DNA of 64,000 nt. It comes from Paenibacillus sp. FSL H8-0048 (GTDB taxonomy: Bacteria > Bacillota > Bacilli > Paenibacillales > Paenibacillaceae). A program made the position numbers and the translations under genes. The stretch covers positions 6,634,001 to 6,698,000 of the forward strand of contig NZ_JBBODF010000001.1 of NCBI RefSeq assembly GCF_038002825.1, read 5' to 3'. The notes beneath the pieces were generated by a model. That model saw only the letters and a list, made by a program, of their open reading frames with translations, searched no databases and was not told the origin of the DNA. Below are positions 1-64,000 of the stretch, in pieces. The first letter of the stretch is position 1. Each line of letters begins with the position of its first letter.

Positions 1-909
1 GTCTATCTCTACAATGTAAAATGGCTTGTCGTTATTGTGCTTGTATACAGCTTGTACACAATTTTTCAGAGTACACAGACGCCGATTGCCGACTCTTATG
101 CAGTGAATGCAGCTTCAGCCGCAGGTACCTCGTTCGGCACCATCCGGCTGTTCGGCAGTATCGGCACGGCGCTGGGAGGGTACTTCGGCGGACTGTATCT
201 GAACTGGATGGGAGTTACAGAGCTATGGATTCCCTTCCTGGTCTTCAACCTGCTTGCTCTTCTGCTCGTGATTACCATCCCGGTGAATGTGGAGCGGCGG
301 ACGCAGCATGTAACCTTCACCAGCGGAATCAGGCAGCTGCTGGGCAACCGGGTCTTTCTGCTGTTTCTCGCCGGTTGTTTTCTGGTGAACCAGACGCTAA
401 CGGCCTTCAACTCCTTCTTTGTCCTGACCTTCCAGATGGCGGGCGGAAGCTTCGCATGGTCAGGCATCGCCCTGATGATTGCTTCCATTACCAGCGTTCC
501 GGCAATGCTTGTGGCCGCAAGAGTCCTGAAGAAGTACGGTTATGAGAAAACATTGATGCTGGCCTCTGTTGTCTACATGCTCCGCTGGGCGATCCAATGG
601 CTCATTCCTGTTCCCGGTGTTATGATAGGTGTCCAGACGCTGCACGGCATGTCGTTTGGTTTCTTTTACATTGCAGCTGTGGAATATGTGGCCTCTATTA
701 CAGGCAAAGAGCTGCAAGCCACAGGACAAAGCCTGTTCAATATGGTATTTGTCGGTCTTGGCGGCATTGCCGGGAATCTGCTGAACGGGTATCTGCTGGA
801 GACCGGCGGCCCGGGGCTGATGTATTTCTCCTGTACGGTCAGCGCCGCACTCGGCGCATTGCTGCTGTACAAGGTAAGCTCAATTTCACGTAAGCAGCAG
901 TCTGAATAA
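1..909 (+). CDS. MFS transporter, C-terminal part (5' end outside window)
   Basis: The reading frame is open from base 1, so the gene starts upstream; about 302 residues are visible. The protein is almost entirely hydrophobic helices, with a central charged loop around residues 95-110 (VNVERRTQHV). This is what is expected of the second part of a 12-helix major facilitator permease of the LacY/nucleoside-symporter-like (MFS_1_like) type. Motifs such as GTIRLFGSIGTALGG fit that group. It would act in the cytoplasmic membrane as a proton-coupled importer or exporter; the substrate cannot be read from the sequence. The stop lies 18 bp before the AraC-type regulator at 928, so the two may be co-transcribed. 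Confidence in MFS is high and in the substrate nil. Confidence 0.8.
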   Translation, partial: VYLYNVKWLVVIVLVYSLYTIFQSTQTPIADSYAVNAASAAGTSFGTIRLFGSIGTALGGYFGGLYLNWMGVTELWIPFLVFNLLALLLVITIPVNVERRTQHVTFTSGIRQLLGNRVFLLFLAGCFLVNQTLTAFNSFFVLTFQMAGGSFAWSGIALMIASITSVPAMLVAARVLKKYGYEKTLMLASVVYMLRWAIQWLIPVPGVMIGVQTLHGMSFGFFYIAAVEYVASITGKELQATGQSLFNMVFVGLGGIAGNLLNGYLLETGGPGLMYFSCTVSAALGALLLYKVSSISRKQQSE

Positions 910-927
910 GAAGAAGGGGGAAGCTCT

Positions 928-3177
928 ATGAAGCGCAGTTGGTATAGTCGGATGCTATTCTCATACTTCCCTGTCTTCCTGCTTGTAGTCACTGTTCTAA
1001 TCTTCCTGGCCTTCATGGTCATTACGGAGCTGTCACGCAGCGAGACGGAGAAGGCCAACTACATATCCACCAGCTATGTGGCGGATACGGTAGAGCGGAC
1101 CTTGAATGATATAGAGCTGGGGGTGCTGCAGGAGATCGGAAATAACTATTCTTATAATGACTTCCTGGATGCGCCCTCCGGCACGGAATCACCGGCAGGC
1201 AGTTCATATGAAATTGTGCAGAGCATGAACCGTCTATCTGAACGCTTCAGCCTCATTGATTCAATCTATGTCTACCGTAACAAGGACAAGCTGATGCTGG
1301 GCCAGAGCGGATACGTGAATCCGGGACAGGGCCAGGGATTGGAGGCAGAATATTTGCAGCAGCTCTCCGCGAATAAGGAGCAGCAGGGGTGGGGGGCTGT
1401 ACGGATGGTTCAGCCCAGGAACTCTCAGGACTTACGGCCGGTGATTAGCCTGGCCAGCAGACTGCCGATTCCATGGGGCTCCGACGGTTATATTGTTATT
1501 AATGTCAGTGTGTACCGCATACAGCGTCTGGTGGACAGCTTGACGAGTGGAGACCTGTCCTTCCTGCGGATCATGGATGTCTCGGGGACACCGGTCTATG
1601 ATTCTGCTCCGGCCTCAGACGGCGGGAATAACAGAACGCTCTCGAAGGTCGAGGCGAAGGATCTCGGCTGGACCTTCGAGAGCGGGCTGCGGGCCGGGCG
1701 CTTATTCGACTGGATCTCGGTGATCTCCTACGTCTGGTTCATTCTCGGGCTGCTCACGATTGCGCTGGGCGTAGTGTATATCATCTACATCACCCGGCGG
1801 AATTACCGGCCCATCCATCAACTGATGGTGCGGATTCAAGGACTCCAGCCTGCAGCCCAGCATGCCGCGCCTGCCGTGGCTTCCGATGAGCTGGCCCTGA
1901 TGCATAACGCACTGGACCGGCTGGTGCAGATCACTACCGACTATGAGCGGGAACGCTACGAGAATCTGGTCATTCAGCGACGGGAGCTGTTCCAGGATTT
2001 CCTCAGCGGGCAGCGGCTGGAGGATGCGGCAGAGCGGCTGGAGTCGCTGGACCCTTTTGAGGGCACCAGGGAGTTCGAAGCCTTCGTTGTATTCGCAGCC
2101 GAGCTTAACCGGGAGAAGGACTGGCATGCGCTGCCTGCTCAGGATCAGAACCTGCTGAAATTCGCCTTAACCAATGTACTGGGAGACCTGATGGCAGATA
2201 AGCAGCTTCAGGCCTGGGCCGAATGGATCAGCGGGGAGCGGTTAGGGATTATTATTGGCCTCAGATTCCAGCCGGTGAAGAATAACAGCGATACAATGCT
2301 GGAGCTGGCAAGAGACTGCCACCGCTGGATTATGGATAATCTGCGGGTATCTCTGACCTTCGGAGTGGGGACGGTCGTCAGGGACTGGCGGGAGATCCGG
2401 AATTCTTACGCAGCAGCGGCTGAGGTGCTGAGTCACAGGCTGGCTCTGGGAACAGATATTGCTGCAGTCCAAATGAATCAGCAGGACGATTCGAGACTGC
2501 AGAGCTATAAATACTTCGGGAGCTTCACCCAGCTTGTCCGTGAATTCCGCCTCTCGGGCGAGAACTGGCGAATCCGGCTGGACGAAATCTTCGATTCCTT
2601 CCGCAAGGACCGCCTGAAGGACGAAGAGATCTATATGCTGCTGGAAGTGCTGCTTCAGGCGCTGGAGCAGGAGCTTAAGGGTATAGCGGAGACGCTCGAC
2701 CGTCAGCTTGCCGCAGCATGGACCGGCGGTCTGCGGGAACGCATCCGGGGTAGCACCGACCTTGAAGAGATCCGGGAGCTGCTGACTGGCTGGTTGAATG
2801 AAACCTACCATGTCTATGTGTCGGTCAATGAGCTGAAGAGCCACCGGGTGATGATTACCGAGGTTAAGCATTATATTGAGGAGCATTATGCCAATCCTGA
2901 TCTCTCCTTGAATCATCTGAGCGAACGGTTCCAGATCTCTGCGAAATACGCCAGCTACCTGTTCAAGGAAGAATTCAATATGAAGTTCGTGGACTTTCTC
3001 GCAGAGCTGCGGCTGAAGAAGGCCAAGGAACTGCTGGATACGACTTCAGAGAGCATTCAGGATATTGCCTTGCAGATTGGATATGCTAACTCTATTACCT
3101 TCGGACGGGTCTTCAAACGCATTACGGGTATGACTCCGGGGGATTACCGCAAATTGAAGCTTCCTAAAGATGAATAA
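928..3177 (+). CDS. Membrane-anchored AraC-family sensor-regulator
   Basis: A 749-residue one-component regulator. Residues about 12-32 form a first membrane helix and residues about 262-285 a second. The roughly 230 residues between them are an extracytoplasmic sensor (Cache-like by layout). A HAMP-like/linker region (RRNYRPIHQLMVRI) and a long cytoplasmic part follow. The last 100 residues are a double helix-turn-helix AraC domain (VKHYIEEHYANPDLSLNHLS ... IQDIALQIGYANSITFGRVF). Such proteins commonly sit beside CUT1 sugar importers in Paenibacillus and activate them when the sugar or its binding protein is sensed. Here the next operon (3525 onward) is the obvious target. The start ATG follows a GGGGGAAG ribosome-binding site. 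No receiver or kinase domain is present, so it does not need a partner kinase. Confidence 0.88.
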   Translation: MKRSWYSRMLFSYFPVFLLVVTVLIFLAFMVITELSRSETEKANYISTSYVADTVERTLNDIELGVLQEIGNNYSYNDFLDAPSGTESPAGSSYEIVQSMNRLSERFSLIDSIYVYRNKDKLMLGQSGYVNPGQGQGLEAEYLQQLSANKEQQGWGAVRMVQPRNSQDLRPVISLASRLPIPWGSDGYIVINVSVYRIQRLVDSLTSGDLSFLRIMDVSGTPVYDSAPASDGGNNRTLSKVEAKDLGWTFESGLRAGRLFDWISVISYVWFILGLLTIALGVVYIIYITRRNYRPIHQLMVRIQGLQPAAQHAAPAVASDELALMHNALDRLVQITTDYERERYENLVIQRRELFQDFLSGQRLEDAAERLESLDPFEGTREFEAFVVFAAELNREKDWHALPAQDQNLLKFALTNVLGDLMADKQLQAWAEWISGERLGIIIGLRFQPVKNNSDTMLELARDCHRWIMDNLRVSLTFGVGTVVRDWREIRNSYAAAAEVLSHRLALGTDIAAVQMNQQDDSRLQSYKYFGSFTQLVREFRLSGENWRIRLDEIFDSFRKDRLKDEEIYMLLEVLLQALEQELKGIAETLDRQLAAAWTGGLRERIRGSTDLEEIRELLTGWLNETYHVYVSVNELKSHRVMITEVKHYIEEHYANPDLSLNHLSERFQISAKYASYLFKEEFNMKFVDFLAELRLKKAKELLDTTSESIQDIALQIGYANSITFGRVFKRITGMTPGDYRKLKLPKDE

Positions 3178-3182
3178 GCACT

Positions 3183-3225
3183 GCGTAAATCCGGCTTCCG
3201 CTGATTCCGGGTTTGCGCTTTTTTT
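3183..3225 (+). terminator. Rho-independent terminator after the AraC gene
   Basis: The arms GCGTAAATCCGG and CCGGGTTTGCGC form a 12-bp stem with a 12-base loop, followed by a run of eight T. It begins 6 bp after the AraC stop codon and separates the regulator from the importer operon. Confidence 0.88.
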
Positions 3226-3524
3226 ATTTGTTGGGGGAGATATGAGGCGAAGAATGATAATTACATAACATAATGAGTAATATATGAGTTAGGTATTTTG
3301 GTTTATCATACAATTTTCGTGAAGTATTCCTACGATAATTGTATATCCGAAATGAAAAATGCTGCAATTTCATTGGTTTTTTCATGAAAATTCAATAAGA
3401 AACATGTATATTGTCGAATTCCGCAAACGATGTAATAATTCATCACATGGTCAAGCCGTAAGCATCATACAGAGACAACAGGCTGATTGAAATCAGAAAT
3501 CGAAAGGGATAGGTGGTAGGAAAT
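3226..3524 (+). promoter_or_regulatory. AT-rich control region of the GH95 importer operon
   Basis: An AT-rich, gene-free stretch between the terminator and the lipoprotein gene. It contains an inverted repeat at 3308-3344: arms ATACAATTTTCGT and ACGATAATTGTAT (12 of 13 positions pair) around an 11-base centre. A plausible promoter follows, TTGTCG at 3411 and TAATAA at 3433 with 16 bp between them. The palindrome sits upstream of the promoter, where an activator such as the AraC protein at 928 would bind. The start at 3525 has AGGTGG 8 bp before it. The promoter is inferred, not proven. Confidence 0.5.
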
Positions 3525-5117
3525 ATGACAAATGATAACGGTAAAAGAAAGTTGGCTCTCGGTCTCTCAGCGGTTCTTATGTCTTCCGTGGTAATGTCTG
3601 CATGCTCGTCTAAAGATTCCAATGAAGCAAGCGGCAACGGTGCAGCACAAGCCGGCAGCTTGAAGATTGAAATTTTTGACCGTGGCAATGCGCCGGCCGG
3701 TGTTACGGCATCCGATAACTTCCTCACCAATTATGTGAAAGAGAATTTCGGCAAGGCGAACAATATCGATGTGGAATTCGTCCCTATCCCCCGCTCGGAA
3801 GAAGTGACCAAGCTTAATGTCCTGATGGCCAGCGGAACCGATGTTCCTGATATCGTCTTCACCTATGACTCAGGTACCTTCAATAAATATGCCGAGCAAG
3901 GCGGGTTGACGGATTTGACTCCGCTGCTGAAGGAACATGGACAGAACCTGACCAAGTTCCTTGGCGAGGATACTCTGCGCTATGGTCAATACGACGGTGT
4001 TCAGTATAGCATTCCCGCCAAACGTTCTACGGTAGGTAAATATGCTTCCTTCATCCGTCAAGACTGGCTGGATAAGCTGGGGCTTCCCGTTCCGGCTACC
4101 TCAGAGGAGCTGTACAATACACTGACCGCCTTCAAGACCAAAGATCCGGGTGAAACCGGCGGCAAGGTGATTCCGCTGGGCATGACGATTGCTGCGGCGC
4201 AGTATGATTCGCTGGTCTGGTCCTTCATTAAGCCGGTCAGTGAGCAGGAGCGCTTCGAGCTTACACAGAACCTGAGCTCCCGGGACTACCCGATTCTGCT
4301 GCCCGGATTCAAGGATGCCATTCAATATATGAACAAGCTGTATAACGAAGGGCTGATCAGCAAGGATTTTGCCCTGGATGAGAATAAAGAGACTCTTACA
4401 CAGAATATCGGGAACGGGCTTGTGGGCGCATTCAGCGATGATAACGATGCGATCTTCTACCCTGACGGTGCTTACGATGTTATGACGAAGAATAACCCGA
4501 AGGCTGTACTGAGCGCCATTGATCCGTTCACGAACAGCGAGGGGAAGACAGCCAAGCCGGTATCTGCTCCAAACGGGATGTATATTATGATTCCGAAGTC
4601 CAGCAAGCATGCGGTGGAAGCTATTAAGTATCTGGACTGGATGGCTACAGATGGTCATCTGCAATATATCCAGAACGGGATTGAAGGCGAGCATTACACG
4701 CTGGAAGGCGGCGTGCCGGTCTCTATTCCTGATATGTCTGTCGAATCCTCCAATAAGCTGTCAGGCGGCGGGGATATCGGGATTATCGCGAACGGACGGA
4801 TTTTTGAGAGCCAGGAGAAGAATAATGAAGCCTTTGTGAAGAGCTTCCGCACCCAGTATCAGGACATCATCGCGAAATCACTGACGATTTCCACCACTAA
4901 CCCGATTGAGCCGGTGTTCACCAGCCGTCCTATTGAGGCGGAGAGCAAATATGGTACGACTCTTAGCGATAAAATCAAGCAGTTGATGGTCAAATCTACA
5001 ATGGTCTCCCCAGGCGAATTCGAAGTCACCTATGAGAGTATGCTGAAGGACTACATGTCGAGCGGCGGACAGGCTATTCTGGATGAACGCAAGGCTGCCT
5101 ACAGCGAGCAGAAATAA
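3525..5117 (+). CDS. Sugar ABC transporter solute-binding lipoprotein (LplA/YtcQ-like)
   Basis: 530 residues. The N-terminus has a lysine-rich n-region, a hydrophobic core and a lipobox ending ...VVMSAC; the cysteine would be lipidated and anchor the protein outside the membrane. The mature protein resembles family-1 extracellular binding proteins of the large LplA/YtcQ subgroup, which bind oligosaccharides. I chose ATG 3525 rather than the in-frame GTG at 3513 because AGGTGG at 3511-3516 is a good ribosome-binding site for it and would overlap the GTG. It is the first gene of an operon running through two permeases to a toroid-like enzyme and a GH95 glycosidase. The likely ligand is therefore a fucosylated or galactosylated plant oligosaccharide. 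Confidence 0.9.
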   Translation: MTNDNGKRKLALGLSAVLMSSVVMSACSSKDSNEASGNGAAQAGSLKIEIFDRGNAPAGVTASDNFLTNYVKENFGKANNIDVEFVPIPRSEEVTKLNVLMASGTDVPDIVFTYDSGTFNKYAEQGGLTDLTPLLKEHGQNLTKFLGEDTLRYGQYDGVQYSIPAKRSTVGKYASFIRQDWLDKLGLPVPATSEELYNTLTAFKTKDPGETGGKVIPLGMTIAAAQYDSLVWSFIKPVSEQERFELTQNLSSRDYPILLPGFKDAIQYMNKLYNEGLISKDFALDENKETLTQNIGNGLVGAFSDDNDAIFYPDGAYDVMTKNNPKAVLSAIDPFTNSEGKTAKPVSAPNGMYIMIPKSSKHAVEAIKYLDWMATDGHLQYIQNGIEGEHYTLEGGVPVSIPDMSVESSNKLSGGGDIGIIANGRIFESQEKNNEAFVKSFRTQYQDIIAKSLTISTTNPIEPVFTSRPIEAESKYGTTLSDKIKQLMVKSTMVSPGEFEVTYESMLKDYMSSGGQAILDERKAAYSEQK

Positions 5118-5140
5118 TTGAATTAGCGGTCCGTGAGGGA

Positions 5141-5177
5141 GGGGAGCGGCAGGGCTGCCGGTCTTGGCTGCTTCCCC
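5141..5177 (+). promoter_or_regulatory. Stem-loop between binding-protein and permease genes
   Basis: GGGGAGCGGC and GCTGCTTCCCC pair with one bulge. The stem lies just after the binding-protein stop and has no T-run. Structures in this position commonly protect the abundant binding-protein mRNA or reduce read-through into permease genes; that role is inferred. Confidence 0.5.
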
Positions 5178-5213
5178 TTACACCCTCAGGGGTACAGTGG
5201 AGGAGGAATCGTT

Positions 5214-6116
5214 GTGGGATACACCCGTTATTTCCGCAGAAATTGGCAGATGTACGCATTGCTGGTCTTACCCATCCTGTTTTTTATTATTTTCAAGTAC
5301 GGTCCAATGTATGGTGTGCAGATTGCGTTCAAGGACTTCAACTTTTTCAAAGGTATCGGTGGCAGTGAATGGATTGGTCTTGACGGATTCCGCGAGGTAT
5401 TTGCGAATCAGGACTTTTATATAACCTTACGCAACACGTTGATGCTGAACGTTCTGGATCTGATTGTTTCTTTTCCCGCCCCTTTAATTATTGCAATCAT
5501 GCTGTTTGAGCTGAAGGTGGTCTGGTTCAAGAAGCTGTCTCAGACGATTCTGTATATTCCGCATTTTATTTCCTGGGTAATCATCGGCGGGATTGTGTAT
5601 CAGCTCTTTGGCCAGCAGTCCGGAATGATTAACAACCTGTTAACGAGCTTGGGACTGGATGCCATTCCTTTTCTCTCTGACAAAAATTATTGGCTGATCA
5701 CTTACCTGCTGACCGGTGTCTGGCAGAGCGCAGGCTGGGGGACGATTCTCTATCTGGCGGCACTGGCGGGCATCAATAAAGAGCTGTTCGAAGCGGCGGA
5801 GGTCGATGGGGCCGGGAGAATCAAGCGCATTCTGCATATCACGATTCCGGGGATCAAGCCGACGATTGTTACGCTCTTGATCATTAATCTGGGCAATATG
5901 ATCTCGATTGGCTTCGAGCGGCCGTTCGTAATCGGTAACCTTGCGGTTATGGAATACTCGGATGTGCTGAGTACCTTCGTCTACCGGATCGGTCTGGAAT
6001 CGGGGCAGTATACGCTGGCTACGGTGGTTGGATTGTTCCAGGCGGTGGTCGGACTTCTATTCCTGCTGGCAGCGAACTATATTTCCAAGAAGCTAACAGA
6101 CGAGAGCATCCTATAA
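5214..6116 (+). CDS. Sugar ABC transporter permease (LplB-like)
   Basis: 300 residues with six predicted membrane helices. It carries the binding-protein-dependent permease signature EAAEVDGAGRIKRILHITIP, the EAA loop that contacts the ATPase. I chose GTG 5214 because AGGAGG lies 7 bp upstream; a longer in-frame opening from 5133 has no ribosome-binding site and runs through the stem-loop. It pairs with the next gene to form the heterodimeric membrane channel of a CUT1 importer fed by the lipoprotein at 3525. No ATPase gene is nearby. Confidence 0.9.
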   Translation: MGYTRYFRRNWQMYALLVLPILFFIIFKYGPMYGVQIAFKDFNFFKGIGGSEWIGLDGFREVFANQDFYITLRNTLMLNVLDLIVSFPAPLIIAIMLFELKVVWFKKLSQTILYIPHFISWVIIGGIVYQLFGQQSGMINNLLTSLGLDAIPFLSDKNYWLITYLLTGVWQSAGWGTILYLAALAGINKELFEAAEVDGAGRIKRILHITIPGIKPTIVTLLIINLGNMISIGFERPFVIGNLAVMEYSDVLSTFVYRIGLESGQYTLATVVGLFQAVVGLLFLLAANYISKKLTDESIL

Positions 6117-6143
6117 TCAACCTTTGGATCGGGAGTGTACATT

Positions 6144-7016
6144 ATGAATGAAAGAGCAGCTAACAAGGCGTTTGATACATGGATTGTGATCTGCTTGACC
6201 TTATCGGTGCTGGCATGTCTGATTCCGTTCGTGCATATTCTCGCTGTATCCTTCAGCGGAACGGTCCCGATTGCTTCGGGCAAAGTGACTTTATTCCCTA
6301 TGGACTTCAATATTGAGGCGTATAAAAAAGTGTTCGGTGATGCCGCGATGATCCGCTCGCTGGCCTTCACGATATTTCTGACGGTGCTGTTCACAGCGCT
6401 GTGCATGATGATGACGGTTGCGGCGGGCTATGCCCTGTCGAAGAAGGATCTGAAGGGCCGTAAAATCTTCATGTTCATCATTGTCGTCACCATGTTCTTC
6501 AGCGGCGGTATTATTCCGGAATATATTCTGACACGGGAGCTGCATCTGCTGAATACGATCTGGGCACTGGTGCTGCCCGGACTGATCAGCCCCTTCTATA
6601 TGATTATCCTGATTTCTTTTCTGGCCGGGATTCCGGACGCGCTCAAGGAGTCCGCTGAGATTGACGGCAGCAGCCAATTCGGGACGCTGATCCGTATTAT
6701 TCTGCCATTATCCATGCCGGTGCTTGCTACCCTAAGCCTGTTCTATGCCGTCGGCAGATGGAACGGATTCCAGGATACGCTGATGTATATCACGAAGCCG
6801 GAGCTGTATCCGCTTCAGCTTAAGCTCTATCATATGATCCAGAACAGCCAGGTCACCGATATGATGAGAATGGAAGGGAATGCGATCAGTACGGTTGTGC
6901 CGGAGAGTCTGAAGGCGGCTACTGTAGTGTTCGCCACAGTGCCTATTCTACTCGTCTATCCATGGCTGCAAAGATACTTTGTCTCGGGTGTGATGACCGG
7001 GGCTGTGAAGGGGTGA
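6144..7016 (+). CDS. Sugar ABC transporter permease (YtcP/LplC-like)
   Basis: 290 residues and six membrane helices, with the EAA loop ESAEIDGSSQFGTLIRIILP. The C-terminus RYFVSGVMTGAVKG is the ending typical of YtcP/LplC permeases. ATG 6144 is preferred over GTG 6135 because GGGAG at 6131-6135 is spaced correctly for it. The gene ends 8 bp before the next start. It is the second channel subunit of the importer begun at 3525. Confidence 0.9.
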   Translation: MNERAANKAFDTWIVICLTLSVLACLIPFVHILAVSFSGTVPIASGKVTLFPMDFNIEAYKKVFGDAAMIRSLAFTIFLTVLFTALCMMMTVAAGYALSKKDLKGRKIFMFIIVVTMFFSGGIIPEYILTRELHLLNTIWALVLPGLISPFYMIILISFLAGIPDALKESAEIDGSSQFGTLIRIILPLSMPVLATLSLFYAVGRWNGFQDTLMYITKPELYPLQLKLYHMIQNSQVTDMMRMEGNAISTVVPESLKAATVVFATVPILLVYPWLQRYFVSGVMTGAVKG

Positions 7017-7024
7017 GCAGACAG

Positions 7025-8758
7025 ATGTTCAAGAAGATAACGGACATTAATGACAAATGGACACAGGAATCCATGGAGCTGCAGATTAATGACCGGGAGA
7101 GCCGGTACTTCGGGGGTGTGCGTGATCCGCTGAGCGGCGTAGCCTGGCCGAATCATACCGGCACGGCCCAGTATCTGGCGGCATGGGCGGCAGCGCTGGT
7201 GAATCCGCAGTCCCGGTATTACCGGGATCTGGCGCTGCTGGGGCAGCTGCATGAGGGGATGGCGTTCATGCTGCGGTTCCAGCATGAGGACGGCACGATC
7301 TCGCCGGGCTGGACGAACTATCATTCCCCGCCGGATACGGCGTTCGTGGTAGTCGGACTAGCCAATATCCTCACGCTGCTGGAGCGGCAGAGCTGGCCGC
7401 CGCTCCAGCCGGTGACGGATCAGCTTAGAGCCTTCCTTATGCGGACGATTCCGGCGATGCTGACCGGGGGTGTACATACCCCCAATCACCGCTGGGTGCT
7501 GACTGCCGCGCTGGGGTCTTTGTACCGGATTTTTGGCCTGGAGGAGCTGCAGGCAAGAGCCGGAGAATGGCTTCAGGAGGGGATGGACATTACGCCGGAC
7601 GGGGAATGGACGGAGCGGAGTAACGGTATCTACAATACGGTCAGTGACATTATGCTCTATTACGCCGCGCAGGATCTGAACCGCCCTGAGCTGCTGGAGC
7701 CGGTCCGCTTGAATCTGCGGATGATGAAATATCTGGTTCACCCGGGCGGTGAGGTGGTCACCGATTATTCGGGGCGGCAGGATTTCGGCAGCGTCTACTC
7801 GCTGGCTGACTACTATCTGTGCTATCAGCTGATGGCAGAGCAGGACCGCGACCCGGAATTCGCCGCGCTTGCGGAGCTGGCAAGCCGCTCGGTGATGCAC
7901 CCGGGCTCGCTGCCCAATCAGATTATGCTGGGATTCCTGCTCTATCCGCAGATGCAGGCGGCTTCAGTCGCGCCGGGAGAACTGCCGGACAGCTACCGCA
8001 AGGTAATAGATGGCGCGTTCAAGCGTCAGGAGCTGATCGGCCGGATCGGTCAGGACGGCTACGGCGGGCCTGTCCGCCACAGCAAGCAGCATACAGAATT
8101 CGGCGCTCCGGTTGCCCGGGTGCGCAGCGGAGAGACCAGTGTAAGCGTGATGACCGAGGCTTCCTCGCTGTTCTCGCTGCGGCATGGCCGGGCAAGGCTG
8201 TTGGGAGTTCAGCTGGCTTCAAGCTTCGGGCCGGGTCTGATTACGATGGATTCACTTACGGAGACAGCGGACGGATTCCAGCTGGAGTCTGCTGCCGATA
8301 AGGGCTACTATGGCACTATTCCCGCAGATAAGCTGCCTTCGCGCACCGGCTTGCCTGCCAGCCCGTGGTATCTGCTGCCTCATAGCGAGCGGCCGCTCAC
8401 CCATAACCAGACCAGCAGGGTCTGCGTGAAGGTAAGCGAGCGGGAAGCAGGCTGGGATCTGCATTTCTCAGCACCGTCCCCGGCAGATGTGCTGACCCAG
8501 GTCGTGCTGCTCTTCGGCAGCGAGGGTATCCTGGACAGTCCGGGGCTGGTCCCGGTGCCGGACATGAACGGAGCATCCTTCTGGACCGCCGGGACGCTGC
8601 GCTACAGCTCCGGGGAGGATTGGATGGAGCTTGAGCAGGGCTGTCATGAGCATCACCTGGCCGATATCCGGGGGATGAGCTATCCCGAAGGCTGCCAGAA
8701 AGTCATTGTAACGCTCATCACTCCGCTTGAATATACTCTGCGGATTCGTCTTTCCTGA
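7025..8758 (+). CDS. Unassigned carbohydrate-active protein, alpha/alpha-toroid-like
   Basis: 577 residues, no signal peptide, so probably cytoplasmic. I do not recognise a named family with certainty. The first 370 residues are helical and carry aromatic, histidine-rich motifs (WTNYHSPPDTAFVV, TPNHRWVLTAALG, DGEWTERSNGIYNTV). The last 200 residues look like beta-sandwich. This two-part layout is seen in polysaccharide lyases and heparinase-II-like proteins (alpha/alpha toroid followed by beta-sandwich), and the Asn-His-Arg-Trp motif fits. The gene lies between the importer permeases and a GH95 enzyme, so a role in degrading the imported oligosaccharide is likely. ATG 7025 has AAGGGG about 11 bp upstream; the longer opening from 6962 overlaps the permease by 55 bp. 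Confidence is high that it is a gene and low for the reaction. Confidence 0.7.
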   Translation: MFKKITDINDKWTQESMELQINDRESRYFGGVRDPLSGVAWPNHTGTAQYLAAWAAALVNPQSRYYRDLALLGQLHEGMAFMLRFQHEDGTISPGWTNYHSPPDTAFVVVGLANILTLLERQSWPPLQPVTDQLRAFLMRTIPAMLTGGVHTPNHRWVLTAALGSLYRIFGLEELQARAGEWLQEGMDITPDGEWTERSNGIYNTVSDIMLYYAAQDLNRPELLEPVRLNLRMMKYLVHPGGEVVTDYSGRQDFGSVYSLADYYLCYQLMAEQDRDPEFAALAELASRSVMHPGSLPNQIMLGFLLYPQMQAASVAPGELPDSYRKVIDGAFKRQELIGRIGQDGYGGPVRHSKQHTEFGAPVARVRSGETSVSVMTEASSLFSLRHGRARLLGVQLASSFGPGLITMDSLTETADGFQLESAADKGYYGTIPADKLPSRTGLPASPWYLLPHSERPLTHNQTSRVCVKVSEREAGWDLHFSAPSPADVLTQVVLLFGSEGILDSPGLVPVPDMNGASFWTAGTLRYSSGEDWMELEQGCHEHHLADIRGMSYPEGCQKVIVTLITPLEYTLRIRLS

Positions 8759-8852
8759 CATATGCCTATATAATGAAAGGGTTATCAGGATTTATCAGGA
8801 TGGAAGGGTTCAGCCAGATTAGAAATTACGGTGTATGGAGGTAAGCTGCGCA

Positions 8853-11222
8853 ATGAATATTTCATTTAATACCCCTGCCACTTTTTGGGTGGAGGCGCTT
8901 CCAGTCGGGAATGGACGGCTGGGAGCCATGATTTTTGGCGGCATTGAGAAGGAGCGTCTGGCGCTGAATGAGGACACGCTGTGGTCCGGGTACAAGACTG
9001 ACTGGAATAATCCGGGAGCCCGTGAGGTTCTTCCTAAGGTTAGGGCGCTGATTGCAGAAGGCAGGAATGAAGAAGCGGATGAACTATGCAAAAAAATGAT
9101 GGGCCCCTACGCCCAGTCCTATCTGCCATTCGGGGATCTGCTGCTTACGATGGAGCACGGGCAGACCATAGACGGGGAGTACAGCCGGAAGCTGGACTTG
9201 TCCACGGGTGTTGGTACCGTCTCCTATGTAATCGGCGGTGTCCGGTATACCCGGGAGGTCTTCGCCTCTCACCCGGACCAGGCGATCATTGTCCGCTTAA
9301 CGGCCAGCGAGGAGCACCGGCTCAGCTTCCGGGCGAAGCTGGACAGTCCGCTCCGCCACTGTTCGGAAGCAGACGGTGAGCACTACACGATTAGCGGACA
9401 TGCTCCTGAATATGTGGCGCCGAATTATTACGAAGTTGATCAGCCGGTCCGTTACGGCGGAGCGTCCCCGCGGAGTCTGAAGTTCCACGGCCGTCTGGCT
9501 GCGGTCCAGACTGGAGGCCGTCTGGAAGCAAGTGCAGACGGTATCCAGGTTACCGGCGCAACGGAAGCGGTTCTGTACTTCAGTTCGGCAACCTCCTTCG
9601 ATGCGGAATCCGGCACAGTGAAGGCGGATTATGATGTAAGTCAGCAGACAGCTGGGGCTGTACAGCGGATCATTGGTGAGCCTTATGCCGGGCTGCTGGG
9701 CCGTCATCTTGACGATCACCGGGAGCTGTTTGACCGGGTAGAGCTGCATCTGGGAGAGAGCCTGGCTCCAGAGGGCATGCCGACAGATCAGAGAATTGCC
9801 GCCTATGGCAGCAATGATCCAGGGCTGGTAGAGCTTCTGTTCCATTACGGCCGTTATCTGCTGATTGCCAGCTCCCGTCCCGGCACACAGCCGGCGAACC
9901 TCCAGGGCATCTGGAATCAGGATACCCGGGCGCCGTGGAGCAGCAATTACACGCTGAATATCAATGCGGAGATGAATTATTGGCCGGCGGAGATCTGCAA
10001 TCTGTCCGAGCTGCACCAGCCGCTGATTGACTATACCCGGAGGCTGGCGGCTAACGGCAGCGAGACGGCCCGGATTAACTATGGCGCACGCGGCTGGGTA
10101 GCCCATCATAACGCCGATCTCTGGGCACAGTCGGCTCCCGTTGGCGGCTACGGCGATGGAGATCCGGTCTGGGCATCCTGGGCGATGGGCGGGGTATGGC
10201 TTACCCAGCATCTGTGGGAGCATTATGCCTTCAGCGGCGATTTGTCCTATCTGCGGGAGACCGCATATCCGGTAATGAAGGAAGCGGCCTTGTTCTGCCT
10301 GGACTGGCTGATCGAGAACCCGGACGGGTACCTGATTACCTCACCATCTACTTCTCCTGAGCACAAAATCGTAGACGGCGACAAGAAGTATGCCGTCAGC
10401 GAAGCGGCAACCATGGATCTGTCGCTGATCGCGGAGCTGTTCACGAACTGCAGCCTTGCTGCCGGATTGCTTGAGCTGGACGGCGAATTCGCGGCTGAGC
10501 TGGAGGAGGCACGCGCACGGCTGCTGCCGTTGCAGATTGGTGCCGGAGGGCGGCTTCAGGAGTGGTCGGCGGATATGGAGGATGAGGATGTGCATCACCG
10601 CCATGTCTCCCACCTGGTCGGAGTTTACCCCGGCAGATCGGTAACGGAGAAGCTAGTCCCCGAGCTGTATGAAGCCGCCAGAACCTCGCTTGAGATACGC
10701 GGAGACGGCGGAACCGGCTGGAGCCTGGGCTGGAAAATCGGACTATGGGCCCGATTCAGACAGGGTGACCGCGCCAAGCAGCTGATCACGAACCTGCTGA
10801 CGCTGGTTCAGCCGGAGGCCGTTAACAATGAGCGCGGCGGCGTCTACCCGAACCTGTTCGACGCTCATCCGCCGTTCCAGATTGACGGGAACTTCGCAGC
10901 TACAGCCGGAATTGCCGAGATGCTGCTGCAATCCCACCAGGGATATCTGGAGCTTCTGCCCGCCTTGCCTTCAAGCTGGAGTGAAGGTAGAGTGAAGGGC
11001 CTTCGGGCACGAGGCGGCTATGAGGTGAACCTGACCTGGAGCGGTGGCGTTCTCGGGCAAGCGGAGGTTACCGCTCATCTTGGTGGAGAGTGCCGGGTTC
11101 TGGCAGAGCGCCCTCTGGAGATTACGCGCGGAGAAGACCGGCTATTGCTGGACCCGGATTCAGACAGCCTGGTGAGTATTGAGATGCAGGCGGGGGAACG
11201 TGTAAGTGTACGGTATGTTTAG
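8853..11222 (+). CDS. Glycoside hydrolase family 95 (alpha-L-fucosidase / alpha-L-galactosidase type)
   Basis: 789 residues, close to the family's usual length, with no signal peptide, so a cytoplasmic enzyme for imported oligosaccharides. The family features are clear. The N-terminal beta-domain has [15 protein letters not shown] and LNEDTLWSG. The (alpha/alpha)6 catalytic domain carries [11 protein letters not shown] near residue 370, where the two catalytic Asn of the inverting mechanism lie. SPSTSPEH supplies the acidic residue, and [10 protein letters not shown] near residue 672 holds the aspartate. ATG 8853 is chosen because GGAGG 8837-8841 precedes it; that ribosome-binding site overlaps the alternative ATG 8835. 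Family members release alpha-1,2-L-fucose, or L-galactose from xyloglucan-type side chains. Which one cannot be decided here. Confidence 0.88.
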
Positions 11223-11272
11223 TAGTTAAGACAGAGTTAATATGGCAGAGTGAATATTAGTTATGAAGATTG

Positions 11273-11306
11273 CAGCACGCTTCAGATTGTGGAGTGTGCT
11301 GTTTTT
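11273..11306 (+). terminator. Terminator after the GH95 gene
   Basis: CAGCACGC and GTGTGCTG form the stem, with a 13-base loop and five T after it. It ends the importer/GH95 operon. Confidence 0.75.
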
Positions 11307-11335
11307 GTGTTGTTCAGGTAGGTGCGCGGGCTAAA

Positions 11336-11459
11336 TGTAATCGAAAAACCGATTACATTGCGCCGGGTGGTGGTGTGCGGGCCGAATGTAATCGAAAAAC
11401 CGATTACATTGCGCCGGGTGGTGCCATGCGGGCTAAATGTAATCGAAAAACCGATTACA
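11336..11459 (+). repeat. Three-copy 51-bp-period palindromic repeat (family A, short array)
   Basis: Three perfect copies of an inverted repeat, TGTAATCG, six bases AAAAAC, then CGATTACA, start at 11336, 11387 and 11438, so the spacing is exactly 51 bp both times. The GC-rich spacers (CGCCGGGTGG-type) are similar to one another but less conserved. The same 22-bp palindrome with the same spacing recurs in 11 copies at 31029-31559. The array lies between a terminator and the xylanase promoter. Because 51 is a multiple of three, several frames stay open through it, but these are not genes. Confidence 0.95.
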
Positions 11460-11545
11460 TCATTATGCAGAGGCGGAGGCGTGTGGTCCGAATCATGTGC
11501 TGGCACGAGGGGGGATACGGAAAACCGCTAATTTTTCTGCTCCCC

Positions 11546-11628
11546 TTATCATTTTGTTATCAATACTATCAAATTGTTATTTGTAAACGATTTCCACAGA
11601 GCTATAATTCAATCTGTAAACGCTTTAT
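11546..11628 (+). promoter_or_regulatory. Xylanase promoter with shared regulator box and two cre-like sites
   Basis: The box TTATCATTTTGTTATCAAT at 11546-11564 recurs identically at 16449-16467 before the xylan importer operon. It contains TTATCA twice, 11 bp apart, which suits an AraC-type regulator binding two half-sites on one face of the helix. A promoter with TTGTAA (11581) and TATAAT (11603), 16 bp apart, follows. Two catabolite-response-like sequences overlap or flank it: TGTAAACGATTTCC at 11582 and TGTAAACGCTTTAT at 11615. Their positions would let CcpA block transcription when preferred sugars are present. Sites are read by eye from the known cre consensus. Confidence 0.6.
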
Positions 11629-11653
11629 AAAGAAGATTCTTAGGAGGGTACAG

Positions 11654-14600
11654 ATGCTCAAGCGTAAACGAATGATGAGCTTAGGGCTGGCGCTGGTCGT
11701 CCTGGCGGCCTCGGTGCTGCCGATGCGGACACCGGTCTATGCTGCGGCTGAGGGAGGCCCGGCAGTTGTTCTTGCTTCGGACTTTGAGGACGGCACCGCA
11801 CAGGGCTGGACCAAGAAGGGCGACGAACAGCTTACAGTAACGAAGGAGGTCTATCATGGAGGCTCCTACAGTCTGTACGTAGATGGGCGGACCAAGGCTT
11901 GGGAAGGGCCCAATCAGGTTCTGACAGATCACATGACTCCGAACACAGCCTACACCGTGGGAGCATGGGTGAAATCTCCGGCGCCGGTCAAATTCACGGT
12001 ACATACCAAAATCGGCGAAAAAGAGGACTGGATGCTTGTAGCGGAACTTAGCGGAGCGAAGGGGTCAGGGGAATGGACGTATCTGGAAGGTACTTTTATT
12101 ACAGGAGATAAGGTAGGCTTCACGGAGATTTATGCAGAAGCAGCAGCAGGAACTGCATTCTACGTGGATGATATCAAGATTACCACCGCAGCGGCTGAAG
12201 TCCCGGAGGGGGAGGAAGGGCTGCGCACGGATTTTGAAGACGGATCGCTTCAGGGCTGGAAGAACCGGATTGGCCCGGAATCGTTGTCGGTGAGTCAGGA
12301 TACGGCTAATACCGGAACTCACAGTATGCAGGTCGAAGGAAGAGAGCGCAGCTTCCATGGGCCAAGCCTGAGTGTGAAGGAGCATCTGCGGCCGGGCAAG
12401 AGCTACCAGTTCTCGCTGTATGTCCGCCTGAAGGAGAAGCCGGAGGCCGACAAAAGCCTGCAGATGACAGTGTATAAAAAGGCCGGCTCCGAGAGCTGGA
12501 ATGCGATTGATAAGGTTGACATTAAGGCCGATCAGTGGGATCAGTGGCATCTGCTGAAGGGGACCTTCCAGTACAGCGACCAGCCGTCTGAGGTGAACCT
12601 GTTCGTGGAGACTCCTTATATTACAGAGGAGACTGTGGATACGTTATCTTTTTATGTAGATGATGTGGTTATTGAACCTGCGCCTGAGATGAGCATTGAA
12701 CAGGATATCCCTGCGCTAAAAGACATCTATGCGAACGATTTCGCCATTGGTGCTGCTGCGTACTCCTGGCAAATGGAAGGGGTCTACGGTGAGCTGCTGA
12801 AGAAGCATTTCAACAGCATCACAGCTACTTATGAAATGAAGCCCAAATTCCTTGCTCCTTCCGAGGGCACTTATGTGTTCGACGGGGCGGATAAATATGT
12901 GAATTTTGCAGAGGCGAATGGAATGGGACTTCGCGGACACGCGCTGCTGTGGCATGTGGATGCTGCCGAGTGGATGTTCACGGGTCCTGACGGCCAGCCG
13001 GCAAGCAGAGAGCTGCTGCTTACGCGTCTACAGAGTTATATCGAGACTGTTATGCACCGCTATAAGGGCAAAATCTACGCCTGGGATGTAGTGAACGAAG
13101 CGATTGCCGACAATGGCGGCGGCCCGGACGGGATGAGACTGTCCCCATGGTATAAGCTGATTGGTCCGGACTATATCGAGAAGGCATTTGAATTCGCCCG
13201 TGCGGCGGACCCGGAAGCGAAGCTCTATTACAATGATTATTACACAGAGGTACCGGAAAAGCGTGAGCATATCTACAAGCTGCTGAAGACGCTCAAGGCG
13301 AAGAATCTGATTGACGGCGTGGGCCTCCAGTCTCATCACGGACTGTTCTCCCCATCCATTTCGGAGATTGAAAAGACGATTCAGCAATTCTCGCAGCTTG
13401 GGCTGGACATTCAAATCACTGAGCTGGACGTAGATTCGGGCATTAGCCCTTCTGCTCCGCTGCCTGCAGATATCGCTGCACGGCAGGGCAAACGCTATAA
13501 TGATCTGTTCGAGCTCTACAAGAAGTACAAGGACACGATCTCCTCGGTCTCCATTTGGGGCGTGCAGGATGAGAAAAGCTACAACAACCATGCCATGCTG
13601 TTCGATGAGCAGCTGAAGGCCAAGCCTGCTTTCTGGGGGGCGGTGGACCCGTCTAAGCTGCCGGCTATTCACAATGTAGCCGTGGCGCTTGAGGGTACAC
13701 CTCAGAGCGGCGAAGCCGGGAAAGCCCTGTGGAGCAAAACAGCAGGGATTCCGCTGGAACAGGGCAGTACAGTAACTGCCAAGGTTCATACGCTCTGGGA
13801 TACAGATAACCTGTATGTGAAGGTCGACGTTACCGATGCTAGCCGGAACGCGGAAGACAAGGTTGAGCTTTTCCTGGATGAGAACAATGGGAAGACTACG
13901 GCGTATCAGCCGGATGACCGCAAGATCAGCCTGCCGCGTTCGGGCTCCGGGACCGAAGGAGTCAGCTTCACCAGTACCGAACGTGAGGGCGGTTATATCA
14001 TTGAAGCGAGAATTCCGCTCGTAAGCGTCAAGGGTGCCGCTGGCGCTGAACTGGGTCTCGATATCCGTGTCAGTGACGCCGGTGTTCCGGATTCTGTTCC
14101 TGCCTACTGGAATGACAGAAGCCGGTCTCAGGACACAGACACCAGTCATTACGGTGTTCTCCGACTCTCTGCAATGCCTAATTCAGCGGAATCGCTGAAG
14201 GGTCAGGTGAAGATCGACGGACAGATGGATGCGGAGTGGGAGAAGGCGAAGCCTTTTCAGGTGACAATGTCTGCCGCTCCATACAGCACCACCGCAGAAG
14301 CCAGATCGATGTGGACGGAGGACAGCCTCTATCTGATCATTGATGTGAAGGACGCCTTGCTGAAGGCGGATGCCGCGAATCCATGGGACCAGGACTCCGT
14401 GGAGATCTTCATCGATGAGAATTTCAGCAGAACCCCGTATTATGAGGGGGATGACGGCCAATACCGGATTAATATCAATAATGTGGCGTCCTTTGGCGGA
14501 GGAGCCTCGGACAGCAGATTGACCAGCGCGGTGGTCCATACGGACACCGGGTACCGCGTCGAAGCCAAGATTAATTTCGGCACGATTAAGGGGGCGGCGG

Positions 14601-15982
14601 GAAGCTCCATCGGGCTTGATCTCCAGATCAATGATGACCGGGGCGACGGCACCCGCAGTACGAGTAAATGGAATGACAGGGGAGAGGATACGTGGCGGGA
14701 TACCTCAAACTTCGGGATTTTGACCTTTGCGCTGCCTGAGGCGGCACCGCAAACCCCTACAGATAACACTTCTTCGTCTCCATCGCCAGGCTCGGCACCA
14801 TCTGTGAAATCACCTGCTCCGGCAGCGGTCTTCGCAGATGGCAAGCTGACCGTTCAGACTTCCCCGGATAAGGCTGGAGTGCTGAATGTTGATCTCACGC
14901 CGGATGCAGTAAGTCAGGCCGTGCTTCAGTCGCTGGACAGCGGCATTCTGAAGATTGCCGTCAAGCCTGCCTCCGGGACCGAAGCGCTGCAGCTGGGGCT
15001 TCCGCTTCAGGGTCTGGCCGCACAGCCGAAGATTAAAGAGATTCGAATTGAGAGCGGCTTCGGGGCAGTGCTGAGCCTGAACACACAACTGCTGAAATTG
15101 CAGGATATGCTGGCCGGGGATGTTCTTCAGCTTCAAGTTAAGCGTGTAGGCCAGGACGGATGGCCGGCAGCAGTGAAGACCCGCTTGGATGGAGCGGCTG
15201 TACTGGACTTCTCGCTTGCGATCCGTGGAGCCAAGAACACAGCGGTGGACGCTGCTGCGCTTACCCTGCTGCTGCCTTATGAACTTAAGCCAGGCGAGCG
15301 GGCGCACCAGCTTGCGGTCTATCAGGTGCAGGAGAATGGCAAGCTTGCAGTTGTGAAGGATCGTCAATATGATCCGGCGACAGGCTATGTCTCCTTCAAG
15401 ACCAAGGAGCTTGGACAATATGCGGCGGCCACAGTGAAGCTGCCGGGTCACAAGAGCAGCAAATGGGCTGCCGAGAGCGTTGAAGCTCTGGCGGCAAGCG
15501 GAATACTTCCTCTGGGAGCAGAGGCTTCCTATGAGGCAGGGGTGTTGATGAACCGGGCGGAATTTGCCCAGCTGCTGGTCGATGCGTTTGACCTCCAAGC
15601 TGGAGCAGCAGTCCCAGGCTTCAAGGATGTCAGTAAGGATTCCCCATATGCCGAGGCTATCAACATTGCTGGAGCCTTGGGTATTGTAAAAGGTAGAGCA
15701 GACGGACTTTACAGTCCGGGCGATGCACTCAGCCGTCAGGAAATGGCGGTCATGCTGAACCGGCTCCTCCAGCTGGAGCAGATCAAGCTGAAGAGTGATC
15801 CCGCTGCTGTTCCCAGCTTCAAGGATCTGAACCAGCTGAGCGCAGAAGCTTCAAGCGCTATTGAGAAGCTACAGGCTGCCGGAGTCATCCAAGGCGCACA
15901 GAACGGCAACTTCCTGCCGATGGCCCAGATGACTAAGGAGCAGGCTGCCGTGGTAGTGTACCGGATTATCAGCCTCAATTAG
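11654..15982 (+). CDS. Cell-surface multimodular GH10 endo-xylanase with SLH anchor
   Basis: 1442 residues. A signal peptide (ending PVYAAAEG) is followed by two CBM22-type xylan-binding modules (about 38-180 and 190-345), each opening with a DFEDG...QGW motif. The GH10 barrel spans about 350-668, with acid/base Glu482 in WDVVNEA and nucleophile Glu590 in ITELDVD. Two CBM9-type modules (about 670-840 and 841-1028), a Ser/Pro linker and a beta-rich domain of unknown type (about 1055-1265) come next. Three S-layer-homology repeats end the protein (GFKDVSKDSPYAEAI and similar). It would be held on the cell wall and cut xylan outside the cell for the importer encoded next. This layout matches the known surface xylanases of Paenibacillus. 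ATG 11654 follows AGGAGGG; the open frame upstream is only the repeat array. Confidence 0.95.
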   Translation: MLKRKRMMSLGLALVVLAASVLPMRTPVYAAAEGGPAVVLASDFEDGTAQGWTKKGDEQLTVTKEVYHGGSYSLYVDGRTKAWEGPNQVLTDHMTPNTAYTVGAWVKSPAPVKFTVHTKIGEKEDWMLVAELSGAKGSGEWTYLEGTFITGDKVGFTEIYAEAAAGTAFYVDDIKITTAAAEVPEGEEGLRTDFEDGSLQGWKNRIGPESLSVSQDTANTGTHSMQVEGRERSFHGPSLSVKEHLRPGKSYQFSLYVRLKEKPEADKSLQMTVYKKAGSESWNAIDKVDIKADQWDQWHLLKGTFQYSDQPSEVNLFVETPYITEETVDTLSFYVDDVVIEPAPEMSIEQDIPALKDIYANDFAIGAAAYSWQMEGVYGELLKKHFNSITATYEMKPKFLAPSEGTYVFDGADKYVNFAEANGMGLRGHALLWHVDAAEWMFTGPDGQPASRELLLTRLQSYIETVMHRYKGKIYAWDVVNEAIADNGGGPDGMRLSPWYKLIGPDYIEKAFEFARAADPEAKLYYNDYYTEVPEKREHIYKLLKTLKAKNLIDGVGLQSHHGLFSPSISEIEKTIQQFSQLGLDIQITELDVDSGISPSAPLPADIAARQGKRYNDLFELYKKYKDTISSVSIWGVQDEKSYNNHAMLFDEQLKAKPAFWGAVDPSKLPAIHNVAVALEGTPQSGEAGKALWSKTAGIPLEQGSTVTAKVHTLWDTDNLYVKVDVTDASRNAEDKVELFLDENNGKTTAYQPDDRKISLPRSGSGTEGVSFTSTEREGGYIIEARIPLVSVKGAAGAELGLDIRVSDAGVPDSVPAYWNDRSRSQDTDTSHYGVLRLSAMPNSAESLKGQVKIDGQMDAEWEKAKPFQVTMSAAPYSTTAEARSMWTEDSLYLIIDVKDALLKADAANPWDQDSVEIFIDENFSRTPYYEGDDGQYRININNVASFGGGASDSRLTSAVVHTDTGYRVEAKINFGTIKGAAGSSIGLDLQINDDRGDGTRSTSKWNDRGEDTWRDTSNFGILTFALPEAAPQTPTDNTSSSPSPGSAPSVKSPAPAAVFADGKLTVQTSPDKAGVLNVDLTPDAVSQAVLQSLDSGILKIAVKPASGTEALQLGLPLQGLAAQPKIKEIRIESGFGAVLSLNTQLLKLQDMLAGDVLQLQVKRVGQDGWPAAVKTRLDGAAVLDFSLAIRGAKNTAVDAAALTLLLPYELKPGERAHQLAVYQVQENGKLAVVKDRQYDPATGYVSFKTKELGQYAAATVKLPGHKSSKWAAESVEALAASGILPLGAEASYEAGVLMNRAEFAQLLVDAFDLQAGAAVPGFKDVSKDSPYAEAINIAGALGIVKGRADGLYSPGDALSRQEMAVMLNRLLQLEQIKLKSDPAAVPSFKDLNQLSAEASSAIEKLQAAGVIQGAQNGNFLPMAQMTKEQAAVVVYRIISLN

Positions 15983-16016
15983 CAGAGTAGTATCCGCGAG
16001 TCTATAGCGTTCATCG

Positions 16017-16053
16017 AGCAGCGGTTCTCCCGATAAGGAGGCCGCTGCTTTTT
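16017..16053 (+). terminator. Terminator after the xylanase gene
   Basis: AGCAGCGG and CCGCTGCT form an 8-bp stem, the loop itself holds CTCC/GGAG pairing, and a run of T follows. Confidence 0.85.
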
Positions 16054-16566
16054 GTGATGGAAGGGAGTATGCCATCCGGGCGGGCGAATATTGATGGGTG
16101 GAGAATGTCGCTTTGGAGCGGGCGAATAACCGACTTCTACGTCAGGAAATAGTTGGATTTTGGGCACTTGTTCGCGCGCGGAATGGACCCGGCCAGACAG
16201 TAGTTGGACAAAAGGCACTTGTTGCGCCGGGATCAGGACAAATAAACGAATTCCGCAAAAATAAATAGCATAAATCCACCTAATTTCCTCAAAAGCTCCA
16301 AACCGGCTAAATTAAGATACGTTTTTCAACTAATTCTGTAGTAGGCTGTGCAATCATTGTTTGGGCGGCGGCGCAACTGGAAGTTACTCGATGTTGCCGG
16401 GGTTACTCGGAGTTGCTGAAGTTACTCATGGCTGTTTGAAGTTGATGGTTATCATTTTGTTATCAATGCTTTGTATTTATCATGTAACTGTCATGTCCGG
16501 CTAGGTATGATTAATTTATAAACAAAGTAAACGGATACACGTTGACCAGCAAAGGGGAGCAGAAGC
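16054..16566 (+). other. Gene-free region with repeats and importer promoter
   Basis: No coding frame is supported here. GCGGGCGAATA occurs twice (16080, 16118). Two copies of a longer repeat lie at 16151 and 16202 (described separately). GTTACTC occurs three times about 19 bp apart (16383-16427). The 19-bp box TTATCATTTTGTTATCAAT at 16449-16467 is identical to the box before the xylanase gene and ends 99 bp before the permease start. A TATGAT at 16506 could be the -10 element; no good -35 is visible, as is usual for an activated promoter. Confidence 0.55.
16151..16227 (+). repeat. Two-copy 51-bp-period repeat (family B)
   Basis: AGTTGGA, five variable bases, GGCACTTGTT and a G/C tail occur at 16151 and 16202, exactly 51 bp apart. 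The five central bases differ (TTTTG versus CAAAA) while the flanks match. The core is unrelated to the palindrome at 11336 but has the same spacing. Confidence 0.75.
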
Positions 16567-17535
16567 ATGAAAAACTTGGTTACGCCAGCCAGCGTAAAAG
16601 GCGAGAAACTGGATGTAAATGCGGGGAGTCCCCGAAAAAAATCGAAATGGACCAAGAACCTTAGCCTAGATCTGATGGTTCTGCCGGCTTTGATCCTAAC
16701 TGTGATCTTCGCCTACATTCCAATGACAGGACTTGCGATTGCTTTCAAGAATTATAAGCCGGGCTTAGGCTTTAGCGCTTCCAAGTGGGTGGGGCTGGAG
16801 CATTTCGAATATCTGTTCAGCATTCCCGAGAACGTGCAGGTCATCTGGAACACCCTGATTATTGCCGGGCTGAAAATGCTCGCCAACCTGATCGTTCCGT
16901 TCCTGTTCGCACTGCTGCTGAATGAGATCCGCAAGATGGCGTTCAAGAAAATGGTACAAACCATTGTCTATATGCCCCACTTCCTGTCCTGGGTAATCCT
17001 GGGCGGTATCCTCTCCGACCTGCTGGCCAGAGATGGAGGCTTAATCAATCAGGTCCTGGTGAGTGTATTCGGCATCCAGCCGATCTTCTTCCTGGGTGAC
17101 GGGAACTGGTTCAGATTCGTTGTTGTAGTGAGTGACGTCTGGAAAGAGTTCGGCTTCAACACGATTGTCTTCCTGGCCTCGCTGGCGGGCATCAACCCTG
17201 CGCTCTATGAAGCGGCTGAAGTGGACGGAGCAGGGCGCTGGCAGCAGACTTGGTCGATTACAATGCCGGCCATGCTGCCGATTACCATCGTGGTTGGAAC
17301 GCTGGCGCTGGGGAACGTGCTTAACGGCGGCTTCGACCAGATCTTCAACCTGTACAACGCGCTTGTCTTCGATAAAGGGGACATCATCGACACATTTGTC
17401 TACAGACTAGGAATTGTTGACGGTAAGTTCAGCTTCTCCACAGCGGTCGGATTGTTCAAATCCGTAGTCAGCTTTGTCTTAATCGTAACAGCTTACCGCC
17501 TTTCGTATAAATTTGCTAACTACCGTATTTTCTAG
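16567..17535 (+). CDS. Xylo-oligosaccharide ABC transporter permease (LplB-like)
   Basis: 322 residues with a basic cytoplasmic N-terminal tail (about 35 residues) and six membrane helices. The EAA loop is YEAAEVDGAGRWQQTWSITM. It belongs to the CUT1 permeases related to LplB. The ATG has GGGGAG 8 bp upstream. It is the first gene of permease-permease-binding protein-kinase-regulator order, the order known from Paenibacillus xylan-utilisation clusters. The shared 19-bp box ties it to the xylanase upstream, so the likely substrates are xylo-oligosaccharides or aldouronates. Substrate is an inference from context. Confidence 0.88.
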   Translation: MKNLVTPASVKGEKLDVNAGSPRKKSKWTKNLSLDLMVLPALILTVIFAYIPMTGLAIAFKNYKPGLGFSASKWVGLEHFEYLFSIPENVQVIWNTLIIAGLKMLANLIVPFLFALLLNEIRKMAFKKMVQTIVYMPHFLSWVILGGILSDLLARDGGLINQVLVSVFGIQPIFFLGDGNWFRFVVVVSDVWKEFGFNTIVFLASLAGINPALYEAAEVDGAGRWQQTWSITMPAMLPITIVVGTLALGNVLNGGFDQIFNLYNALVFDKGDIIDTFVYRLGIVDGKFSFSTAVGLFKSVVSFVLIVTAYRLSYKFANYRIF

Positions 17536-17553
17536 AATGGAGGCCAATAGGGC

Positions 17554-18432
17554 ATGTATCATAAAACAAAATCTTACCGCATCTTCACCGTGTTCAACTA
17601 TACTCTGATGATCGCTATTTCGATCATGTGTCTTGTTCCGCTGATTCACGTCCTTGCTGTATCGTTCAGCGGCAAATCGGCAGCCAATGCCAACCTGGTC
17701 GGACTGTGGCCGGTAGATTTCACAGTGGACGCTTATACCAAGACCGTAGCCAATGAGAATTTCACCCGGTCCATCTGGGTGACGCTGCAGCGGACGGTGC
17801 TGGGAACTGCTTTTAGCATGGGAATCGTCCTTCTGGCTGCCTATGCCTTGTCCAAGGATAGCGCCCGGTTCAGACGCCGGAATCTCTATATCTGGCTGTT
17901 GGTGTTCACGATGCTGTTCAGCGGCGGTCTGGTACCAATGTACATTCTGATTCAAAAGCTGCATCTGATGAACTCCTTATGGGTGCTGATTCTGCCGGGT
18001 GCTGTCTCGGTCTGGAACATCATTCTGCTGCTTAACTTCTTCCGGGCTGTGCCTAAGGAAATGGAGGAAGCCGCCTTCATCGACGGCGCCGGTCATTTCA
18101 GAACACTGTTCAGCGTGTATCTCCCGGTATCCATGCCGGCCATTGCCACACTATCGCTGTTCACGATCGTCGGGCATTGGAACTCCTGGTTCGATGGCCT
18201 GCTCTATATGACTGATCACCGCAACTATCCGCTGGCGACCTTCCTGCAGTCGGTCATTGTCCAGCAGGACTTCAGTAAAGTGACCGTGCGTCCGGAGGAT
18301 CTGGAGAATATCTCGCAGCGGACGGTCAAAGCCGCCCAGATCTTCATCGGGATGGCACCGATTCTCATCGTGTATCCATTCCTGCAGCGTTTCTTCGTGA
18401 AAGGAATTGTCCTCGGGGCGGTTAAGGAATAG
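17554..18432 (+). CDS. Xylo-oligosaccharide ABC transporter permease (YtcP-like)
   Basis: 292 residues, six membrane helices, EAA loop EEAAFIDGAGHFRTLFSVYL and the YtcP-type C-terminus RFFVKGIVLGAVKE. It starts 18 bp after the preceding permease stop with a GGAGG site. It forms the second half of the membrane channel. Confidence 0.88.
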   Translation: MYHKTKSYRIFTVFNYTLMIAISIMCLVPLIHVLAVSFSGKSAANANLVGLWPVDFTVDAYTKTVANENFTRSIWVTLQRTVLGTAFSMGIVLLAAYALSKDSARFRRRNLYIWLLVFTMLFSGGLVPMYILIQKLHLMNSLWVLILPGAVSVWNIILLLNFFRAVPKEMEEAAFIDGAGHFRTLFSVYLPVSMPAIATLSLFTIVGHWNSWFDGLLYMTDHRNYPLATFLQSVIVQQDFSKVTVRPEDLENISQRTVKAAQIFIGMAPILIVYPFLQRFFVKGIVLGAVKE

Positions 18433-18483
18433 CCGCCCTTCCTAACTAAAGGGGGTGATGCACGCGCTGGAAGCGAAAAAAGA

Positions 18484-18512
18484 TTGACTCATATAATTAA
18501 TGTGATTAAATT
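18484..18512 (+). promoter_or_regulatory. Probable internal promoter of the binding-protein gene
   Basis: TTGACT at 18484 and TAAATT at 18507 are separated by 17 bp in an AT-rich stretch immediately before the binding-protein gene. A separate promoter would explain how more binding protein than permease is made. Confidence 0.5.
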
Positions 18513-18536
18513 TTAATTAAAGGGGTGCAAGATTAA

Positions 18537-20243
18537 ATGATAAAGAAAATGAAATTCTCTGCGGCAGCAGTGTTATCCACAGTCATGCTGGGCAGCTTGC
18601 TGGCCGGATGCGGCGGCAATGCTGACAACAAGAAGGCAGAAGGGGACAACAAGCCGGCGGCAAGCGAAGACGCTATGTATTCGGCTCCCTTTGAGAATGG
18701 CAAATATACAGAACCGGTAACCATTTCAACGGTATTTCCCATCGCAAGCAGCCTGAAATTCAAGAATGGCGAGAATATTGAGAATAACGTACACACCAAG
18801 TGGGCTAAGGATACACTGGGCATTGATATCAAGTATCTCTGGACGGTAAGCGACCAGAATAACGCCTATGAGACCAAGCTGCGTCTGATGCTCACTTCAG
18901 GCGAGAAGATGCCGGATATTATCTCCTTCCGCGGAAGTCCTTCGTTGATCTCTGACCTGATCGACAGCGGCCAGTTCACGGATGCGGGCGAATTGTTCGA
19001 TAAATATGCTTCCGATATCTACAAAAAAGCGATGGCCGAAGAGCCAACCGTATGGAATCCTTACATGAGAGACGGCAAGCGTATGGGTATCCCGATTCTG
19101 GAAAACGCTTATAATAATGATCCGGTTATGTATATCCGTGAGGATTGGCTGAAGAAGCTGAACCTTAAGGCTCCGACGAATCTGGCTGAGCTGGAAACTG
19201 TCCTCGATGCGTTCACGAACCAGGACCCTGACGGCAACGGCAAAAAGGATACGACTGGACTCGCAGTAGGCTTCAAAAATAATCTGAATACCTGGATGTC
19301 TGAATCCGGCTGGATCTTCGGAATGTTCGGCGCTATGCCGAACCAGTGGAACAAGACAGCCGATAACAAATTGGCTTATGGCTCGGTTCAGCCGGAGATG
19401 AAGGAAGGCCTGGCAACCATGCAAAAATGGATGAAGGCAGGATATATCTCCTCGGAATCCGGCCTGTATGATGAGAACAAAGCGACAGAAGCCTTCACAG
19501 CAGGCAAAGCCGGTATTATTGTCGGCCCTTACTGGATGACGGGCTGGCCGCTGCCGGATCTGCAGAAGAACGTTCCGGGTGCAGTGCATAAGGCTTATCC
19601 GCTTCCGGCAGGACCTGACGGCAAGGTGGGCAGACACGGTACGAAGATCGCCTCCGGCGCCGTTCTGATCAACAAGGACATGGAGCACAAGGACGCCTTC
19701 TTCGTCTACCAGAACTATCTGTTTGATAACTGGGCTAACCCGGACAGCACAACCTTCGTGAACGGCTTCGCCAAAGGCTACGACTATGATATCGCTGAAG
19801 ACGGAACCGTCCTGAAAGAGCAGGATACGGATAAGATTCCAGGCGGCTGGGTGGATGCGATCCGTTATACTCTGACTTACGATGGAGCTATTATTCCTAA
19901 CCTGATGATGAATACACTGGCCAAGCTGGCCGGCGGCGCTGAGCCTGCTAACCAGTACGAGAAGAACCTGTCCGAACGTATTCCTGAGCAGATCTTAGCT
20001 GCCAAGATCATCATCGATCAGAAGGACAGTGTAATGCCTGAGATGTTCACAGGTACACCTACAGAGACTCAGCTCTCCCGTGGAGATATGCTGGAGAAGC
20101 TGGAGAAGGAAATTCTGAACAAAATCATTTATGACAAAGCTTCTGTGGATGAATTCGATACTTTCGTAGAGAAATGGAAAACCACAGGCGGCGATAAAGT
20201 GACCGATGAGGTCAATGAATGGTACGAATCCATTCAGAAGTAA
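18537..20243 (+). CDS. Oligosaccharide-binding lipoprotein of the xylan importer
   Basis: 568 residues. A signal peptide with lipobox LLAGC (cysteine near residue 23) marks a lipoprotein. A charged, low-complexity linker is followed by the large LplA/YtcQ-type binding fold. The sequence DPDGNGKKDTTG resembles a calcium-binding loop, which some members of this subgroup have. It would capture oligosaccharides released by the surface xylanase and pass them to the two permeases encoded just upstream. Start ATG 18537 follows AAAGGGG. A GC-rich stem-loop follows the stop codon. Confidence 0.9.
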   Translation: MIKKMKFSAAAVLSTVMLGSLLAGCGGNADNKKAEGDNKPAASEDAMYSAPFENGKYTEPVTISTVFPIASSLKFKNGENIENNVHTKWAKDTLGIDIKYLWTVSDQNNAYETKLRLMLTSGEKMPDIISFRGSPSLISDLIDSGQFTDAGELFDKYASDIYKKAMAEEPTVWNPYMRDGKRMGIPILENAYNNDPVMYIREDWLKKLNLKAPTNLAELETVLDAFTNQDPDGNGKKDTTGLAVGFKNNLNTWMSESGWIFGMFGAMPNQWNKTADNKLAYGSVQPEMKEGLATMQKWMKAGYISSESGLYDENKATEAFTAGKAGIIVGPYWMTGWPLPDLQKNVPGAVHKAYPLPAGPDGKVGRHGTKIASGAVLINKDMEHKDAFFVYQNYLFDNWANPDSTTFVNGFAKGYDYDIAEDGTVLKEQDTDKIPGGWVDAIRYTLTYDGAIIPNLMMNTLAKLAGGAEPANQYEKNLSERIPEQILAAKIIIDQKDSVMPEMFTGTPTETQLSRGDMLEKLEKEILNKIIYDKASVDEFDTFVEKWKTTGGDKVTDEVNEWYESIQK

Positions 20244-20259
20244 CAGAATCTGCAGACAA

Positions 20260-20284
20260 GGGCGGCCCCTAAGGCCGTCCTTTC
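20260..20284 (+). terminator. Leaky terminator between binding protein and kinase
   Basis: GGGCGGCC and GGCCGTCC form a stem with one G-T pair and a 5-base loop, then TTTC. It is too weak to be a full stop and probably limits read-through into the two-component genes. Confidence 0.55.
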
Positions 20285-20301
20285 ATTCGGAGGAGCCAAA
20301 T

Positions 20302-22014
20302 GTGAAATATCGCCTGTCTATCTTTCAGTGGTTGTCGTTAGTTCTGATGCTGATGCTCCTGATCATTGTAGGGGCGTTCTGGCTCATCTACAGGCTGAAC
20401 GTCAAGGACATTCAGAACGAGCTGAGAAAAAATAAAATGTACGAGGTTGAGTTCATGACCTCCCAGCTATCCACGCAGTTTGAACAGGTGCTGACAAATA
20501 CTATTACTTTGTCACAGGACCAGTCTGTGCGTGGATATCCTTATATTCTGAAGTTCGGGGACCAATATTCCAAATATGAGATGAAGCTGACCATCATCGA
20601 TAAGCTGGCCCTGAACACGGCCTCCACCTCCTGGAAGAATATAGTGATTCTGTACTATGAGGATGAGAAAGAGACAGTATCCTCAGATTCCTCCTTCTCC
20701 TTCAGCACCTTCAGCCCCCCGGAGCAGGCGCGCAACCGCTGGGTGCTGCACATGGATAAGGAAGGCAAGGGATATTACTCCAACATCATGCGCAGTCATA
20801 TCAGCTCGCTGTTAATTGAAGTCAGGATTTCTCTGGATAACCTTGTGAAAATGATGGATCAGTATGTCTCGGGTATGCCGCTGCTGTACGATGCCTCTGA
20901 ACAGGCCTTTATTCAGCCGGGGGCGGCGTTTCCGCAGGAGCTGCTACAGTCGATCCGTCCTGGGATCAACGGGAACAGAGGAACCATCTCCGCTACAGAG
21001 AACCGTACAGAATACCAGATTAACTATATGAAGTCAGACATGCTGGATTTGTATTTCATAGACGCTTATCCCAAGCGCCAGTATATCGAACCGATTAACC
21101 GCAATAACCGGCTGTTCCTCTATGCGGTACTGGTGGTGCTGGTTGGTATTATGTTCTACACACTGCTGCTCCGCAAGCAGGTCCAGAAGCCGGTAATCAT
21201 GCTGCGCAAGGCGATTGACCGGTTCGACCGGGGCGACTTTTCCAGCCGTGCCGTCGACTTGCAGGTCAATGAATTCAAGGTACTCGGCAATTCCTTTAAC
21301 CGGATGGCCCAGAATACCCAGATTCTGATTGAGCAGGTCCTGCTGGGCGAGATTGAAGTGAAGGAAGCGAAGCTGAAGCAGTATCAGGCGCAGATTAATC
21401 CGCATTTTCTCTATAATTGCCTGAATTTCATTCAGAGCAAAGCAAGTATTGAGGATTATCATGCGGTCACCGCGATGACGCTGCATCTGGCTTCGTACTG
21501 CCGGTACATTCACAAGATTGAACAGCTCGATTCCACGCTTCAGGATGAACTGGATTTCGTCGAGCATTATCTGCATATGGTCCATTTGCGCAAAAAAGAA
21601 ATCACCTTCGAATTCGGCGTCACGGCAGAGGCGGCCAGATACCGGCTGCCAAGAATGATTCTGCAGCCGCTGGTGGAGAACTGCATCAAGCATGGGATTG
21701 AACCTAGCCTGAGGCCTGGCATCATCTCGGTTGCCGCCGAAGAAGATGCTTCGTATCTGCTGATTACCGTGAAGGATAACGGAATCGGCATGACGGAGGA
21801 ACGGCTCGGCGCGGTCCGCCGCCATATCGAGGACAATATCATCAGTAATGAACAGCTTGGAACCGGGCTAAGGAATGTGAATCAGCGGCTGCGCCTGTAT
21901 TTTGGCAAGGACTCCGGGTTATTCGTAGACTCCGTGCTGTCCGAAGGCACCTGTTACCGGATTCGTATTGAAAAGGAGGGAGAAGCTCATTCTGCAAATT
22001 CTGCTGGTAGATGA
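20302..22014 (+). CDS. yesM: YesM-type sensor histidine kinase
   Basis: 570 residues from GTG 20302. GGAGGA at 20289-20294 sits 7 bp upstream; the longer frame from 20206 would overlap the binding-protein gene. The first membrane helix is near residues 10-32 and the second near 270-290, with an extracytoplasmic sensor between. HAMP, then the His_kinase domain with the phospho-accepting histidine in QINPHFLYNCLN (around residue 368), then an HATPase domain with NGIGM and GTGLRNVNQRL. It would sense xylan breakdown products, perhaps through the binding protein, and phosphorylate the regulator encoded next, whose gene overlaps its end by about 26 bp. Confidence 0.93.
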   Translation: MKYRLSIFQWLSLVLMLMLLIIVGAFWLIYRLNVKDIQNELRKNKMYEVEFMTSQLSTQFEQVLTNTITLSQDQSVRGYPYILKFGDQYSKYEMKLTIIDKLALNTASTSWKNIVILYYEDEKETVSSDSSFSFSTFSPPEQARNRWVLHMDKEGKGYYSNIMRSHISSLLIEVRISLDNLVKMMDQYVSGMPLLYDASEQAFIQPGAAFPQELLQSIRPGINGNRGTISATENRTEYQINYMKSDMLDLYFIDAYPKRQYIEPINRNNRLFLYAVLVVLVGIMFYTLLLRKQVQKPVIMLRKAIDRFDRGDFSSRAVDLQVNEFKVLGNSFNRMAQNTQILIEQVLLGEIEVKEAKLKQYQAQINPHFLYNCLNFIQSKASIEDYHAVTAMTLHLASYCRYIHKIEQLDSTLQDELDFVEHYLHMVHLRKKEITFEFGVTAEAARYRLPRMILQPLVENCIKHGIEPSLRPGIISVAAEEDASYLLITVKDNGIGMTEERLGAVRRHIEDNIISNEQLGTGLRNVNQRLRLYFGKDSGLFVDSVLSEGTCYRIRIEKEGEAHSANSAGR

Positions 22015-23596
22015 TGAACAATATGTCGTAGATGATCTGGAGCTTGCTTTTCCATGGCAGGACTTCGGGATTGAAAAAGTATACAAAGCCTATTCCGGCG
22101 CCCAGGCCATGCAGATGATCGGGCAAAATCCGGTCGATATAGTCATTACGGACATTGCTATGCCCGGGATGAGCGGGCTGGAACTGGTTAAGCAGGTACA
22201 GCGGACTCACCGGAGAATCAAGTGTATTCTGCTAACCGGCTACGCCGAGTTCGAATATGCCCGGGAAGCCCTTCAGTATGGGGTGGTAGAGTATCTCGTT
22301 AAGCCGCTCGATCATCAGAAGCTGCGGACGGCTCTGGAGAGCACGATTAAAACCCTTAAGAGGGAGTTTGACCGGACGGCCTCTTATGAGCAGGCGATGC
22401 TGGCCTTCCGTGAGCATCTTCCGGCGCTGAAGGACAAGCTGCTGGCCGAGCTGATTCAGGGCAAAGCCTATCCGCAGGAACGGCTGAAGGACAAGCTTAG
22501 CGGATATCAGATTGATTTTCAGCTGAACGACCGGGTCTTCCTGATTCTGATCCGTCTGGAGGAGCATTTCACGAATTTTGGGCTGGACAGCCAATTGCTC
22601 TTTGAATACGCGGTGACGAACATTGCCTGCGAGCTGCTGGGCCCGGGCTTCGAGATGTGGCATGGCCGGGATGCATACGAGAACCTGGTGTTTATTGTGA
22701 AGAGTAATGAAGCAGGGGGAGGTGACCAGGGCAAGATCCTGAAGCAGCTTACCCATAATACCCATCAGCTGCATAGCAGTGTGAATGAATATCTGAATGG
22801 CGGAATCTCGGTCATTCTGTCCTACCCGGGCGAATTCCCGCTTGATCTCCGCGCCATGTATGAGGACTCCCAGTCGGCATTAAGGCAGCAAGTGGGCAAT
22901 GACAAGGGCTATTTCATCTCCTTGACGGATAAGCAGAAGAGTTCGCCGGTCCAGCCGCTCAAGGACTTATATGCTTCTCCGACACTGATGCATCTGCTGG
23001 AAACCGGCCAGTGGCAGGGGTATAAGGAACGGCTGCAGCAGATGAAGGAATTCAGCAACAATCTGCCGGCCTATAACGAAGAATACATTGAGGAGATCCG
23101 CACCATGATTCTCGGCTCCTTTCACTATATTGCCCATAAGAATCATAGTCTGTTGTCTGATCTGGTCGGGCGGGAGCTGCTGGATAAGACTCTTTTCCGT
23201 TCCGTGTCCCAGCTGATCAGCTGGGGAGAAGCGCTGGTGGATACCTTGCAGAGCAAGCTCGAACGGGATACACAGAATAACCGGATGGGCATCGTCAAGG
23301 AGATGCAGAGCTGTATCGCGGCTAATCTGGCGGAGGCCAGCCAGCAATTCGTTGCGGACGCGGTCTCGCTTCATCCGGCATATGTCTCCAGACTGTTCAA
23401 GCAGGTCAGCGGGATCAGCATCAGCGAATATATCCTGAATATGAAGATGGAGCAGGCCGTAGCAAGCCTCCGCAACTCCGATCTGAAGATCTATGAGATC
23501 TCTGAGCAGCTCGGCTACGCCAACAGCCAATATTTTATCAAAGTGTTCAAGGAGCAATTCGGCATGACGCCCCAGGATTACCGGGGGAAATTATAG
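21989..23596 (+). CDS. yesN: YesN-type response regulator (receiver + AraC domain)
   Basis: About 535 residues. The receiver opens QILLVDDEQY with the acceptor aspartate in IVITDIAMPG. A poorly conserved middle region is followed by an AraC double helix-turn-helix at the C-terminus (YEISEQLGYANSQYFIKVF). It would bind the shared 19-bp box before the xylanase and importer. The start is unusual: the only start-like codon correctly placed after AAGGAGG (21973-21979) is ATT at 21989, which gives the usual MLQILLVDDE-type beginning. The alternative TTG at 21968 lies upstream of that ribosome-binding site and has none of its own. The reading frame itself is certain. Confidence 0.9.
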   Translation: MLQILLVDDEQYVVDDLELAFPWQDFGIEKVYKAYSGAQAMQMIGQNPVDIVITDIAMPGMSGLELVKQVQRTHRRIKCILLTGYAEFEYAREALQYGVVEYLVKPLDHQKLRTALESTIKTLKREFDRTASYEQAMLAFREHLPALKDKLLAELIQGKAYPQERLKDKLSGYQIDFQLNDRVFLILIRLEEHFTNFGLDSQLLFEYAVTNIACELLGPGFEMWHGRDAYENLVFIVKSNEAGGGDQGKILKQLTHNTHQLHSSVNEYLNGGISVILSYPGEFPLDLRAMYEDSQSALRQQVGNDKGYFISLTDKQKSSPVQPLKDLYASPTLMHLLETGQWQGYKERLQQMKEFSNNLPAYNEEYIEEIRTMILGSFHYIAHKNHSLLSDLVGRELLDKTLFRSVSQLISWGEALVDTLQSKLERDTQNNRMGIVKEMQSCIAANLAEASQQFVADAVSLHPAYVSRLFKQVSGISISEYILNMKMEQAVASLRNSDLKIYEISEQLGYANSQYFIKVFKEQFGMTPQDYRGKL

Positions 23597-23622
23597 CACT
23601 TAGGCGGACAACAGGCAACACG

Positions 23623-23659
23623 GGCTAACTTGCTGCCGGGGCTACCGGATCAGTTAGCC
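23623..23659 (+). terminator. Stem-loop after the response-regulator gene
   Basis: GGCTAACT and AGTTAGCC pair perfectly over 8 bp around a GC-rich loop. There is no T-run, so termination strength is uncertain. It separates the xylan module from the TetR operon. Confidence 0.5.
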
Positions 23660-23747
23660 TAGCCTGCTTGTGCACATTTTTGCAAGCGGATTCATTAGGA
23701 GAGTGAAGAGGTTCTCAGCCTATAGAGCAGGAGAATTATTTTTTATG

Positions 23748-23837
23748 TTGACAAACTAACGGTGTTAATTTATTGTGTTGTTAACACTGTTAACTTAGTT
23801 GGAAGATAACATGAGTTTTTAAGTTAACACTATTAAC
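23748..23837 (+). promoter_or_regulatory. TetR-controlled promoter with repeated GTTAAC operators
   Basis: TTGACA at 23748 and TATTGT at 23771 are 17 bp apart. The near-palindrome GTTAACACTGTTAAC at 23780-23794 overlaps the expected transcription start. A second copy, GTTAACACTATTAAC, lies at 23823-23837, directly before the TetR frame. A degenerate copy (CTAACGGTGTTAAT, 23756) lies in the promoter spacer. This arrangement is typical of self-repression by a TetR dimer. Confidence 0.7.
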
Positions 23838-23838
23838 T

Positions 23839-24405
23839 TTGGGGGCGTTTGATATTGGCAGAAAAGGGTTAACCCAAGAGCTGATCGTGATGACAGCGGT
23901 ATCATGGATTGAAGAGGAAGGGTATGATAACTTCTCGTTGCACAGGTTGTCTAAGAAGCTTGGAGTCACAACAGCATCGCTGTATAACTTCATAGAGAGT
24001 GCTGCCCACTTAAGTGTAGAAGTAGGGAAAGTAGCTGTATCGAAACTGTATGAGTCTATGACAGCCGCCACCAAAGATGGGGAGGACAGCCGGTATTTGT
24101 TAATGGAGTATGCGGTCGGGTACCGGAAGTATGCTCTTCAGCATCCGGAGCTATATAAAGTCATTATCAACATGCCCTCCGTCCACGGCAAAGAATATCT
24201 CAAGGTGATTCTCGATCCGATGGCGGATGCACTGCGGGGCTTTTCGAAGGATGGCTATGACAATATTAATCTGTTAAGAGCCTACCGCAGTATGATTCAC
24301 GGCTTTGTTTCATTGGAGATTACCGGATATTTCGAGATGTCTAACGTGTCTATTGATGAGAGCTTTATTATGGTGGTTCAATTATTTGTTGATAGTCTGA
24401 GGTGA
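23839..24405 (+). CDS. TetR-family transcriptional regulator
   Basis: About 188 residues. The N-terminal helix-turn-helix is clear (FSLHRLSKKLGVTTASLYNFI), with a TetR-type C-terminal ligand domain of the WHG kind (helical, ending VVQLFVDSLR). The start is uncertain. TTG 23839 abuts the second operator and has no ribosome-binding site, whereas GGGGG at 23841-23845 would suit an ATT codon at 23854 (giving MGRKGLTQEL). No ATG precedes the helix-turn-helix. It heads an operon of MFS transporter, two esterases, sucrose phosphorylase and MFS porter, with gaps under 50 bp, and probably represses it together with itself. Confidence 0.88.
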   Translation: MGAFDIGRKGLTQELIVMTAVSWIEEEGYDNFSLHRLSKKLGVTTASLYNFIESAAHLSVEVGKVAVSKLYESMTAATKDGEDSRYLLMEYAVGYRKYALQHPELYKVIINMPSVHGKEYLKVILDPMADALRGFSKDGYDNINLLRAYRSMIHGFVSLEITGYFEMSNVSIDESFIMVVQLFVDSLR

Positions 24406-24419
24406 TGGAGAAGCTAAAT

Positions 24420-25649
24420 ATGAGAAGGTCTTACAAAAGTAAAAGTACTGCCGGCAAGGAAAGTATCTGGAGTCCTGCTTTTATTAGTATTTTTGTGATT
24501 AATATCATTCTGAATCTGAACCAATTTATGACCACGGCTCTGATTCCCAAGTTTGCTGCCCATTTAGGGGCTACTGCTACTATTATCGGAATAGTTACCA
24601 GCATGTTCGCGATCACTGCACTGGGTGTACGGCCAATCGTTGGCCCCTCAAGCAGCTATTTCAAAAAAAATAATTTACTGGCTGCCTCTACCGCCATCAT
24701 TATTCTGGCGTTTATCTGTTACAGCCTGGCCAGCAGCATCTCCATGATTATCGCCGGACGTCTGCTTCACGGAATCGGCATGGGGTTTCTTGCTCCGGTC
24801 AGTTTAGCATTAGCCAGTGATGCGCTGCCGGAGAGCAGAATTGCTTCGGGAATAGGTGTTTTTTCATTAGGTCAAGCCATCGCCACGGCTATAGGCCCGA
24901 TGCTGGGCCTGGAGCTGGTCCAAGCCTATGGATACACTGCGGTATTCCTGATTAGTGCAGGTGCAACTTGTCTTGTGCTGGTGCTCTCGCTGAGACTGAA
25001 GACTGAAGCACCGGCTCCCAATCAGAGGTTTACCATTTCCCTGGATAATATTATTGCACCTGAGGTCATCATACCGACAATTATCATGTTTTTCCTGGCA
25101 GGTGCGTTCTCCTGTATTAATTCCTTTATTCTGATCTATGGAGGGGCCATCGGCATAGAAGAAATCGGATTGTTCTTTACAGCCTATGCGGTTTGTCTGT
25201 TATTCACCAGACCCGTCAGCGGCAGAATCAGTGAAAGATACGGCGTCAGTGCAACGATCATTCCAGGAATGTTGATTTTTGCCCTGTCATTTGTCGTGAT
25301 CAGCTTCTCCCGGTCTCTGCCCATGTTTATCTTCGCCGGAGCGGTCTCTGCTTGCGGATATGGTATCTGCCAGCCTTCGATCCAGACCCTCTGCATGAAG
25401 CTTGTACCCAGCGAGAGACGCGGAGTTGCAGGAAATACGAATTATATAGGTGTAGATGCCGGATACCTGATCACGCCGTCCATTGCCGGATTCATTGTAT
25501 CCATGGTACAGGATAAGGGAGGCACTGAAGTTAACGGGTATGCAGCGATGTACCGGTTCATGACGATTCCGATTTTAATAGCTTTTGCCGTTTTCTTATG
25601 GAACCGGAAGCATTTGACTGCAAGTAAGGCTGCTGTGGATCAATCCTGA
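24420..25649 (+). CDS. MFS transporter (12-helix, DHA1-like)
   Basis: 409 residues with twelve predicted membrane helices. The loop after helix 2 (LGVRPIVGPSSSYFKKNN) corresponds to the MFS signature loop, and helix 5 has GVFSLGQAIATAIGPMLG, the drug/proton-antiporter-like motif. ATG 24420 is chosen because GGAG is 9 bp upstream; GTG 24402 and ATG 24405 overlap the TetR stop codon. With a TetR regulator next to it this could be an exporter of a toxic product, for example released acids. A role as an importer for the esterase and phosphorylase substrates cannot be excluded. Confidence 0.85.
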   Translation: MRRSYKSKSTAGKESIWSPAFISIFVINIILNLNQFMTTALIPKFAAHLGATATIIGIVTSMFAITALGVRPIVGPSSSYFKKNNLLAASTAIIILAFICYSLASSISMIIAGRLLHGIGMGFLAPVSLALASDALPESRIASGIGVFSLGQAIATAIGPMLGLELVQAYGYTAVFLISAGATCLVLVLSLRLKTEAPAPNQRFTISLDNIIAPEVIIPTIIMFFLAGAFSCINSFILIYGGAIGIEEIGLFFTAYAVCLLFTRPVSGRISERYGVSATIIPGMLIFALSFVVISFSRSLPMFIFAGAVSACGYGICQPSIQTLCMKLVPSERRGVAGNTNYIGVDAGYLITPSIAGFIVSMVQDKGGTEVNGYAAMYRFMTIPILIAFAVFLWNRKHLTASKAAVDQS

Positions 25650-25662
25650 GGAGGAAATAGGT

Positions 25663-26496
25663 ATGTCCGTTCTGAACATGAATTTTGAGAGCCAGTATCT
25701 GAAGTCCAATCATGAGATTACGATTATTTTACCAAACAAGCCTCAACATGTTCCTGCAAAAGAATATTATAACGATTCCAGGAAATACAAGGTACTCTGG
25801 CTGCTTCACGGAACCTTTGGCGATCATTCGGACTGGCTCAGAAAAACCAATATCGAATTATACGCCTGCGAGAAGGATCTAATCGTAGTGATGCCCAGTG
25901 CGCTCAACAGCAATTATTCCAACTGGAGCAGCAGCATGCTGGGGTTTGATATGTATGACTATTTGACGGAAGAACTAATGCCCATGGTCTACAACTGGTT
26001 TCCTGCATCCGGCAAGCGCGAGGATAACTTCATTGCAGGACTGTCGATGGGAGGGCGGGGGACGATCAAGTATGCAGTGAATTATCCCGAGAAATTCGCT
26101 GCGGCGGCGGTATTGTCCGCAGCCCCTGTGAATATGGAACACCTGACGGAAGCCGATTTGTTACAGGACGACCCAATGTCGCAGCGTTTGCGCGGGATGG
26201 TGATTAATGCAGGTGGACTGGATGCCTTTATTCATTCTAATGAGAATGTATGGGCGATTATGGATTCGCTTGCGGACAGCGGTAAGCTTCCGCGCCTGCT
26301 GTTCGCCTGCGGCACCGAGGATACGCTGATTTATGATAACTTGAAATTGTTCAAGGACCATGCACAGGAGATTGGACTTGAGGCCGAGTTCTGGACGCTG
26401 AAAGGGTACGGACATGAATGGAGATTCTGGGACCTGGCGATACAACATGCCCTGGACTTCTTCGGGCTGGAGCATGCAGAGTATCGCCCGTTCTGA
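25663..26496 (+). CDS. Carboxylesterase, esterase-D/PF00756 type
   Basis: 277 residues, alpha/beta hydrolase, no signal peptide. The nucleophile serine is in AGLSMGGRG (about residue 128), the oxyanion region is LWLLHGTFGDHSDW, and the catalytic histidine is probably in GYGHEWRFW. Members of this group include tributyrin esterases, acetyl-xylan and feruloyl esterases and S-formylglutathione hydrolases. It starts 13 bp after the MFS stop with an AGGAGG site, so it is translated in the same operon. Together with the next gene it puts two esterases directly before a sucrose phosphorylase. A paralogous esterase occurs at 42825 in the second sucrose locus. Confidence 0.88.
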   Translation: MSVLNMNFESQYLKSNHEITIILPNKPQHVPAKEYYNDSRKYKVLWLLHGTFGDHSDWLRKTNIELYACEKDLIVVMPSALNSNYSNWSSSMLGFDMYDYLTEELMPMVYNWFPASGKREDNFIAGLSMGGRGTIKYAVNYPEKFAAAAVLSAAPVNMEHLTEADLLQDDPMSQRLRGMVINAGGLDAFIHSNENVWAIMDSLADSGKLPRLLFACGTEDTLIYDNLKLFKDHAQEIGLEAEFWTLKGYGHEWRFWDLAIQHALDFFGLEHAEYRPF

Positions 26497-26544
26497 ATTC
26501 CGGCTGTCAAGGACACTATATCTAAACATAAGGGATGGATCTCT

Positions 26545-28032
26545 ATGGACAGGAAGATTGTCATTCTTCCAGGAACTACCAATTATGAGAATCGGGAGTT
26601 TCTTCCGGAAGCGATAAAAGGCTCCGATATGGTTGTAAACGAGAACGGAAATAACTCTCAGGTCTATCCGGCAAGATTAACGGCGCATACCGGCGTGGTG
26701 GTGGAGGGAATGCATAATATCTGGTATGAATATGTGCCGGCCTCATACGACGGGACGCGTCAAGTCCCTCTAATTATATCGATGCATGGAGGGTTAATGA
26801 CGGGGTGGGGGCAGGCTGTGTACAGCTCGTGGACACTGGTTGCCGACCGTGAAGGATTTATTGTCCTGTTCCCCAATGCCTGTGAACGCAGATTCTGGAC
26901 GGTAGAATGTGATGCAGAGCAGCACAAGGCGGCCACTGCGCCCAATGAGGAAGGCATATTCTTGAACCCTCCGCCCGCTGATCCCGGGAACAACCCTGAT
27001 ATGAAGCTGGTGCTGGCCCTTATCGGGCAGATGAAGAGCAAATATAACATTGATCCGGGCAGAGTCTTCATTCAGGGAATGTCGATGGGAAATCTGATGA
27101 CCAGCCAGATGGCCCGTTATCATGCTCCGGTGTTTGCCGGTAAAGCCGGGTCTGCCGGTCCGGCGGACCCCCGCCTTCTGTTTGACGGGAAGGATGAAGT
27201 GATCAATCAGGGAGGACCGCTGGCCGTCTGGCAGACCCGTCTTGAGCTGGATGAGGTACCGCCGCATTACCCGGGTGATTCCGCTGAAGTGATCAAGCGC
27301 AACCGGGAGTATTGGAAGCGGATTAACCGTTGTTATACTTTACCGGAAATCAAAATTGCAGGCGAGGATAACCTTGCTTTTTACAAGGGTGAATATGCCG
27401 ACCTGGTCTTCCGCGATGTGAAGAACCGGGACCACGGCCAGACCATTGATGATGCCGAGATTGTCTGGGATTATTTGTTCTCCGGTGTCAGCAGGGATGA
27501 ACAGGGCCGCCTTGTCCATACCGAGCCTAACATTCCAAGACAAGGGGACGGGTTCGCTATAGCGATCGCATCCGGGAGCGCTAAGGTGTATTTTAACAAC
27601 ACATTGGTTCGGATGAGTGGTCCGGCCCTGAAGCATCAGAAGCTGAAGTATCACGGACTGAATGGAAACGCGATTATCCGGGGGGAATATCTGCTGGTGC
27701 CTGCGTCGTTTGTGGCTGATGTATTCGGCGGCGAGCGCTGCAACATTTCCAATGAAGGGCAATCGGTGGAGATGGTTCTGAGGGATGGAAGAACACTGCA
27801 ATTCACTCGTGGAAGCATTGGCTGTGTGGTGGAGAACCGGGTGTACTCGATGCTGTGTGAAGCGGTATTCAAGGACGGGGAGCTCTATCTTCCGATTCAG
27901 TGGATCTGCCAGCGGCTCTTCAATTATCATGTCTCTTCCTGCGAAGATGTGCTGTATATCACCGATCATCATGCGGAGCTGTCGCTTCATATGGCCCGTC
28001 TGATCCGGGATGAAATTCTAAATGACTCTTAA
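26545..28032 (+). CDS. PHB-depolymerase-like esterase with copper-amine-oxidase-N-like C-terminal domain
   Basis: 495 residues with no signal peptide. Residues about 55-330 are an alpha/beta hydrolase: ISMHGG near the oxyanion hole, nucleophile in IQGMSMGNL, and histidine in KNRDHGQTIDDA. They resemble LpqC/poly-hydroxybutyrate-depolymerase-type esterases, which include feruloyl and acetyl esterases. Residues about 345-480 match the stalk-like domain usually found at the N-terminus of copper amine oxidases and on many Paenibacillus surface proteins (KVYFNNTLVRM, YLLVPASFVADVFGG, GELYLPIQWICQRLF). That domain is normally outside the cell, so its presence on a protein without a visible export signal is odd. 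The gene is third from last in the TetR operon. Confidence 0.8.
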   Translation: MDRKIVILPGTTNYENREFLPEAIKGSDMVVNENGNNSQVYPARLTAHTGVVVEGMHNIWYEYVPASYDGTRQVPLIISMHGGLMTGWGQAVYSSWTLVADREGFIVLFPNACERRFWTVECDAEQHKAATAPNEEGIFLNPPPADPGNNPDMKLVLALIGQMKSKYNIDPGRVFIQGMSMGNLMTSQMARYHAPVFAGKAGSAGPADPRLLFDGKDEVINQGGPLAVWQTRLELDEVPPHYPGDSAEVIKRNREYWKRINRCYTLPEIKIAGEDNLAFYKGEYADLVFRDVKNRDHGQTIDDAEIVWDYLFSGVSRDEQGRLVHTEPNIPRQGDGFAIAIASGSAKVYFNNTLVRMSGPALKHQKLKYHGLNGNAIIRGEYLLVPASFVADVFGGERCNISNEGQSVEMVLRDGRTLQFTRGSIGCVVENRVYSMLCEAVFKDGELYLPIQWICQRLFNYHVSSCEDVLYITDHHAELSLHMARLIRDEILNDS

Positions 28033-28060
28033 TGAAACTTACTAACCAGGAGGAACCAGG

Positions 28061-29521
28061 ATGCAAAAGGTGCAGAACAAAATTATGCTCATCACGTATT
28101 CGGATAGTATGGGAGGGGATCTCAAGGAACTGTACGAGGTGCTGGATACCCATTATGAGGGAGTTATCGGCGGTGTCCATCTTCTGCCTTTTTATCCTTC
28201 GTCGGGGGACCGGGGGTTTGCCGTCATTAATTATGATATCGTAGATCCGGCCTTTGGCGACTGGGAAGATATCCGCAGATTCTCGGAGAAATATTATCTG
28301 ATGGCCGATTTCATGATTAATCATGTATCCATCCGCAGTGAAGAATTCAAGGACTATATGCAGAACGGAGATTCCTCGCCTTACCGGGAAATGTTCATTC
28401 ACTGGGACGAGTTCTGGCCTGACGGAGAGCCGACCGAAGCAGAAATGGAAGCTCTGTACCGCCGCAAATTGCAGGGGCCGTATAAGGAATTCACCCGGGA
28501 TGACGGCAAGGTTGTGAAGCTCTGGAATACCTTTTTTGAAGAGCAGGTGGATGTTAACCCTTGGGCACCGGCTACACAGGACTATTTCAAGCGTAACTTA
28601 GAGCATATTGCCCAGTATGTTCCGTTAATCCGGTTCGATGCCTTTGCCTATGCAACCAAGAAACCGGGGACCAGTTGCTTCTTCGTTGAACCGGACGTAT
28701 GGGAGGTGCTGGACATTGGGATGGAGCCGCTTCAGGCGTACGGCACGGAGATGCTTCCTGAGATTCATGAGAACTATAAAGTCCAGCTTAAGATGGCTGA
28801 TCAGGGACATTGGGTGTACGATTTTGCGTTGCCGATGCTGATGCTCCATGGCTTAATGACAGGCCGGACCGACAGGCTGATCCATTGGTTCAACATCTGT
28901 CCCCGCAAGCAATTTACTACGCTGGATACGCATGACGGGATCGGAGTGGTCGATGTAGCAGGCCTGCTGGAGGAGAGCGAGATCGACCTGGTGAGAGACA
29001 AGGTGAACGAGAAATTAACAGAAGCCCAGCAGTATATCAAGAGGCCAGCCGGAATTGTCAAAATGTCTGGTTCGCAAGCCAAGCAGTATCAGTTGATGTC
29101 AACGTATTACTCTGCACTGGATGAAGATGATGAGGCCTATCTGCTTGCACGGGTGGTGCAGCTGTTTGCTCCGGGAATTCCTCAGGTCTATTATGTCGGT
29201 CTCCTGGCAGGCGAGAATGATCTGGATAGCCTGAAGCGTATCGGGGAACCAAGAAGTATTAACCGCCACAATTATACGACGTCCGAGATTAAGGACCGGT
29301 TGAAGCTTCCGTTGCTTCAGCGATTGTATGAGATTATGCGTTTCCGCAACAGCTATCCGGCCTTTGACGGAACTATTGCCGTTAACGATCAGTTAGAGAA
29401 TGGGCAATTGGAGATTACCTGGGCTAATGAGGCATACGAGACGGTCCTTTGGGCTGATTTCAGAACTAAAGACTTCCATATTGCTTATAACAACGAGAAT
29501 AAGATGAAAGTTGTTCTGTAG
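28061..29521 (+). CDS. gtfA: Sucrose phosphorylase (GH13_18)
   Basis: 486 residues, the normal size of the family, cytoplasmic. Sucrose plus phosphate gives alpha-glucose-1-phosphate and fructose. The nucleophile aspartate is in IRFDAFAYA, the acid/base glutamate in EMLPEIHEN, the transition-state aspartate in LDTHDGIGVVD, and the acceptor-site arginine in SINRHNYT. These agree with GtfA-type sucrose phosphorylases. It differs clearly in these loops from the second GH13_18 enzyme at 41332. AGGAGG precedes ATG 28061. It follows two esterase genes and precedes an MFS sugar porter in one operon, so its sucrose may arise by deacylation of a sucrose ester. Closely related enzymes act on glucosylglycerol or glucosylglycerate, so specificity needs an assay. 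Confidence 0.87.
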   Translation: MQKVQNKIMLITYSDSMGGDLKELYEVLDTHYEGVIGGVHLLPFYPSSGDRGFAVINYDIVDPAFGDWEDIRRFSEKYYLMADFMINHVSIRSEEFKDYMQNGDSSPYREMFIHWDEFWPDGEPTEAEMEALYRRKLQGPYKEFTRDDGKVVKLWNTFFEEQVDVNPWAPATQDYFKRNLEHIAQYVPLIRFDAFAYATKKPGTSCFFVEPDVWEVLDIGMEPLQAYGTEMLPEIHENYKVQLKMADQGHWVYDFALPMLMLHGLMTGRTDRLIHWFNICPRKQFTTLDTHDGIGVVDVAGLLEESEIDLVRDKVNEKLTEAQQYIKRPAGIVKMSGSQAKQYQLMSTYYSALDEDDEAYLLARVVQLFAPGIPQVYYVGLLAGENDLDSLKRIGEPRSINRHNYTTSEIKDRLKLPLLQRLYEIMRFRNSYPAFDGTIAVNDQLENGQLEITWANEAYETVLWADFRTKDFHIAYNNENKMKVVL

Positions 29522-29550
29522 CCTTTTACCAATAATAGGGGGAATTAAGA

Positions 29551-30864
29551 ATGAGTGAGACAAGAATTGACGGCCAGGCCACTACACCGTTAGGCCGGTT
29601 GACCGTGGGGATCGTTATTGGTTTCGGGTTAATGATGCTCGCATTGCTGACGCCAGGAATCCTGCTGTTGACCTTCCGAATGATGGATATTGACCCGGAC
29701 GGATATTTAAAATCATACGGTATGGTTGCCGGGATTGGGGCTTTCTTTGCCCTGATTGGTAATCCCATAGGCGGTGCAGTCAGTGACCGGACGAATATCG
29801 CGTTTGGACGCCGCCGTACGTGGATTCTGCTTGGGGCGCTGCTTGGCAGCGCCGGGCTCGTTCTGGTCGGATTCGGGACCGCCATCTGGCAAATCGTGAT
29901 CGGCTGGTCTGCTGCACAATTCTTCTTCAATTTCGCGATGGCCTCTTATATGGCCCTTATCCCGGAACAGGTGAAACCGGAGAAGCAGGGGACGATCTCG
30001 GGAATTATCGGTCTTGTGGGTCCGGCTGCTGCATCGGCGGGTATGGTGCTGATGATGGTGATGACTTCCGTTAGCGCGGAGGTGAAGTGGACGCTGCTAA
30101 TTCTGCTGGGAGTAATCGGACCTGTGGTCAGCCTGTTCCTGATCAAGGATGGTAAAGTAACGATTACAGCTGCTCCCAAATCCAAGGTAAAGGTTATGGA
30201 GCAGATCAGCAAAATTTATCCCAGCCCGAGAAAATATCCGTCGTTTACCTTCGCGATTGTAGCTAAGTTCTTTTTGATGCTGGGTTTCGGCAGTGCCAGT
30301 TATCTTACAGTTATGCTGGTTAACCGGATGAACTATACGCAAGAGGAAGCGACCAAAGGATTAGGAGTCATCAATATTGCGATGATTCTGGCGATGGCAC
30401 TGATGAGCATTGTGGGGGGAGCCTGGTCGGACAAGGTACGGAAGCAAAAGCCTTTCCTGTATACCTCAGCGGCGATTATGATCATTGGAATTCTGATCTT
30501 TGCGTTTGTTCCGCAATTCCCGGCAATCATGACAGCAGCAGTTATCCTCGGTCTGGGGGCAGGCTGCTTCTCGGCAGTGGATACCGCACTTGTAGCCAGA
30601 ATTCTTCCGCGTAAGGAAGATGCCGCCAAGGATTTCGGAATTATGAACGTGGCGAATACATTGCCGCAGTCCATCGTACCCGCTCTTGCTCCACTAGTAA
30701 TAGGCCTGGTCGGATGGTCCTCCTACTTCCTGACCTTTGGGATTTTCCTGCTCCTCAGCATGGTATGCGTGAGATATTTGCCGGAGATTGGACAATTCAA
30801 GGGGGAGAAACCGGCTGCGCAAGAGCTAAGCCCGCTTGTGGAACCGGATTCCACCGTGCCATAA
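29551..30864 (+). CDS. MFS sugar porter
   Basis: 437 residues, twelve membrane helices. The helix 2-3 loop NPIGGAVSDRTNIAFGRRRT is the MFS/GPH-type signature with the GRRR basic cluster seen in disaccharide symporters (SLC45/sucrose-proton type). A central cytoplasmic loop (KSKVKVMEQISKIYPSPRKY) follows helix 6. It starts 29 bp after the sucrose phosphorylase gene and is the last gene of the TetR operon, followed by a terminator. A role as proton-coupled importer for sucrose or a sucrose derivative is likely from context. Confidence 0.8.
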   Translation: MSETRIDGQATTPLGRLTVGIVIGFGLMMLALLTPGILLLTFRMMDIDPDGYLKSYGMVAGIGAFFALIGNPIGGAVSDRTNIAFGRRRTWILLGALLGSAGLVLVGFGTAIWQIVIGWSAAQFFFNFAMASYMALIPEQVKPEKQGTISGIIGLVGPAAASAGMVLMMVMTSVSAEVKWTLLILLGVIGPVVSLFLIKDGKVTITAAPKSKVKVMEQISKIYPSPRKYPSFTFAIVAKFFLMLGFGSASYLTVMLVNRMNYTQEEATKGLGVINIAMILAMALMSIVGGAWSDKVRKQKPFLYTSAAIMIIGILIFAFVPQFPAIMTAAVILGLGAGCFSAVDTALVARILPRKEDAAKDFGIMNVANTLPQSIVPALAPLVIGLVGWSSYFLTFGIFLLLSMVCVRYLPEIGQFKGEKPAAQELSPLVEPDSTVP

Positions 30865-30927
30865 CGGAGTGTAGGAAGGGGCAGAGTTTATACAGATATA
30901 GTTTGTAAGCGTTATCCCTTATAACAG

Positions 30928-30962
30928 AAAGGTTTCGGCTCATTTGGGCTGAAGCCTTTTTT
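30928..30962 (+). terminator. Terminator of the TetR operon
   Basis: AAAGGTTTCGGC pairs with GCTGAAGCCTT, with two G-T/mismatch positions, followed by six T. Confidence 0.75.
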
Positions 30963-31028
30963 GCTGCTGGCCGGGTAAAAGCAAATACAATGGGCAGCGG
31001 CGAGGACTGTGGGAAAGCGTGGGCGGAA

Positions 31029-31559
31029 TGTAATCGAAAAACTGATTACAATTGGACCGGGAGCGGCGCGTGGGCGGAATGTAATCGAAAAACCGATTAC
31101 AATTGGACCGGGAGCGGCGCGTGGGCGGAATGTAATCGAAAAACCGATTACAATTGGACTGGGAGCGGCGTGTGTGCCGGATGTAATCGAAAAACCGATT
31201 ACAATTGGACTGGGCGTGGCGTGTGAGCCAAATGTAATCGAAAAACCGATTACATTGGACCGGAAGCGGCGCGTGGGCCAAATGTAATCGAAAAACCGAT
31301 TACAATTGGACCGGGCGTGGCGTGTGTGCCGGATGTAATCGAAAAACCGATTACAATTGGACTGGGAGCGGCGCGTGGGCGGAATGTAATCGAAAAACCG
31401 ATTACAATTGGACCGGGAGCGGCGCGTGGGCGGAATGTAATCGAAAAACCGATTACATTTGGACCGGGAGCGGCGTGTGGGCCAAATGTAATCGAAAAAC
31501 TGATTACAATTGGACCGGGAGCGGCGCGTGGGCGGAATGTAATCGAAAAACCGATTACA
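31029..31559 (+). repeat. Eleven-copy 51-bp-period palindromic array (family A, long array)
   Basis: Copies of the inverted repeat TGTAATCG, AAAAAC, CGATTACA start at 31029, 31080, 31131, 31182, 31233, 31283, 31334, 31385, 31436, 31487 and 31538. The step is 51 bp except once, where one A is missing and the step is 50. Nine copies are perfect; the first and tenth have one change in the right arm (TGATTACA). The spacers are themselves related (TTGGACCGGGAGCGGCGCGTGGGCGGA with small variations), so this is a tandem repeat and not a CRISPR. It lies between the TetR-operon terminator and the LacI operators of the sucrose importer. Apparent reading frames through it are an artefact of a period divisible by three. 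Confidence 0.97.
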
Positions 31560-31603
31560 ATACCACCGGAAGCGGCGGCGGGTTTTATTAGCTAAAATTT
31601 AAA

Positions 31604-31645
31604 TATGATAACCGATTGACATAAATATGTTAACCGGTTATCATA
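31604..31645 (+). promoter_or_regulatory. Tandem LacI-type operators before the sucrose-type importer
   Basis: Two pseudo-palindromes, TATGATAACCGATTGACATA (31604-31623) and TATGTTAACCGGTTATCATA (31626-31645), lie 22 bp apart centre to centre, about two helical turns. A third copy with the same AACCGGTTAACATA half occurs at 38233-38252 before a LacI gene. This links the importer operon to one or both LacI proteins at 35134 and 38308. Confidence 0.75.
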
Positions 31646-31705
31646 AAGTTGCATCCGAAAAATGTATGCGCATTCAAAACAATCATAAGTACGGGGGGAA
31701 TTCAT

Positions 31706-33070
31706 TTGAAATTGAGAAAAGCTGCAAGCTTCGCTATCGCTCTGACGGTGGTCACCGGATTACTCGCAGGCTGCTCCAAGGGGAATTCAGCTAATAGTGC
31801 CGTCAAGGAAGACAAGGGGAATGAGGGAACACAGACACAGCAAGCCTCCAAGGACGTTAAGCTCACCTTCTTCAATACCTCCGCAGAAGTCAATACCGTA
31901 TTCGAGGAGCTGTTCAAGAAATATCATGAGCAGAATCCGCAGGTGACGATTGAACTGATTCCTACACCGATCGGCGGTGCGCAGCTTGAGAAGTTCCAAT
32001 CCCTGCTGGCCTCCGGCAATCCGGCGACAATCGTGAATCTGGATGCAGGCACCATACTTCAATATAAGGATGATTTCCTGGATTTAGAGCCGGAGAAGGC
32101 GAAGTATGAAGCCCTCACCAATCCGGGAGCCATCGACGGCGCATTGCTGGACGGACAATTCCTTGGTATTCCCTGGACTGCCCAAGGCTATGGTCTGCTG
32201 TATAACAAGCGTGCGGTAGAAGAGGGTATCGACGGTGCCTTTGATCCTGCATCCGTGAAGACCCGTGATGATCTGGAAGCGGTCTTCAAAAAGATTGAAG
32301 CGGCCGGCAAAGCACCGGTCATGCTTCACGGAGCAGACTGGTCGCTCGGCGCCCACTATCTGGGATTAACCTATTCCTTGCAGTCGCAGAAGGTGGAGGA
32401 CAACCGGAAGTTCGTAGAGGAGCTGAAGAACGGGCAGGTTAACCTGACGGAGAATCCGCAGTTCACCGGACTGATGGATACCTTCGATCTGCTGAAAAAA
32501 TACAACGCGCGTAAGAGCGACCCGCTCGTTGCCGATTATAACCGCGACAGTGCAGATTTCGCCAAGGGAGCTGCCGCCTTCTACTTCATGGGGGACTGGA
32601 GCTGGGCGGTCATCGGAACGCTGGAGGGCCGCGATGCCGACTTCGGTATCCTGCCGCTGCCGGTGAGCAATAACCCGGAGGACTTCGGCAACACGCAAGT
32701 CGCTTACAGCGAGCCTAAGCTGTTCGCCATTGATGATTCTAAGTCTACGCCGGAGCAGCAGGAAGCCGCCAAAGCGTTCATCGAATGGATGGTCAGCAGC
32801 GAGGACGGGCAGAAGGCCATCATTAGCGATATGGGGCTGTCCATGCCGTATAAGGATCTTAAGGCGAAGAGCACGAACATCATGTCCAATGCCGTCAGCG
32901 AATACGTGAAGCAAGGGAAGATTATCAATATCGGTGTGATTAATTACCTGCCGCAGGATTACTGGGCCAAGACCGGAGCTGCTATGCAGAAGTACTTGGT
33001 AGGCAATATCGACCGCCAGGGGCTTGCGCAGGAGGTTCAGGATTACTGGAAATCGTATGCAGGGAAATAG
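31706..33070 (+). CDS. Sugar ABC transporter solute-binding lipoprotein (MsmE-like)
   Basis: 454 residues from TTG 31706. GGGGGG is 7 bp upstream, and the longer frame from 31649 has no ribosome-binding site and would overlap the operators. Signal peptide with lipobox GLLAGC. The mature part is a family-1 binding protein of the shorter MsmE/UgpB-type group (QLEKFQSLLASGNPATIVN, EAAKAFIEWMVSSEDGQK), different from the large LplA-type proteins elsewhere in the window. It heads a binding protein-permease-permease-LacI series. With the phosphorylase and PfkB kinase at 40-43 kb the probable ligand is sucrose or a sucrose derivative. Confidence 0.9.
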   Translation: MKLRKAASFAIALTVVTGLLAGCSKGNSANSAVKEDKGNEGTQTQQASKDVKLTFFNTSAEVNTVFEELFKKYHEQNPQVTIELIPTPIGGAQLEKFQSLLASGNPATIVNLDAGTILQYKDDFLDLEPEKAKYEALTNPGAIDGALLDGQFLGIPWTAQGYGLLYNKRAVEEGIDGAFDPASVKTRDDLEAVFKKIEAAGKAPVMLHGADWSLGAHYLGLTYSLQSQKVEDNRKFVEELKNGQVNLTENPQFTGLMDTFDLLKKYNARKSDPLVADYNRDSADFAKGAAAFYFMGDWSWAVIGTLEGRDADFGILPLPVSNNPEDFGNTQVAYSEPKLFAIDDSKSTPEQQEAAKAFIEWMVSSEDGQKAIISDMGLSMPYKDLKAKSTNIMSNAVSEYVKQGKIINIGVINYLPQDYWAKTGAAMQKYLVGNIDRQGLAQEVQDYWKSYAGK

Positions 33071-33316
33071 AGAATTTCTATTTATTGAACTTGAAGACTT
33101 AAGTTAAGGGAAAAGTGGCGGAGGGGAATTTTGGAACTGAAGGAGCGATAGCGACCGCCTTTGTCTGCGGATTTCAACCGTTAAAAACGGTATGAAAATC
33201 AAGAAATCTGCAGAAGGGCAGCGGCCGGAAGTCCAAAACTTCTCTGGGGTCGCGGCTAATCCCAAAACATAAAAAATTCTCCAGTTCAGCCTGTTAAGAG
33301 GAAAGGGGGCAGCACT
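33071..33316 (+). repeat. Long imperfect hairpin element between binding protein and permease
   Basis: No gene. GACCGCCTTTGTCTGCGGATTTC-like sequence (33153-33175) can pair imperfectly with GAAATCTGCAGAAGGGCAGC-like sequence (33204-33226). The loop contains a perfect small hairpin, ACCGTT AAA AACGGT (33177-33191). The segment 33197-33237 (AATCAAGAAATCT, seven variable bases, then GGCAGCGGCCGG and AAGTCCAAA) recurs at 54260-54300, and AAGTCCAAA continues into a longer shared motif at 35038 and 54292. It is a dispersed intergenic repeat that may also act as an RNA stem lowering permease expression. Confidence 0.7.
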
Positions 33317-34198
33317 ATGAACAAAAAGCTATCACTGAAGAATGCGGGGACGTTTCTGGTCTTCGGAGGTCCCTCTATCTTCGCTTTTGCCGCCGTTGTG
33401 ATCATACCGTTCATCGTCGGCTTATATTTGACCTTCACGAACTGGGATGTCCGTACAGGCGACAGCAGCCTGATCGGCTTCACGAATTATCTGGAGGTGT
33501 TCAGGGACAAGGTGTTCCTTCAGCAGCTGTGGTTCACCCTGAAGTATGTTTTCTTCACCGTGGTGATTGCCAATGTGTTCGCCTTCTTCATCGCGCTTAC
33601 CCTGACAAGAGGCGGGAGAGGCGAGCAATGGCTGCGCACAGGCTTCTTCACACCCAATCTGGTCGGCGGGATCGTACTCGGCTACCTGTGGCAGACGCTT
33701 TTCTCACAAGTGCTGCCTTACCTTGGCGCTAAATACGGCTGGGAGCTGTTTCAGACCTCATGGCTGACGAATACGGGAACGGCATTCTGGGCGCTGATTA
33801 TTGCGACCGCCTGGCAGCTGGTCGGGTATCTGATGATCATTTATATCGCGGGCTTCACAGGCGTTCCGAATGATGTGCTGGAGGCGGCAAACATCGACGG
33901 GGCAGGGCGGACTTCGGTAATCCGCAGAATTATTCTGCCGCTGACGGTTCCTGCGATCGTCATCTGTATTTTCATCTCCCTGTCCCGGTCCTTCTTAACG
34001 TATGACATCAACCTGGCCTTAACGAAGGGCGGACCGTTCAATTCAACGGAGCTGGCCACCTACCATATCGTGCAAAAAGCCTTCCTCTCCAATCAATACG
34101 GTGTCGGCCAGGCAGAGGCAGTCGTTCTGTTCGCTGTCGTAGCGATTATCGCGTTGACGCAATCCTATCTGCTGAAGAAGCTGGAGGTGGAATCTTAA
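33317..34198 (+). CDS. Sugar ABC transporter permease (MsmF/UgpA-like)
   Basis: 293 residues, six membrane helices, EAA loop EAANIDGAGRTSVIRRIILP. It follows an unusually long gap (246 bp) containing a hairpin repeat. AAAGGGGG precedes the ATG. The stop overlaps the next start (TAATG), so the two permeases are translationally coupled and form one heterodimeric channel. Confidence 0.9.
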   Translation: MNKKLSLKNAGTFLVFGGPSIFAFAAVVIIPFIVGLYLTFTNWDVRTGDSSLIGFTNYLEVFRDKVFLQQLWFTLKYVFFTVVIANVFAFFIALTLTRGGRGEQWLRTGFFTPNLVGGIVLGYLWQTLFSQVLPYLGAKYGWELFQTSWLTNTGTAFWALIIATAWQLVGYLMIIYIAGFTGVPNDVLEAANIDGAGRTSVIRRIILPLTVPAIVICIFISLSRSFLTYDINLALTKGGPFNSTELATYHIVQKAFLSNQYGVGQAEAVVLFAVVAIIALTQSYLLKKLEVES

Positions 34199-35025
34199 TG
34201 AATGCTAACCGGCGCATCCTCTCGGGCCTGCGGACAGGATTCCTGTACCTGCTGCTGTTCGCTTTTTTAACACCGTTCCTGCTGATTATTATGAACTCCT
34301 TCAAGACCACCCAGCAATTCTTCGAGAGCCCGCTGTCCCTGCCGACAACGATTAATTTCAAGAACTATGCGAGCGCATTTGACAATATGGACTTTATGCA
34401 GGGGTTCATGAACTCGCTGATCATTACGGGGATTTCCGTAACGATCATTATTATTTTCTCGGCGATGACCGGGTACTTGTTCGTGCGCTACAAATGGAAG
34501 GTGAATTCCATCTTCTTCTTCCTCATGCTGGCCTCCATGGCTCTGCCTTTCCAGGTGCTGATGATTCCTATGGTCATGCTGTACGGGAATATGGGGCTGC
34601 TGAATACCAAGCTAACGCTGCTGTTCATGTATCTCGGCTTCGGGGTGCCGTTTGGTGTGTTCACGTTCCACGGCTTTATCAAAGGGATTCCATATGAGCT
34701 GGAAGAATCGGCGTTTATCGAAGGGAGCACCACGCTGCGGACGTTTTTCAGTATTGTGCTGCCCTTGCTGAAGCCGGTATTCGTCACCCTGCTGGTGCTC
34801 GATGTGCTCTGGATCTGGAATGACTATCTTCTGCCCAGTCTCGTGCTGCTGTCGCCGGATCAGAAGACCCTGCCGCTGTCCACGTATACCTTCTTCTCCT
34901 CCTATTCTGTGGACTATGCGCCGCTGATGGCCGGGCTGATTATGACAATTATTCCTGTGCTGATCATCTATCTGTTCCTGCAAAAACAGATCATCAAGGG
35001 GATCACGGAAGGTGCGCTGAAATAA
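34198..35025 (+). CDS. Sugar ABC transporter permease (MsmG/MalG-like)
   Basis: 275 residues, six membrane helices, EAA loop EESAFIEGSTTLRTFFSIVL and MalG-type C-terminus LQKQIIKGITEGALK. The start codon overlaps the preceding stop by one base. Second channel subunit of the importer begun at 31706. Confidence 0.9.
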   Translation: MNANRRILSGLRTGFLYLLLFAFLTPFLLIIMNSFKTTQQFFESPLSLPTTINFKNYASAFDNMDFMQGFMNSLIITGISVTIIIIFSAMTGYLFVRYKWKVNSIFFFLMLASMALPFQVLMIPMVMLYGNMGLLNTKLTLLFMYLGFGVPFGVFTFHGFIKGIPYELEESAFIEGSTTLRTFFSIVLPLLKPVFVTLLVLDVLWIWNDYLLPSLVLLSPDQKTLPLSTYTFFSSYSVDYAPLMAGLIMTIIPVLIIYLFLQKQIIKGITEGALK

Positions 35026-35037
35026 GGGGAAATGGGG

Positions 35038-35063
35038 AAGTCCAAATGTTCACCGTAGCGACG
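35038..35063 (+). repeat. Short copy of dispersed intergenic repeat
   Basis: AAGTCCAAATGTTCACCG followed by TAGCGACG; the first 18 bases are identical to 54292-54309 and 25 of 26 match overall. Confidence 0.7.
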
Positions 35064-35078
35064 ATTACGCTTCAATAG

Positions 35079-35107
35079 CTGAAATCCATGCGAAATTCCT
35101 CTATAAT
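35079..35107 (+). promoter_or_regulatory. Probable promoter of the first LacI gene
   Basis: CTGAAA at 35079 and TATAAT at 35102 are 17 bp apart, just before the LacI start at 35134, so the regulator can be made independently of the importer operon. Confidence 0.5.
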
Positions 35108-35133
35108 TGGAACTAAAAAGCAAGGTGGTTCCT

Positions 35134-36123
35134 ATGGCGAATCTGAAAGACGTCGCAAAGCAGGCAGGACTTTCTGTGAATACAGTGTCCAGAGTCCTTA
35201 ACAATAGAGGGTATATCAGTGACAAGACGAAGGAGAAGGTCTACCGGGTGATGAAGGAAATGAATTATCAGCCGAATGAAATGGCCCGGGCCCTGTTCCG
35301 CAAAAAATCCAATATGATCGGGCTGATCATCCCGGCGATTTCCCATCCTTTTTTTGCCGAGCTGACCGCCTATCTCGAATATTATGCAGACCTTAAGGGC
35401 TACAAGCTGCTGCTCTGCAATTCCAACCGCAACGTCTCCAAGGAAGTAGATTATATCGAGATGCTCAAAAAAAACCAGGTCGATGCCATCATCATGGGCA
35501 GTGCCGTGCTGGATGTGCAGCATTATCTGCATCTCGGTCTGCCGATTGTCTCCTTCGACCGTGTAATCTCGGAGGACATCCCGGTGGTCACCTCGGATAA
35601 TCTGGAGGGCGGACGGCTGGCTGCCCGGTTATTAACCGGCAAGGGCTGCCGGCACACGGTCTATATCCAGCGGGGGATCGATGGTCCCCAGCATCACTTC
35701 ATGCTGGCCGGTCTGAGAAGGCAGGGGTACGAAGAGGAGATGAAGCGCGCCGGACTTGCGCCGCTGTACTTGCAGCTGGAGGTTGAAGAGGGGAGCTATA
35801 CCGGAGGGGACACCGCCATTGCCGCCTACCTCCAGGAGCATCCTGAGATCGACGGCGTGTTTGCCAGCAGTGATGTGATTGCCGCCGAGGTCATTCATGC
35901 CTGCAACCTGCTGAACAAGGAGATTCCTTCCGCGATGCGCATTGTGGGCTATGATGATGTGCAGCTCGCCTCCATGATCTCACCGCGCTTAAGCACGGTC
36001 CGGCAGCCGATTCAGCAGATGAGCGAAGCCATTATGGAGCTGGCGGTTCAGCAGATCGAGGGCCAGGCGGTGGCGATGACCAATACGTTCCCGGTAACGG
36101 CTGTGGAACGCGGCACGACCTGA
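35134..36123 (+). CDS. LacI-family transcriptional regulator (first paralogue)
   Basis: 329 residues from ATG 35134, which has AAGGTGG 5 bp upstream; the ATG at 35107 overlaps the -10 element. The N-terminal LacI helix-turn-helix is typical (LKDVAKQAGLSVNTVSRVLN), with the hinge region MARALFRKKSNMIG and a periplasmic-binding-protein-like sensor domain. It resembles the protein at 38308 along its whole length, so the two are paralogues. It lies directly after the importer permeases and would bind the AACCGGTT operators at 31604-31645, responding to a sugar or sugar phosphate. Confidence 0.92.
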   Translation: MANLKDVAKQAGLSVNTVSRVLNNRGYISDKTKEKVYRVMKEMNYQPNEMARALFRKKSNMIGLIIPAISHPFFAELTAYLEYYADLKGYKLLLCNSNRNVSKEVDYIEMLKKNQVDAIIMGSAVLDVQHYLHLGLPIVSFDRVISEDIPVVTSDNLEGGRLAARLLTGKGCRHTVYIQRGIDGPQHHFMLAGLRRQGYEEEMKRAGLAPLYLQLEVEEGSYTGGDTAIAAYLQEHPEIDGVFASSDVIAAEVIHACNLLNKEIPSAMRIVGYDDVQLASMISPRLSTVRQPIQQMSEAIMELAVQQIEGQAVAMTNTFPVTAVERGTT

Positions 36124-36486
36124 TACGCCGGACTGGCAGACCTCCTGCCAGCATATGCCCTAATAGAGTATCAGATTAATATAGTGGAACAGGCAGGATG
36201 AGACAAATGTATGCGAAAAACAGGCATGACAAGACAGAGACCTTGTCACCCCCAGGAATGAAAATAAGTGGGTGGCATCCGTCGCATCCATTCTAAAAGA
36301 GGCTGTAGTCGTCAACACTACATATACAAATCAAAGGGCGGAAACGGTTACTGGGATACACCCCGTGCGAAAAACTGTTCTATTGCGCTTTTCGAGCATC
36401 GCCTATTGTAGCCCCCAAAAGTACGTGTATTAAATTACACTCACTCGAGCGCATGATTTGTAAGCTGACGATGGAGGATGATTGGA
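36124..36486 (+). other. Gene-free left flank of the IS110 element; possible bridge-RNA locus
   Basis: No coding frame is supported. CTGGCAG and CTGCCAG (36132-36150) form a stem after the LacI stop. The motif GCCCTAATAGAGTATCAGA near 36159 resembles GCCCTATTAGAGCATCAGA near 37888, on the far side of the transposase. AAAACTGTTCTATTGCGC (from 36371) resembles AAAACCCGTTCTGCTGCGC (from 37778). In IS110-group elements the left non-coding end is known to encode the structured bridge RNA that guides target choice. This roughly 320-bp stretch is the candidate here, but I cannot assign the RNA ends. Confidence 0.4.
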
Positions 36487-37719
36487 ATGGATGCTGTACG
36501 TATGTGTTGCGCCGGTCTGGACGTGCACCAGGAAACCGTTGTGGCCTGCGTGTTGAAAGGACCGATCGAACAGAAACCCCAATGTCACCTGAAAACCTTT
36601 GGGACGACAACCAAAGAATTGCTAGGCCTGCAAGATTGGCTGAGTGAACAAGGCTGTCGGGAGGTGGTGATGGAGAGTACGGGCGTGTTATGGAAACCGG
36701 TATGGAACATCTTAGAGGGCAGTTGTGATCTGGTCTTGGCCAACGCCCAGCGGGTAAAGAATACGCCGGGTCGAAAAAGTGACATGCAAGATGCGCGCTG
36801 GTTAGCGCAATTGCACCGTTGCGGGCTCATTGAAGGCAGTATGGTGCCCGAACAAGACATCCGGGATTTGCGAGACTTGACCCGTTACCGGAGTAAGATG
36901 GTGCAGGCGGTGACGGCGGAGAAAAACCGCATTCACAAAATCCTGCAGGATGCCAACATTAAGCTAACCACCTTTATGTCCGATCTATATGGGGTTTCGG
37001 GACGGGGCCTGCTCCAGAAGATCATGGACGGCGAGGTCATCGACGAAGGGACCGTTAAAAACCTGGTCAAAACCCGTTTGAAAAAGAAAGTTCCGCAGTT
37101 GCTAGACGCGCTCAATGGCAAGTTGCGCCGTCATCACCGCGAGATGATTCGAGACCACTGGGACCACTTGGTCTATTTGGAGAAAAGGATCACGGAGCTG
37201 GAAGCTCGAATCGAGGCGAAGGCAGAACCGTACCTGGAGGTGATTGAACAAATTGACTCCATTCCAGGAATTGAGCGGACGTCTGCCGTGACCATCTTTG
37301 CCGAAGTGGGGCCGCATGTCGCGGAAATGTTCCCGAGTGATGCGCAGTTTGCATCATGGGCGGGGGTGTGTCCAGGGAACAACGAAAGCGCGGGAAAGCG
37401 AAGAAAGTCAAAAACGATGCAAGGGAACAAGCATCTGAAAGGGGCCTTGTGTCAGGCGGCTTGGGCGAACTCTCGCTCCTCGAACCGGATCGGCCAATTT
37501 TTTCGACGAATACGTAAGAGAAGAGGCGATAAAAAAGCAAACGTCGCCACCGCGCATTTGCTGATTCGAATCCTCCATGCCCTGATGCGGGAGAAGAGGT
37601 CATACCAAGAAATAGACGTCTCACTAGGCGATGAGACGTCCAAGAAAAACACGTTAGATAGGTACGTGAACTATATCCAGCAGTTAGGATATAGCGTGCA
37701 ATTAAATCCTATCCAATAG
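36487..37719 (+). CDS. IS110-family transposase (DEDD recombinase)
   Basis: 410 residues from ATG 36487, which has GGAGG (36473-36477) correctly spaced; ATG 36478 would touch that site. The N-terminal RuvC-like domain shows the DEDD residues in GLDVHQETVV, VMESTGV and KSDMQDARW. A central coiled-coil-like stretch is followed by the Transposase_20 domain (IPGIERTSAVTIFAEVG, WAGVCPGNNESAGKRRKSK), including the serine thought to act in strand exchange. The frame is intact, so the enzyme may be active. It recombines DNA with a bridge-RNA guide in well-studied relatives. Confidence 0.95.
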   Translation: MDAVRMCCAGLDVHQETVVACVLKGPIEQKPQCHLKTFGTTTKELLGLQDWLSEQGCREVVMESTGVLWKPVWNILEGSCDLVLANAQRVKNTPGRKSDMQDARWLAQLHRCGLIEGSMVPEQDIRDLRDLTRYRSKMVQAVTAEKNRIHKILQDANIKLTTFMSDLYGVSGRGLLQKIMDGEVIDEGTVKNLVKTRLKKKVPQLLDALNGKLRRHHREMIRDHWDHLVYLEKRITELEARIEAKAEPYLEVIEQIDSIPGIERTSAVTIFAEVGPHVAEMFPSDAQFASWAGVCPGNNESAGKRRKSKTMQGNKHLKGALCQAAWANSRSSNRIGQFFRRIRKRRGDKKANVATAHLLIRILHALMREKRSYQEIDVSLGDETSKKNTLDRYVNYIQQLGYSVQLNPIQ

Positions 37720-37732
37720 TCTTCCCTTTTTC

Positions 37733-37754
37733 AAAAAAAACGAAACGTTTTTTT
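37733..37754 (+). terminator. Palindromic terminator after the transposase
   Basis: AAAAAAACG, AAA, CGTTTTTTT: a perfect 9-bp stem whose T-rich arm also serves as the T-run. It can stop transcription from either side. Confidence 0.7.
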
Positions 37755-37979
37755 GGGGCGGTGGGTCTTTTTTTGTCAAAACCCGTTCTGCTGCGCATTT
37801 TCCGGTACTTTTATTTTCGTATTAAACCGAATACAATAGTAGGTGGTTTCGTCTTGCTGATCCAATCCAGCATTTAAATCTGACGCTGCCCTATTAGAGC
37901 ATCAGAGTTAGCATCGTGAGTATTCGCGCAAGAGTAATTCGGATGCTGTAGGCGCTGGAACGGTAGCAAATGTAGTTTG

Positions 37980-38154
37980 TACAATAGAATGCTGCAAAAA
38001 AGGCTTTAAAATAGAATCTATTGTACTCCGTACAATTGAATGTTGGAAAAAGGCCCATTTTCTCCCGAAAAACGATATTCCAATGTATGAAATACAATAG
38101 AATCTCATTTTACGGTCAGCTATGCGTTTTCTGTTGCAGGAAATACAATTACCC
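37980..38154 (+). repeat. Paired 51-bp-period TACAAT repeats (family C)
   Basis: TACAATAGAATGCTGC plus an A-run and GGC at 37980 is matched by TACAATTGAATGTTGG plus an A-run and GGC at 38031, 51 bp away. A second pair starts TACAATAGAATC at 38093 and TACAATT at 38144, again 51 bp apart. An inverted TACAATAGA lies at 38017-38025 between the first two. The core differs from families A, B and D. Confidence 0.7.
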
Positions 38155-38232
38155 ACTTGAATTTAGGAGTAGGAGTAGGAGTAGGAGTAGGCCCTCGATG
38201 TTCATTATAGTTTTCAAGCTGCTGCTGCCCTA

Positions 38233-38252
38233 TTATTTCAACCGGTTAACAT
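38233..38252 (+). promoter_or_regulatory. LacI-type operator before the second LacI gene
   Basis: TATTTCAACCGGTTAACATA shares AACCGGTTAACATA with the reverse complement of the operator at 31626-31645. Its position allows self-control of the LacI gene at 38308 and of the esterase/kinase/phosphorylase genes behind it. Confidence 0.7.
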
Positions 38253-38307
38253 AAAGCCTTGCCCTGTTCCGCTGAACAGGATGGCTGACCCGGGTCAGGA
38301 GGTACGG

Positions 38308-39282
38308 ATGGCTGTAACCATCAAAGATGTTGCCGAGAAGGTCGGCGTCTCCGTCACTACCGTCTCCCGTGTGCTTAATAACCGGGGATACCTCAGTGAG
38401 AGTCTGAAGCAAAAGGTGAACGATGCCATGGAGGAGCTGAATTACCATCCGAGTGAGGTGGCACGCTCCTTGCTGCGCAAGAAGTCCAATATAATCGGCC
38501 TGATTCTGCCGGATATCTCCCATCCGTTCTTCGGGGAGGTAACCAAGCATATTGAGGCCTATGCCTATGAACAAGGCTATAAGCTTATGCTGTGCAATTC
38601 CCTGCATCACAAGAAAAAAGAGAAAGAGTATATCGATCTGCTGCGGGCCAGCCGGGTTGACGGCATTATCATGGGCAGCCATACGATGAGCGTGAACGAT
38701 TACAAGTCGATCAACCTGCCGCTGGTGTCGCTGGACCGGCAGATCTCTAAGTCAATTCCGTTCATTGCCTCTGATAACTATCAGGGGGGAGTGCTGGCGA
38801 CCCGGCTGCTGCTGCGCAAAAAATGCCGGAGCATCGCCTATCTCAGCGGGAATCTGCGCCTGAGTCTGCTGGCCAAGCAAAGGCATGACGCCTTCCTGGA
38901 GCAGGTCAGTGGACAAGAGGTTGAATATACTGTCCGGCAAACCGATCTTAACGGATTCAAGTATAAGGATTACGAGAAGCTGGTTAGCAGTCTTTTCGAG
39001 GAACGCCCTGAGCTGGACGGTGTATTCGCGAGCAGCGATATGCTGGCGCTGCAGGTGCTGAAGCAATGCAGAAGGCTGGGCAGAGCTGTGCCCGGTCAAG
39101 TCAAGGTCGTAGGCTATGACGGAATTGCCGCCATGGATGCGGAGGATCTGACTACCATCGTACAGCCGATTAAAAAGATGGGTGAGCTGGCTGTTCAATA
39201 TCTGCTTCAGCAGATTGCCGGCGAGCCGGTCCCGCTGGAGACCATTCTTCCCGTCCGGTTAGCGGAGAAGGGAACCACATGA
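38308..39282 (+). CDS. LacI-family transcriptional regulator (second paralogue)
   Basis: 324 residues from ATG 38308 with GGAGG 5 bp upstream; the ATG at 38281 has no such site. Helix-turn-helix IKDVAEKVGVSVTTVSRVLN, hinge VARSLLRKKSNIIG and sensor domain with ASDNYQGG and FASSDMLALQVL. The recognition helix (VSVTTVSRVLNNRGYLS) is very close to that of the LacI at 35134 (LSVNTVSRVLNNRGYIS), so both probably see the same AACCGGTT operator. It is followed at 49 bp by the esterase gene and likely controls the esterase-kinase-phosphorylase-esterase series. Confidence 0.92.
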   Translation: MAVTIKDVAEKVGVSVTTVSRVLNNRGYLSESLKQKVNDAMEELNYHPSEVARSLLRKKSNIIGLILPDISHPFFGEVTKHIEAYAYEQGYKLMLCNSLHHKKKEKEYIDLLRASRVDGIIMGSHTMSVNDYKSINLPLVSLDRQISKSIPFIASDNYQGGVLATRLLLRKKCRSIAYLSGNLRLSLLAKQRHDAFLEQVSGQEVEYTVRQTDLNGFKYKDYEKLVSSLFEERPELDGVFASSDMLALQVLKQCRRLGRAVPGQVKVVGYDGIAAMDAEDLTTIVQPIKKMGELAVQYLLQQIAGEPVPLETILPVRLAEKGTT

Positions 39283-39331
39283 TGAACGTACACAGGATTC
39301 ATTCACTACGAACGATATGGAGGAACAATAC

Positions 39332-40264
39332 ATGGATTTCATTCACCGCGTAGCCCCGGAATTAAGGGAAGGGATCGCTGGCCTGCCGCCGCTGCATTTG
39401 CCGGGGGATCTGGCCGCAGCCCGGAATATGGCCCCGCTGCCTGCTGAACCGTCGGACCGCGTCCGCATTACGGAGCGGGTCCTGATTGCCGGTTCCGGGC
39501 CGGTGCGGATCAGAATCTATGAATCGGCGAAGCGGAGTAAGCATAAGCTGCCTGCCTTGCTGTGGACTCATGGTGGGGGTTATATTCTGGGCCAGCCTAG
39601 CGGCGATGATGCGTTATGCGAGAGCTTTGTTATAGCGGCCAACTGTGTTGTCGTGTCGCCCGATTACCGCCTTGCCCCGGAGCATCCGTACCCGGCAGCG
39701 GTGGAAGACAGCTTCGCGGCATTAGTGTGGCTTGCAGATCCGGGGAATGATCTCCAGATTGACGGGGCCAGGATTGCCGTAGGTGGCGCCAGTGCAGGCG
39801 GCGGTCTGGCGGCGGCCCTGGCCCTGATGGCTAGAGATAAGGGCGGCCCTGCCCTCTGCTTCCAGCTTCCGCTGTACCCGATGCTGGATGACCGCAACAT
39901 TACACCTTCCAGCTATGAGGTGACGCATCCTGCGGTGTGGAACCGGGCCAACAATCTGGCAGCGTGGGAGATGTACCTGGGCGGCCCTGCGGGAGGCGCA
40001 GACACCTCCCCGTATGCGGCACCCGGCCGTGCGGATCAGTTGGCGGGGCTTCCGCCCGCCTATACCTGCGTCGGACAGCTCGACCCGTTCCGGGATGAGA
40101 CGATTGACTATGTGGCCCGGCTGGCACAGGCCGGTGTAGAAGTGGAATTTCATCTCTACCCGGGGGGCTATCATGGCTTCGAGCATGTCGTTCCTGCAGC
40201 CGAGGTCGCCCGCAGAGCCAGAGAAGGCTATATCCATGCCTTAGCAAGAGCCTTGAACTCTTAA
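39332..40264 (+). CDS. HSL-family (family IV) alpha/beta-hydrolase esterase
   Basis: 310 residues from ATG 39332. GGAGG at 39319-39323 is 8 bp upstream and overlaps the alternative ATG 39317. It has the HGGGY oxyanion motif of hormone-sensitive-lipase-like esterases, the nucleophile in GGASAGGGLA, the aspartate in QLDPFRDE and the histidine in GGYHGFEH. There is no signal peptide. Such enzymes remove acetyl or other short acyl groups. Its position between a LacI gene and a PfkB/phosphorylase pair suggests deacylation of an imported sugar. Confidence 0.9.
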   Translation: MDFIHRVAPELREGIAGLPPLHLPGDLAAARNMAPLPAEPSDRVRITERVLIAGSGPVRIRIYESAKRSKHKLPALLWTHGGGYILGQPSGDDALCESFVIAANCVVVSPDYRLAPEHPYPAAVEDSFAALVWLADPGNDLQIDGARIAVGGASAGGGLAAALALMARDKGGPALCFQLPLYPMLDDRNITPSSYEVTHPAVWNRANNLAAWEMYLGGPAGGADTSPYAAPGRADQLAGLPPAYTCVGQLDPFRDETIDYVARLAQAGVEVEFHLYPGGYHGFEHVVPAAEVARRAREGYIHALARALNS

Positions 40265-40361
40265 ATTGTAAAAAGAGGACGGGTTTTTGAAAGTATTGCG
40301 TACTCAGAAACCATAGAATGAATAGGACGCAAGGATATTGGAGTGCCAAGGGGGAGTACGG

Positions 40362-41318
40362 GTGTTTAGACTCGGAGAGACAATACGGTTTGAAGAACAG
40401 GCGAACGATGTGTTAACAGTGGGCGAGCTGCTCGTGGATATGATCTCCAATGAGTATGGCGAGGACACGGTATGTGATGGATATACCCGTTATTTTGGCG
40501 GATCGCCTTCGAATATTGCCATTAATGCAGGGAAGCTGGGCATCCGGTCGCATGTGGCTTCGGCGGTGGGCAGGGATAGCCTGGGCAACTTTCTGATGAA
40601 CCGGCTGCAGAGCGCCGGAATGGCGACAAGCGGCATCCAGCAGGTCGATGATTCTACCAGTATGGTGGTGATTACGAAGAGTCAGGCTACACCGGTTCCA
40701 ATCTTTTACCGTGCGGCGGATTACCGGCTGGAGTACAATGAGGCACTGGAGCAAGCCTTGATTCAATCCAGCATTGTCCACTTCTCGTGCTGGCCGATCT
40801 CAAGGAACCCGTCCCGTAGGGCGGTAGAGCGGGTGATCGAGACGGCGAGGAAGCATAAGGTGCTGATCGGCTTCGACCCCAACTATCATCCCTCGATTTG
40901 GCAGAAGGGGGAGGACGGCGTAGCCTATGTCAAAAGCATCATCCCGCAGGTGGATATCATCAAGCCTTCCGAGGATGACGCCGAGCGTCTGTTCGGACCC
41001 GGCACGCCGGAGGAGCAGATCGCCAGATTCCTTGCGCTTGGCGCGAAGCTGGTCATTCTGACGCTGGGCAAGGACGGGGCACTCGTCTCCACCGGCAGCG
41101 AAACGATATCGTTTGCCACCAAGGCTACGCAGATTGAAGATACGACTGGAGCAGGGGATGCCTTCTGGTCCGGATTCTATACAGCTATGATCAAAGGGTA
41201 TACGCTCACAGAGGCGCTGGAGCTTGGATTTGCTGTCAGCGCATACAAACTGAAATTCACGGGTGCGGTAGTCGATCTGCCTGCGCTTGAAGTCATTAAG
41301 CAACTATTCAACCTGTAG
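40362..41318 (+). CDS. PfkB-family sugar kinase (fructokinase-like)
   Basis: 318 residues from GTG 40362, with AGGGGGA about 7 bp upstream. PfkB signatures are present: YFGGSPSNIAINAGKLG near the N-terminus and DTTGAGDAFWSGF, with the catalytic aspartate in GAGD, near the C-terminus. ATP-dependent phosphorylation of a ketose or a fructosyl-containing sugar is expected. It lies 13 bp before a sucrose-6F-phosphate-phosphorylase-like gene. It may make fructose-6-phosphate from fructose, or it may phosphorylate the disaccharide first, giving that enzyme its substrate. The sequence alone cannot separate these. Confidence 0.85.
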   Translation: MFRLGETIRFEEQANDVLTVGELLVDMISNEYGEDTVCDGYTRYFGGSPSNIAINAGKLGIRSHVASAVGRDSLGNFLMNRLQSAGMATSGIQQVDDSTSMVVITKSQATPVPIFYRAADYRLEYNEALEQALIQSSIVHFSCWPISRNPSRRAVERVIETARKHKVLIGFDPNYHPSIWQKGEDGVAYVKSIIPQVDIIKPSEDDAERLFGPGTPEEQIARFLALGAKLVILTLGKDGALVSTGSETISFATKATQIEDTTGAGDAFWSGFYTAMIKGYTLTEALELGFAVSAYKLKFTGAVVDLPALEVIKQLFNL

Positions 41319-41331
41319 GAGGCTTCTTAAG

Positions 41332-42798
41332 ATGACACTGAAGAATCAAGTACAGTTAATTACCTATCCCGATTCGCTGGGGGGAGACCTGAAGCAGCTG
41401 CATCAGGTGCTCCAAGGTCCCTTCGCCGGACTGTTTGCCGGGGGGATTCATATCCTTCCGCCCTTTCCTTCTTCGGGGGACCGCGGCTTTGCGCCGCTGA
41501 CGTATCTGGAGATCGAGCCCGAATTCGGCACCTGGGAGGACATCCGCAGCCTTGGGGAAGAATTCGATGTGCTGGTGGATCTGATGGTCAATCATATCTC
41601 CAGGCAATCGCCGTATTTCCAGGACTTCCTGGAGCATGGCCGGTCTTCTGAATATGCGGATCTGTTCATTACTTTGGACAAAATCTGGAAGAATGGGGAG
41701 CCTGTGCGTGCGGATATCGGGAAGATGTTCCTGCGGCGGCCGCTGCCGTATTCTACCTTCACAACCTCCGGAGGGGAGGAAGAGAAGGTCTGGACCACTT
41801 TTGGCAAAACCGATCCTTCCGAACAGATTGATCTGGATATCCATTCTCCGCTTACCCGCGACCTGCTGCGGCAGTTCTTCCTGAACTTCAAAGAGCAGAA
41901 GGTCAAGATCGTCAGGCTGGATGCAGTCGGGTACGTGATCAAGAAGCTGGGCACCAGTTGTTTCTATGTGGAGCCGGAAATTTATGAATTCCTGGATTGG
42001 ATCAAGGAGATGGCGGATTCGCTGGACATAGAGCTGCTGCCGGAGGTTCATGCTCACCACAGTATCCAGACCAAGCTATCGGAATATGGCTGCTGGATCT
42101 ATGATTTCATTCTGCCTTACCGCGTGCTTGAGGCGCTTACTAGCAGATCCAATACGGCGCTGTACGACTATCTGCGGACCCGCCCGCATCAGCAGTTCAC
42201 GATGCTGGACTGTCATGACGGTGTTCCGGTGAAGCCGGATCTGGATGGTCTGATCGATACGAAGGAAGCGCGGGAGCTGGTGGATCTCTGCGTGGAGCGC
42301 GGGGCGAACCTAAGCCTGATTCTGTCCGAGGAGCATAAAGCGCCGGATGGCTTCGATGTCCATCAGATCCGCTGCACGTATTACAGTGCACTGAACGAGG
42401 ATGACGATGCGTATCTGGCAGCCAGAGCGATTCAATTCTTCGCGCCGGGTATTCCGCAGGTCTATTATGTAGGCTTGCTGGCTGGACGCAATGATCTGGA
42501 GCAGGTCGCCCTGACGGGAGAAGGCCGGGAGATTAACCGCCATAACTATACGCTGGAGGAGATTGAAGCCGAATCACAGCGCGAGGTTGTGCAGCGGCTG
42601 ATGAAGCTGATCCGCTTCCGCAATGAGTATAGCGCCTTCAATGGAACCTTCCGGGTGCTGGAGGCAGAGGCGGATGAAATCAGGCTGATGTGGGAGCAAG
42701 GAACAGCATATTGCCGGCTGCATATTAACCTGCAGAATTATAAGACTGTTATCGAATATATAGATCAGCAGGGACAAGAAGCGGTATACTGGGTCTGA
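41332..42798 (+). CDS. Sucrose 6F-phosphate phosphorylase-like GH13_18 enzyme
   Basis: 488 residues from ATG 41332 (AGGAGG upstream); the frame from 41287 overlaps the kinase gene. The catalytic residues of GH13_18 are present: aspartate in VRLDAVGYV, glutamate in LLPEVHAHH and aspartate in MLDCHDGVPVKPDLDG. Two features point to the phosphorylated-sucrose subgroup rather than plain sucrose phosphorylase: the arginine-rich loop FLRRPLPYST and the histidine in FDVHQIRCTYY. Both positions are known to hold the substrate phosphate in the Thermoanaerobacterium enzyme, and the MLDCHDG-PVKPDLDG loop is the same type. Expected reaction: sucrose-6F-phosphate plus phosphate gives glucose-1-phosphate and fructose-6-phosphate. 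The assignment rests on remembered family sequences. Confidence 0.8.
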   Translation: MTLKNQVQLITYPDSLGGDLKQLHQVLQGPFAGLFAGGIHILPPFPSSGDRGFAPLTYLEIEPEFGTWEDIRSLGEEFDVLVDLMVNHISRQSPYFQDFLEHGRSSEYADLFITLDKIWKNGEPVRADIGKMFLRRPLPYSTFTTSGGEEEKVWTTFGKTDPSEQIDLDIHSPLTRDLLRQFFLNFKEQKVKIVRLDAVGYVIKKLGTSCFYVEPEIYEFLDWIKEMADSLDIELLPEVHAHHSIQTKLSEYGCWIYDFILPYRVLEALTSRSNTALYDYLRTRPHQQFTMLDCHDGVPVKPDLDGLIDTKEARELVDLCVERGANLSLILSEEHKAPDGFDVHQIRCTYYSALNEDDDAYLAARAIQFFAPGIPQVYYVGLLAGRNDLEQVALTGEGREINRHNYTLEEIEAESQREVVQRLMKLIRFRNEYSAFNGTFRVLEAEADEIRLMWEQGTAYCRLHINLQNYKTVIEYIDQQGQEAVYWV

Positions 42799-42824
42799 TT
42801 CGAATTCGTTAAGGGGGAATGATG

Positions 42825-43625
42825 ATGGCTACAATGCAAATCAGCCTGTTCTCGGCAAGTCTGAAGCGGGAGGTCACGATCCAGGCCATATTGCCGGTGG
42901 ATCTGCCGGAGGGCTGGGGATTACCTGCCTGGTCGGGGCAGCCTTTGAAATCGCTCTATCTGCTGCACGGCTTCTCCGGCAGCCAGAACGACTGGCTGAA
43001 CTTCTCCAGGATCAGGGAGCTGGCGGACAGGCATCAGGTGGCAGTATTCATGCCGGCCGGAGAGAACCGCTTCTATGTCAATGATGAGCTTAGGGAAGAA
43101 TATTACGGTGAGTATATCGGCAGGGAGCTGGTAGACTTCACCCGCAAGCTGTTCCCGCTATCAGCAGCCAGAGAGGATACCTGGATCGGCGGCTTATCGA
43201 TGGGCGGCTACGGTGCGATCCGCAACGGCCTGAAATACGCCGAGCGCTTCGGCCGGATTATTGCCTTATCCTCGGCCTTAATTCCGTATAGAGTAGCCAA
43301 TATTGCCCCAGACTATAAAGACGGAATTGCCAGTTATTCCTACTATGCCAGCGTCTTCGGCGATCTGAGCAAGCTGCTTGGCAGCGACAAGGACCCCGAG
43401 CAGCTGGTGCGTGATGTGAAGGCGCAGGGACTTGCCCTGCCGGAGCTGTACATGGCCTGCGGAACCGAGGATATGCTGCTGGATGTGAACCGCCGGTTCC
43501 ATCAGTTCCTGGAAAGCGAGCAGGCTGCCCATTACTATGTAGAGGGCCAAGGCGACCATAACTGGATGTACTGGGATAAGCATATTGAAGCTGCTTTAAG
43601 CTGGGCGGCTGCTCCTGTGAGCTGA
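42825..43625 (+). CDS. Carboxylesterase, esterase-D/PF00756 type (second paralogue)
   Basis: 266 residues. Three ATG codons lie close together (42819, 42822, 42825); 42825 is best spaced from AAGGGGG. Nucleophile serine in GGLSMGGYGAI, oxyanion region LYLLHGFSGSQNDW, and probable histidine in GQGDHNWMYWD. It is cytoplasmic, of the same family as the esterase at 25663 although the two are clearly diverged. It closes the series LacI, HSL esterase, PfkB kinase, phosphorylase, esterase. Both sucrose loci in this window thus end up with two esterases beside one phosphorylase. Confidence 0.88.
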   Translation: MATMQISLFSASLKREVTIQAILPVDLPEGWGLPAWSGQPLKSLYLLHGFSGSQNDWLNFSRIRELADRHQVAVFMPAGENRFYVNDELREEYYGEYIGRELVDFTRKLFPLSAAREDTWIGGLSMGGYGAIRNGLKYAERFGRIIALSSALIPYRVANIAPDYKDGIASYSYYASVFGDLSKLLGSDKDPEQLVRDVKAQGLALPELYMACGTEDMLLDVNRRFHQFLESEQAAHYYVEGQGDHNWMYWDKHIEAALSWAAAPVS

Positions 43626-43707
43626 ATAATAATTGGGAAAAGTGGCGAGTCACGGCTATCCCAATGCGAATCATGTTCACGTAATCAACAGCAAATTGCA
43701 TACTTAT

Positions 43708-43750
43708 ACGCCCCTGGGTCTGGCCTAAGAAGGTATCGGCTCAGGGGCGT
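43708..43750 (+). terminator. Stem-loop before the second two-component pair
   Basis: ACGCCCCTG and CAGGGGCGT form a perfect 9-bp stem with a long, partly self-pairing loop. No T-run, so it is a weak terminator or a leader structure of the kinase mRNA. The preceding 80 bp share GGGAAAAGTGGCG with 33108. Confidence 0.5.
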
Positions 43751-43780
43751 GCTGAATTCCGGGGAAAGGAAGAGGCAGGG

Positions 43781-45499
43781 ATGATCCGAACCAACAGTAT
43801 CGTGTTCAAATTTTCGTTGCAGATGACAGTGATTCTTGCGATCCTGCTGTCCATCCTTGTTCTGAGTAACATCTACTCCCTGGAGGTGGTGCGGAGCAAT
43901 GCACTGACCAGCTCACGTAATACTCTGGCCCTCTATCAGGCCAACATTCATAATAACTTCAACAATTTCTCCAAGGACCTCATAGAGGTATTCGACCATA
44001 ACATCGATGCTGCGGTGAATTCGGCGGGGATGGATGAGAACAGCCGGTATTTCAGGGTCCAGCAGCTCAAGAATAGCCTTCAAGCCAAAATGGCAGGCGA
44101 TAATTCAAGCGACGGCCTGTTCATCAGGCTCTCGGATGAGCTGGTGCTGGAGCAGTTCAACCGCCGGATTCAATCGGAGGATAAGCTGGCTCTGGTGGAT
44201 TTTATCAATATGCATACATTCAGTACGGCTCCGGCAGAAAACAGCGGGGAATGGAAGGTCTTCCAGATCCGCGGCGAGTCCTACTTGTTCAAATATATTT
44301 CGTATTCAGGGGTCAGCTTCGGAACGCTGGTGAAAGCGGACACGCTGCTGGCAATGGTCGACAGGGGTGGGAATGATCAGAACCGGTATGTGCTCAGTGA
44401 TTCGAAGGGAACTATACTGGCAGCGAGTAATATCTCTCTGCAGGAAGGAGAGACGACGCTTGATAGCTTAAGCAGGCAGTATAAGCGGGATTCCCTGATT
44501 GTATCGGAACCGATCGGCGAGTTCGGGCAGATGACCCAAATGGTTGCCAAAGGCAGCTTGTTCTCGGGCTTGAAGCTGATTCAGTGGGGGATCGCCCTGC
44601 TGGCGGTGCTCTCGGTCATCGTGGTGCCGCTGGTGCTGAGATTCCTGACGAGGGATGTACTGAGGCCGATTCTGGAGCTGGTGAAGGCGGCGAAGGCGGT
44701 TGAGCAGGGGCAGCTGGAATACCAGATTCCGCAGAATACCCCTTACTCTCTGGAATTCCTGAAGCTGTTCCATGCGCTGGAGTCCATGGTCAGTGAGATC
44801 AAGGATCTGAAGATCCAGTCCTATGAAGAACAGATCGAGATCAGCCGCGCCGAGATCAAGTATCTGCAGATGCAGATCCGGCCCCATTTTTTCCTGAATG
44901 CGATCTCAACGATCACCAGCCTAACCTATCAGAATAAAAACGAGGAGATCCGCACGCTGATCCACTGCCTCTCCGAGCATCTCCGGTATATGTTCAGAGG
45001 GGGGCTGATGGAAGTGGCGATGGAGGAGGAGATCCGGCATACTGAGAATTATATCCGGATGCAGGAGATCCGTTATCCTGAGCAGATTTTTTTCATGATT
45101 GAGATCCAGGAGGAAGCCCGGCAGGTACCGGTTCCGCAGTTCATGATTCAGACCTTTGTGGAGAATACGTTCAAGCATGCTATGTTCGTTCAGGAACTGC
45201 TGTCTATCTTCATCAGAGTGCGGATGGAGCAGCGGGATGATAGTTCATTTGTCAGTATTGTCATTGAAGATAACGGGGCAGGCTTCGCTTCTGAATGGCT
45301 GGATCAGCCGGAACGCGAAGAGGCAGGGGAGAACGGAGGCAGAGTGGGAATTGCCAATATCCGTAAGACTCTCAGACTGCTCTATAAACGGGAGGATCTG
45401 CTGAAGCTGTCCAACAACCAGTCGTCAGGTGCCAGGGTTGAGCTGTGGATTCCTGTGAAGCCAACGGAATGGAGCCAGCCCGGCTTAGAGGGAGGATAA
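43781..45499 (+). CDS. YesM-type sensor histidine kinase (second pair)
   Basis: 572 residues. Two membrane helices (about 10-32 and 263-283) bracket an extracytoplasmic sensor. A HAMP domain and the His_kinase motif QIRPHFFLNAIST (histidine near residue 368) follow, then an ATP-binding domain with DNGAGF and GRVGIANIRKTLRLL. The gene ends 1 bp before the response regulator. It probably senses the ligand of the importer at 47416-50863. It differs from the kinase at 20302 in sensor and in the RPHFF motif, so the two pairs should answer different sugars. Confidence 0.92.
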   Translation: MIRTNSIVFKFSLQMTVILAILLSILVLSNIYSLEVVRSNALTSSRNTLALYQANIHNNFNNFSKDLIEVFDHNIDAAVNSAGMDENSRYFRVQQLKNSLQAKMAGDNSSDGLFIRLSDELVLEQFNRRIQSEDKLALVDFINMHTFSTAPAENSGEWKVFQIRGESYLFKYISYSGVSFGTLVKADTLLAMVDRGGNDQNRYVLSDSKGTILAASNISLQEGETTLDSLSRQYKRDSLIVSEPIGEFGQMTQMVAKGSLFSGLKLIQWGIALLAVLSVIVVPLVLRFLTRDVLRPILELVKAAKAVEQGQLEYQIPQNTPYSLEFLKLFHALESMVSEIKDLKIQSYEEQIEISRAEIKYLQMQIRPHFFLNAISTITSLTYQNKNEEIRTLIHCLSEHLRYMFRGGLMEVAMEEEIRHTENYIRMQEIRYPEQIFFMIEIQEEARQVPVPQFMIQTFVENTFKHAMFVQELLSIFIRVRMEQRDDSSFVSIVIEDNGAGFASEWLDQPEREEAGENGGRVGIANIRKTLRLLYKREDLLKLSNNQSSGARVELWIPVKPTEWSQPGLEGG

Positions 45500-45500
45500 T

Positions 45501-47096
45501 ATGCGTTGTATGCTGATTGACGATGATATTCCTACAATTGAAGCGCTGCGCGGCATTGTGAATTGGGAGGAATACGGAATTACGGAAGTGCTGTCCGCTC
45601 ATAATATACAGGATGCGAAGCAACTATTCGAGAACGGCGAGCCGGATCTGATTATTTGTGATATTGAAATGCCGCGCGGATCGGGCATTGATATGATCAA
45701 GTGGGCCAGAGACCGTCATTATGAAGGCGGATTTATCTTCCTGACCTGTCATGAGAGCTTCACCTTCGCCTCCAAGGCGATCTCGTATGACGCCGACTCG
45801 TATCTGGTCAAGCCGCTGGACAAGCAGGAGCTGGAGGCAGCGCTGCGTAAGTCAATGGATACGCTGAAGAACAAAATCATGTTAGGCGAATACAGCAAGC
45901 TCGGCCATGCATGGCTGAAGAACCAGGACCTGATAGAACGCAGCTTCTGGAGCGATGTGCTGACGGCGACGATCTCTCCCCGGCGTGAGCTGATCCAGAG
46001 TGAGGTGCAGAAGCGGGAGCTGTCCGTTCAGGTGCATGCGGAATATAGGCTGCTGCTGGTAAGTGTTCCCCGCTCCCAGATTGAACGGGAATGGGATGAG
46101 AGTATCTTCCATTATGCTCTCTCGAATCTGGTCTCGGAAATTCTCAGCAGCCGGGTGGGCTGCGGACGGATGATTGCCTATCAGGTGGATAAAGTATTCT
46201 ACAATGCGATCATTGCCGAGAGTCCGGCGGATATGAAGGAGCTGGAGGCGGACGCCGGAGAGATCATCCGGCTGTCGAGGCAGTATCTGAAATGTACGGC
46301 TACCTGTTACTTTAGTGAGCCTGCGGCGATCTCCCGCCTGGCGCAGCTTAAGACGGAGCTGGAGCAGGCAGACGAGTCGAATATTATTTTCCGGGGCAAG
46401 CTGCATTTGCCGAATAAGCCCTTCCATGTGGATCTGACTGAGCGCTTCACCCTGGATACGGAGCTGTTCACGCTGCTGTTCGTCCAGAAGGAGAAGGCGC
46501 AGATTGTGAACCGGCTCAAGAAAGAACTGGAGCTGCTGACGAGTCTGAACAAGCTGGATGCGGCCACGCTTCATTCGATCCGCGAGGACCTGCTTCAGGT
46601 AGTGTATTCGCTGCTCGCGCGGCACCATATTCAGGCGCACCGCCTTTTCGAGGGCGAGCTCAGTCAGCAATTGGCCCAGGATGCCGAGAGCAGTGTGTTC
46701 GACTTCATGAGATGGGCACAGGCGCTGACGGACAAGACGGTGGATGCCATCAAGGAGGTGCTGCAGTCCGAAGGGGTTGTCGAGCGGGCCAAGCGGTTCA
46801 TTCAGGAGCACTATACCCAGGATCTGAGCCGGGAGGATGTAGCAGCCAGCGTATATCTGACCGCCGATTATCTGGCCAAGGTGTTCAAGATCGGGACCGG
46901 CCAGACTGTGAAGGAGTACCTGAACGACTGCCGGATCAGAGCGGCGAAGCAGAGGCTGGTCGAGAGCACGGCGAGCATCGGGGAGATTGCCATGGATACC
47001 GGCTTCGATACCCTCTCCTATTTCTCCACCGTATTCAAAAAATGGACTGGCGAAACCCCGGCAGCCTACCGCTTGAGGCACAAATCCGCCTTATAG
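45501..47096 (+). CDS. YesN-type response regulator (second pair)
   Basis: 531 residues. N-terminal receiver with acceptor aspartate in LIICDIEMPRG and lysine in YLVKPLDKQE. A long middle region of unknown role leads to the C-terminal AraC domain (EDVAASVYLTADYLAKVF; IAMDTGFDTLSYFSTVFKKW). GGGAGG precedes the ATG. It probably activates the importer operon at 47416. The 19-bp box used in the xylan module was not seen before 47416, consistent with a different binding site. Confidence 0.92.
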   Translation: MRCMLIDDDIPTIEALRGIVNWEEYGITEVLSAHNIQDAKQLFENGEPDLIICDIEMPRGSGIDMIKWARDRHYEGGFIFLTCHESFTFASKAISYDADSYLVKPLDKQELEAALRKSMDTLKNKIMLGEYSKLGHAWLKNQDLIERSFWSDVLTATISPRRELIQSEVQKRELSVQVHAEYRLLLVSVPRSQIEREWDESIFHYALSNLVSEILSSRVGCGRMIAYQVDKVFYNAIIAESPADMKELEADAGEIIRLSRQYLKCTATCYFSEPAAISRLAQLKTELEQADESNIIFRGKLHLPNKPFHVDLTERFTLDTELFTLLFVQKEKAQIVNRLKKELELLTSLNKLDAATLHSIREDLLQVVYSLLARHHIQAHRLFEGELSQQLAQDAESSVFDFMRWAQALTDKTVDAIKEVLQSEGVVERAKRFIQEHYTQDLSREDVAASVYLTADYLAKVFKIGTGQTVKEYLNDCRIRAAKQRLVESTASIGEIAMDTGFDTLSYFSTVFKKWTGETPAAYRLRHKSAL

Positions 47097-47124
47097 TCAT
47101 GATAATGATGACCCTTATGCTTAC

Positions 47125-47158
47125 GAAGCTCCGCTTCTCCTACCGGAGGCGGGGCTTC
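47125..47158 (+). terminator. Terminator after the second response regulator
   Basis: GAAGCTCCGC and GCGGGGCTTC pair over ten positions (one G-T) with an inner CTCC/GGAG stem. The T-run is short. Confidence 0.65.
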
Positions 47159-47415
47159 TTGCTGAGCAGGCAGGTATCATGCCTAAGGTGTGCAGCATCC
47201 TGCTGATTGACTGACTGTTTTTCCACTTGTTTGTTTGCCAAGGCCGGGCGTTCTGCCGTCATCCCCCAGGGAGCTAATTAGCTAGGCAGAGCCGGGCATC
47301 CTCGCTACCCGCCCAGTGCGGTTTTTTATAAAAACAGCCCGTATTATTGAAAGACCGCCCCCCTCCAGGACCGCTACAATGAGAGTGTAAATACAGAACA
47401 GGAGGCATGATGATA
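47159..47415 (+). other. Structured, gene-free leader before the third large binding-protein gene
   Basis: GCCGGGC occurs twice (about 47244 and 47291). TCTGCC (47254) can pair with GGCAGA (47285), and AGCTAATTAGCT is a palindrome near 47272. CCGC, CCAGT, GCGG followed by six T (47309-47327) forms a small terminator-like hairpin. TACAAT at 47375 may be a -10 element with TTGAAA at 47347, a 22-bp gap that would need an activator. No known riboswitch core was recognised. Confidence 0.4.
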
Positions 47416-48957
47416 ATGAAGAACAAGGGGTTAGGTTCACTGCTGCTGTCCATGGTAATCTGCGGTTCGCTGCTCTCCGCCTGCGGCGGCAATTCCAATA
47501 CATCGTCCAAGAATTCCGGGGATACGGAAGCTAAGGCCAAGGTGGCTGAGATTGTATTCGCGCTGCCCTCCTTCAACCGGATTCCCGATGATCTCAGCAA
47601 GGTAACGAATGCGATCAACGCCATCACAACGGAGAAGATCGGGGTGAAGGTGGACTTCCGTCTCTTCGGCCCGGCGGATTATGCCCAGAAGGTCAATCTT
47701 GCGCTTCAGAGCGGGGAGAAGATGGATGTCTTCACCACCCTCGGACAATTCTCCAACTATGTATCCAAGAGCCAGGTAGCTCCGCTAGAAGAGCTGCTTC
47801 CCGAACACGGCAAAGAGCTGACGGCCATTCTGGACAAGGATTTCGGGCCGGATATTCTCAAAACCACCACGATGGACGGACATATCTACGGCATTCCGGT
47901 GAATAAAGGGATGGCGCTGCCGACCAATATCATCTACAACGCGGATATGCTGGCAGAGGCGGGCGTAGCAGCAGACTCCATCCAATCGGTAGAGGATCTG
48001 CCTGCCGTGTTCGGTGCGGTGAAGCAGAAGCTGCCGGATGTGGTTCCCTTTGGCCCGATCAACGTGAATCCGACGGATACGGGACTTGTGAACTGGATGA
48101 AGGGGGCAAGCAAGGTGGATTATCTGACCGATACGACCGGGGTCGGCGTGGTGATCGGTGACAACGGCAAGGTCGTTAACTTCTACGAATCGGATGTCTT
48201 CAAGAACGGAATTCAGATGATGAGAGACTGGTTCGAGGCCGGGTATTTGCAGAAGGATACCGCAACCACAACCATTACAGCCATGGAGATGGTGTCCTCC
48301 GGGCGCGGCTTCTCTTTCCTGGGCGGCTACAGCGGCATGGAGGTTGGCAAGCAGCTGAGTGCGCAGGTCGGCAAAAATATTGAGACGAAGCGCATCGCCC
48401 CATTTTATTTCGATACAAGCGCCGTGAACTCGGTAACCTGGATGGTCTCCAGCACCTCGAAGGAAACGGAGGCCGCTGTGAAGTTCCTGAACCTGCTCTA
48501 CACGGATAAGGAGCTGATTAACACCATTCTCTTCGGAATCGAAGGGGAGGATTACCTCAAGGTAGATGAGCATCATGTGAAATTCCCTGAAGGCATGGAC
48601 GCCAATACGGTGCCTTATACAGCCATGCTTAGCTCAGGGATCGTAGGCTCTGAATCGCTCCAGTATCAGCTGGAGGGAATTGACTGGTCGGATGTCGAGC
48701 TGAAGCTGAAGGAGAATAAGGATACCGCAAGATCGCCGTATTTCGGCTTCATCTTCGACCAGGGCCAAGTGAAGACGCAGATCAGTGCTGTGAATAACGT
48801 GGTCAGCCAGTTCCTGCCGGCACTCGTCAGCGGATCGGTGGACCCGGAGACCATCATTCCGAAATTCATCAGTGCGCTGAAGGATGCAGGTGCAGAGGCT
48901 ATTATTGACAGCAAGCAGCAGCAATTGGATGCGTGGCTTGCCGCGCAACAGCAATAA
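47416..48957 (+). CDS. Sugar ABC transporter solute-binding lipoprotein (LplA-like)
   Basis: 513 residues from ATG 47416, the best spaced of three ATG codons after GGAGG (47401). Lipoprotein signal with lipobox LLSAC followed by GGNSNTSSKNSG, a flexible linker. The rest is the large LplA/YtcQ-type binding fold (EEDYLKV-like and IFDQGQVKTQISAVNNV motifs near the C-terminus). Followed by two permeases; regulated in all likelihood by the two-component pair just upstream. Ligand unknown; no glycosidase lies in this operon. Confidence 0.9.
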   Translation: MKNKGLGSLLLSMVICGSLLSACGGNSNTSSKNSGDTEAKAKVAEIVFALPSFNRIPDDLSKVTNAINAITTEKIGVKVDFRLFGPADYAQKVNLALQSGEKMDVFTTLGQFSNYVSKSQVAPLEELLPEHGKELTAILDKDFGPDILKTTTMDGHIYGIPVNKGMALPTNIIYNADMLAEAGVAADSIQSVEDLPAVFGAVKQKLPDVVPFGPINVNPTDTGLVNWMKGASKVDYLTDTTGVGVVIGDNGKVVNFYESDVFKNGIQMMRDWFEAGYLQKDTATTTITAMEMVSSGRGFSFLGGYSGMEVGKQLSAQVGKNIETKRIAPFYFDTSAVNSVTWMVSSTSKETEAAVKFLNLLYTDKELINTILFGIEGEDYLKVDEHHVKFPEGMDANTVPYTAMLSSGIVGSESLQYQLEGIDWSDVELKLKENKDTARSPYFGFIFDQGQVKTQISAVNNVVSQFLPALVSGSVDPETIIPKFISALKDAGAEAIIDSKQQQLDAWLAAQQQ

Positions 48958-49027
48958 TTATTATATGAATGCGCTGTGGGCGGAGCAGTAACTGAGGCTC
49001 TGCCCCCGGCCATGGAGGTGAACCGGC

Positions 49028-49957
49028 ATGACTGCCAGACGCAAGTCCCCATCCAAGCCGCTCAAAAAAACATTGCCGCTCCTTATACTTGCGGGTCCAG
49101 GCCTGCTGTATTTTCTCATTAACAGCTATTTCCCCATGTTCGGGGTATTCATCGCCTTCAAGGATGTCAATTATGCGAAGGGCATCTTCGGCAGCGACTG
49201 GATCGGCTTCAAGAACTTCGCCTTTCTCTTCCAGACCAGTGACGCCTGGATTATGACCCGCAACACGCTGCTGTACAATCTGGCCTTTATCGCGCTTGGA
49301 ACTATAGTCTCCATTATCATTGCCATTCTGATGTCGGAGCTGCTGAATAAGCTGTATTCGAAGCTGTTCATGACCGGGCTGATTCTGCCGAACCTGATCT
49401 CGATGATCGTGCTTTCGCTGCTCGTCTTCGCTTTTCTGAATGCCGACAGCGGGTTCGTGAACCATTCGATTCTGCGTCCGCTGGGCATCCCGGAGATCAA
49501 TTGGTATTCCGAAGCGAAGTACTGGCCTTACCTGCTGGTTCTTATACAGATCTGGAAGACGGCAGGCTACGGATCGATTGTTTATTTTGCCTCGATTGCC
49601 GGAATTGACAAGAGCATCTACGAGTCAGCCAAAATCGACGGTGCCGGGAAGCTGAAGCAGATCCGCATGATTACCCTGCCGCTGCTGAAGCCGACCATTA
49701 TTGTGCTGGTGCTGATGTCGATGGGCCGGATTTTCAACTCTGACTTCGGCTTGTTCTATCAGGTGCCCATGAACTCCGGTGCGCTGTACAGCACTACCCA
49801 GACGATTGATACGTATGTCTACCGAGCCTTGATGCAGCTCAATGATATCGGAATGTCGGCTGCCGCCGGTCTGTATCAGTCGCTGGTCGGCTTTGCACTT
49901 GTGCTTACGGTCAATGCCATCGTCAAAAAGGTCAATCCAGAAAACGCATTGTTCTAG
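49028..49957 (+). CDS. Sugar ABC transporter permease (LplB-like)
   Basis: 309 residues, six membrane helices, EAA loop YESAKIDGAGKLKQIRMITL. The ATG follows GGAGG. Channel subunit of the importer of 47416. Confidence 0.9.
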   Translation: MTARRKSPSKPLKKTLPLLILAGPGLLYFLINSYFPMFGVFIAFKDVNYAKGIFGSDWIGFKNFAFLFQTSDAWIMTRNTLLYNLAFIALGTIVSIIIAILMSELLNKLYSKLFMTGLILPNLISMIVLSLLVFAFLNADSGFVNHSILRPLGIPEINWYSEAKYWPYLLVLIQIWKTAGYGSIVYFASIAGIDKSIYESAKIDGAGKLKQIRMITLPLLKPTIIVLVLMSMGRIFNSDFGLFYQVPMNSGALYSTTQTIDTYVYRALMQLNDIGMSAAAGLYQSLVGFALVLTVNAIVKKVNPENALF

Positions 49958-49969
49958 GAGGAAATTCGG

Positions 49970-50863
49970 ATGATCCAAACAAGAGGAGAACGAACGTTTA
50001 CGGTGTTTTCTGCGGTCGTGATGATCCTGCTGACGGTTTTTGCTTTTTTGCCCTTCCTGCTGATTGTAATTGCTTCGTTCACGGAGGAGACGGCCCTGAT
50101 CCGCAACGGCTACAGCTTCTTCCCGGAGCATACCAGCCTGGAGGCGTACCGGTACATTAAGTCCTCGGCGTATATTTTCATCAGAGCATACGGGGTTTCC
50201 TTTCTGGTGACGATTCTTGGAACCGCCATTGGACTGCTTATAACAAGCATGCTCGCATATCCAATGTCGCGGTCTGATTTCAAATATCACAATACGCTGG
50301 CTTTTGTCGTGTTCTTCACCATGCTGTTCAGCGGGGGGATTGTGCCTTCGTACATCATGTGGACCCAGTATTTCCATATCAAAAATACGCTGTGGGCGCT
50401 GATCCTGCCCAATCTGCTGGCGAACGGGTTCAACGTCCTGCTGGTCCGTAACTACTTCAAGAATAATGTGCCGCTGGAGATTATCGAAGCTGCCCAGATC
50501 GACGGTGCCTCGGAGCTGCGGACCTTCTTCCGCATCATGCTTCCGCTGTCCATGCCGGTCATGGCAACGGTCGGGATGTTCATGGGCCTGGCCTATTGGA
50601 ATGACTGGATCAATGCGTTATATTTTGTATCTAAGCCGCAATTGTACGGTATTCAGAATCTGCTGATGCAGCTCATGAGCAATATCCAGTTCCTCAATTC
50701 CGGCCAGGCCGGGAGTGTGCTCGGAGCCGACACGGTCTCGCTGCCAAGTACAGCGGTGCGGATGGCGATGGCGGTGCTGGGCATTGTGCCGGTGCTGTTC
50801 GTGCTGCCGTTCATGCAGAAGTACCTGACCCGCGGCGTGGTGATCGGAGCTGTCAAAGGCTAA
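49970..50863 (+). CDS. Sugar ABC transporter permease (YtcP-like)
   Basis: 297 residues, six membrane helices, EAA loop IEAAQIDGASELRTFFRIML and C-terminus KYLTRGVVIGAVKG. It starts 12 bp after the previous permease with AGGAGG. Second channel subunit. Confidence 0.9.
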   Translation: MIQTRGERTFTVFSAVVMILLTVFAFLPFLLIVIASFTEETALIRNGYSFFPEHTSLEAYRYIKSSAYIFIRAYGVSFLVTILGTAIGLLITSMLAYPMSRSDFKYHNTLAFVVFFTMLFSGGIVPSYIMWTQYFHIKNTLWALILPNLLANGFNVLLVRNYFKNNVPLEIIEAAQIDGASELRTFFRIMLPLSMPVMATVGMFMGLAYWNDWINALYFVSKPQLYGIQNLLMQLMSNIQFLNSGQAGSVLGADTVSLPSTAVRMAMAVLGIVPVLFVLPFMQKYLTRGVVIGAVKG

Positions 50864-50882
50864 ATATGAAGGAGATGAGCGT

Positions 50883-51689
50883 ATGAAAGTGCAAGAGGTG
50901 ATTGACCGGATTCTGCTCGATTGCTGCGGGGGACGGAGGCTGGAGCAGACCTGTGATGTGCTGGCGAGCGGCAGTGAAGAGATGGAGGTCACAGGGATTG
51001 TCACAACATTCATGGCCACGGTAGAGGTCATTAAGGAAGCCATTGCGGCTCGCGCCAACCTGATTATCACCCATGAGCCAACCTACTATACCGGCAAGGA
51101 TACGCTGGACTGGCTGCAGCAGGACCCCGTATATCTGGCGAAAAAAAAGCTGATCGAGGAGCACGGCATTACAATCTGGCGCTTCCATGACCATATGCAT
51201 CTGGCGGATACGGACCGGATCTATGATGGACTGCTGAAGGAGCTGGATTGGGCAGATAAGAAGCTGGACGACAAGGACGCCTGGGGATATCTGATCGAGG
51301 AGACTACCGTGGGCGGGCTGGCCGGCTTCCTGAAGCAGCGGCTGGGTATGAAGGTGATTCAGATCGTCGGCAACCCGGAGGCGCTCTGCTCCCGTATCGG
51401 TATCCTTGTCGGCGGCGGCAGTCTGGGTCTGGGCCGGGAGCAGATGCCGATGGAGCTGATGCAGGAGAAGAATCTGGATGTGATGGTCTGCGGTGACATT
51501 ACGGAGTGGACCTTATGTGCTTACATCAATGACGCCGCGATGCTGGGCATGAACAAGGCGATGATCGTGATCGGTCACGAGCGCTCCGAGGAATGGGGCA
51601 TGAAGTATATGGCCGAGTGGCTGGCGCCGCTGGTGGACGGGCTTCCGGTTACATTCGTAGATACGAGGGAGCCGTTTGTGTATTTGTGA
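50883..51689 (+). CDS. Nif3/DUF34-family metal-binding protein
   Basis: 268 residues, cytoplasmic. The metal-site residues of the Nif3 family are visible: TFMATVEVI and IITHEPTYY in the first half, RFHDHMH in the middle, and VIGHERSEEWG near the C-terminus. Family members bind two metal ions; their biochemical role is not settled (a GTP-cyclohydrolase-like function has been discussed). The gene begins 19 bp after the permease stop with a GAAGGAGATG site, so it is part of the importer operon. This is a smaller, divergent family branch often found near sugar genes. It could act on a product of the imported sugar. Function unknown. Confidence 0.8.
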   Translation: MKVQEVIDRILLDCCGGRRLEQTCDVLASGSEEMEVTGIVTTFMATVEVIKEAIAARANLIITHEPTYYTGKDTLDWLQQDPVYLAKKKLIEEHGITIWRFHDHMHLADTDRIYDGLLKELDWADKKLDDKDAWGYLIEETTVGGLAGFLKQRLGMKVIQIVGNPEALCSRIGILVGGGSLGLGREQMPMELMQEKNLDVMVCGDITEWTLCAYINDAAMLGMNKAMIVIGHERSEEWGMKYMAEWLAPLVDGLPVTFVDTREPFVYL

Positions 51690-51692
51690 GAC

Positions 51693-51734
51693 AAAAGCAG
51701 CCATCCCCCGCTACCGGGAGGATGGCTGCTTTTT
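51693..51734. terminator. Bidirectional terminator between convergent genes
   Basis: AAAAGCAGCCATCC and GGATGGCTGCTTTT form a 14-bp stem with A-run and T-run on the two sides. It serves both the Nif3 gene (+) and the small secreted-protein gene (-). Confidence 0.9.
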
Positions 51735-51737
51735 ATA

Positions 51738-52307
51738 CTACTGCAAGACGTAATTGCCCGTAGCTCTGTACTTGCCCGCCTTGGCGTCCCAGGTGAAGAT
51801 CCCCTCTGCCAGGTCCCAGCCGCCGCCCTCGTCTTTGAAGTCCTTCCAGTATTGGTGCAGGCGCCCCTTCTTATCGATCTCGGCTCCCTGATCGCCCATG
51901 AACTGAAGCTTCTTGGTCAGAGTGCCATAGTTCAGGCGGTAGACCGAGACTTGGGTGTTCGAGGGCAGATAATCCACGGTAACCGCCAGTTGCTTCTCCG
52001 TAGGTGAGACGGCAAAGATATGCATATCCGCTTCATCCTCTTCGAACTCCATAATCTGCTTATCAATTAACACCACTACACCCTTGGAGTTCACCAGATA
52101 CAAATTGCCCGACTCGGTGAGCAGGAAGCTCTCCTTCTTCTGATCGTTATTCAGGTCTGCGGTCTTCAGCAACCGTACCGTTTCTCCAGGGAACTTCTGC
52201 TTGAGCAATGCCTTAGCATCCGGTGCCTTAGCGTAAGCAAAGGGAGTGGGCGCAGCCAGCAGCACGAGCGCCAGCAATGCAGCAAACAGCATTTTATTCT
52301 TCATCAT
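51738..52307 (-). CDS. Small secreted protein of unknown function
   Basis: 189 residues. A clear signal peptide ([20 protein letters not shown]) with an Ala-Tyr-Ala cleavage site and no lipobox. The mature part has alternating beta-strand-like segments ([19 protein letters not shown]), reminiscent of a one- or two-blade repeat with an Asp/Asn-rich loop that may bind calcium. I recognise no family. The start overlaps the stop of the FGGY kinase gene (ATGA), with GAGGAG upstream, so the two are coupled. Why a sugar kinase should be coupled to an exported protein is unclear. Confidence 0.75.
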
Positions 52308-53929
52308 AGAGATTCTCCTCTCTTCCGGTTCTCCAGTAAATGCTCTGCCGCCGCCTGCTCGATGGGCAGCCCGCTGGTGTAACGCTCCATATAGCGGGCA
52401 AAGCCATCCACATCGGCAGGGTCAGGCGCTACCTCCTGTCCTTCCATGTTACAGAACACCTTAGAGCTCAAGTAATCCGCCAGGCTCTCGTTCGGCTCCT
52501 TATGCCTCATATAAGAGGCCAGAATGGCTATTCCCCATGCGCCGCCTTCACCAGCCGTAGACAGGACTGAGACCGGAACATTGAGAGCAGTTGCACAGAT
52601 CCGCTGGCCAACCTGCGGGGTGCGGAACAATCCGCCATGCGCTGAAATACGGTCAATAGTTACCCGTTCCTGCCCGGTCAGAATCTCCATTCCGAGTCTT
52701 AACGCAGCGAAGGCGCTATACAGGTGCGCTCTCATAAAGTTAGCCAGAGTGAACCGGCTCTGCGGCGAACGGACGAATAGCGGACGCCCTTCGGCAATTC
52801 CGGTGATGTTCTCGCCTGAATAGTAACCGTAGCTCAGCAAGCCGCCGCCATCCGCATCCGCTTCCAGTGCCTGGTTCAGCAGGACACTGAATAACTGGTC
52901 CATGTCTGGCGTAAAGCCCATGGCCTCATAGAATTCACGGAACAAGCCGACCCAGGCATTCAAATCGCTGGAGCAGTTATTGGCAAGCACCATAGCAACC
53001 GGGCTGCCTTCCGGTGTATTTACGATATCAATCTCGGGGTGGGCCGCACTTAGATTCTGCTCCAGCACAAACATGGCAAAGACCGACGTTCCCACGGAAA
53101 TATTGCCGGTGCGTTTCCTGACGCTGCCTGTAGCGACCATGCCTGTTCCGGCATCGCCCTCCGGCGGGCATAGCGGAATACCGGACTGCAAACGGCCTGA
53201 CGGGTCGATCAGCCGGGTACCTGCTTCACTGAGATTTCCTGCATTCATACCAGCTGTATACACTGTAGGCAGGATATCTTGCAGCTTCCATGGATAACCC
53301 CTGCCGGCAGTTAGAGTGGTGAACTGCTTCACCATTTCTTCATTGTACTGCTTCGTTGCTTCGTCGATGGGGAACATCCCGGAGGCATCCCCGATCCCGA
53401 GCGCCCTGCGGCCCGTCAGCAGCAAGTGAATGTAACCCGATAAAGTCGTAAGATAATCTATTCCGGCCACATGCTCTTCACTGTTCAAAATAGCCTGATA
53501 CAAGTGGGCGATACTCCAGCGCTCTGGAATTTTGAACTGGAATGTCCTGCTTAGCTCCGATGCAGCGGCGCTTGTGGTAGCATTGCGCCAGGTACGGAAT
53601 GGAACGAGCAGCTCTCCCGCCTGGTCCAGCGCAATATACCCCTGCATCATGGCCGAGCAGCCTATAGAGCCGACGGTTTGCAGTGTGACACCATAGGTCT
53701 GCTGAACCGCTTGCTGTAATTGCTGGTAGGCTGCTTGCAGCCCTTGAACTGCTTCACTGAGATCGTAGGTCCAGTACCCATTAGTGAATTGATTCTCCCA
53801 TTCATAGGTGCCGGAGGCAATCGTTTCAAAATGGTGATCGATCAGCACAGTCTTGATTCGCGTAGACCCAAACTCAATTCCGAGCGACGTTTCTCCCTGA
53901 ACAATCGCCTGTTTGATGGAATGCGTCAT
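52304..53929 (-). CDS. FGGY-family carbohydrate kinase
   Basis: 541 residues from the start codon at 53929, which has GGGGGAA correctly spaced; the frame extends to 54118 without such a site. FGGY features: N-terminal ATP/sugar motif [29 protein letters not shown] in the first domain, [20 protein letters not shown] and [13 protein letters not shown] (phosphate-binding) and C-terminal [18 protein letters not shown]. It would phosphorylate a pentulose, pentitol or related sugar in the cytoplasm. The length is somewhat above that of xylulokinase. No isomerase or epimerase gene is adjacent, so the substrate cannot be named. Confidence 0.85.
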
Positions 53930-54601
53930 GATAGCGTTCCCCCTCTGGCTAAAATTGTCCAGAATATAACATATACAAGCAATAGTGTACAACCCCTCGG
54001 CTCTTTTTTGAACTGACTTTATCCTGATTGGCTGTTGCAAATCTGCAATAAACCCTCCGTAAGAAAAATATTTTATTTTTTTTGGCCACGCTAAAATGTC
54101 TTGAAGTCTTATCTCCAACCCTTTGTCAGATCCGCCGGACAGGATAGGTCATGGACCTTGTTCATTTTAATGCCCATCCGGCCCGGCTGGAGAAAATAGT
54201 GTGGTTATTTTGCGACTGGCGGGTCCCGCGGAAACGCAGAAAATATACTTAGCGGTACAAATCAAGAAATCTTATGGCGGGCAGCGGCCGGAAGTCCAAA
54301 TGTTCACCGCAGCGACGGCCAAGCTTTGAGTTCAAACCTAAGTAGGCTTGAATTAAGAGAACAGCTCCCCAACAATTTGTGAAGCCGCCAAGGCCAGTCG
54401 CAAAAAAACAACAGAAAAATGCCTTGAATTCAAGGTATTTTGGAGCTATTGACCGGTCTTTTATTCTGTATTACGATGACATTGAGAAAAGTTTCACAAG
54501 GAAATTCAGTCTCGCAAATCAGCAAAAATGAGACACACAGAAAGGCTATTATTTTTTTAATATGTGTAGTGAAATAATTCACATAAAGAGGAGCAGATGA
54601 A
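53930..54601. other. Divergent gene-free region with dispersed repeat and palindromes
   Basis: No gene is supported. On the minus strand, TTGTAC and TTATAT separated by 17 bp (about 53960-53999) could be the kinase promoter. A copy of the dispersed repeat found at 33197 and 35038 occupies 54260-54317. CCTTGAATTCAAGG at 54422-54435 is a perfect 14-bp palindrome. GTGAAATAATTCAC at 54569-54582 is another dyad, 20 bp before the CoA-transferase start, where a regulator could bind. I looked for a -24/-12 promoter for the enhancer-binding-type regulator at 58562 and found none. Confidence 0.5.
54260..54317 (+). repeat. Longest copy of the dispersed intergenic repeat
   Basis: AATCAAGAAATCT, seven variable bases, GGCAGCGGCCGG and AAGTCCAAA match 33197-33237 base for base. 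AAGTCCAAATGTTCACCG with CAGCGACG then matches 35038-35063. This copy joins the two halves seen separately elsewhere. Confidence 0.75.
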
Positions 54602-56185
54602 ATGACAAAAGTAATTTCAGCAGCCAAAGCAGCAGAACTCATCAAGGACGGGGACACCGTAGCAGCGAGCGGATTTGGATTATCCTGCTGGGCAGAAGAG
54701 ATGGGGATCGCCATTGAAGAGCGCTTCCTGCAGACCGGACAACCGAAGAATCTGACCGTGATGCACGCCAGTGCCGTCGGCAACCGCCGCGACAAGGGCA
54801 TGAGCCACCTGGGCCATGAAGGCCTCATCAAACGCTGGATTGGCGGTATCGCCATCGCTTCCCCAGGGCTAGCTAAGCTGATCGAAGAAGATAAATGCGA
54901 AGCCTACAATCTGCCGCAGGGAGTCATTACCCAGCTCTACCGCGAGATTGCCGCTAAGCGTCCGGGTGTGATTACCAAGGTAGGCATGGAGACCTTCGTC
55001 GATCCCCGCGTGGAGGGCGGCAAGATGTCCCCTTCTACGAAGGAAGACATTGTGAAGGTGATTGAACTGGAAGGCGAGGAGTGGCTGTTCTACAAGACCT
55101 TCCCGATTCAGATCGCCCTCATCCGCGGAACCGTAGCGGACGAGAACGGCAACCTGACGCTGGAAAAAGAAGGACTGCACATGGAGGTGCTGCCGATTGC
55201 CCAGGCGGTCCGCAACTCCGGCGGCATCGTGATTGCCCAGGTAGAGACCGTGGCCAAGAACGGCACCTTGAATCCGAAGGATGTGAAGGTGCCGGGCATT
55301 CTGGTAGATTACCTCGTCGTGTCCACCCCGGAGAATCATTACCAGACCGAGAATACGCAGTATAACCCGGCATTCTCCGGTCATGTGAAAGTGCCTGTGG
55401 ATTCGATTGAAGTCCTGCCGCTGGATGAACGCAAAATCATCTCCCGCCGCACAGCCGTCGAGCTTCAGCCGAATACCATTCTGAATCTCGGCGTCGGCAT
55501 CCCGGTGAATGTAGCGAACATTGCTGCTGAAGAGGGCGTGGACGACCAACTGATTCTGACGACAGAGGCAGGCTCGATTGGCGGTGTTCCCGCAGGTCTG
55601 AAGGATTTCGGGCATGCCTACAACTCCGAGGCGATTGTAGATCATGATTCCCAGTTCGATTTCTATGACGGCGGCGGCATTGATCTGTCGGTCCTTGGCC
55701 TGGCCCAGACGGATGAGTCGGGAAACGTGAATGTCAGTAAATTCGGCACACGCGTTGCGGGCTGCGGCGGATTCATCAATATCTCTCAGGCGGCGAAGAA
55801 GCTGGTATTCGCGGGTACTTTTACAGCGGGCGGGCTGCAGATCAAGGTAGAGAACGGTAAGCTGCACATCATTCAAGAGGGCAAGGCCAAGAAATTCATC
55901 TCAAAGGTACAGCAGATCACCTTCAGCGGATCTTATGCCGCCAAGGTACAGCAGCCGGTTGTGTATGTTACGGAGCGCGCTGTCTTTGAACTTCTGAACG
56001 GGAAAATGACCTTAACCGAAATCGCGCCAGGCATTGACTTGCAGACAGAGATTCTGGATCAGATGGACTTCAAGCCGGTCATTTCACCGAATCTGAAGGA
56101 GATGGACGCGGCTATGTTCCAAGAGAACTGGGGCATGCTGAAGTCGATTATCGCCGATAAGAACCGGGTGCTGCAGGAAGTGTAA
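54602..56185 (+). CDS. Acyl-CoA:carboxylate CoA-transferase (YdiF/propionate CoA-transferase type)
   Basis: 527 residues, a fused two-domain class I CoA-transferase. The N-terminal domain has VAASGFGLSCWAEEMG and the GHEGLIKRWIGGI region. The C-terminal domain has LGVGIPVNVANIA and the catalytic glutamate (about residue 322) in LTTEAGSIGG. It moves CoA between acyl-CoA and a free acid such as acetate, propionate or lactate. GAGGAG precedes the ATG. It starts a three-gene operon with an organic-acid transporter and a FabK-like flavoprotein, closed by a terminator at 58477. The acid handled is not evident. Confidence 0.87.
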   Translation: MTKVISAAKAAELIKDGDTVAASGFGLSCWAEEMGIAIEERFLQTGQPKNLTVMHASAVGNRRDKGMSHLGHEGLIKRWIGGIAIASPGLAKLIEEDKCEAYNLPQGVITQLYREIAAKRPGVITKVGMETFVDPRVEGGKMSPSTKEDIVKVIELEGEEWLFYKTFPIQIALIRGTVADENGNLTLEKEGLHMEVLPIAQAVRNSGGIVIAQVETVAKNGTLNPKDVKVPGILVDYLVVSTPENHYQTENTQYNPAFSGHVKVPVDSIEVLPLDERKIISRRTAVELQPNTILNLGVGIPVNVANIAAEEGVDDQLILTTEAGSIGGVPAGLKDFGHAYNSEAIVDHDSQFDFYDGGGIDLSVLGLAQTDESGNVNVSKFGTRVAGCGGFINISQAAKKLVFAGTFTAGGLQIKVENGKLHIIQEGKAKKFISKVQQITFSGSYAAKVQQPVVYVTERAVFELLNGKMTLTEIAPGIDLQTEILDQMDFKPVISPNLKEMDAAMFQENWGMLKSIIADKNRVLQEV

Positions 56186-56233
56186 GCATTAGCAAGCTCT
56201 AATCATAAACCATATCAGAAAAGAGATGAGATC

Positions 56234-57472
56234 ATGAACGTAGAATTGAACCGCTGGAGGATACTCATTGCCTCAACAATTATTAACATCTGTGTAGGCG
56301 CGATTTATGCTTTTAGTATTTTTGCACTGCCGCTGACCAAGGTATTTGATGTGACGATGCCGGTTATTATGATTGCTTTTACAATTAATGGGGCGATTTC
56401 CCCGATTCCGATGATTCTGGGCGGCAAGCTGGTGGATAAAGGCGGGGCCAAGAAGGCGGTCTTCATCGGCGGTGCAATGTTCGGGATTGGTTTCATTCTC
56501 TCGGGTCTGGCTACTGCACCTTGGATGCTGTATATCACTTATGGCGTCATTACCGGGATTGGCCAGGGAATCGTGTATTCCTCGACCATCGGGAACAGCG
56601 TCAAGCTCTTTCCGGATAAAAGAGGGCTGGCAGCGGGGATCGTTACCGCCGGATATGGCGGCGGCACCATCGCTATCGCTCCTATCGCTAATGCGCTGAT
56701 CACTAGCAATGGTGTACAATCTGCTTTAATTACGCTCGGTATTGCTTTCCTGGTGGTTATTCTGGGCCTTGGCTTGCTGGTGAAGCCTGCTCCTGCCGGT
56801 TATGCTCCTGAGGGCTGGACGCCTCCGGCTGCCGCAGCTGTAAAGGGCGGAGCCAACATCCGGTGGAACGAGATGATTAAGAAGCCGATATTCTATGTGA
56901 TTGCCTGCCTGTTCCTGATCGGCGCCCTGTCTGGTATGATGGTGACCTCGAACGCATCTGTTATCGGTCAAAAAATGTTCGGCTTAACCGCAGCCGCCGC
57001 AGCGCTCTATGTCAGCTTGTACTCCCTGAGCAACTGTCTGGGCCGTGTATTCTGGGGCGCAGTGTCCGATAGAATCGGCCGGGTGAAATGCCTGCTGATG
57101 ATCTACCTTGTCATTGCAGCTATGATGCTCACGATTGCTTTATCCTCTTCTGTTGCCGGATTTGCTGTCGCCATTGCCGGAATCGGCTTATGCTTCGGCG
57201 GAACGATGGGCATCTTCCCGTCCATTGTCGGTGAGAAATTCGGCATGAAATATTACGGCGTGAACTACGGTGTCACCTTCATCGGCTACTCGGGAGCCGC
57301 ATTCTTTGGACCGAGAATTGCCGGCAGTGTAGCGGCAGCCAATGACGGCAACTTCACGAATGCTTTTTACATCGCGCTGGTCATCTCCCTGGTCGGCTTC
57401 GCCTTAACCTTCGTCTACAAAGCGATGGAGAACAAGCAGAAGCCCGAGCCGGAAGTGGCTAAGGCGGCTTAA
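56234..57472 (+). CDS. MFS transporter, OFA (oxalate/formate antiporter) family
   Basis: 412 residues, twelve membrane helices. Motifs typical of the OFA group are present: GAIYAFSIFALPLTKVF in helix 1, GGKLVDKGGAKKAVFIGG in the helix 2-3 loop and FPDKRGLAAGIVTAGYGGG in the helix 4-5 region. It would move small carboxylates across the membrane. It sits 48 bp after the CoA-transferase gene, so the imported acid probably becomes a CoA ester. Confidence 0.87.
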   Translation: MNVELNRWRILIASTIINICVGAIYAFSIFALPLTKVFDVTMPVIMIAFTINGAISPIPMILGGKLVDKGGAKKAVFIGGAMFGIGFILSGLATAPWMLYITYGVITGIGQGIVYSSTIGNSVKLFPDKRGLAAGIVTAGYGGGTIAIAPIANALITSNGVQSALITLGIAFLVVILGLGLLVKPAPAGYAPEGWTPPAAAAVKGGANIRWNEMIKKPIFYVIACLFLIGALSGMMVTSNASVIGQKMFGLTAAAAALYVSLYSLSNCLGRVFWGAVSDRIGRVKCLLMIYLVIAAMMLTIALSSSVAGFAVAIAGIGLCFGGTMGIFPSIVGEKFGMKYYGVNYGVTFIGYSGAAFFGPRIAGSVAAANDGNFTNAFYIALVISLVGFALTFVYKAMENKQKPEPEVAKAA

Positions 57473-57502
57473 AAAATTTATTAATATATGGAGGTAATTA
57501 TA

Positions 57503-58456
57503 ATGTCGATTACACAACTGTTAGGAATTAAATATCCGATTTTCCAGGGCGGTATGGCTCAGATTGCCGTGTCTCCGCTGGTAGGCGCTGTATCCAACGC
57601 AGGCGGGCTGGGCATCATCGGCTCCGGCGGATTCACCGCCGACCGTCTCCGTGACGAGATCCGCAAGGCCAAAGCAAGCACCGATAAGCCGTTTGCCGTT
57701 AACCTGATGCTGATGATGAACAATATTCCTGAGCTGATCCAGGTTATTATAGAAGAAGGCGTGAAGATCGTAACCACAGGCGCAGGCACCCCCGCTCCTT
57801 ATATGCCGGTTCTGAAGGAGCATGGCATTATCGTGATTCCGGTAGTCCCTTCCGTCAAAATCGCCAAGAAAATGGAAGCGCTCGGTGTCGATGCGATTGT
57901 AGCTGAGGGAACGGAGGCTGGCGGACATGTTGGTGAAACTACGACGATGGCCTTGCTGCCGCAAGTCGCCAGCGCGGTATCGATTCCGGTAATCGGGGCC
58001 GGCGGGATTGCCGATGGACGCGGGATTGCCGCTGCTTTTGCACTCGGAGCCCAGGGGGTTCAGGTTGGAACCCGGTTCCTCGCAACTGTGGAATGCCCGA
58101 CACATGAGAACTTCAAGCTGGCGGTTATCAACGCCGATGATACCAGCACAACCGTAACCGGCCGCAGTCTGGGCGGACCTGTAAGAAGCATTAAGAACAG
58201 CATGATTGCCGAATTCCTAAGAATGGAGAATGAGAAGGCATCGCGTGAGGAGCTGGAGAGCTTAAGCCTGGGCTCGCTGCGCAGAGCTGTATATGAAGGA
58301 GATACCGATACTGGCTCCGTAATGGCTGGACAGATCTGCGGGATGGTCAACCAAATTACCACCGTGGAAGAGATGATCACCACCATGTTCGCTGAGGCGC
58401 AGGAAGTCATGGACAAGATGGGCAAAGTAACCTTTGAAGCTGTAGCACACGCCTAA
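57503..58456 (+). CDS. fabK: FabK-like flavin enoyl reductase / nitronate monooxygenase family
   Basis: 317 residues from ATG 57503 (GGAGG 8 bp upstream). FMN-binding TIM-barrel protein. YPIFQGGMAQIA and AGGLGIIGSGGF open the barrel, VTTGAGTPAPYM and the catalytic-type histidine in EAGGHVGETTTM follow, then PVIGAGGIADGRGI and GVQVGTRFLATVECPTH. It matches FabK (enoyl-ACP reductase II) along its length more than nitronate monooxygenases, but the two are one superfamily. Being co-transcribed with a CoA-transferase and an acid transporter, it may reduce an unsaturated acyl thioester rather than serve general fatty-acid synthesis. Confidence 0.82.
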   Translation: MSITQLLGIKYPIFQGGMAQIAVSPLVGAVSNAGGLGIIGSGGFTADRLRDEIRKAKASTDKPFAVNLMLMMNNIPELIQVIIEEGVKIVTTGAGTPAPYMPVLKEHGIIVIPVVPSVKIAKKMEALGVDAIVAEGTEAGGHVGETTTMALLPQVASAVSIPVIGAGGIADGRGIAAAFALGAQGVQVGTRFLATVECPTHENFKLAVINADDTSTTVTGRSLGGPVRSIKNSMIAEFLRMENEKASREELESLSLGSLRRAVYEGDTDTGSVMAGQICGMVNQITTVEEMITTMFAEAQEVMDKMGKVTFEAVAHA

Positions 58457-58476
58457 TTAAGGTTTTGCTAACCATT

Positions 58477-58519
58477 AGCCAAATGGTATCATTTATATAA
58501 TGATGCGGTTTGGCTTTTT
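58477..58519 (+). terminator. Terminator of the CoA-transferase operon
   Basis: AGCCAAA and TTTGGCT with an inner ATCATT/AATGAT stem and five T: a two-part stem-loop starting 20 bp after the FabK-like stop. Confidence 0.88.
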
Positions 58520-58561
58520 GTCTAGCCGGAATGTAAGCGTCCATATTATGGTATAGGACTG

Positions 58562-59950
58562 ATGAATGTGACCAAAAAAAACAAAAATACCAATAAACCC
58601 TCCATCGACGAGTTCGTGGAAGAATATCCGTCTACATTATTTGTGACCGATCAGAACGGGAATATCCTCATCTCGAATGAATTCACCGCGCTAACCATCG
58701 GTATCCATCTGGAAGAACTGCTTAAGGCGAATGTCCAGGATCTGGTGAAGGCGGGCTATTACAGCCATTCCATCACGATGGAGGCTATCGCGACCAAGCA
58801 GAAGGTATCCCGGACCGTCAATACCTCCAGAGGCTTCCATGTCTTCTCGTCGGCGATTCCCATTCTGGACAAGGACGGGGAGGTACAGCTGGTCGTTACC
58901 ACCTCCAACGAATTCAGCCAGGAGCAGAACTATTATGAAGCAAATGTGCCTGTCGCCCAGCAGATCCATAAGCAGTTAGGCGGTATGGCGGCGGAGAAGA
59001 AGAAGGGCATCGTGGCCGAGAGTCTGGCGATGAAGCAGATTATCAAGGTCTGTAACCAGATTGCGTCTTACGACAGCAAGGTGCTGATCTACGGCGAGTC
59101 CGGGACGGGCAAAGAAGTGATTGCCAAGTACATCCATCTGAAGAGCGAGAAGTGGAAGGGGCCATTCATTCCGATTAACTGCGCTGCGATTGCTCCGGCT
59201 CTTTTTGAATACGAATTGTTCGGGTATGAGAAGGGCGTGCTCGAGGGGCAGACGGAGGTTAAGGCCGGTATGATTGAAATTGCGAGCGGCGGCGTACTGT
59301 TCCTCGATGAGATTGCTGATCTGCCGATGGAGATGCAGGCCAAGCTGCTGCGGGTGCTGGAGAACAATGAAGTGCGGCGGGTGGGCGGTCTTACAAATAT
59401 TCCGGTCAATTGCCGGGTGATCTCCGCGACGAACCGCGATTTGTGGAGTCTGGTGAAGAAGGGGCTGTTCCGCGAGGATCTGTATTACCGGATTAACGTC
59501 ATCCCGATTCATATCCCGCCGCTGCGCAACCGCAAGCTGGATCTGGTAGGGTTAATCTCCAGCTTCATCGCCGGCTTCAATGAGATGTACGGCAAGAAAT
59601 ATGTGCTCAGTGCCGAAGAGTTCGATAAGATGCTGAACGAGCCCTGGCATGGAAACGTGAGAGAACTAAGGAATTACATCGAGAGGCTGGTGGTGACCGA
59701 GCATGTGGGCCAGAGCCCGCAGGAGGAAGAGCAGATCGGCGACTGGTTCTCCCTTGACCATTTCATCGAGAAGAATAAGCACCAGCTCTCCACCCTGAAG
59801 GATTTCACTGCCGTAGCGGAGGGCCATTATATCAAAAAAGTGCTGCAGGATTGTGCCGGGAACGGGACCGAGGCGGCCAAGCGCCTGAACGTAGACCGGT
59901 CGGTGATTTACAGAAAGCTGAAGAAGATGGAAGAGGTGCTGGGGAATTAA
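58562..59950 (+). CDS. PAS/AAA+/Fis enhancer-binding-type regulator with altered GAFTGA loop
   Basis: 462 residues. An N-terminal PAS-like sensor (TLFVTDQNGNILISNEF) is followed by an AAA+ domain from about 155 to 390. Walker A is YGESGTGKEV, Walker B GGVLFLDEI and the arginine-finger region FREDLYYRINVIPIHIPPLR. The C-terminal Fis-type helix-turn-helix is NGTEAAKRLNVDRSVIYRKL. The sigma-54 contact loop, normally GAFTGA, reads GVLEGQ here (about residues 226-231). It follows the CoA-transferase operon and probably controls it, but perhaps not through sigma-54. Confidence 0.88.
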   Translation: MNVTKKNKNTNKPSIDEFVEEYPSTLFVTDQNGNILISNEFTALTIGIHLEELLKANVQDLVKAGYYSHSITMEAIATKQKVSRTVNTSRGFHVFSSAIPILDKDGEVQLVVTTSNEFSQEQNYYEANVPVAQQIHKQLGGMAAEKKKGIVAESLAMKQIIKVCNQIASYDSKVLIYGESGTGKEVIAKYIHLKSEKWKGPFIPINCAAIAPALFEYELFGYEKGVLEGQTEVKAGMIEIASGGVLFLDEIADLPMEMQAKLLRVLENNEVRRVGGLTNIPVNCRVISATNRDLWSLVKKGLFREDLYYRINVIPIHIPPLRNRKLDLVGLISSFIAGFNEMYGKKYVLSAEEFDKMLNEPWHGNVRELRNYIERLVVTEHVGQSPQEEEQIGDWFSLDHFIEKNKHQLSTLKDFTAVAEGHYIKKVLQDCAGNGTEAAKRLNVDRSVIYRKLKKMEEVLGN

Positions 59951-60020
59951 GTGAACCAATTTCCAGGATTAGGCGTATTAACTATTATGCCTATAATTCT
60001 ATGGAAATGGAGTGAATTAA

Positions 60021-62141
60021 ATGAATGTGTCATGGTTACGTTCCCGCTCTGCCTTGTGGACGAGGACTGTGTTATCGGCTGCACTGGTTCTGACACTGAC
60101 GGCCCCGGCTGTCCATGCCGCCGCTGTTCCCCCTGCTTCTTCGGCCGCTCCGGCCGCTGCCGCTGTAACGGGCAAGCCGCTGACTACTGAGAATGTGGAT
60201 GCCTTCCTTAAGCCGTTCTTCGGCTCGAAGGATGTGCAGGCACAGCTTGCCGGTGCCGTTGTTGTAGTCGTTAAGGACGGCAAGGCCGTAGTGAAGGAAG
60301 GCTTCGGATACGCAGATAAGGCTGCCAAAACCAAGGTAGACCCTGACAAGACCGTCTTCCGTATGGCCTCTGTCTCCAAAACCTTCACCGCCACTGCTGC
60401 CATGCAGCTCGTGGAGCAGGGCAAGCTCGATTTGAAGGCGGATTTTCAAACCTATACCGGCAAGATGGCCTTCGACAATCCCTTCGGAGTTCCGGTAACG
60501 GTTGCGGATCTGCTGACTCACACCACCGGCTTCCGTATTCAGGACCCGCTGCCGGAGGATATCAACCAGGATTTCACCACCAAGGTGTCGATTGAGGATT
60601 ATGTGGTGAAGCATATGCCGCCGGTGGTGCGTGAGCCGGGCACTTCTTACATGTATGACAACTTCGCTTCGATGCTGCTTGGTCTGGTGGTAGAGAAGGC
60701 CAGCGGCATGCCGTATGAGGATTACATGCAGCAGCATGTCTTCGCCCCGCTGAAGATGGATTCAAGCGGCTTCCTGCTGGAAGGTAAGCTGAAGGACAAT
60801 CTTGCTACTGCTTATGATGCCACGGGCAAAGAGGTCGATCTGTACAATGTGACGCCAACCGTGATGCCTCAAGGCGGCATGCTGTCTACTGGCGATGATG
60901 TTGCCAAGTTCATGACGGCATTTCTGAACGGAGGAGCGGTTGACAATAACCGCATTCTTAAGGCTGACACCGTACAATCGATGGAGGAATACCGTTCTTC
61001 CATTCATCCTATGCTACCGAATACCACCTACGGCTTTGAAGCGCCTTTACAGCTTCCGGGAGCCGGCAGCAGTTCCAAGATTATCACCAAGGCTGGCGAT
61101 TTAATTGGCTTCAGCACTTATATGTTCCTGATCCCCGAGCAGAACACCGGGGTATTCATTGCCTATAATCAGCAGAGTACACTGCGGGAGCTGTTTTATC
61201 CGGCTTTTATTCAGAGCTTCTTCCCGCAATATGCCGCACCGGTGAAGCTGGATGCCTACAAGCCGAAGAGCACTGAAGCGCTGAAGGCCTTCACTGGCTA
61301 CTATGCGGATCTCCGTATGAAGAGTCTGGTGTCTACAGTCTCTGTGCAGAATGGTGCGCTAATGATTAACGATGGTTTTCTGGGTTCCCGCAAGCTGATT
61401 CAGGTAGACGATAATTTGTTCACGGATGAGCTGACCGGCAAATTTACGGGCTTCACCATTAAGGATGACGGAGGCAGCGCTTATCTCAAGGAGCCTTACC
61501 TCAATCCGTTCAGCTACGGGCAAAAGGGGCCGGACGGCGTCGGTTATGCCGATGTTCCGGCGAGCCATCCTTATGCCGCTCCGGTTCAGATGCTCCAGTC
61601 GCTGGGTTATCTGCCGAATGATGCTACGCTGAGCTTCCAGCCTGAGGCGGGCATTACGCGCGCCCAGTATGTGCGGCTGATGATGGAGAGCAGCGGACTC
61701 AAGGGAAGTTCGACTGAGAAGCTGGCCTTCCCGGATCTGCAGGGCCATCCCGATGCCGCTTTCATTCAGCAGGCTGTTGAGCTGGGCATGATTGAAGGAA
61801 CGGCCAGCGGAGAATTCCAGCCGGACCGGGTGATCTCCCGCCAGGAGGCTGCGGTCTTGATATGGAGAGCATATAATAAGCAATACCCGGATAAGCTGTT
61901 CGAGAAGGTGAAGCTGTCCGGCACTACAGACAAATGGGCCGTTCCGGCCGTGAAGATGGCTGTCGCCCTGGGCCTGTACGGACCGGACTTCAAGCCGGAT
62001 GCCAAGGGCGCTGTGGACTATAAGTCCAGAGAAGCGCTGAGCAAAAAGGAGAACGCCGCCATTCTGTACGCCCTGTTCACCAAGCCGATCGACCAGATCG
62101 TATCCAAGCTGTCGCAGCAGGCTGGGGACGGGGGGAAGTAA
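60021..62141 (+). CDS. Surface serine hydrolase (beta-lactamase/DD-peptidase fold) with SLH-like repeats
   Basis: 706 residues. The signal peptide ends near VHAAAVPP. The class C beta-lactamase-type domain (about 50-400) has the S-x-x-K motif as Ser117-Val-Ser-Lys120, the Tyr-x-Asn-like YDN in SYMYDNFASM, and LLTHTTG. A linker domain follows (about 410-500). Three repeats resembling S-layer-homology domains complete it (GYADVPASHPYAAPVQML, AFPDLQGHPDAAFIQQAV, KWAVPAVKMAVALGL). It would act on the cell surface on peptidoglycan-like peptides or esters; the substrate is unknown. GGAG lies about 10 bp before the ATG. A terminator follows at 62196. Confidence 0.87.
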   Translation: MNVSWLRSRSALWTRTVLSAALVLTLTAPAVHAAAVPPASSAAPAAAAVTGKPLTTENVDAFLKPFFGSKDVQAQLAGAVVVVVKDGKAVVKEGFGYADKAAKTKVDPDKTVFRMASVSKTFTATAAMQLVEQGKLDLKADFQTYTGKMAFDNPFGVPVTVADLLTHTTGFRIQDPLPEDINQDFTTKVSIEDYVVKHMPPVVREPGTSYMYDNFASMLLGLVVEKASGMPYEDYMQQHVFAPLKMDSSGFLLEGKLKDNLATAYDATGKEVDLYNVTPTVMPQGGMLSTGDDVAKFMTAFLNGGAVDNNRILKADTVQSMEEYRSSIHPMLPNTTYGFEAPLQLPGAGSSSKIITKAGDLIGFSTYMFLIPEQNTGVFIAYNQQSTLRELFYPAFIQSFFPQYAAPVKLDAYKPKSTEALKAFTGYYADLRMKSLVSTVSVQNGALMINDGFLGSRKLIQVDDNLFTDELTGKFTGFTIKDDGGSAYLKEPYLNPFSYGQKGPDGVGYADVPASHPYAAPVQMLQSLGYLPNDATLSFQPEAGITRAQYVRLMMESSGLKGSSTEKLAFPDLQGHPDAAFIQQAVELGMIEGTASGEFQPDRVISRQEAAVLIWRAYNKQYPDKLFEKVKLSGTTDKWAVPAVKMAVALGLYGPDFKPDAKGAVDYKSREALSKKENAAILYALFTKPIDQIVSKLSQQAGDGGK

Positions 62142-62195
62142 CGTATTAATGGGTTGGAAGCTGTCCCGAGGGGCAGCCTTCTGGATAATGAATGA

Positions 62196-62220
62196 CAGGA
62201 CCGGCCTTGGGCCGGTCCTG
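62196..62220 (+). terminator. Terminator after the serine hydrolase gene
   Basis: CAGGACCGGCC, TTG, GGCCGGTCCTG: a perfect 11-bp stem followed by TTTCATTT. Confidence 0.85.
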
Positions 62221-62270
62221 TTTCATTTCTGGCGCTTCGGAATGTTGCGGGAAGCGGGCGTAGAGCGGAG

Positions 62271-62346
62271 ATGAGGTGCATAAGTACACTTGAATTTCGT
62301 AATAGTCGGCTAGATGAGCGAATGAGGTGCATTAATACACTTGAAT
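62271..62346 (+). repeat. Two-copy 51-bp-period repeat (family D)
   Basis: ATGAGGTGCATAAGTACACTTGAAT-type cores begin at 62271 and 62322, exactly 51 bp apart, and differ at two positions. The centre GTGCATTAATACAC is a near-palindrome. The spacers are not similar beyond a short GAGCG. Confidence 0.8.
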
Positions 62347-62359
62347 CCACCGGCACAGC

Positions 62360-63423
62360 TTACATATGTGCGGACTTAGCGCCCAGGCCCTCCAGCCATG
62401 CGGCCAGTTCTGTGGCTTGGCAGCGTCTCGCGGCGTCCAGGGGAGTGAGGCCGTCCCATGGGGAGGGCCAGCTTAGCTCGGCTCCCCGGCCGAGCAGATA
62501 TTCGGCGGCGGTGCGCTGTCCGCCGTGGCAGGCGCACCAGAATGCGACGTTTACCTCGTCCGGTGCTGCTGAAGCAGAGCTTGCGCCCCAAGGATAGCGG
62601 CGCGGGAGCGGATGTCCGGCGAAGTGGGCCTCCAGCGCATCAAGCAGACCAAGCGCCGCCGCGTGCCATAGTGCAGGCTGCGCACCGCGCTCCACCAGCC
62701 GCTGCGCCGCCCGCCACTGCGCGAAGGCCACAGCATCGTCCAGCGGGGTGCCGCCGGCGATGACCGCACCTGGGGCCTCGATGTCGGCACCGGCATCGAG
62801 CAGCAGGTCCAGCACCTCGGTGTCATCGCTGCTTGCTGCCCAGTGCAGCGGCGTCTCGCGGTGCCCCCGCTGAACTGCGCATTCACCTCCGCGCCTGCCT
62901 CAATCAGCACGCCAACGACCGCTGCATTATTGGGATAATGCCCCGGCCAGTCCGTGGCGATGTGCAGCAGCGTGCGCGACATCCCGCGATCAGTGCTGCC
63001 AGGGTTCACGCTTTTTGCTCCAGATTCTTCGCTTTCAGTGCCGCCGCCTGTGTTCTTACCGTTTGCGCTTGCCCCAGCGTCGCCGCCACTGTTAGCATTG
63101 CCAGTGTCCCTGCTGCCAGTCTCGGTGTAACTAACGCCCCCGCCATCATCAGGATTACCAGTGCCTTCGCTACTAGCCCCAGTGTTACTAACGCCCACAC
63201 CGACAGTCTCTGTATTCCCGGCATCGCCAGTCTCCCCGCCGCCAGTCCCTTCGTTACTTGCCCGTCCCTCTTCAGTCCCAACAATCCGGGCTGTAGCCAG
63301 CCCCGGGTTTCCAGCCAGTAATTCTGTCAATCCCGGTACATCGCCGGTACGAATCGCCTGTACCACAGACTTCGCCAGCGGATCATCATATGTCATCCAT
63401 GTCTGAGAACGCTCCGTGTTCAT
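62360..63423 (-). pseudogene. Ankyrin-repeat protein gene, frameshifted, with Gly/Asn/Thr-rich insertion
   Basis: Two overlapping frames make one protein. The first (start 63423, GGAGG upstream) gives MTYDDPLAKSVVQAIRTG..., then a low-complexity segment (about residues 50-148, for example NTETVGVGVSNTGASSEG), then the ankyrin motif RTLLHIATDWPGHYPNN and AGAEVNAQFSGG. There it leaves frame. The other frame resumes immediately with HRETPLHWAASSDDTEVLDL and runs to 62360 with typical ankyrin repeats. The shift is at a run of five C on the plus strand (62864-62868); six would restore the frame. This is a lost base in a homopolymer: a true mutation, a switchable tract, or a sequencing error. The low-complexity segment interrupts the first ankyrin repeat and is encoded by repeated DNA. 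Confidence 0.8.
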
Positions 63424-63607
63424 CCGGTAATTCCTCCGTTTTCGGTTCGGCAGTGTCCCATAATCATCCCGGCATCTGCCAGCATCTTTAGATTTCCTTC
63501 ATTATAACAGAATATCAAACGCCTAATGATGGAGGCGACTTCATCCAGAGTGATCAACTCTCCAAGGTATGGTAGAATAATTCCAACGATCCGGGAGGAG
63601 GAGAACC

Positions 63608-64000
63608 ATGCAATTTGAGATTACTCATGATTTCGCAGATGAACGTTTCCGGGAGTTTGTACAGGAGAACTTCTGCGGTGAACGTGAATCGATACTTAAG
63701 AGTGACATAGACACAGTAACCGCATTAAACCTGAGTGGCCTTGGAATCTCAAGTCTGCAAGGAATTGAGCATTTTACGGCCCTTCAGAAGCTGGATTGTT
63801 CCTATAACGGGTTAACCTTACTTGATCTTAGGCAGAACCGGGAACTGGTTAAGCTGAACTGCCGCAGTAACCTGCTGATCGAGCTGAACATGTCGCCTCA
63901 TCAGTTATTGCAAGAGCTGGATTGCAGCCTGAATCTTTTCCGTACCCTGGACCTCAGCCGGAACACCAGGCTGGAGAAGCTGGAGTGTCAGGAGAATATG
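63608..64000 (+). CDS. Leucine-rich-repeat protein, N-terminal part (runs off the window)
   Basis: 131 codons are open from ATG 63608 to the window end; GGAGGAGG lies just upstream. After about 45 residues without repeats (FADERFRE, NFCGERESIL) the sequence enters leucine-rich repeats of about 20-22 residues: LQKLDCSYNGLTLLDLRQNR, LVKLNCRSNLLIELNM, LQELDCSLNLFRTLDLSRN, LEKLECQEN. Each repeat has a cysteine in the LxxLxCxxN position, as in bacterial internalin-like or cysteine-containing leucine-rich-repeat proteins. No signal peptide is seen, so the protein is probably cytoplasmic and a binding scaffold. Function unknown. Confidence 0.8.
   Translation, partial: MQFEITHDFADERFREFVQENFCGERESILKSDIDTVTALNLSGLGISSLQGIEHFTALQKLDCSYNGLTLLDLRQNRELVKLNCRSNLLIELNMSPHQLLQELDCSLNLFRTLDLSRNTRLEKLECQENM

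Follow-up and report, generated by a model that had tools for sequence, protein, structure and literature searches.

The closest described systems are the REP, BIME and REPIN sequences, short palindromes found in high copy number outside genes, which are targets of IS110, IS256 and IS3 elements (PMC3733652, PMC3116915; here and below, citations refer to the portions of text available for each paper). Tagged REP families occur mostly in Proteobacteria, the GTAG kind is associated with RAYT transposases, and the CGTC REPs seem to be without a RAYT (PMC3733652). Head-to-tail REP dimers are described there as absent, under-represented or negligible. Insertion sequences that target REPs belong to the IS3, IS110, IS4, IS256 and IS5 families (PMC1525189). 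Among them, IS621 inserts in REP elements, and its bridge RNA pairs with target and donor via two loops (PMC11208160). Single-strand elements of the IS200/IS605 type act on the lagging-strand template (PMC6006769).

We analysed a stretch of 64,000 nucleotides from Paenibacillus sp. FSL H8-0048, called hereafter the window. It contains an array which is probably one locus of a REP-like, non-coding palindrome family that resizes as head-to-tail arrays and is the target of an IS110-family element. The family resembles REP, BIME and REPIN sequences in being made of short, high-copy palindromes outside genes that are hit by the same types of insertion sequences, but its unit has neither a GTAG nor a CGTC tag, with GGCCRAA and TTNGGC standing at the palindrome feet. 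Its arrays are head-to-tail, without inverted head-head or tail-tail pairing, no RAYT over the cut-off accompanies it, and it is oriented relative to replication in several species. Because tag, inverted pairing and RAYT were tested and not found, the family was not filed as REP.

An eleven-unit array in the window

The following features concern the array and its flanks.
31017..31577, + strand: 11-unit tandem array of 51-bp period, with the loop AAAAAC on the + strand (Tandem Repeats Finder and palindrome positions)
11321..11460, + strand: second array of the same unit, with three palindromes (11336, 11387, 11438) and 2.7 copies, missed by the original prediction
30927..30962, + strand: terminator-like hairpin and T-tract preceding the array (our own finder; absent from the list of a simple scan)
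31616..31644, + strand: promoter-like TTGACA-17-TATCAT following the array, conserved among the 10 relatives compared

The original prediction, made from the letters of the sequence, was that eleven copies of a palindrome lie between 31029 and 31559. All eleven were recovered, starting at 31029, 31080, 31131, 31182, 31233, 31283, 31334, 31385, 31436, 31487 and 31538, with nine steps of 51 bp and one of 50 bp. The palindrome is TGTAATCG-AAAAAC-CGATTACA, and Tandem Repeats Finder reports for 31017-31577 a period of 51, 11.0 copies and 90% matches. The arms had been said to stay intact: this applies to 9 of the 11 palindromes, those at 31029 and 31487 having one change each, and the loop AAAAAC is present in all 11. 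When up to 3 mismatches were allowed, the palindrome gave 15 matches in the window, where 0.18 would be expected (100 shuffles gave at most 2). These matches comprise the 11 of the main array, three in the second array (11336-11459) and an isolated one at 57493, which has 3 mismatches and may be due to chance.

The array lies, as had been noticed, between a terminator and a promoter: a T-tract, detected by our own finder and not by the simple scan, precedes the first palindrome by 70–72 bp, and the TTGACA-17-TATCAT sequence follows. This promoter may be LacI-operated, as had been proposed; the LacI-like label of nearby ORFs comes from our own reading. The spacers are related, neighbouring ones in arrays of this genome (G000) differing by 12.5%, in contrast to the unrelated spacers of a CRISPR, an interpretation that had already been set aside. 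The observation behind the original prediction is therefore real; its interpretation was supported in part, as detailed below.

A large family of head-to-tail arrays

The exact palindrome is present in 192 copies in the 7.46-Mb genome. A pattern with a GTTTTY loop and at most 2 mismatches gave 376 matches, 251 on one strand and 125 on the other. For array statistics, a sample was made of the places among the matches listed and of an unbroken 620 kb adjoining the window. It contained 54 clusters, from which 10 single copies with 3 mismatches were dropped, leaving 44 arrays of 1–15 units each. The step was 51 bp in 172 of 181 cases, and steps of 50, 52, 53 and 58 bp were also found. Every sampled array of at least two units was head-to-tail; in four species, orientation was mixed within 2 of 52 groups.

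The search across relatives that had been proposed revealed a large family. Exact arms were found in 9 of 100 genomes of the genus, with 14–206 copies each (reversed pattern, 0 matches), and were absent from the other 91. When the loop was included in the pattern and up to 3 mismatches were allowed, matches appeared in 35 of the 100 genomes, several of which had only 1–2 (reversed pattern, 2 in all) and one of which, G112, had 415. The general pattern TGTANNCG-NTTTTN-CGNNTACA, also written TGTANNCGNTTTTNCGNNTACA, was present in 40 of 394 Paenibacillaceae genomes and in 5 of 19 genera, a few genomes having a single match; the reversed control gave 3 matches in all 394. The unit can be approximated as GGCCRAA-TGTANNCG-RAAAAY-CGNNTACA-TTNGGC plus a G-rich linker, over 51–52 bp, and units of other species mostly follow one another at 51 or 52 bp. 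The form with loop RAAAAY was matched by 74 stretches in a collection of species genomes, from which close relatives may be absent. These belong without exception to Paenibacillus piscarius P121 and P. silagei DSM 101953, which we take to be G086 and G088 from the positions of their copies.

The palindrome did not prove to be a known named repeat. No Rfam family matched within the window at gathering score, no match to the palindrome was found in viral, plasmid and phage collections (where records close to this genome may be absent), and no description of the family was found in the literature searched, as far as the portions of text available go. The palindrome diverges by 2.6% and the spacer by 12.5%, a comparison that is biased because the copies were chosen by their arms. 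One array (924876) has a visible higher-order repeat. As a separate observation, four loci of another genus (L129, L131, L133 and L134) have near the unit a second palindrome-like stretch, with centre GAAATTTC or similar, which suggests a mosaic repeat.

An IS110 element inserts at the edge of the loop

Comparison of the window with genome G113 revealed a further unit, missed by the original prediction, which is split at 36208/37827 by an insertion sequence.
36222..37826, + strand: IS110-family insertion sequence at the loop of a single unit (9 identical genome copies; ends uncertain by a base or two)
36208..36221, + strand: left half of the split unit, TGTATGCGAAAAAC (G113 comparison and flank reading)
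37827..37835, + strand: right half of the split unit, CCGAATACA (G113 comparison and flank reading)
36478..37719, + strand: IS110 recombinase ORF, 413 aa, DEDD_Tnp_IS110 and Transposase_20 (domain search)
36365..36377, + strand: candidate target guide GTGCGAAAAACTG in the left non-coding end (match to target)
36427..36434, + strand: candidate donor guide GTATTAAA, repeated at the right end of the element, 37819-37826 (sequence match)

Full-length copies of the element numbered 38, in 8 of the 11 genomes searched (9 in G000, 10 in G101, 7 in G112, 4 in G114, 3 in G088, 2 each in G087 and G086, 1 in G119). G113 had fragments only, G095 weak matches only, and G115 none. The flanks of all 38 copies were read. 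They correspond to 37 sites, since two copies form a head-to-tail dimer in this genome (G000:C1:5934753-5937963), whose outer flanks are the halves of one unit. All 37 sites were located at the loop of a repeat unit: the left flank has GAAAAAC, and CGA is found among the first four bases of the right flank. Of the 38 copies, 28 have both flanks matching a strict unit pattern; the dimer pair and 8 copies in units with a few substitutions make up the remaining 10. The element thus has the DEDD and Transposase_20 domains and the site-specific insertion of the IS110 family, and it inserts at one point, the edge of the loop. The repeat had been suggested to be the substrate of a REP-like transposase, and the IS110 insertions bear out a role as transposase substrate: its use as an IS110 landing site is the secure part of our account. 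Two smaller pieces were also seen. A short IS110 fragment (L348) lies in a place only partly unit-like, and a piece of about 140 bp (L356, G086:C56:218240-218381), with both IS110 ends and without recombinase, lies in a repeat unit and could be a non-autonomous form.

The parallel with IS621 and the REP-targeting IS110 elements consists of an IS110 recombinase, one insertion point in a palindromic repeat and a left end matching the target (PMC11208160, PMC1525189). The Paenibacillus target differs, being GAAAAAC^CCGA, and the bridge RNA is here a predicted one. The left end contains a stretch of 10–12 nt that matches the target, as expected of a bridge-RNA guide, for which GTGCGAAAAAC is a candidate. 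The motif GT[G/T]CGAAAAAC[C/T]G was found about 143 bases in, in each of 14 distinct full-length left ends. When its variable base was compared with that of the target, the guide-target combinations were 11 T-T, 0 T-G, 14 G-T and 12 G-G (Fisher p = 0.0066), which is moderate evidence, since the copies of any one genome are related to each other and T is frequent in targets. The left end folded no better than its shuffles (z = −0.54). The match suggests that a bridge RNA, with its guide in the left end, may direct the element to the loop. Besides 37 natural insertion sites, the IS110 partner supplies a guide-target pair that can be tested in a Gram-positive host.

Arms change in compensating pairs

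Inspection of the arms revealed several fully paired types, among them TGTAATCG/CGATTACA, TGTATGCG/CGCATACA, TGTATTCG/CGAATACA, TGTAGTCG/CGACTACA and TGTACACG/CGTGTACA; differently paired types (TGTAATCG, TGTATGCG, TGTAGTCG) coexist within one genome. A mismatched type, TGTATGCG/CGAATACA, is also common, and many units have imperfect arms, pair 6 being Watson-Crick in 62%. Over 162 distinct 22-mers, 71.2% of arm cells were Watson-Crick paired, versus 10–36% when slid by 1–3, and versus 63.8% (maximum 65.7%) in 300 shuffles. Cells changed on both sides numbered 88, twice the shuffle mean of 44 and above the maximum of 58. None of these figures is to be read as a probability, because the sequences are related. 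The most strongly coupled columns were arm positions 5 and 18, which are partners in the palindrome. The arms therefore change in compensating pairs, and their pairing is kept in relatives. Exchanges of the G-T type were equally common on both strands (summed counts, 122 versus 114).

Orientation follows replication in several species

The sense of a unit was defined by the strand carrying AAAAAC, which in this genome was the locally G-rich strand for 37 of 44 arrays (binomial p = 5e-6), with 7 disagreeing. With the terminus taken opposite dnaA, 34 of the 44 arrays agreed with a common orientation relative to replication and 10 disagreed. In the 684 kb beside the window, all 26 groups pointed in the same direction. 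In four species, 51 of 52 groups (orthologous arrays being counted more than once) had the common orientation, compared with 66–69% of ORFs. Where the left-hand gene is on the opposite strand, 9 of 10 groups kept this orientation, in a set that includes some IS genes as neighbours and counts orthologues repeatedly. Divergent gaps were under-used (6 of 52 groups, versus 195 of 837 gaps) and convergent ones favoured (19 of 52, versus 158 of 837).

The dnaA gene was located in ten genomes and the terminus assumed to be opposite. All 49 matches agreed in G063, where 38 reverse matches were in one replichore and 11 forward matches in the other; two of these 11 were among the matches listed and nine were placed by sorted order. 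In G087, 20 of 20 among the matches listed (of 113) agreed with an opposite terminus, and one group of 3 units was reversed in the segment compared. The count was 49 of 50 in G112 among the matches listed (of 179), nearly all from one replichore. In G101, it was 14 of 20 among the matches listed (of 33), and would be 19 of 20 with a terminus at 0.55–1.30 Mb. In G109, the arrays were unbiased with respect to replication (14 of 27 among the matches listed), and 16 loci of this genome, once read, had whole units in both orientations. Orientation thus follows replication more closely than neighbouring genes in several species, and is not a law of the family, because G109 is without bias. G-richness of the linker as a product of the replication strand was rejected, since in G109 the G-rich linker accompanies the unit whichever way the latter points.

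Maintained pairing, with more than one arm type in a genome, symmetric wobble and, in several species, an orientation tied to replication more than to transcription together point to a process at the DNA level. In the reading that we favour, action as a DNA hairpin would be what keeps the palindrome, and the orientation seen in several species would arise because the AAAAAC strand is the lagging-strand template, where single-stranded hairpins can form; G109 remains an exception. Action on the lagging-strand template of the IS200/IS605 kind would explain both the conservation of the hairpin and its orientation (PMC6006769).

Search for a mobilising enzyme

RAYT transposases were searched for in 16 genomes: none scored above the NF047646 cut-off, and 6 genomes gave weaker matches. 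The Y1 transposase domain PF01797 was found in 56 of 100 genomes of the genus, including 8 of the 9 with the exact palindrome, and was absent from G112. No IS200/IS605 enzyme could be tied to the repeat, and TnpA was rejected as mobiliser, because G112 has no PF01797 and the ends of the copies compared, which we take to be IS605-type from our reading of their ORFs, are unrelated to the repeat. At two loci of two species (L105, L106), an IS605-type TnpA/TnpB element was observed within about 150 bp of an array. Elements with Transposase_mut (IS256-type) and rve (IS3-type) domains are also inserted inside arrays, outside the loop (G000:C1:6829575-6832898 and 7162690-7165965).

A more extended proposal, which we make only tentatively, is that of a RAYT-less, REP-like family beyond the GTAG and CGTC super-families, which would spread and multiply through single-stranded hairpins on the lagging-strand template by means of some enzyme. 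An RNA-guided IS110 element, with a guide that tracks the palindrome sequence, would now use the repeat as its programmed attachment site. How repeats of this kind spread could be tested on a natural example in this large direct-array family of Paenibacillaceae without RAYT, replication-oriented in several species and not in at least one.

Arrays change size at orthologous loci

The gene following the window array was found in 10 of 18 genomes searched. Over the 11 species, the locus contained 11 units here, 7 in G114, 5 each in G113, G087 and G115, 4 in G112, 3 in G086, 2 in G101, a single degenerate one in G088 and none in G095 and G119. In nine species, a terminator T-tract precedes the array and the conserved promoter follows it. 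The gene preceding it differs from species to species, and a terminator-like hairpin similar to that at 30927..30962 is also present ahead of the array in the relatives carrying one. Orthologous segments of 400 kb likewise showed arrays gained, lost and resized. Clean empty sites were rare, and a closer view of one "empty" site revealed a remnant of a unit. The neatest case is that of a single unit in G113 (contig position 275827), which is flanked by a short direct repeat, so that either an insertion or a deletion between the repeats is possible. Slippage or unequal recombination may be responsible for the changes in length.

Such changes at fixed loci would also be expected of a passive satellite, which spread long ago, is now altered by slippage and recombination only, and is merely exploited by the IS110 element, with a palindrome and an orientation that serve nothing. 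Local homogenisation of the arrays, with the higher-order repeat at 924876, and the failure of the Y1 transposase and RAYT searches to find a mobiliser go in the same direction. However, paired arm changes exceed those of shuffles, palindrome and loop persist across five genera, and 26 of 26 groups in one orientation are not explained by chance, so that we regard a passive satellite as rather unlikely.

Still less probable is a platform for a dimeric DNA-binding protein, a role that had been suggested from the array alone. Palindromes about five helical turns apart would then organise the chromosome or insulate neighbouring genes, and the conserved spacing and arms, as well as the position between terminator and promoter in nine species, would suit this role. 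Against it speak the differently paired arm types in one genome, the 91 of 100 genomes of the genus that do without the exact form, and the range of 0 to 11 units at a single locus.

Coding and transcript readings

The original prediction had excluded a coding repeat, and no sign of coding was found. Of the 44 arrays, 24 are crossed by an ORF of at least 100 aa reaching more than 150 bp beyond and 20 are without such an ORF; because 51 bp equal 17 codons, ORFs run mechanically through many arrays. Crossing ORFs of at least 150 aa numbered 23, and 20 of them were scanned against Pfam. Two were real genes (ROK and glycosyl hydrolase 10), with domains starting after the array. The others had no Pfam domain over the array, apart from weak matches to the repetitive stretch in four, where no stretch passed alone and PF10653 (L043) was above the whole-protein cut-off. 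Arrays were therefore taken as lying outside genes, and a coding repeat was rejected, because no convincing domain covers the array in the 20 longer ORFs scanned.

The gene before the array is co-oriented with it in 42 of 52 groups, compared with 63% of all gaps, and a same-sense terminator is located upstream of 19 of the 44 arrays, versus 7 on the other side. Both would suit the hairpin comb that the original prediction had also proposed, in which read-through transcripts carry hairpins that protect 3′ ends or stop transcription, but this role is highly improbable, given that 9 of 10 groups keep the common orientation beside a preceding gene on the opposite strand, that wobble is symmetric between strands (122 versus 114) where a strand-specific excess would have been a sign of RNA, and that the window array comes after the terminator.

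Other repeats in the window

Two further repeats were observed. A TAGGAG hexamer is repeated in 4.7 copies at 38164-38191, and the orthologous stretch of G087 is without this form. Short repeated stretches of the type GTACAATWGAATG, at 37960-38150, are shared with G113 and G087 and perhaps correspond to another repeat family.
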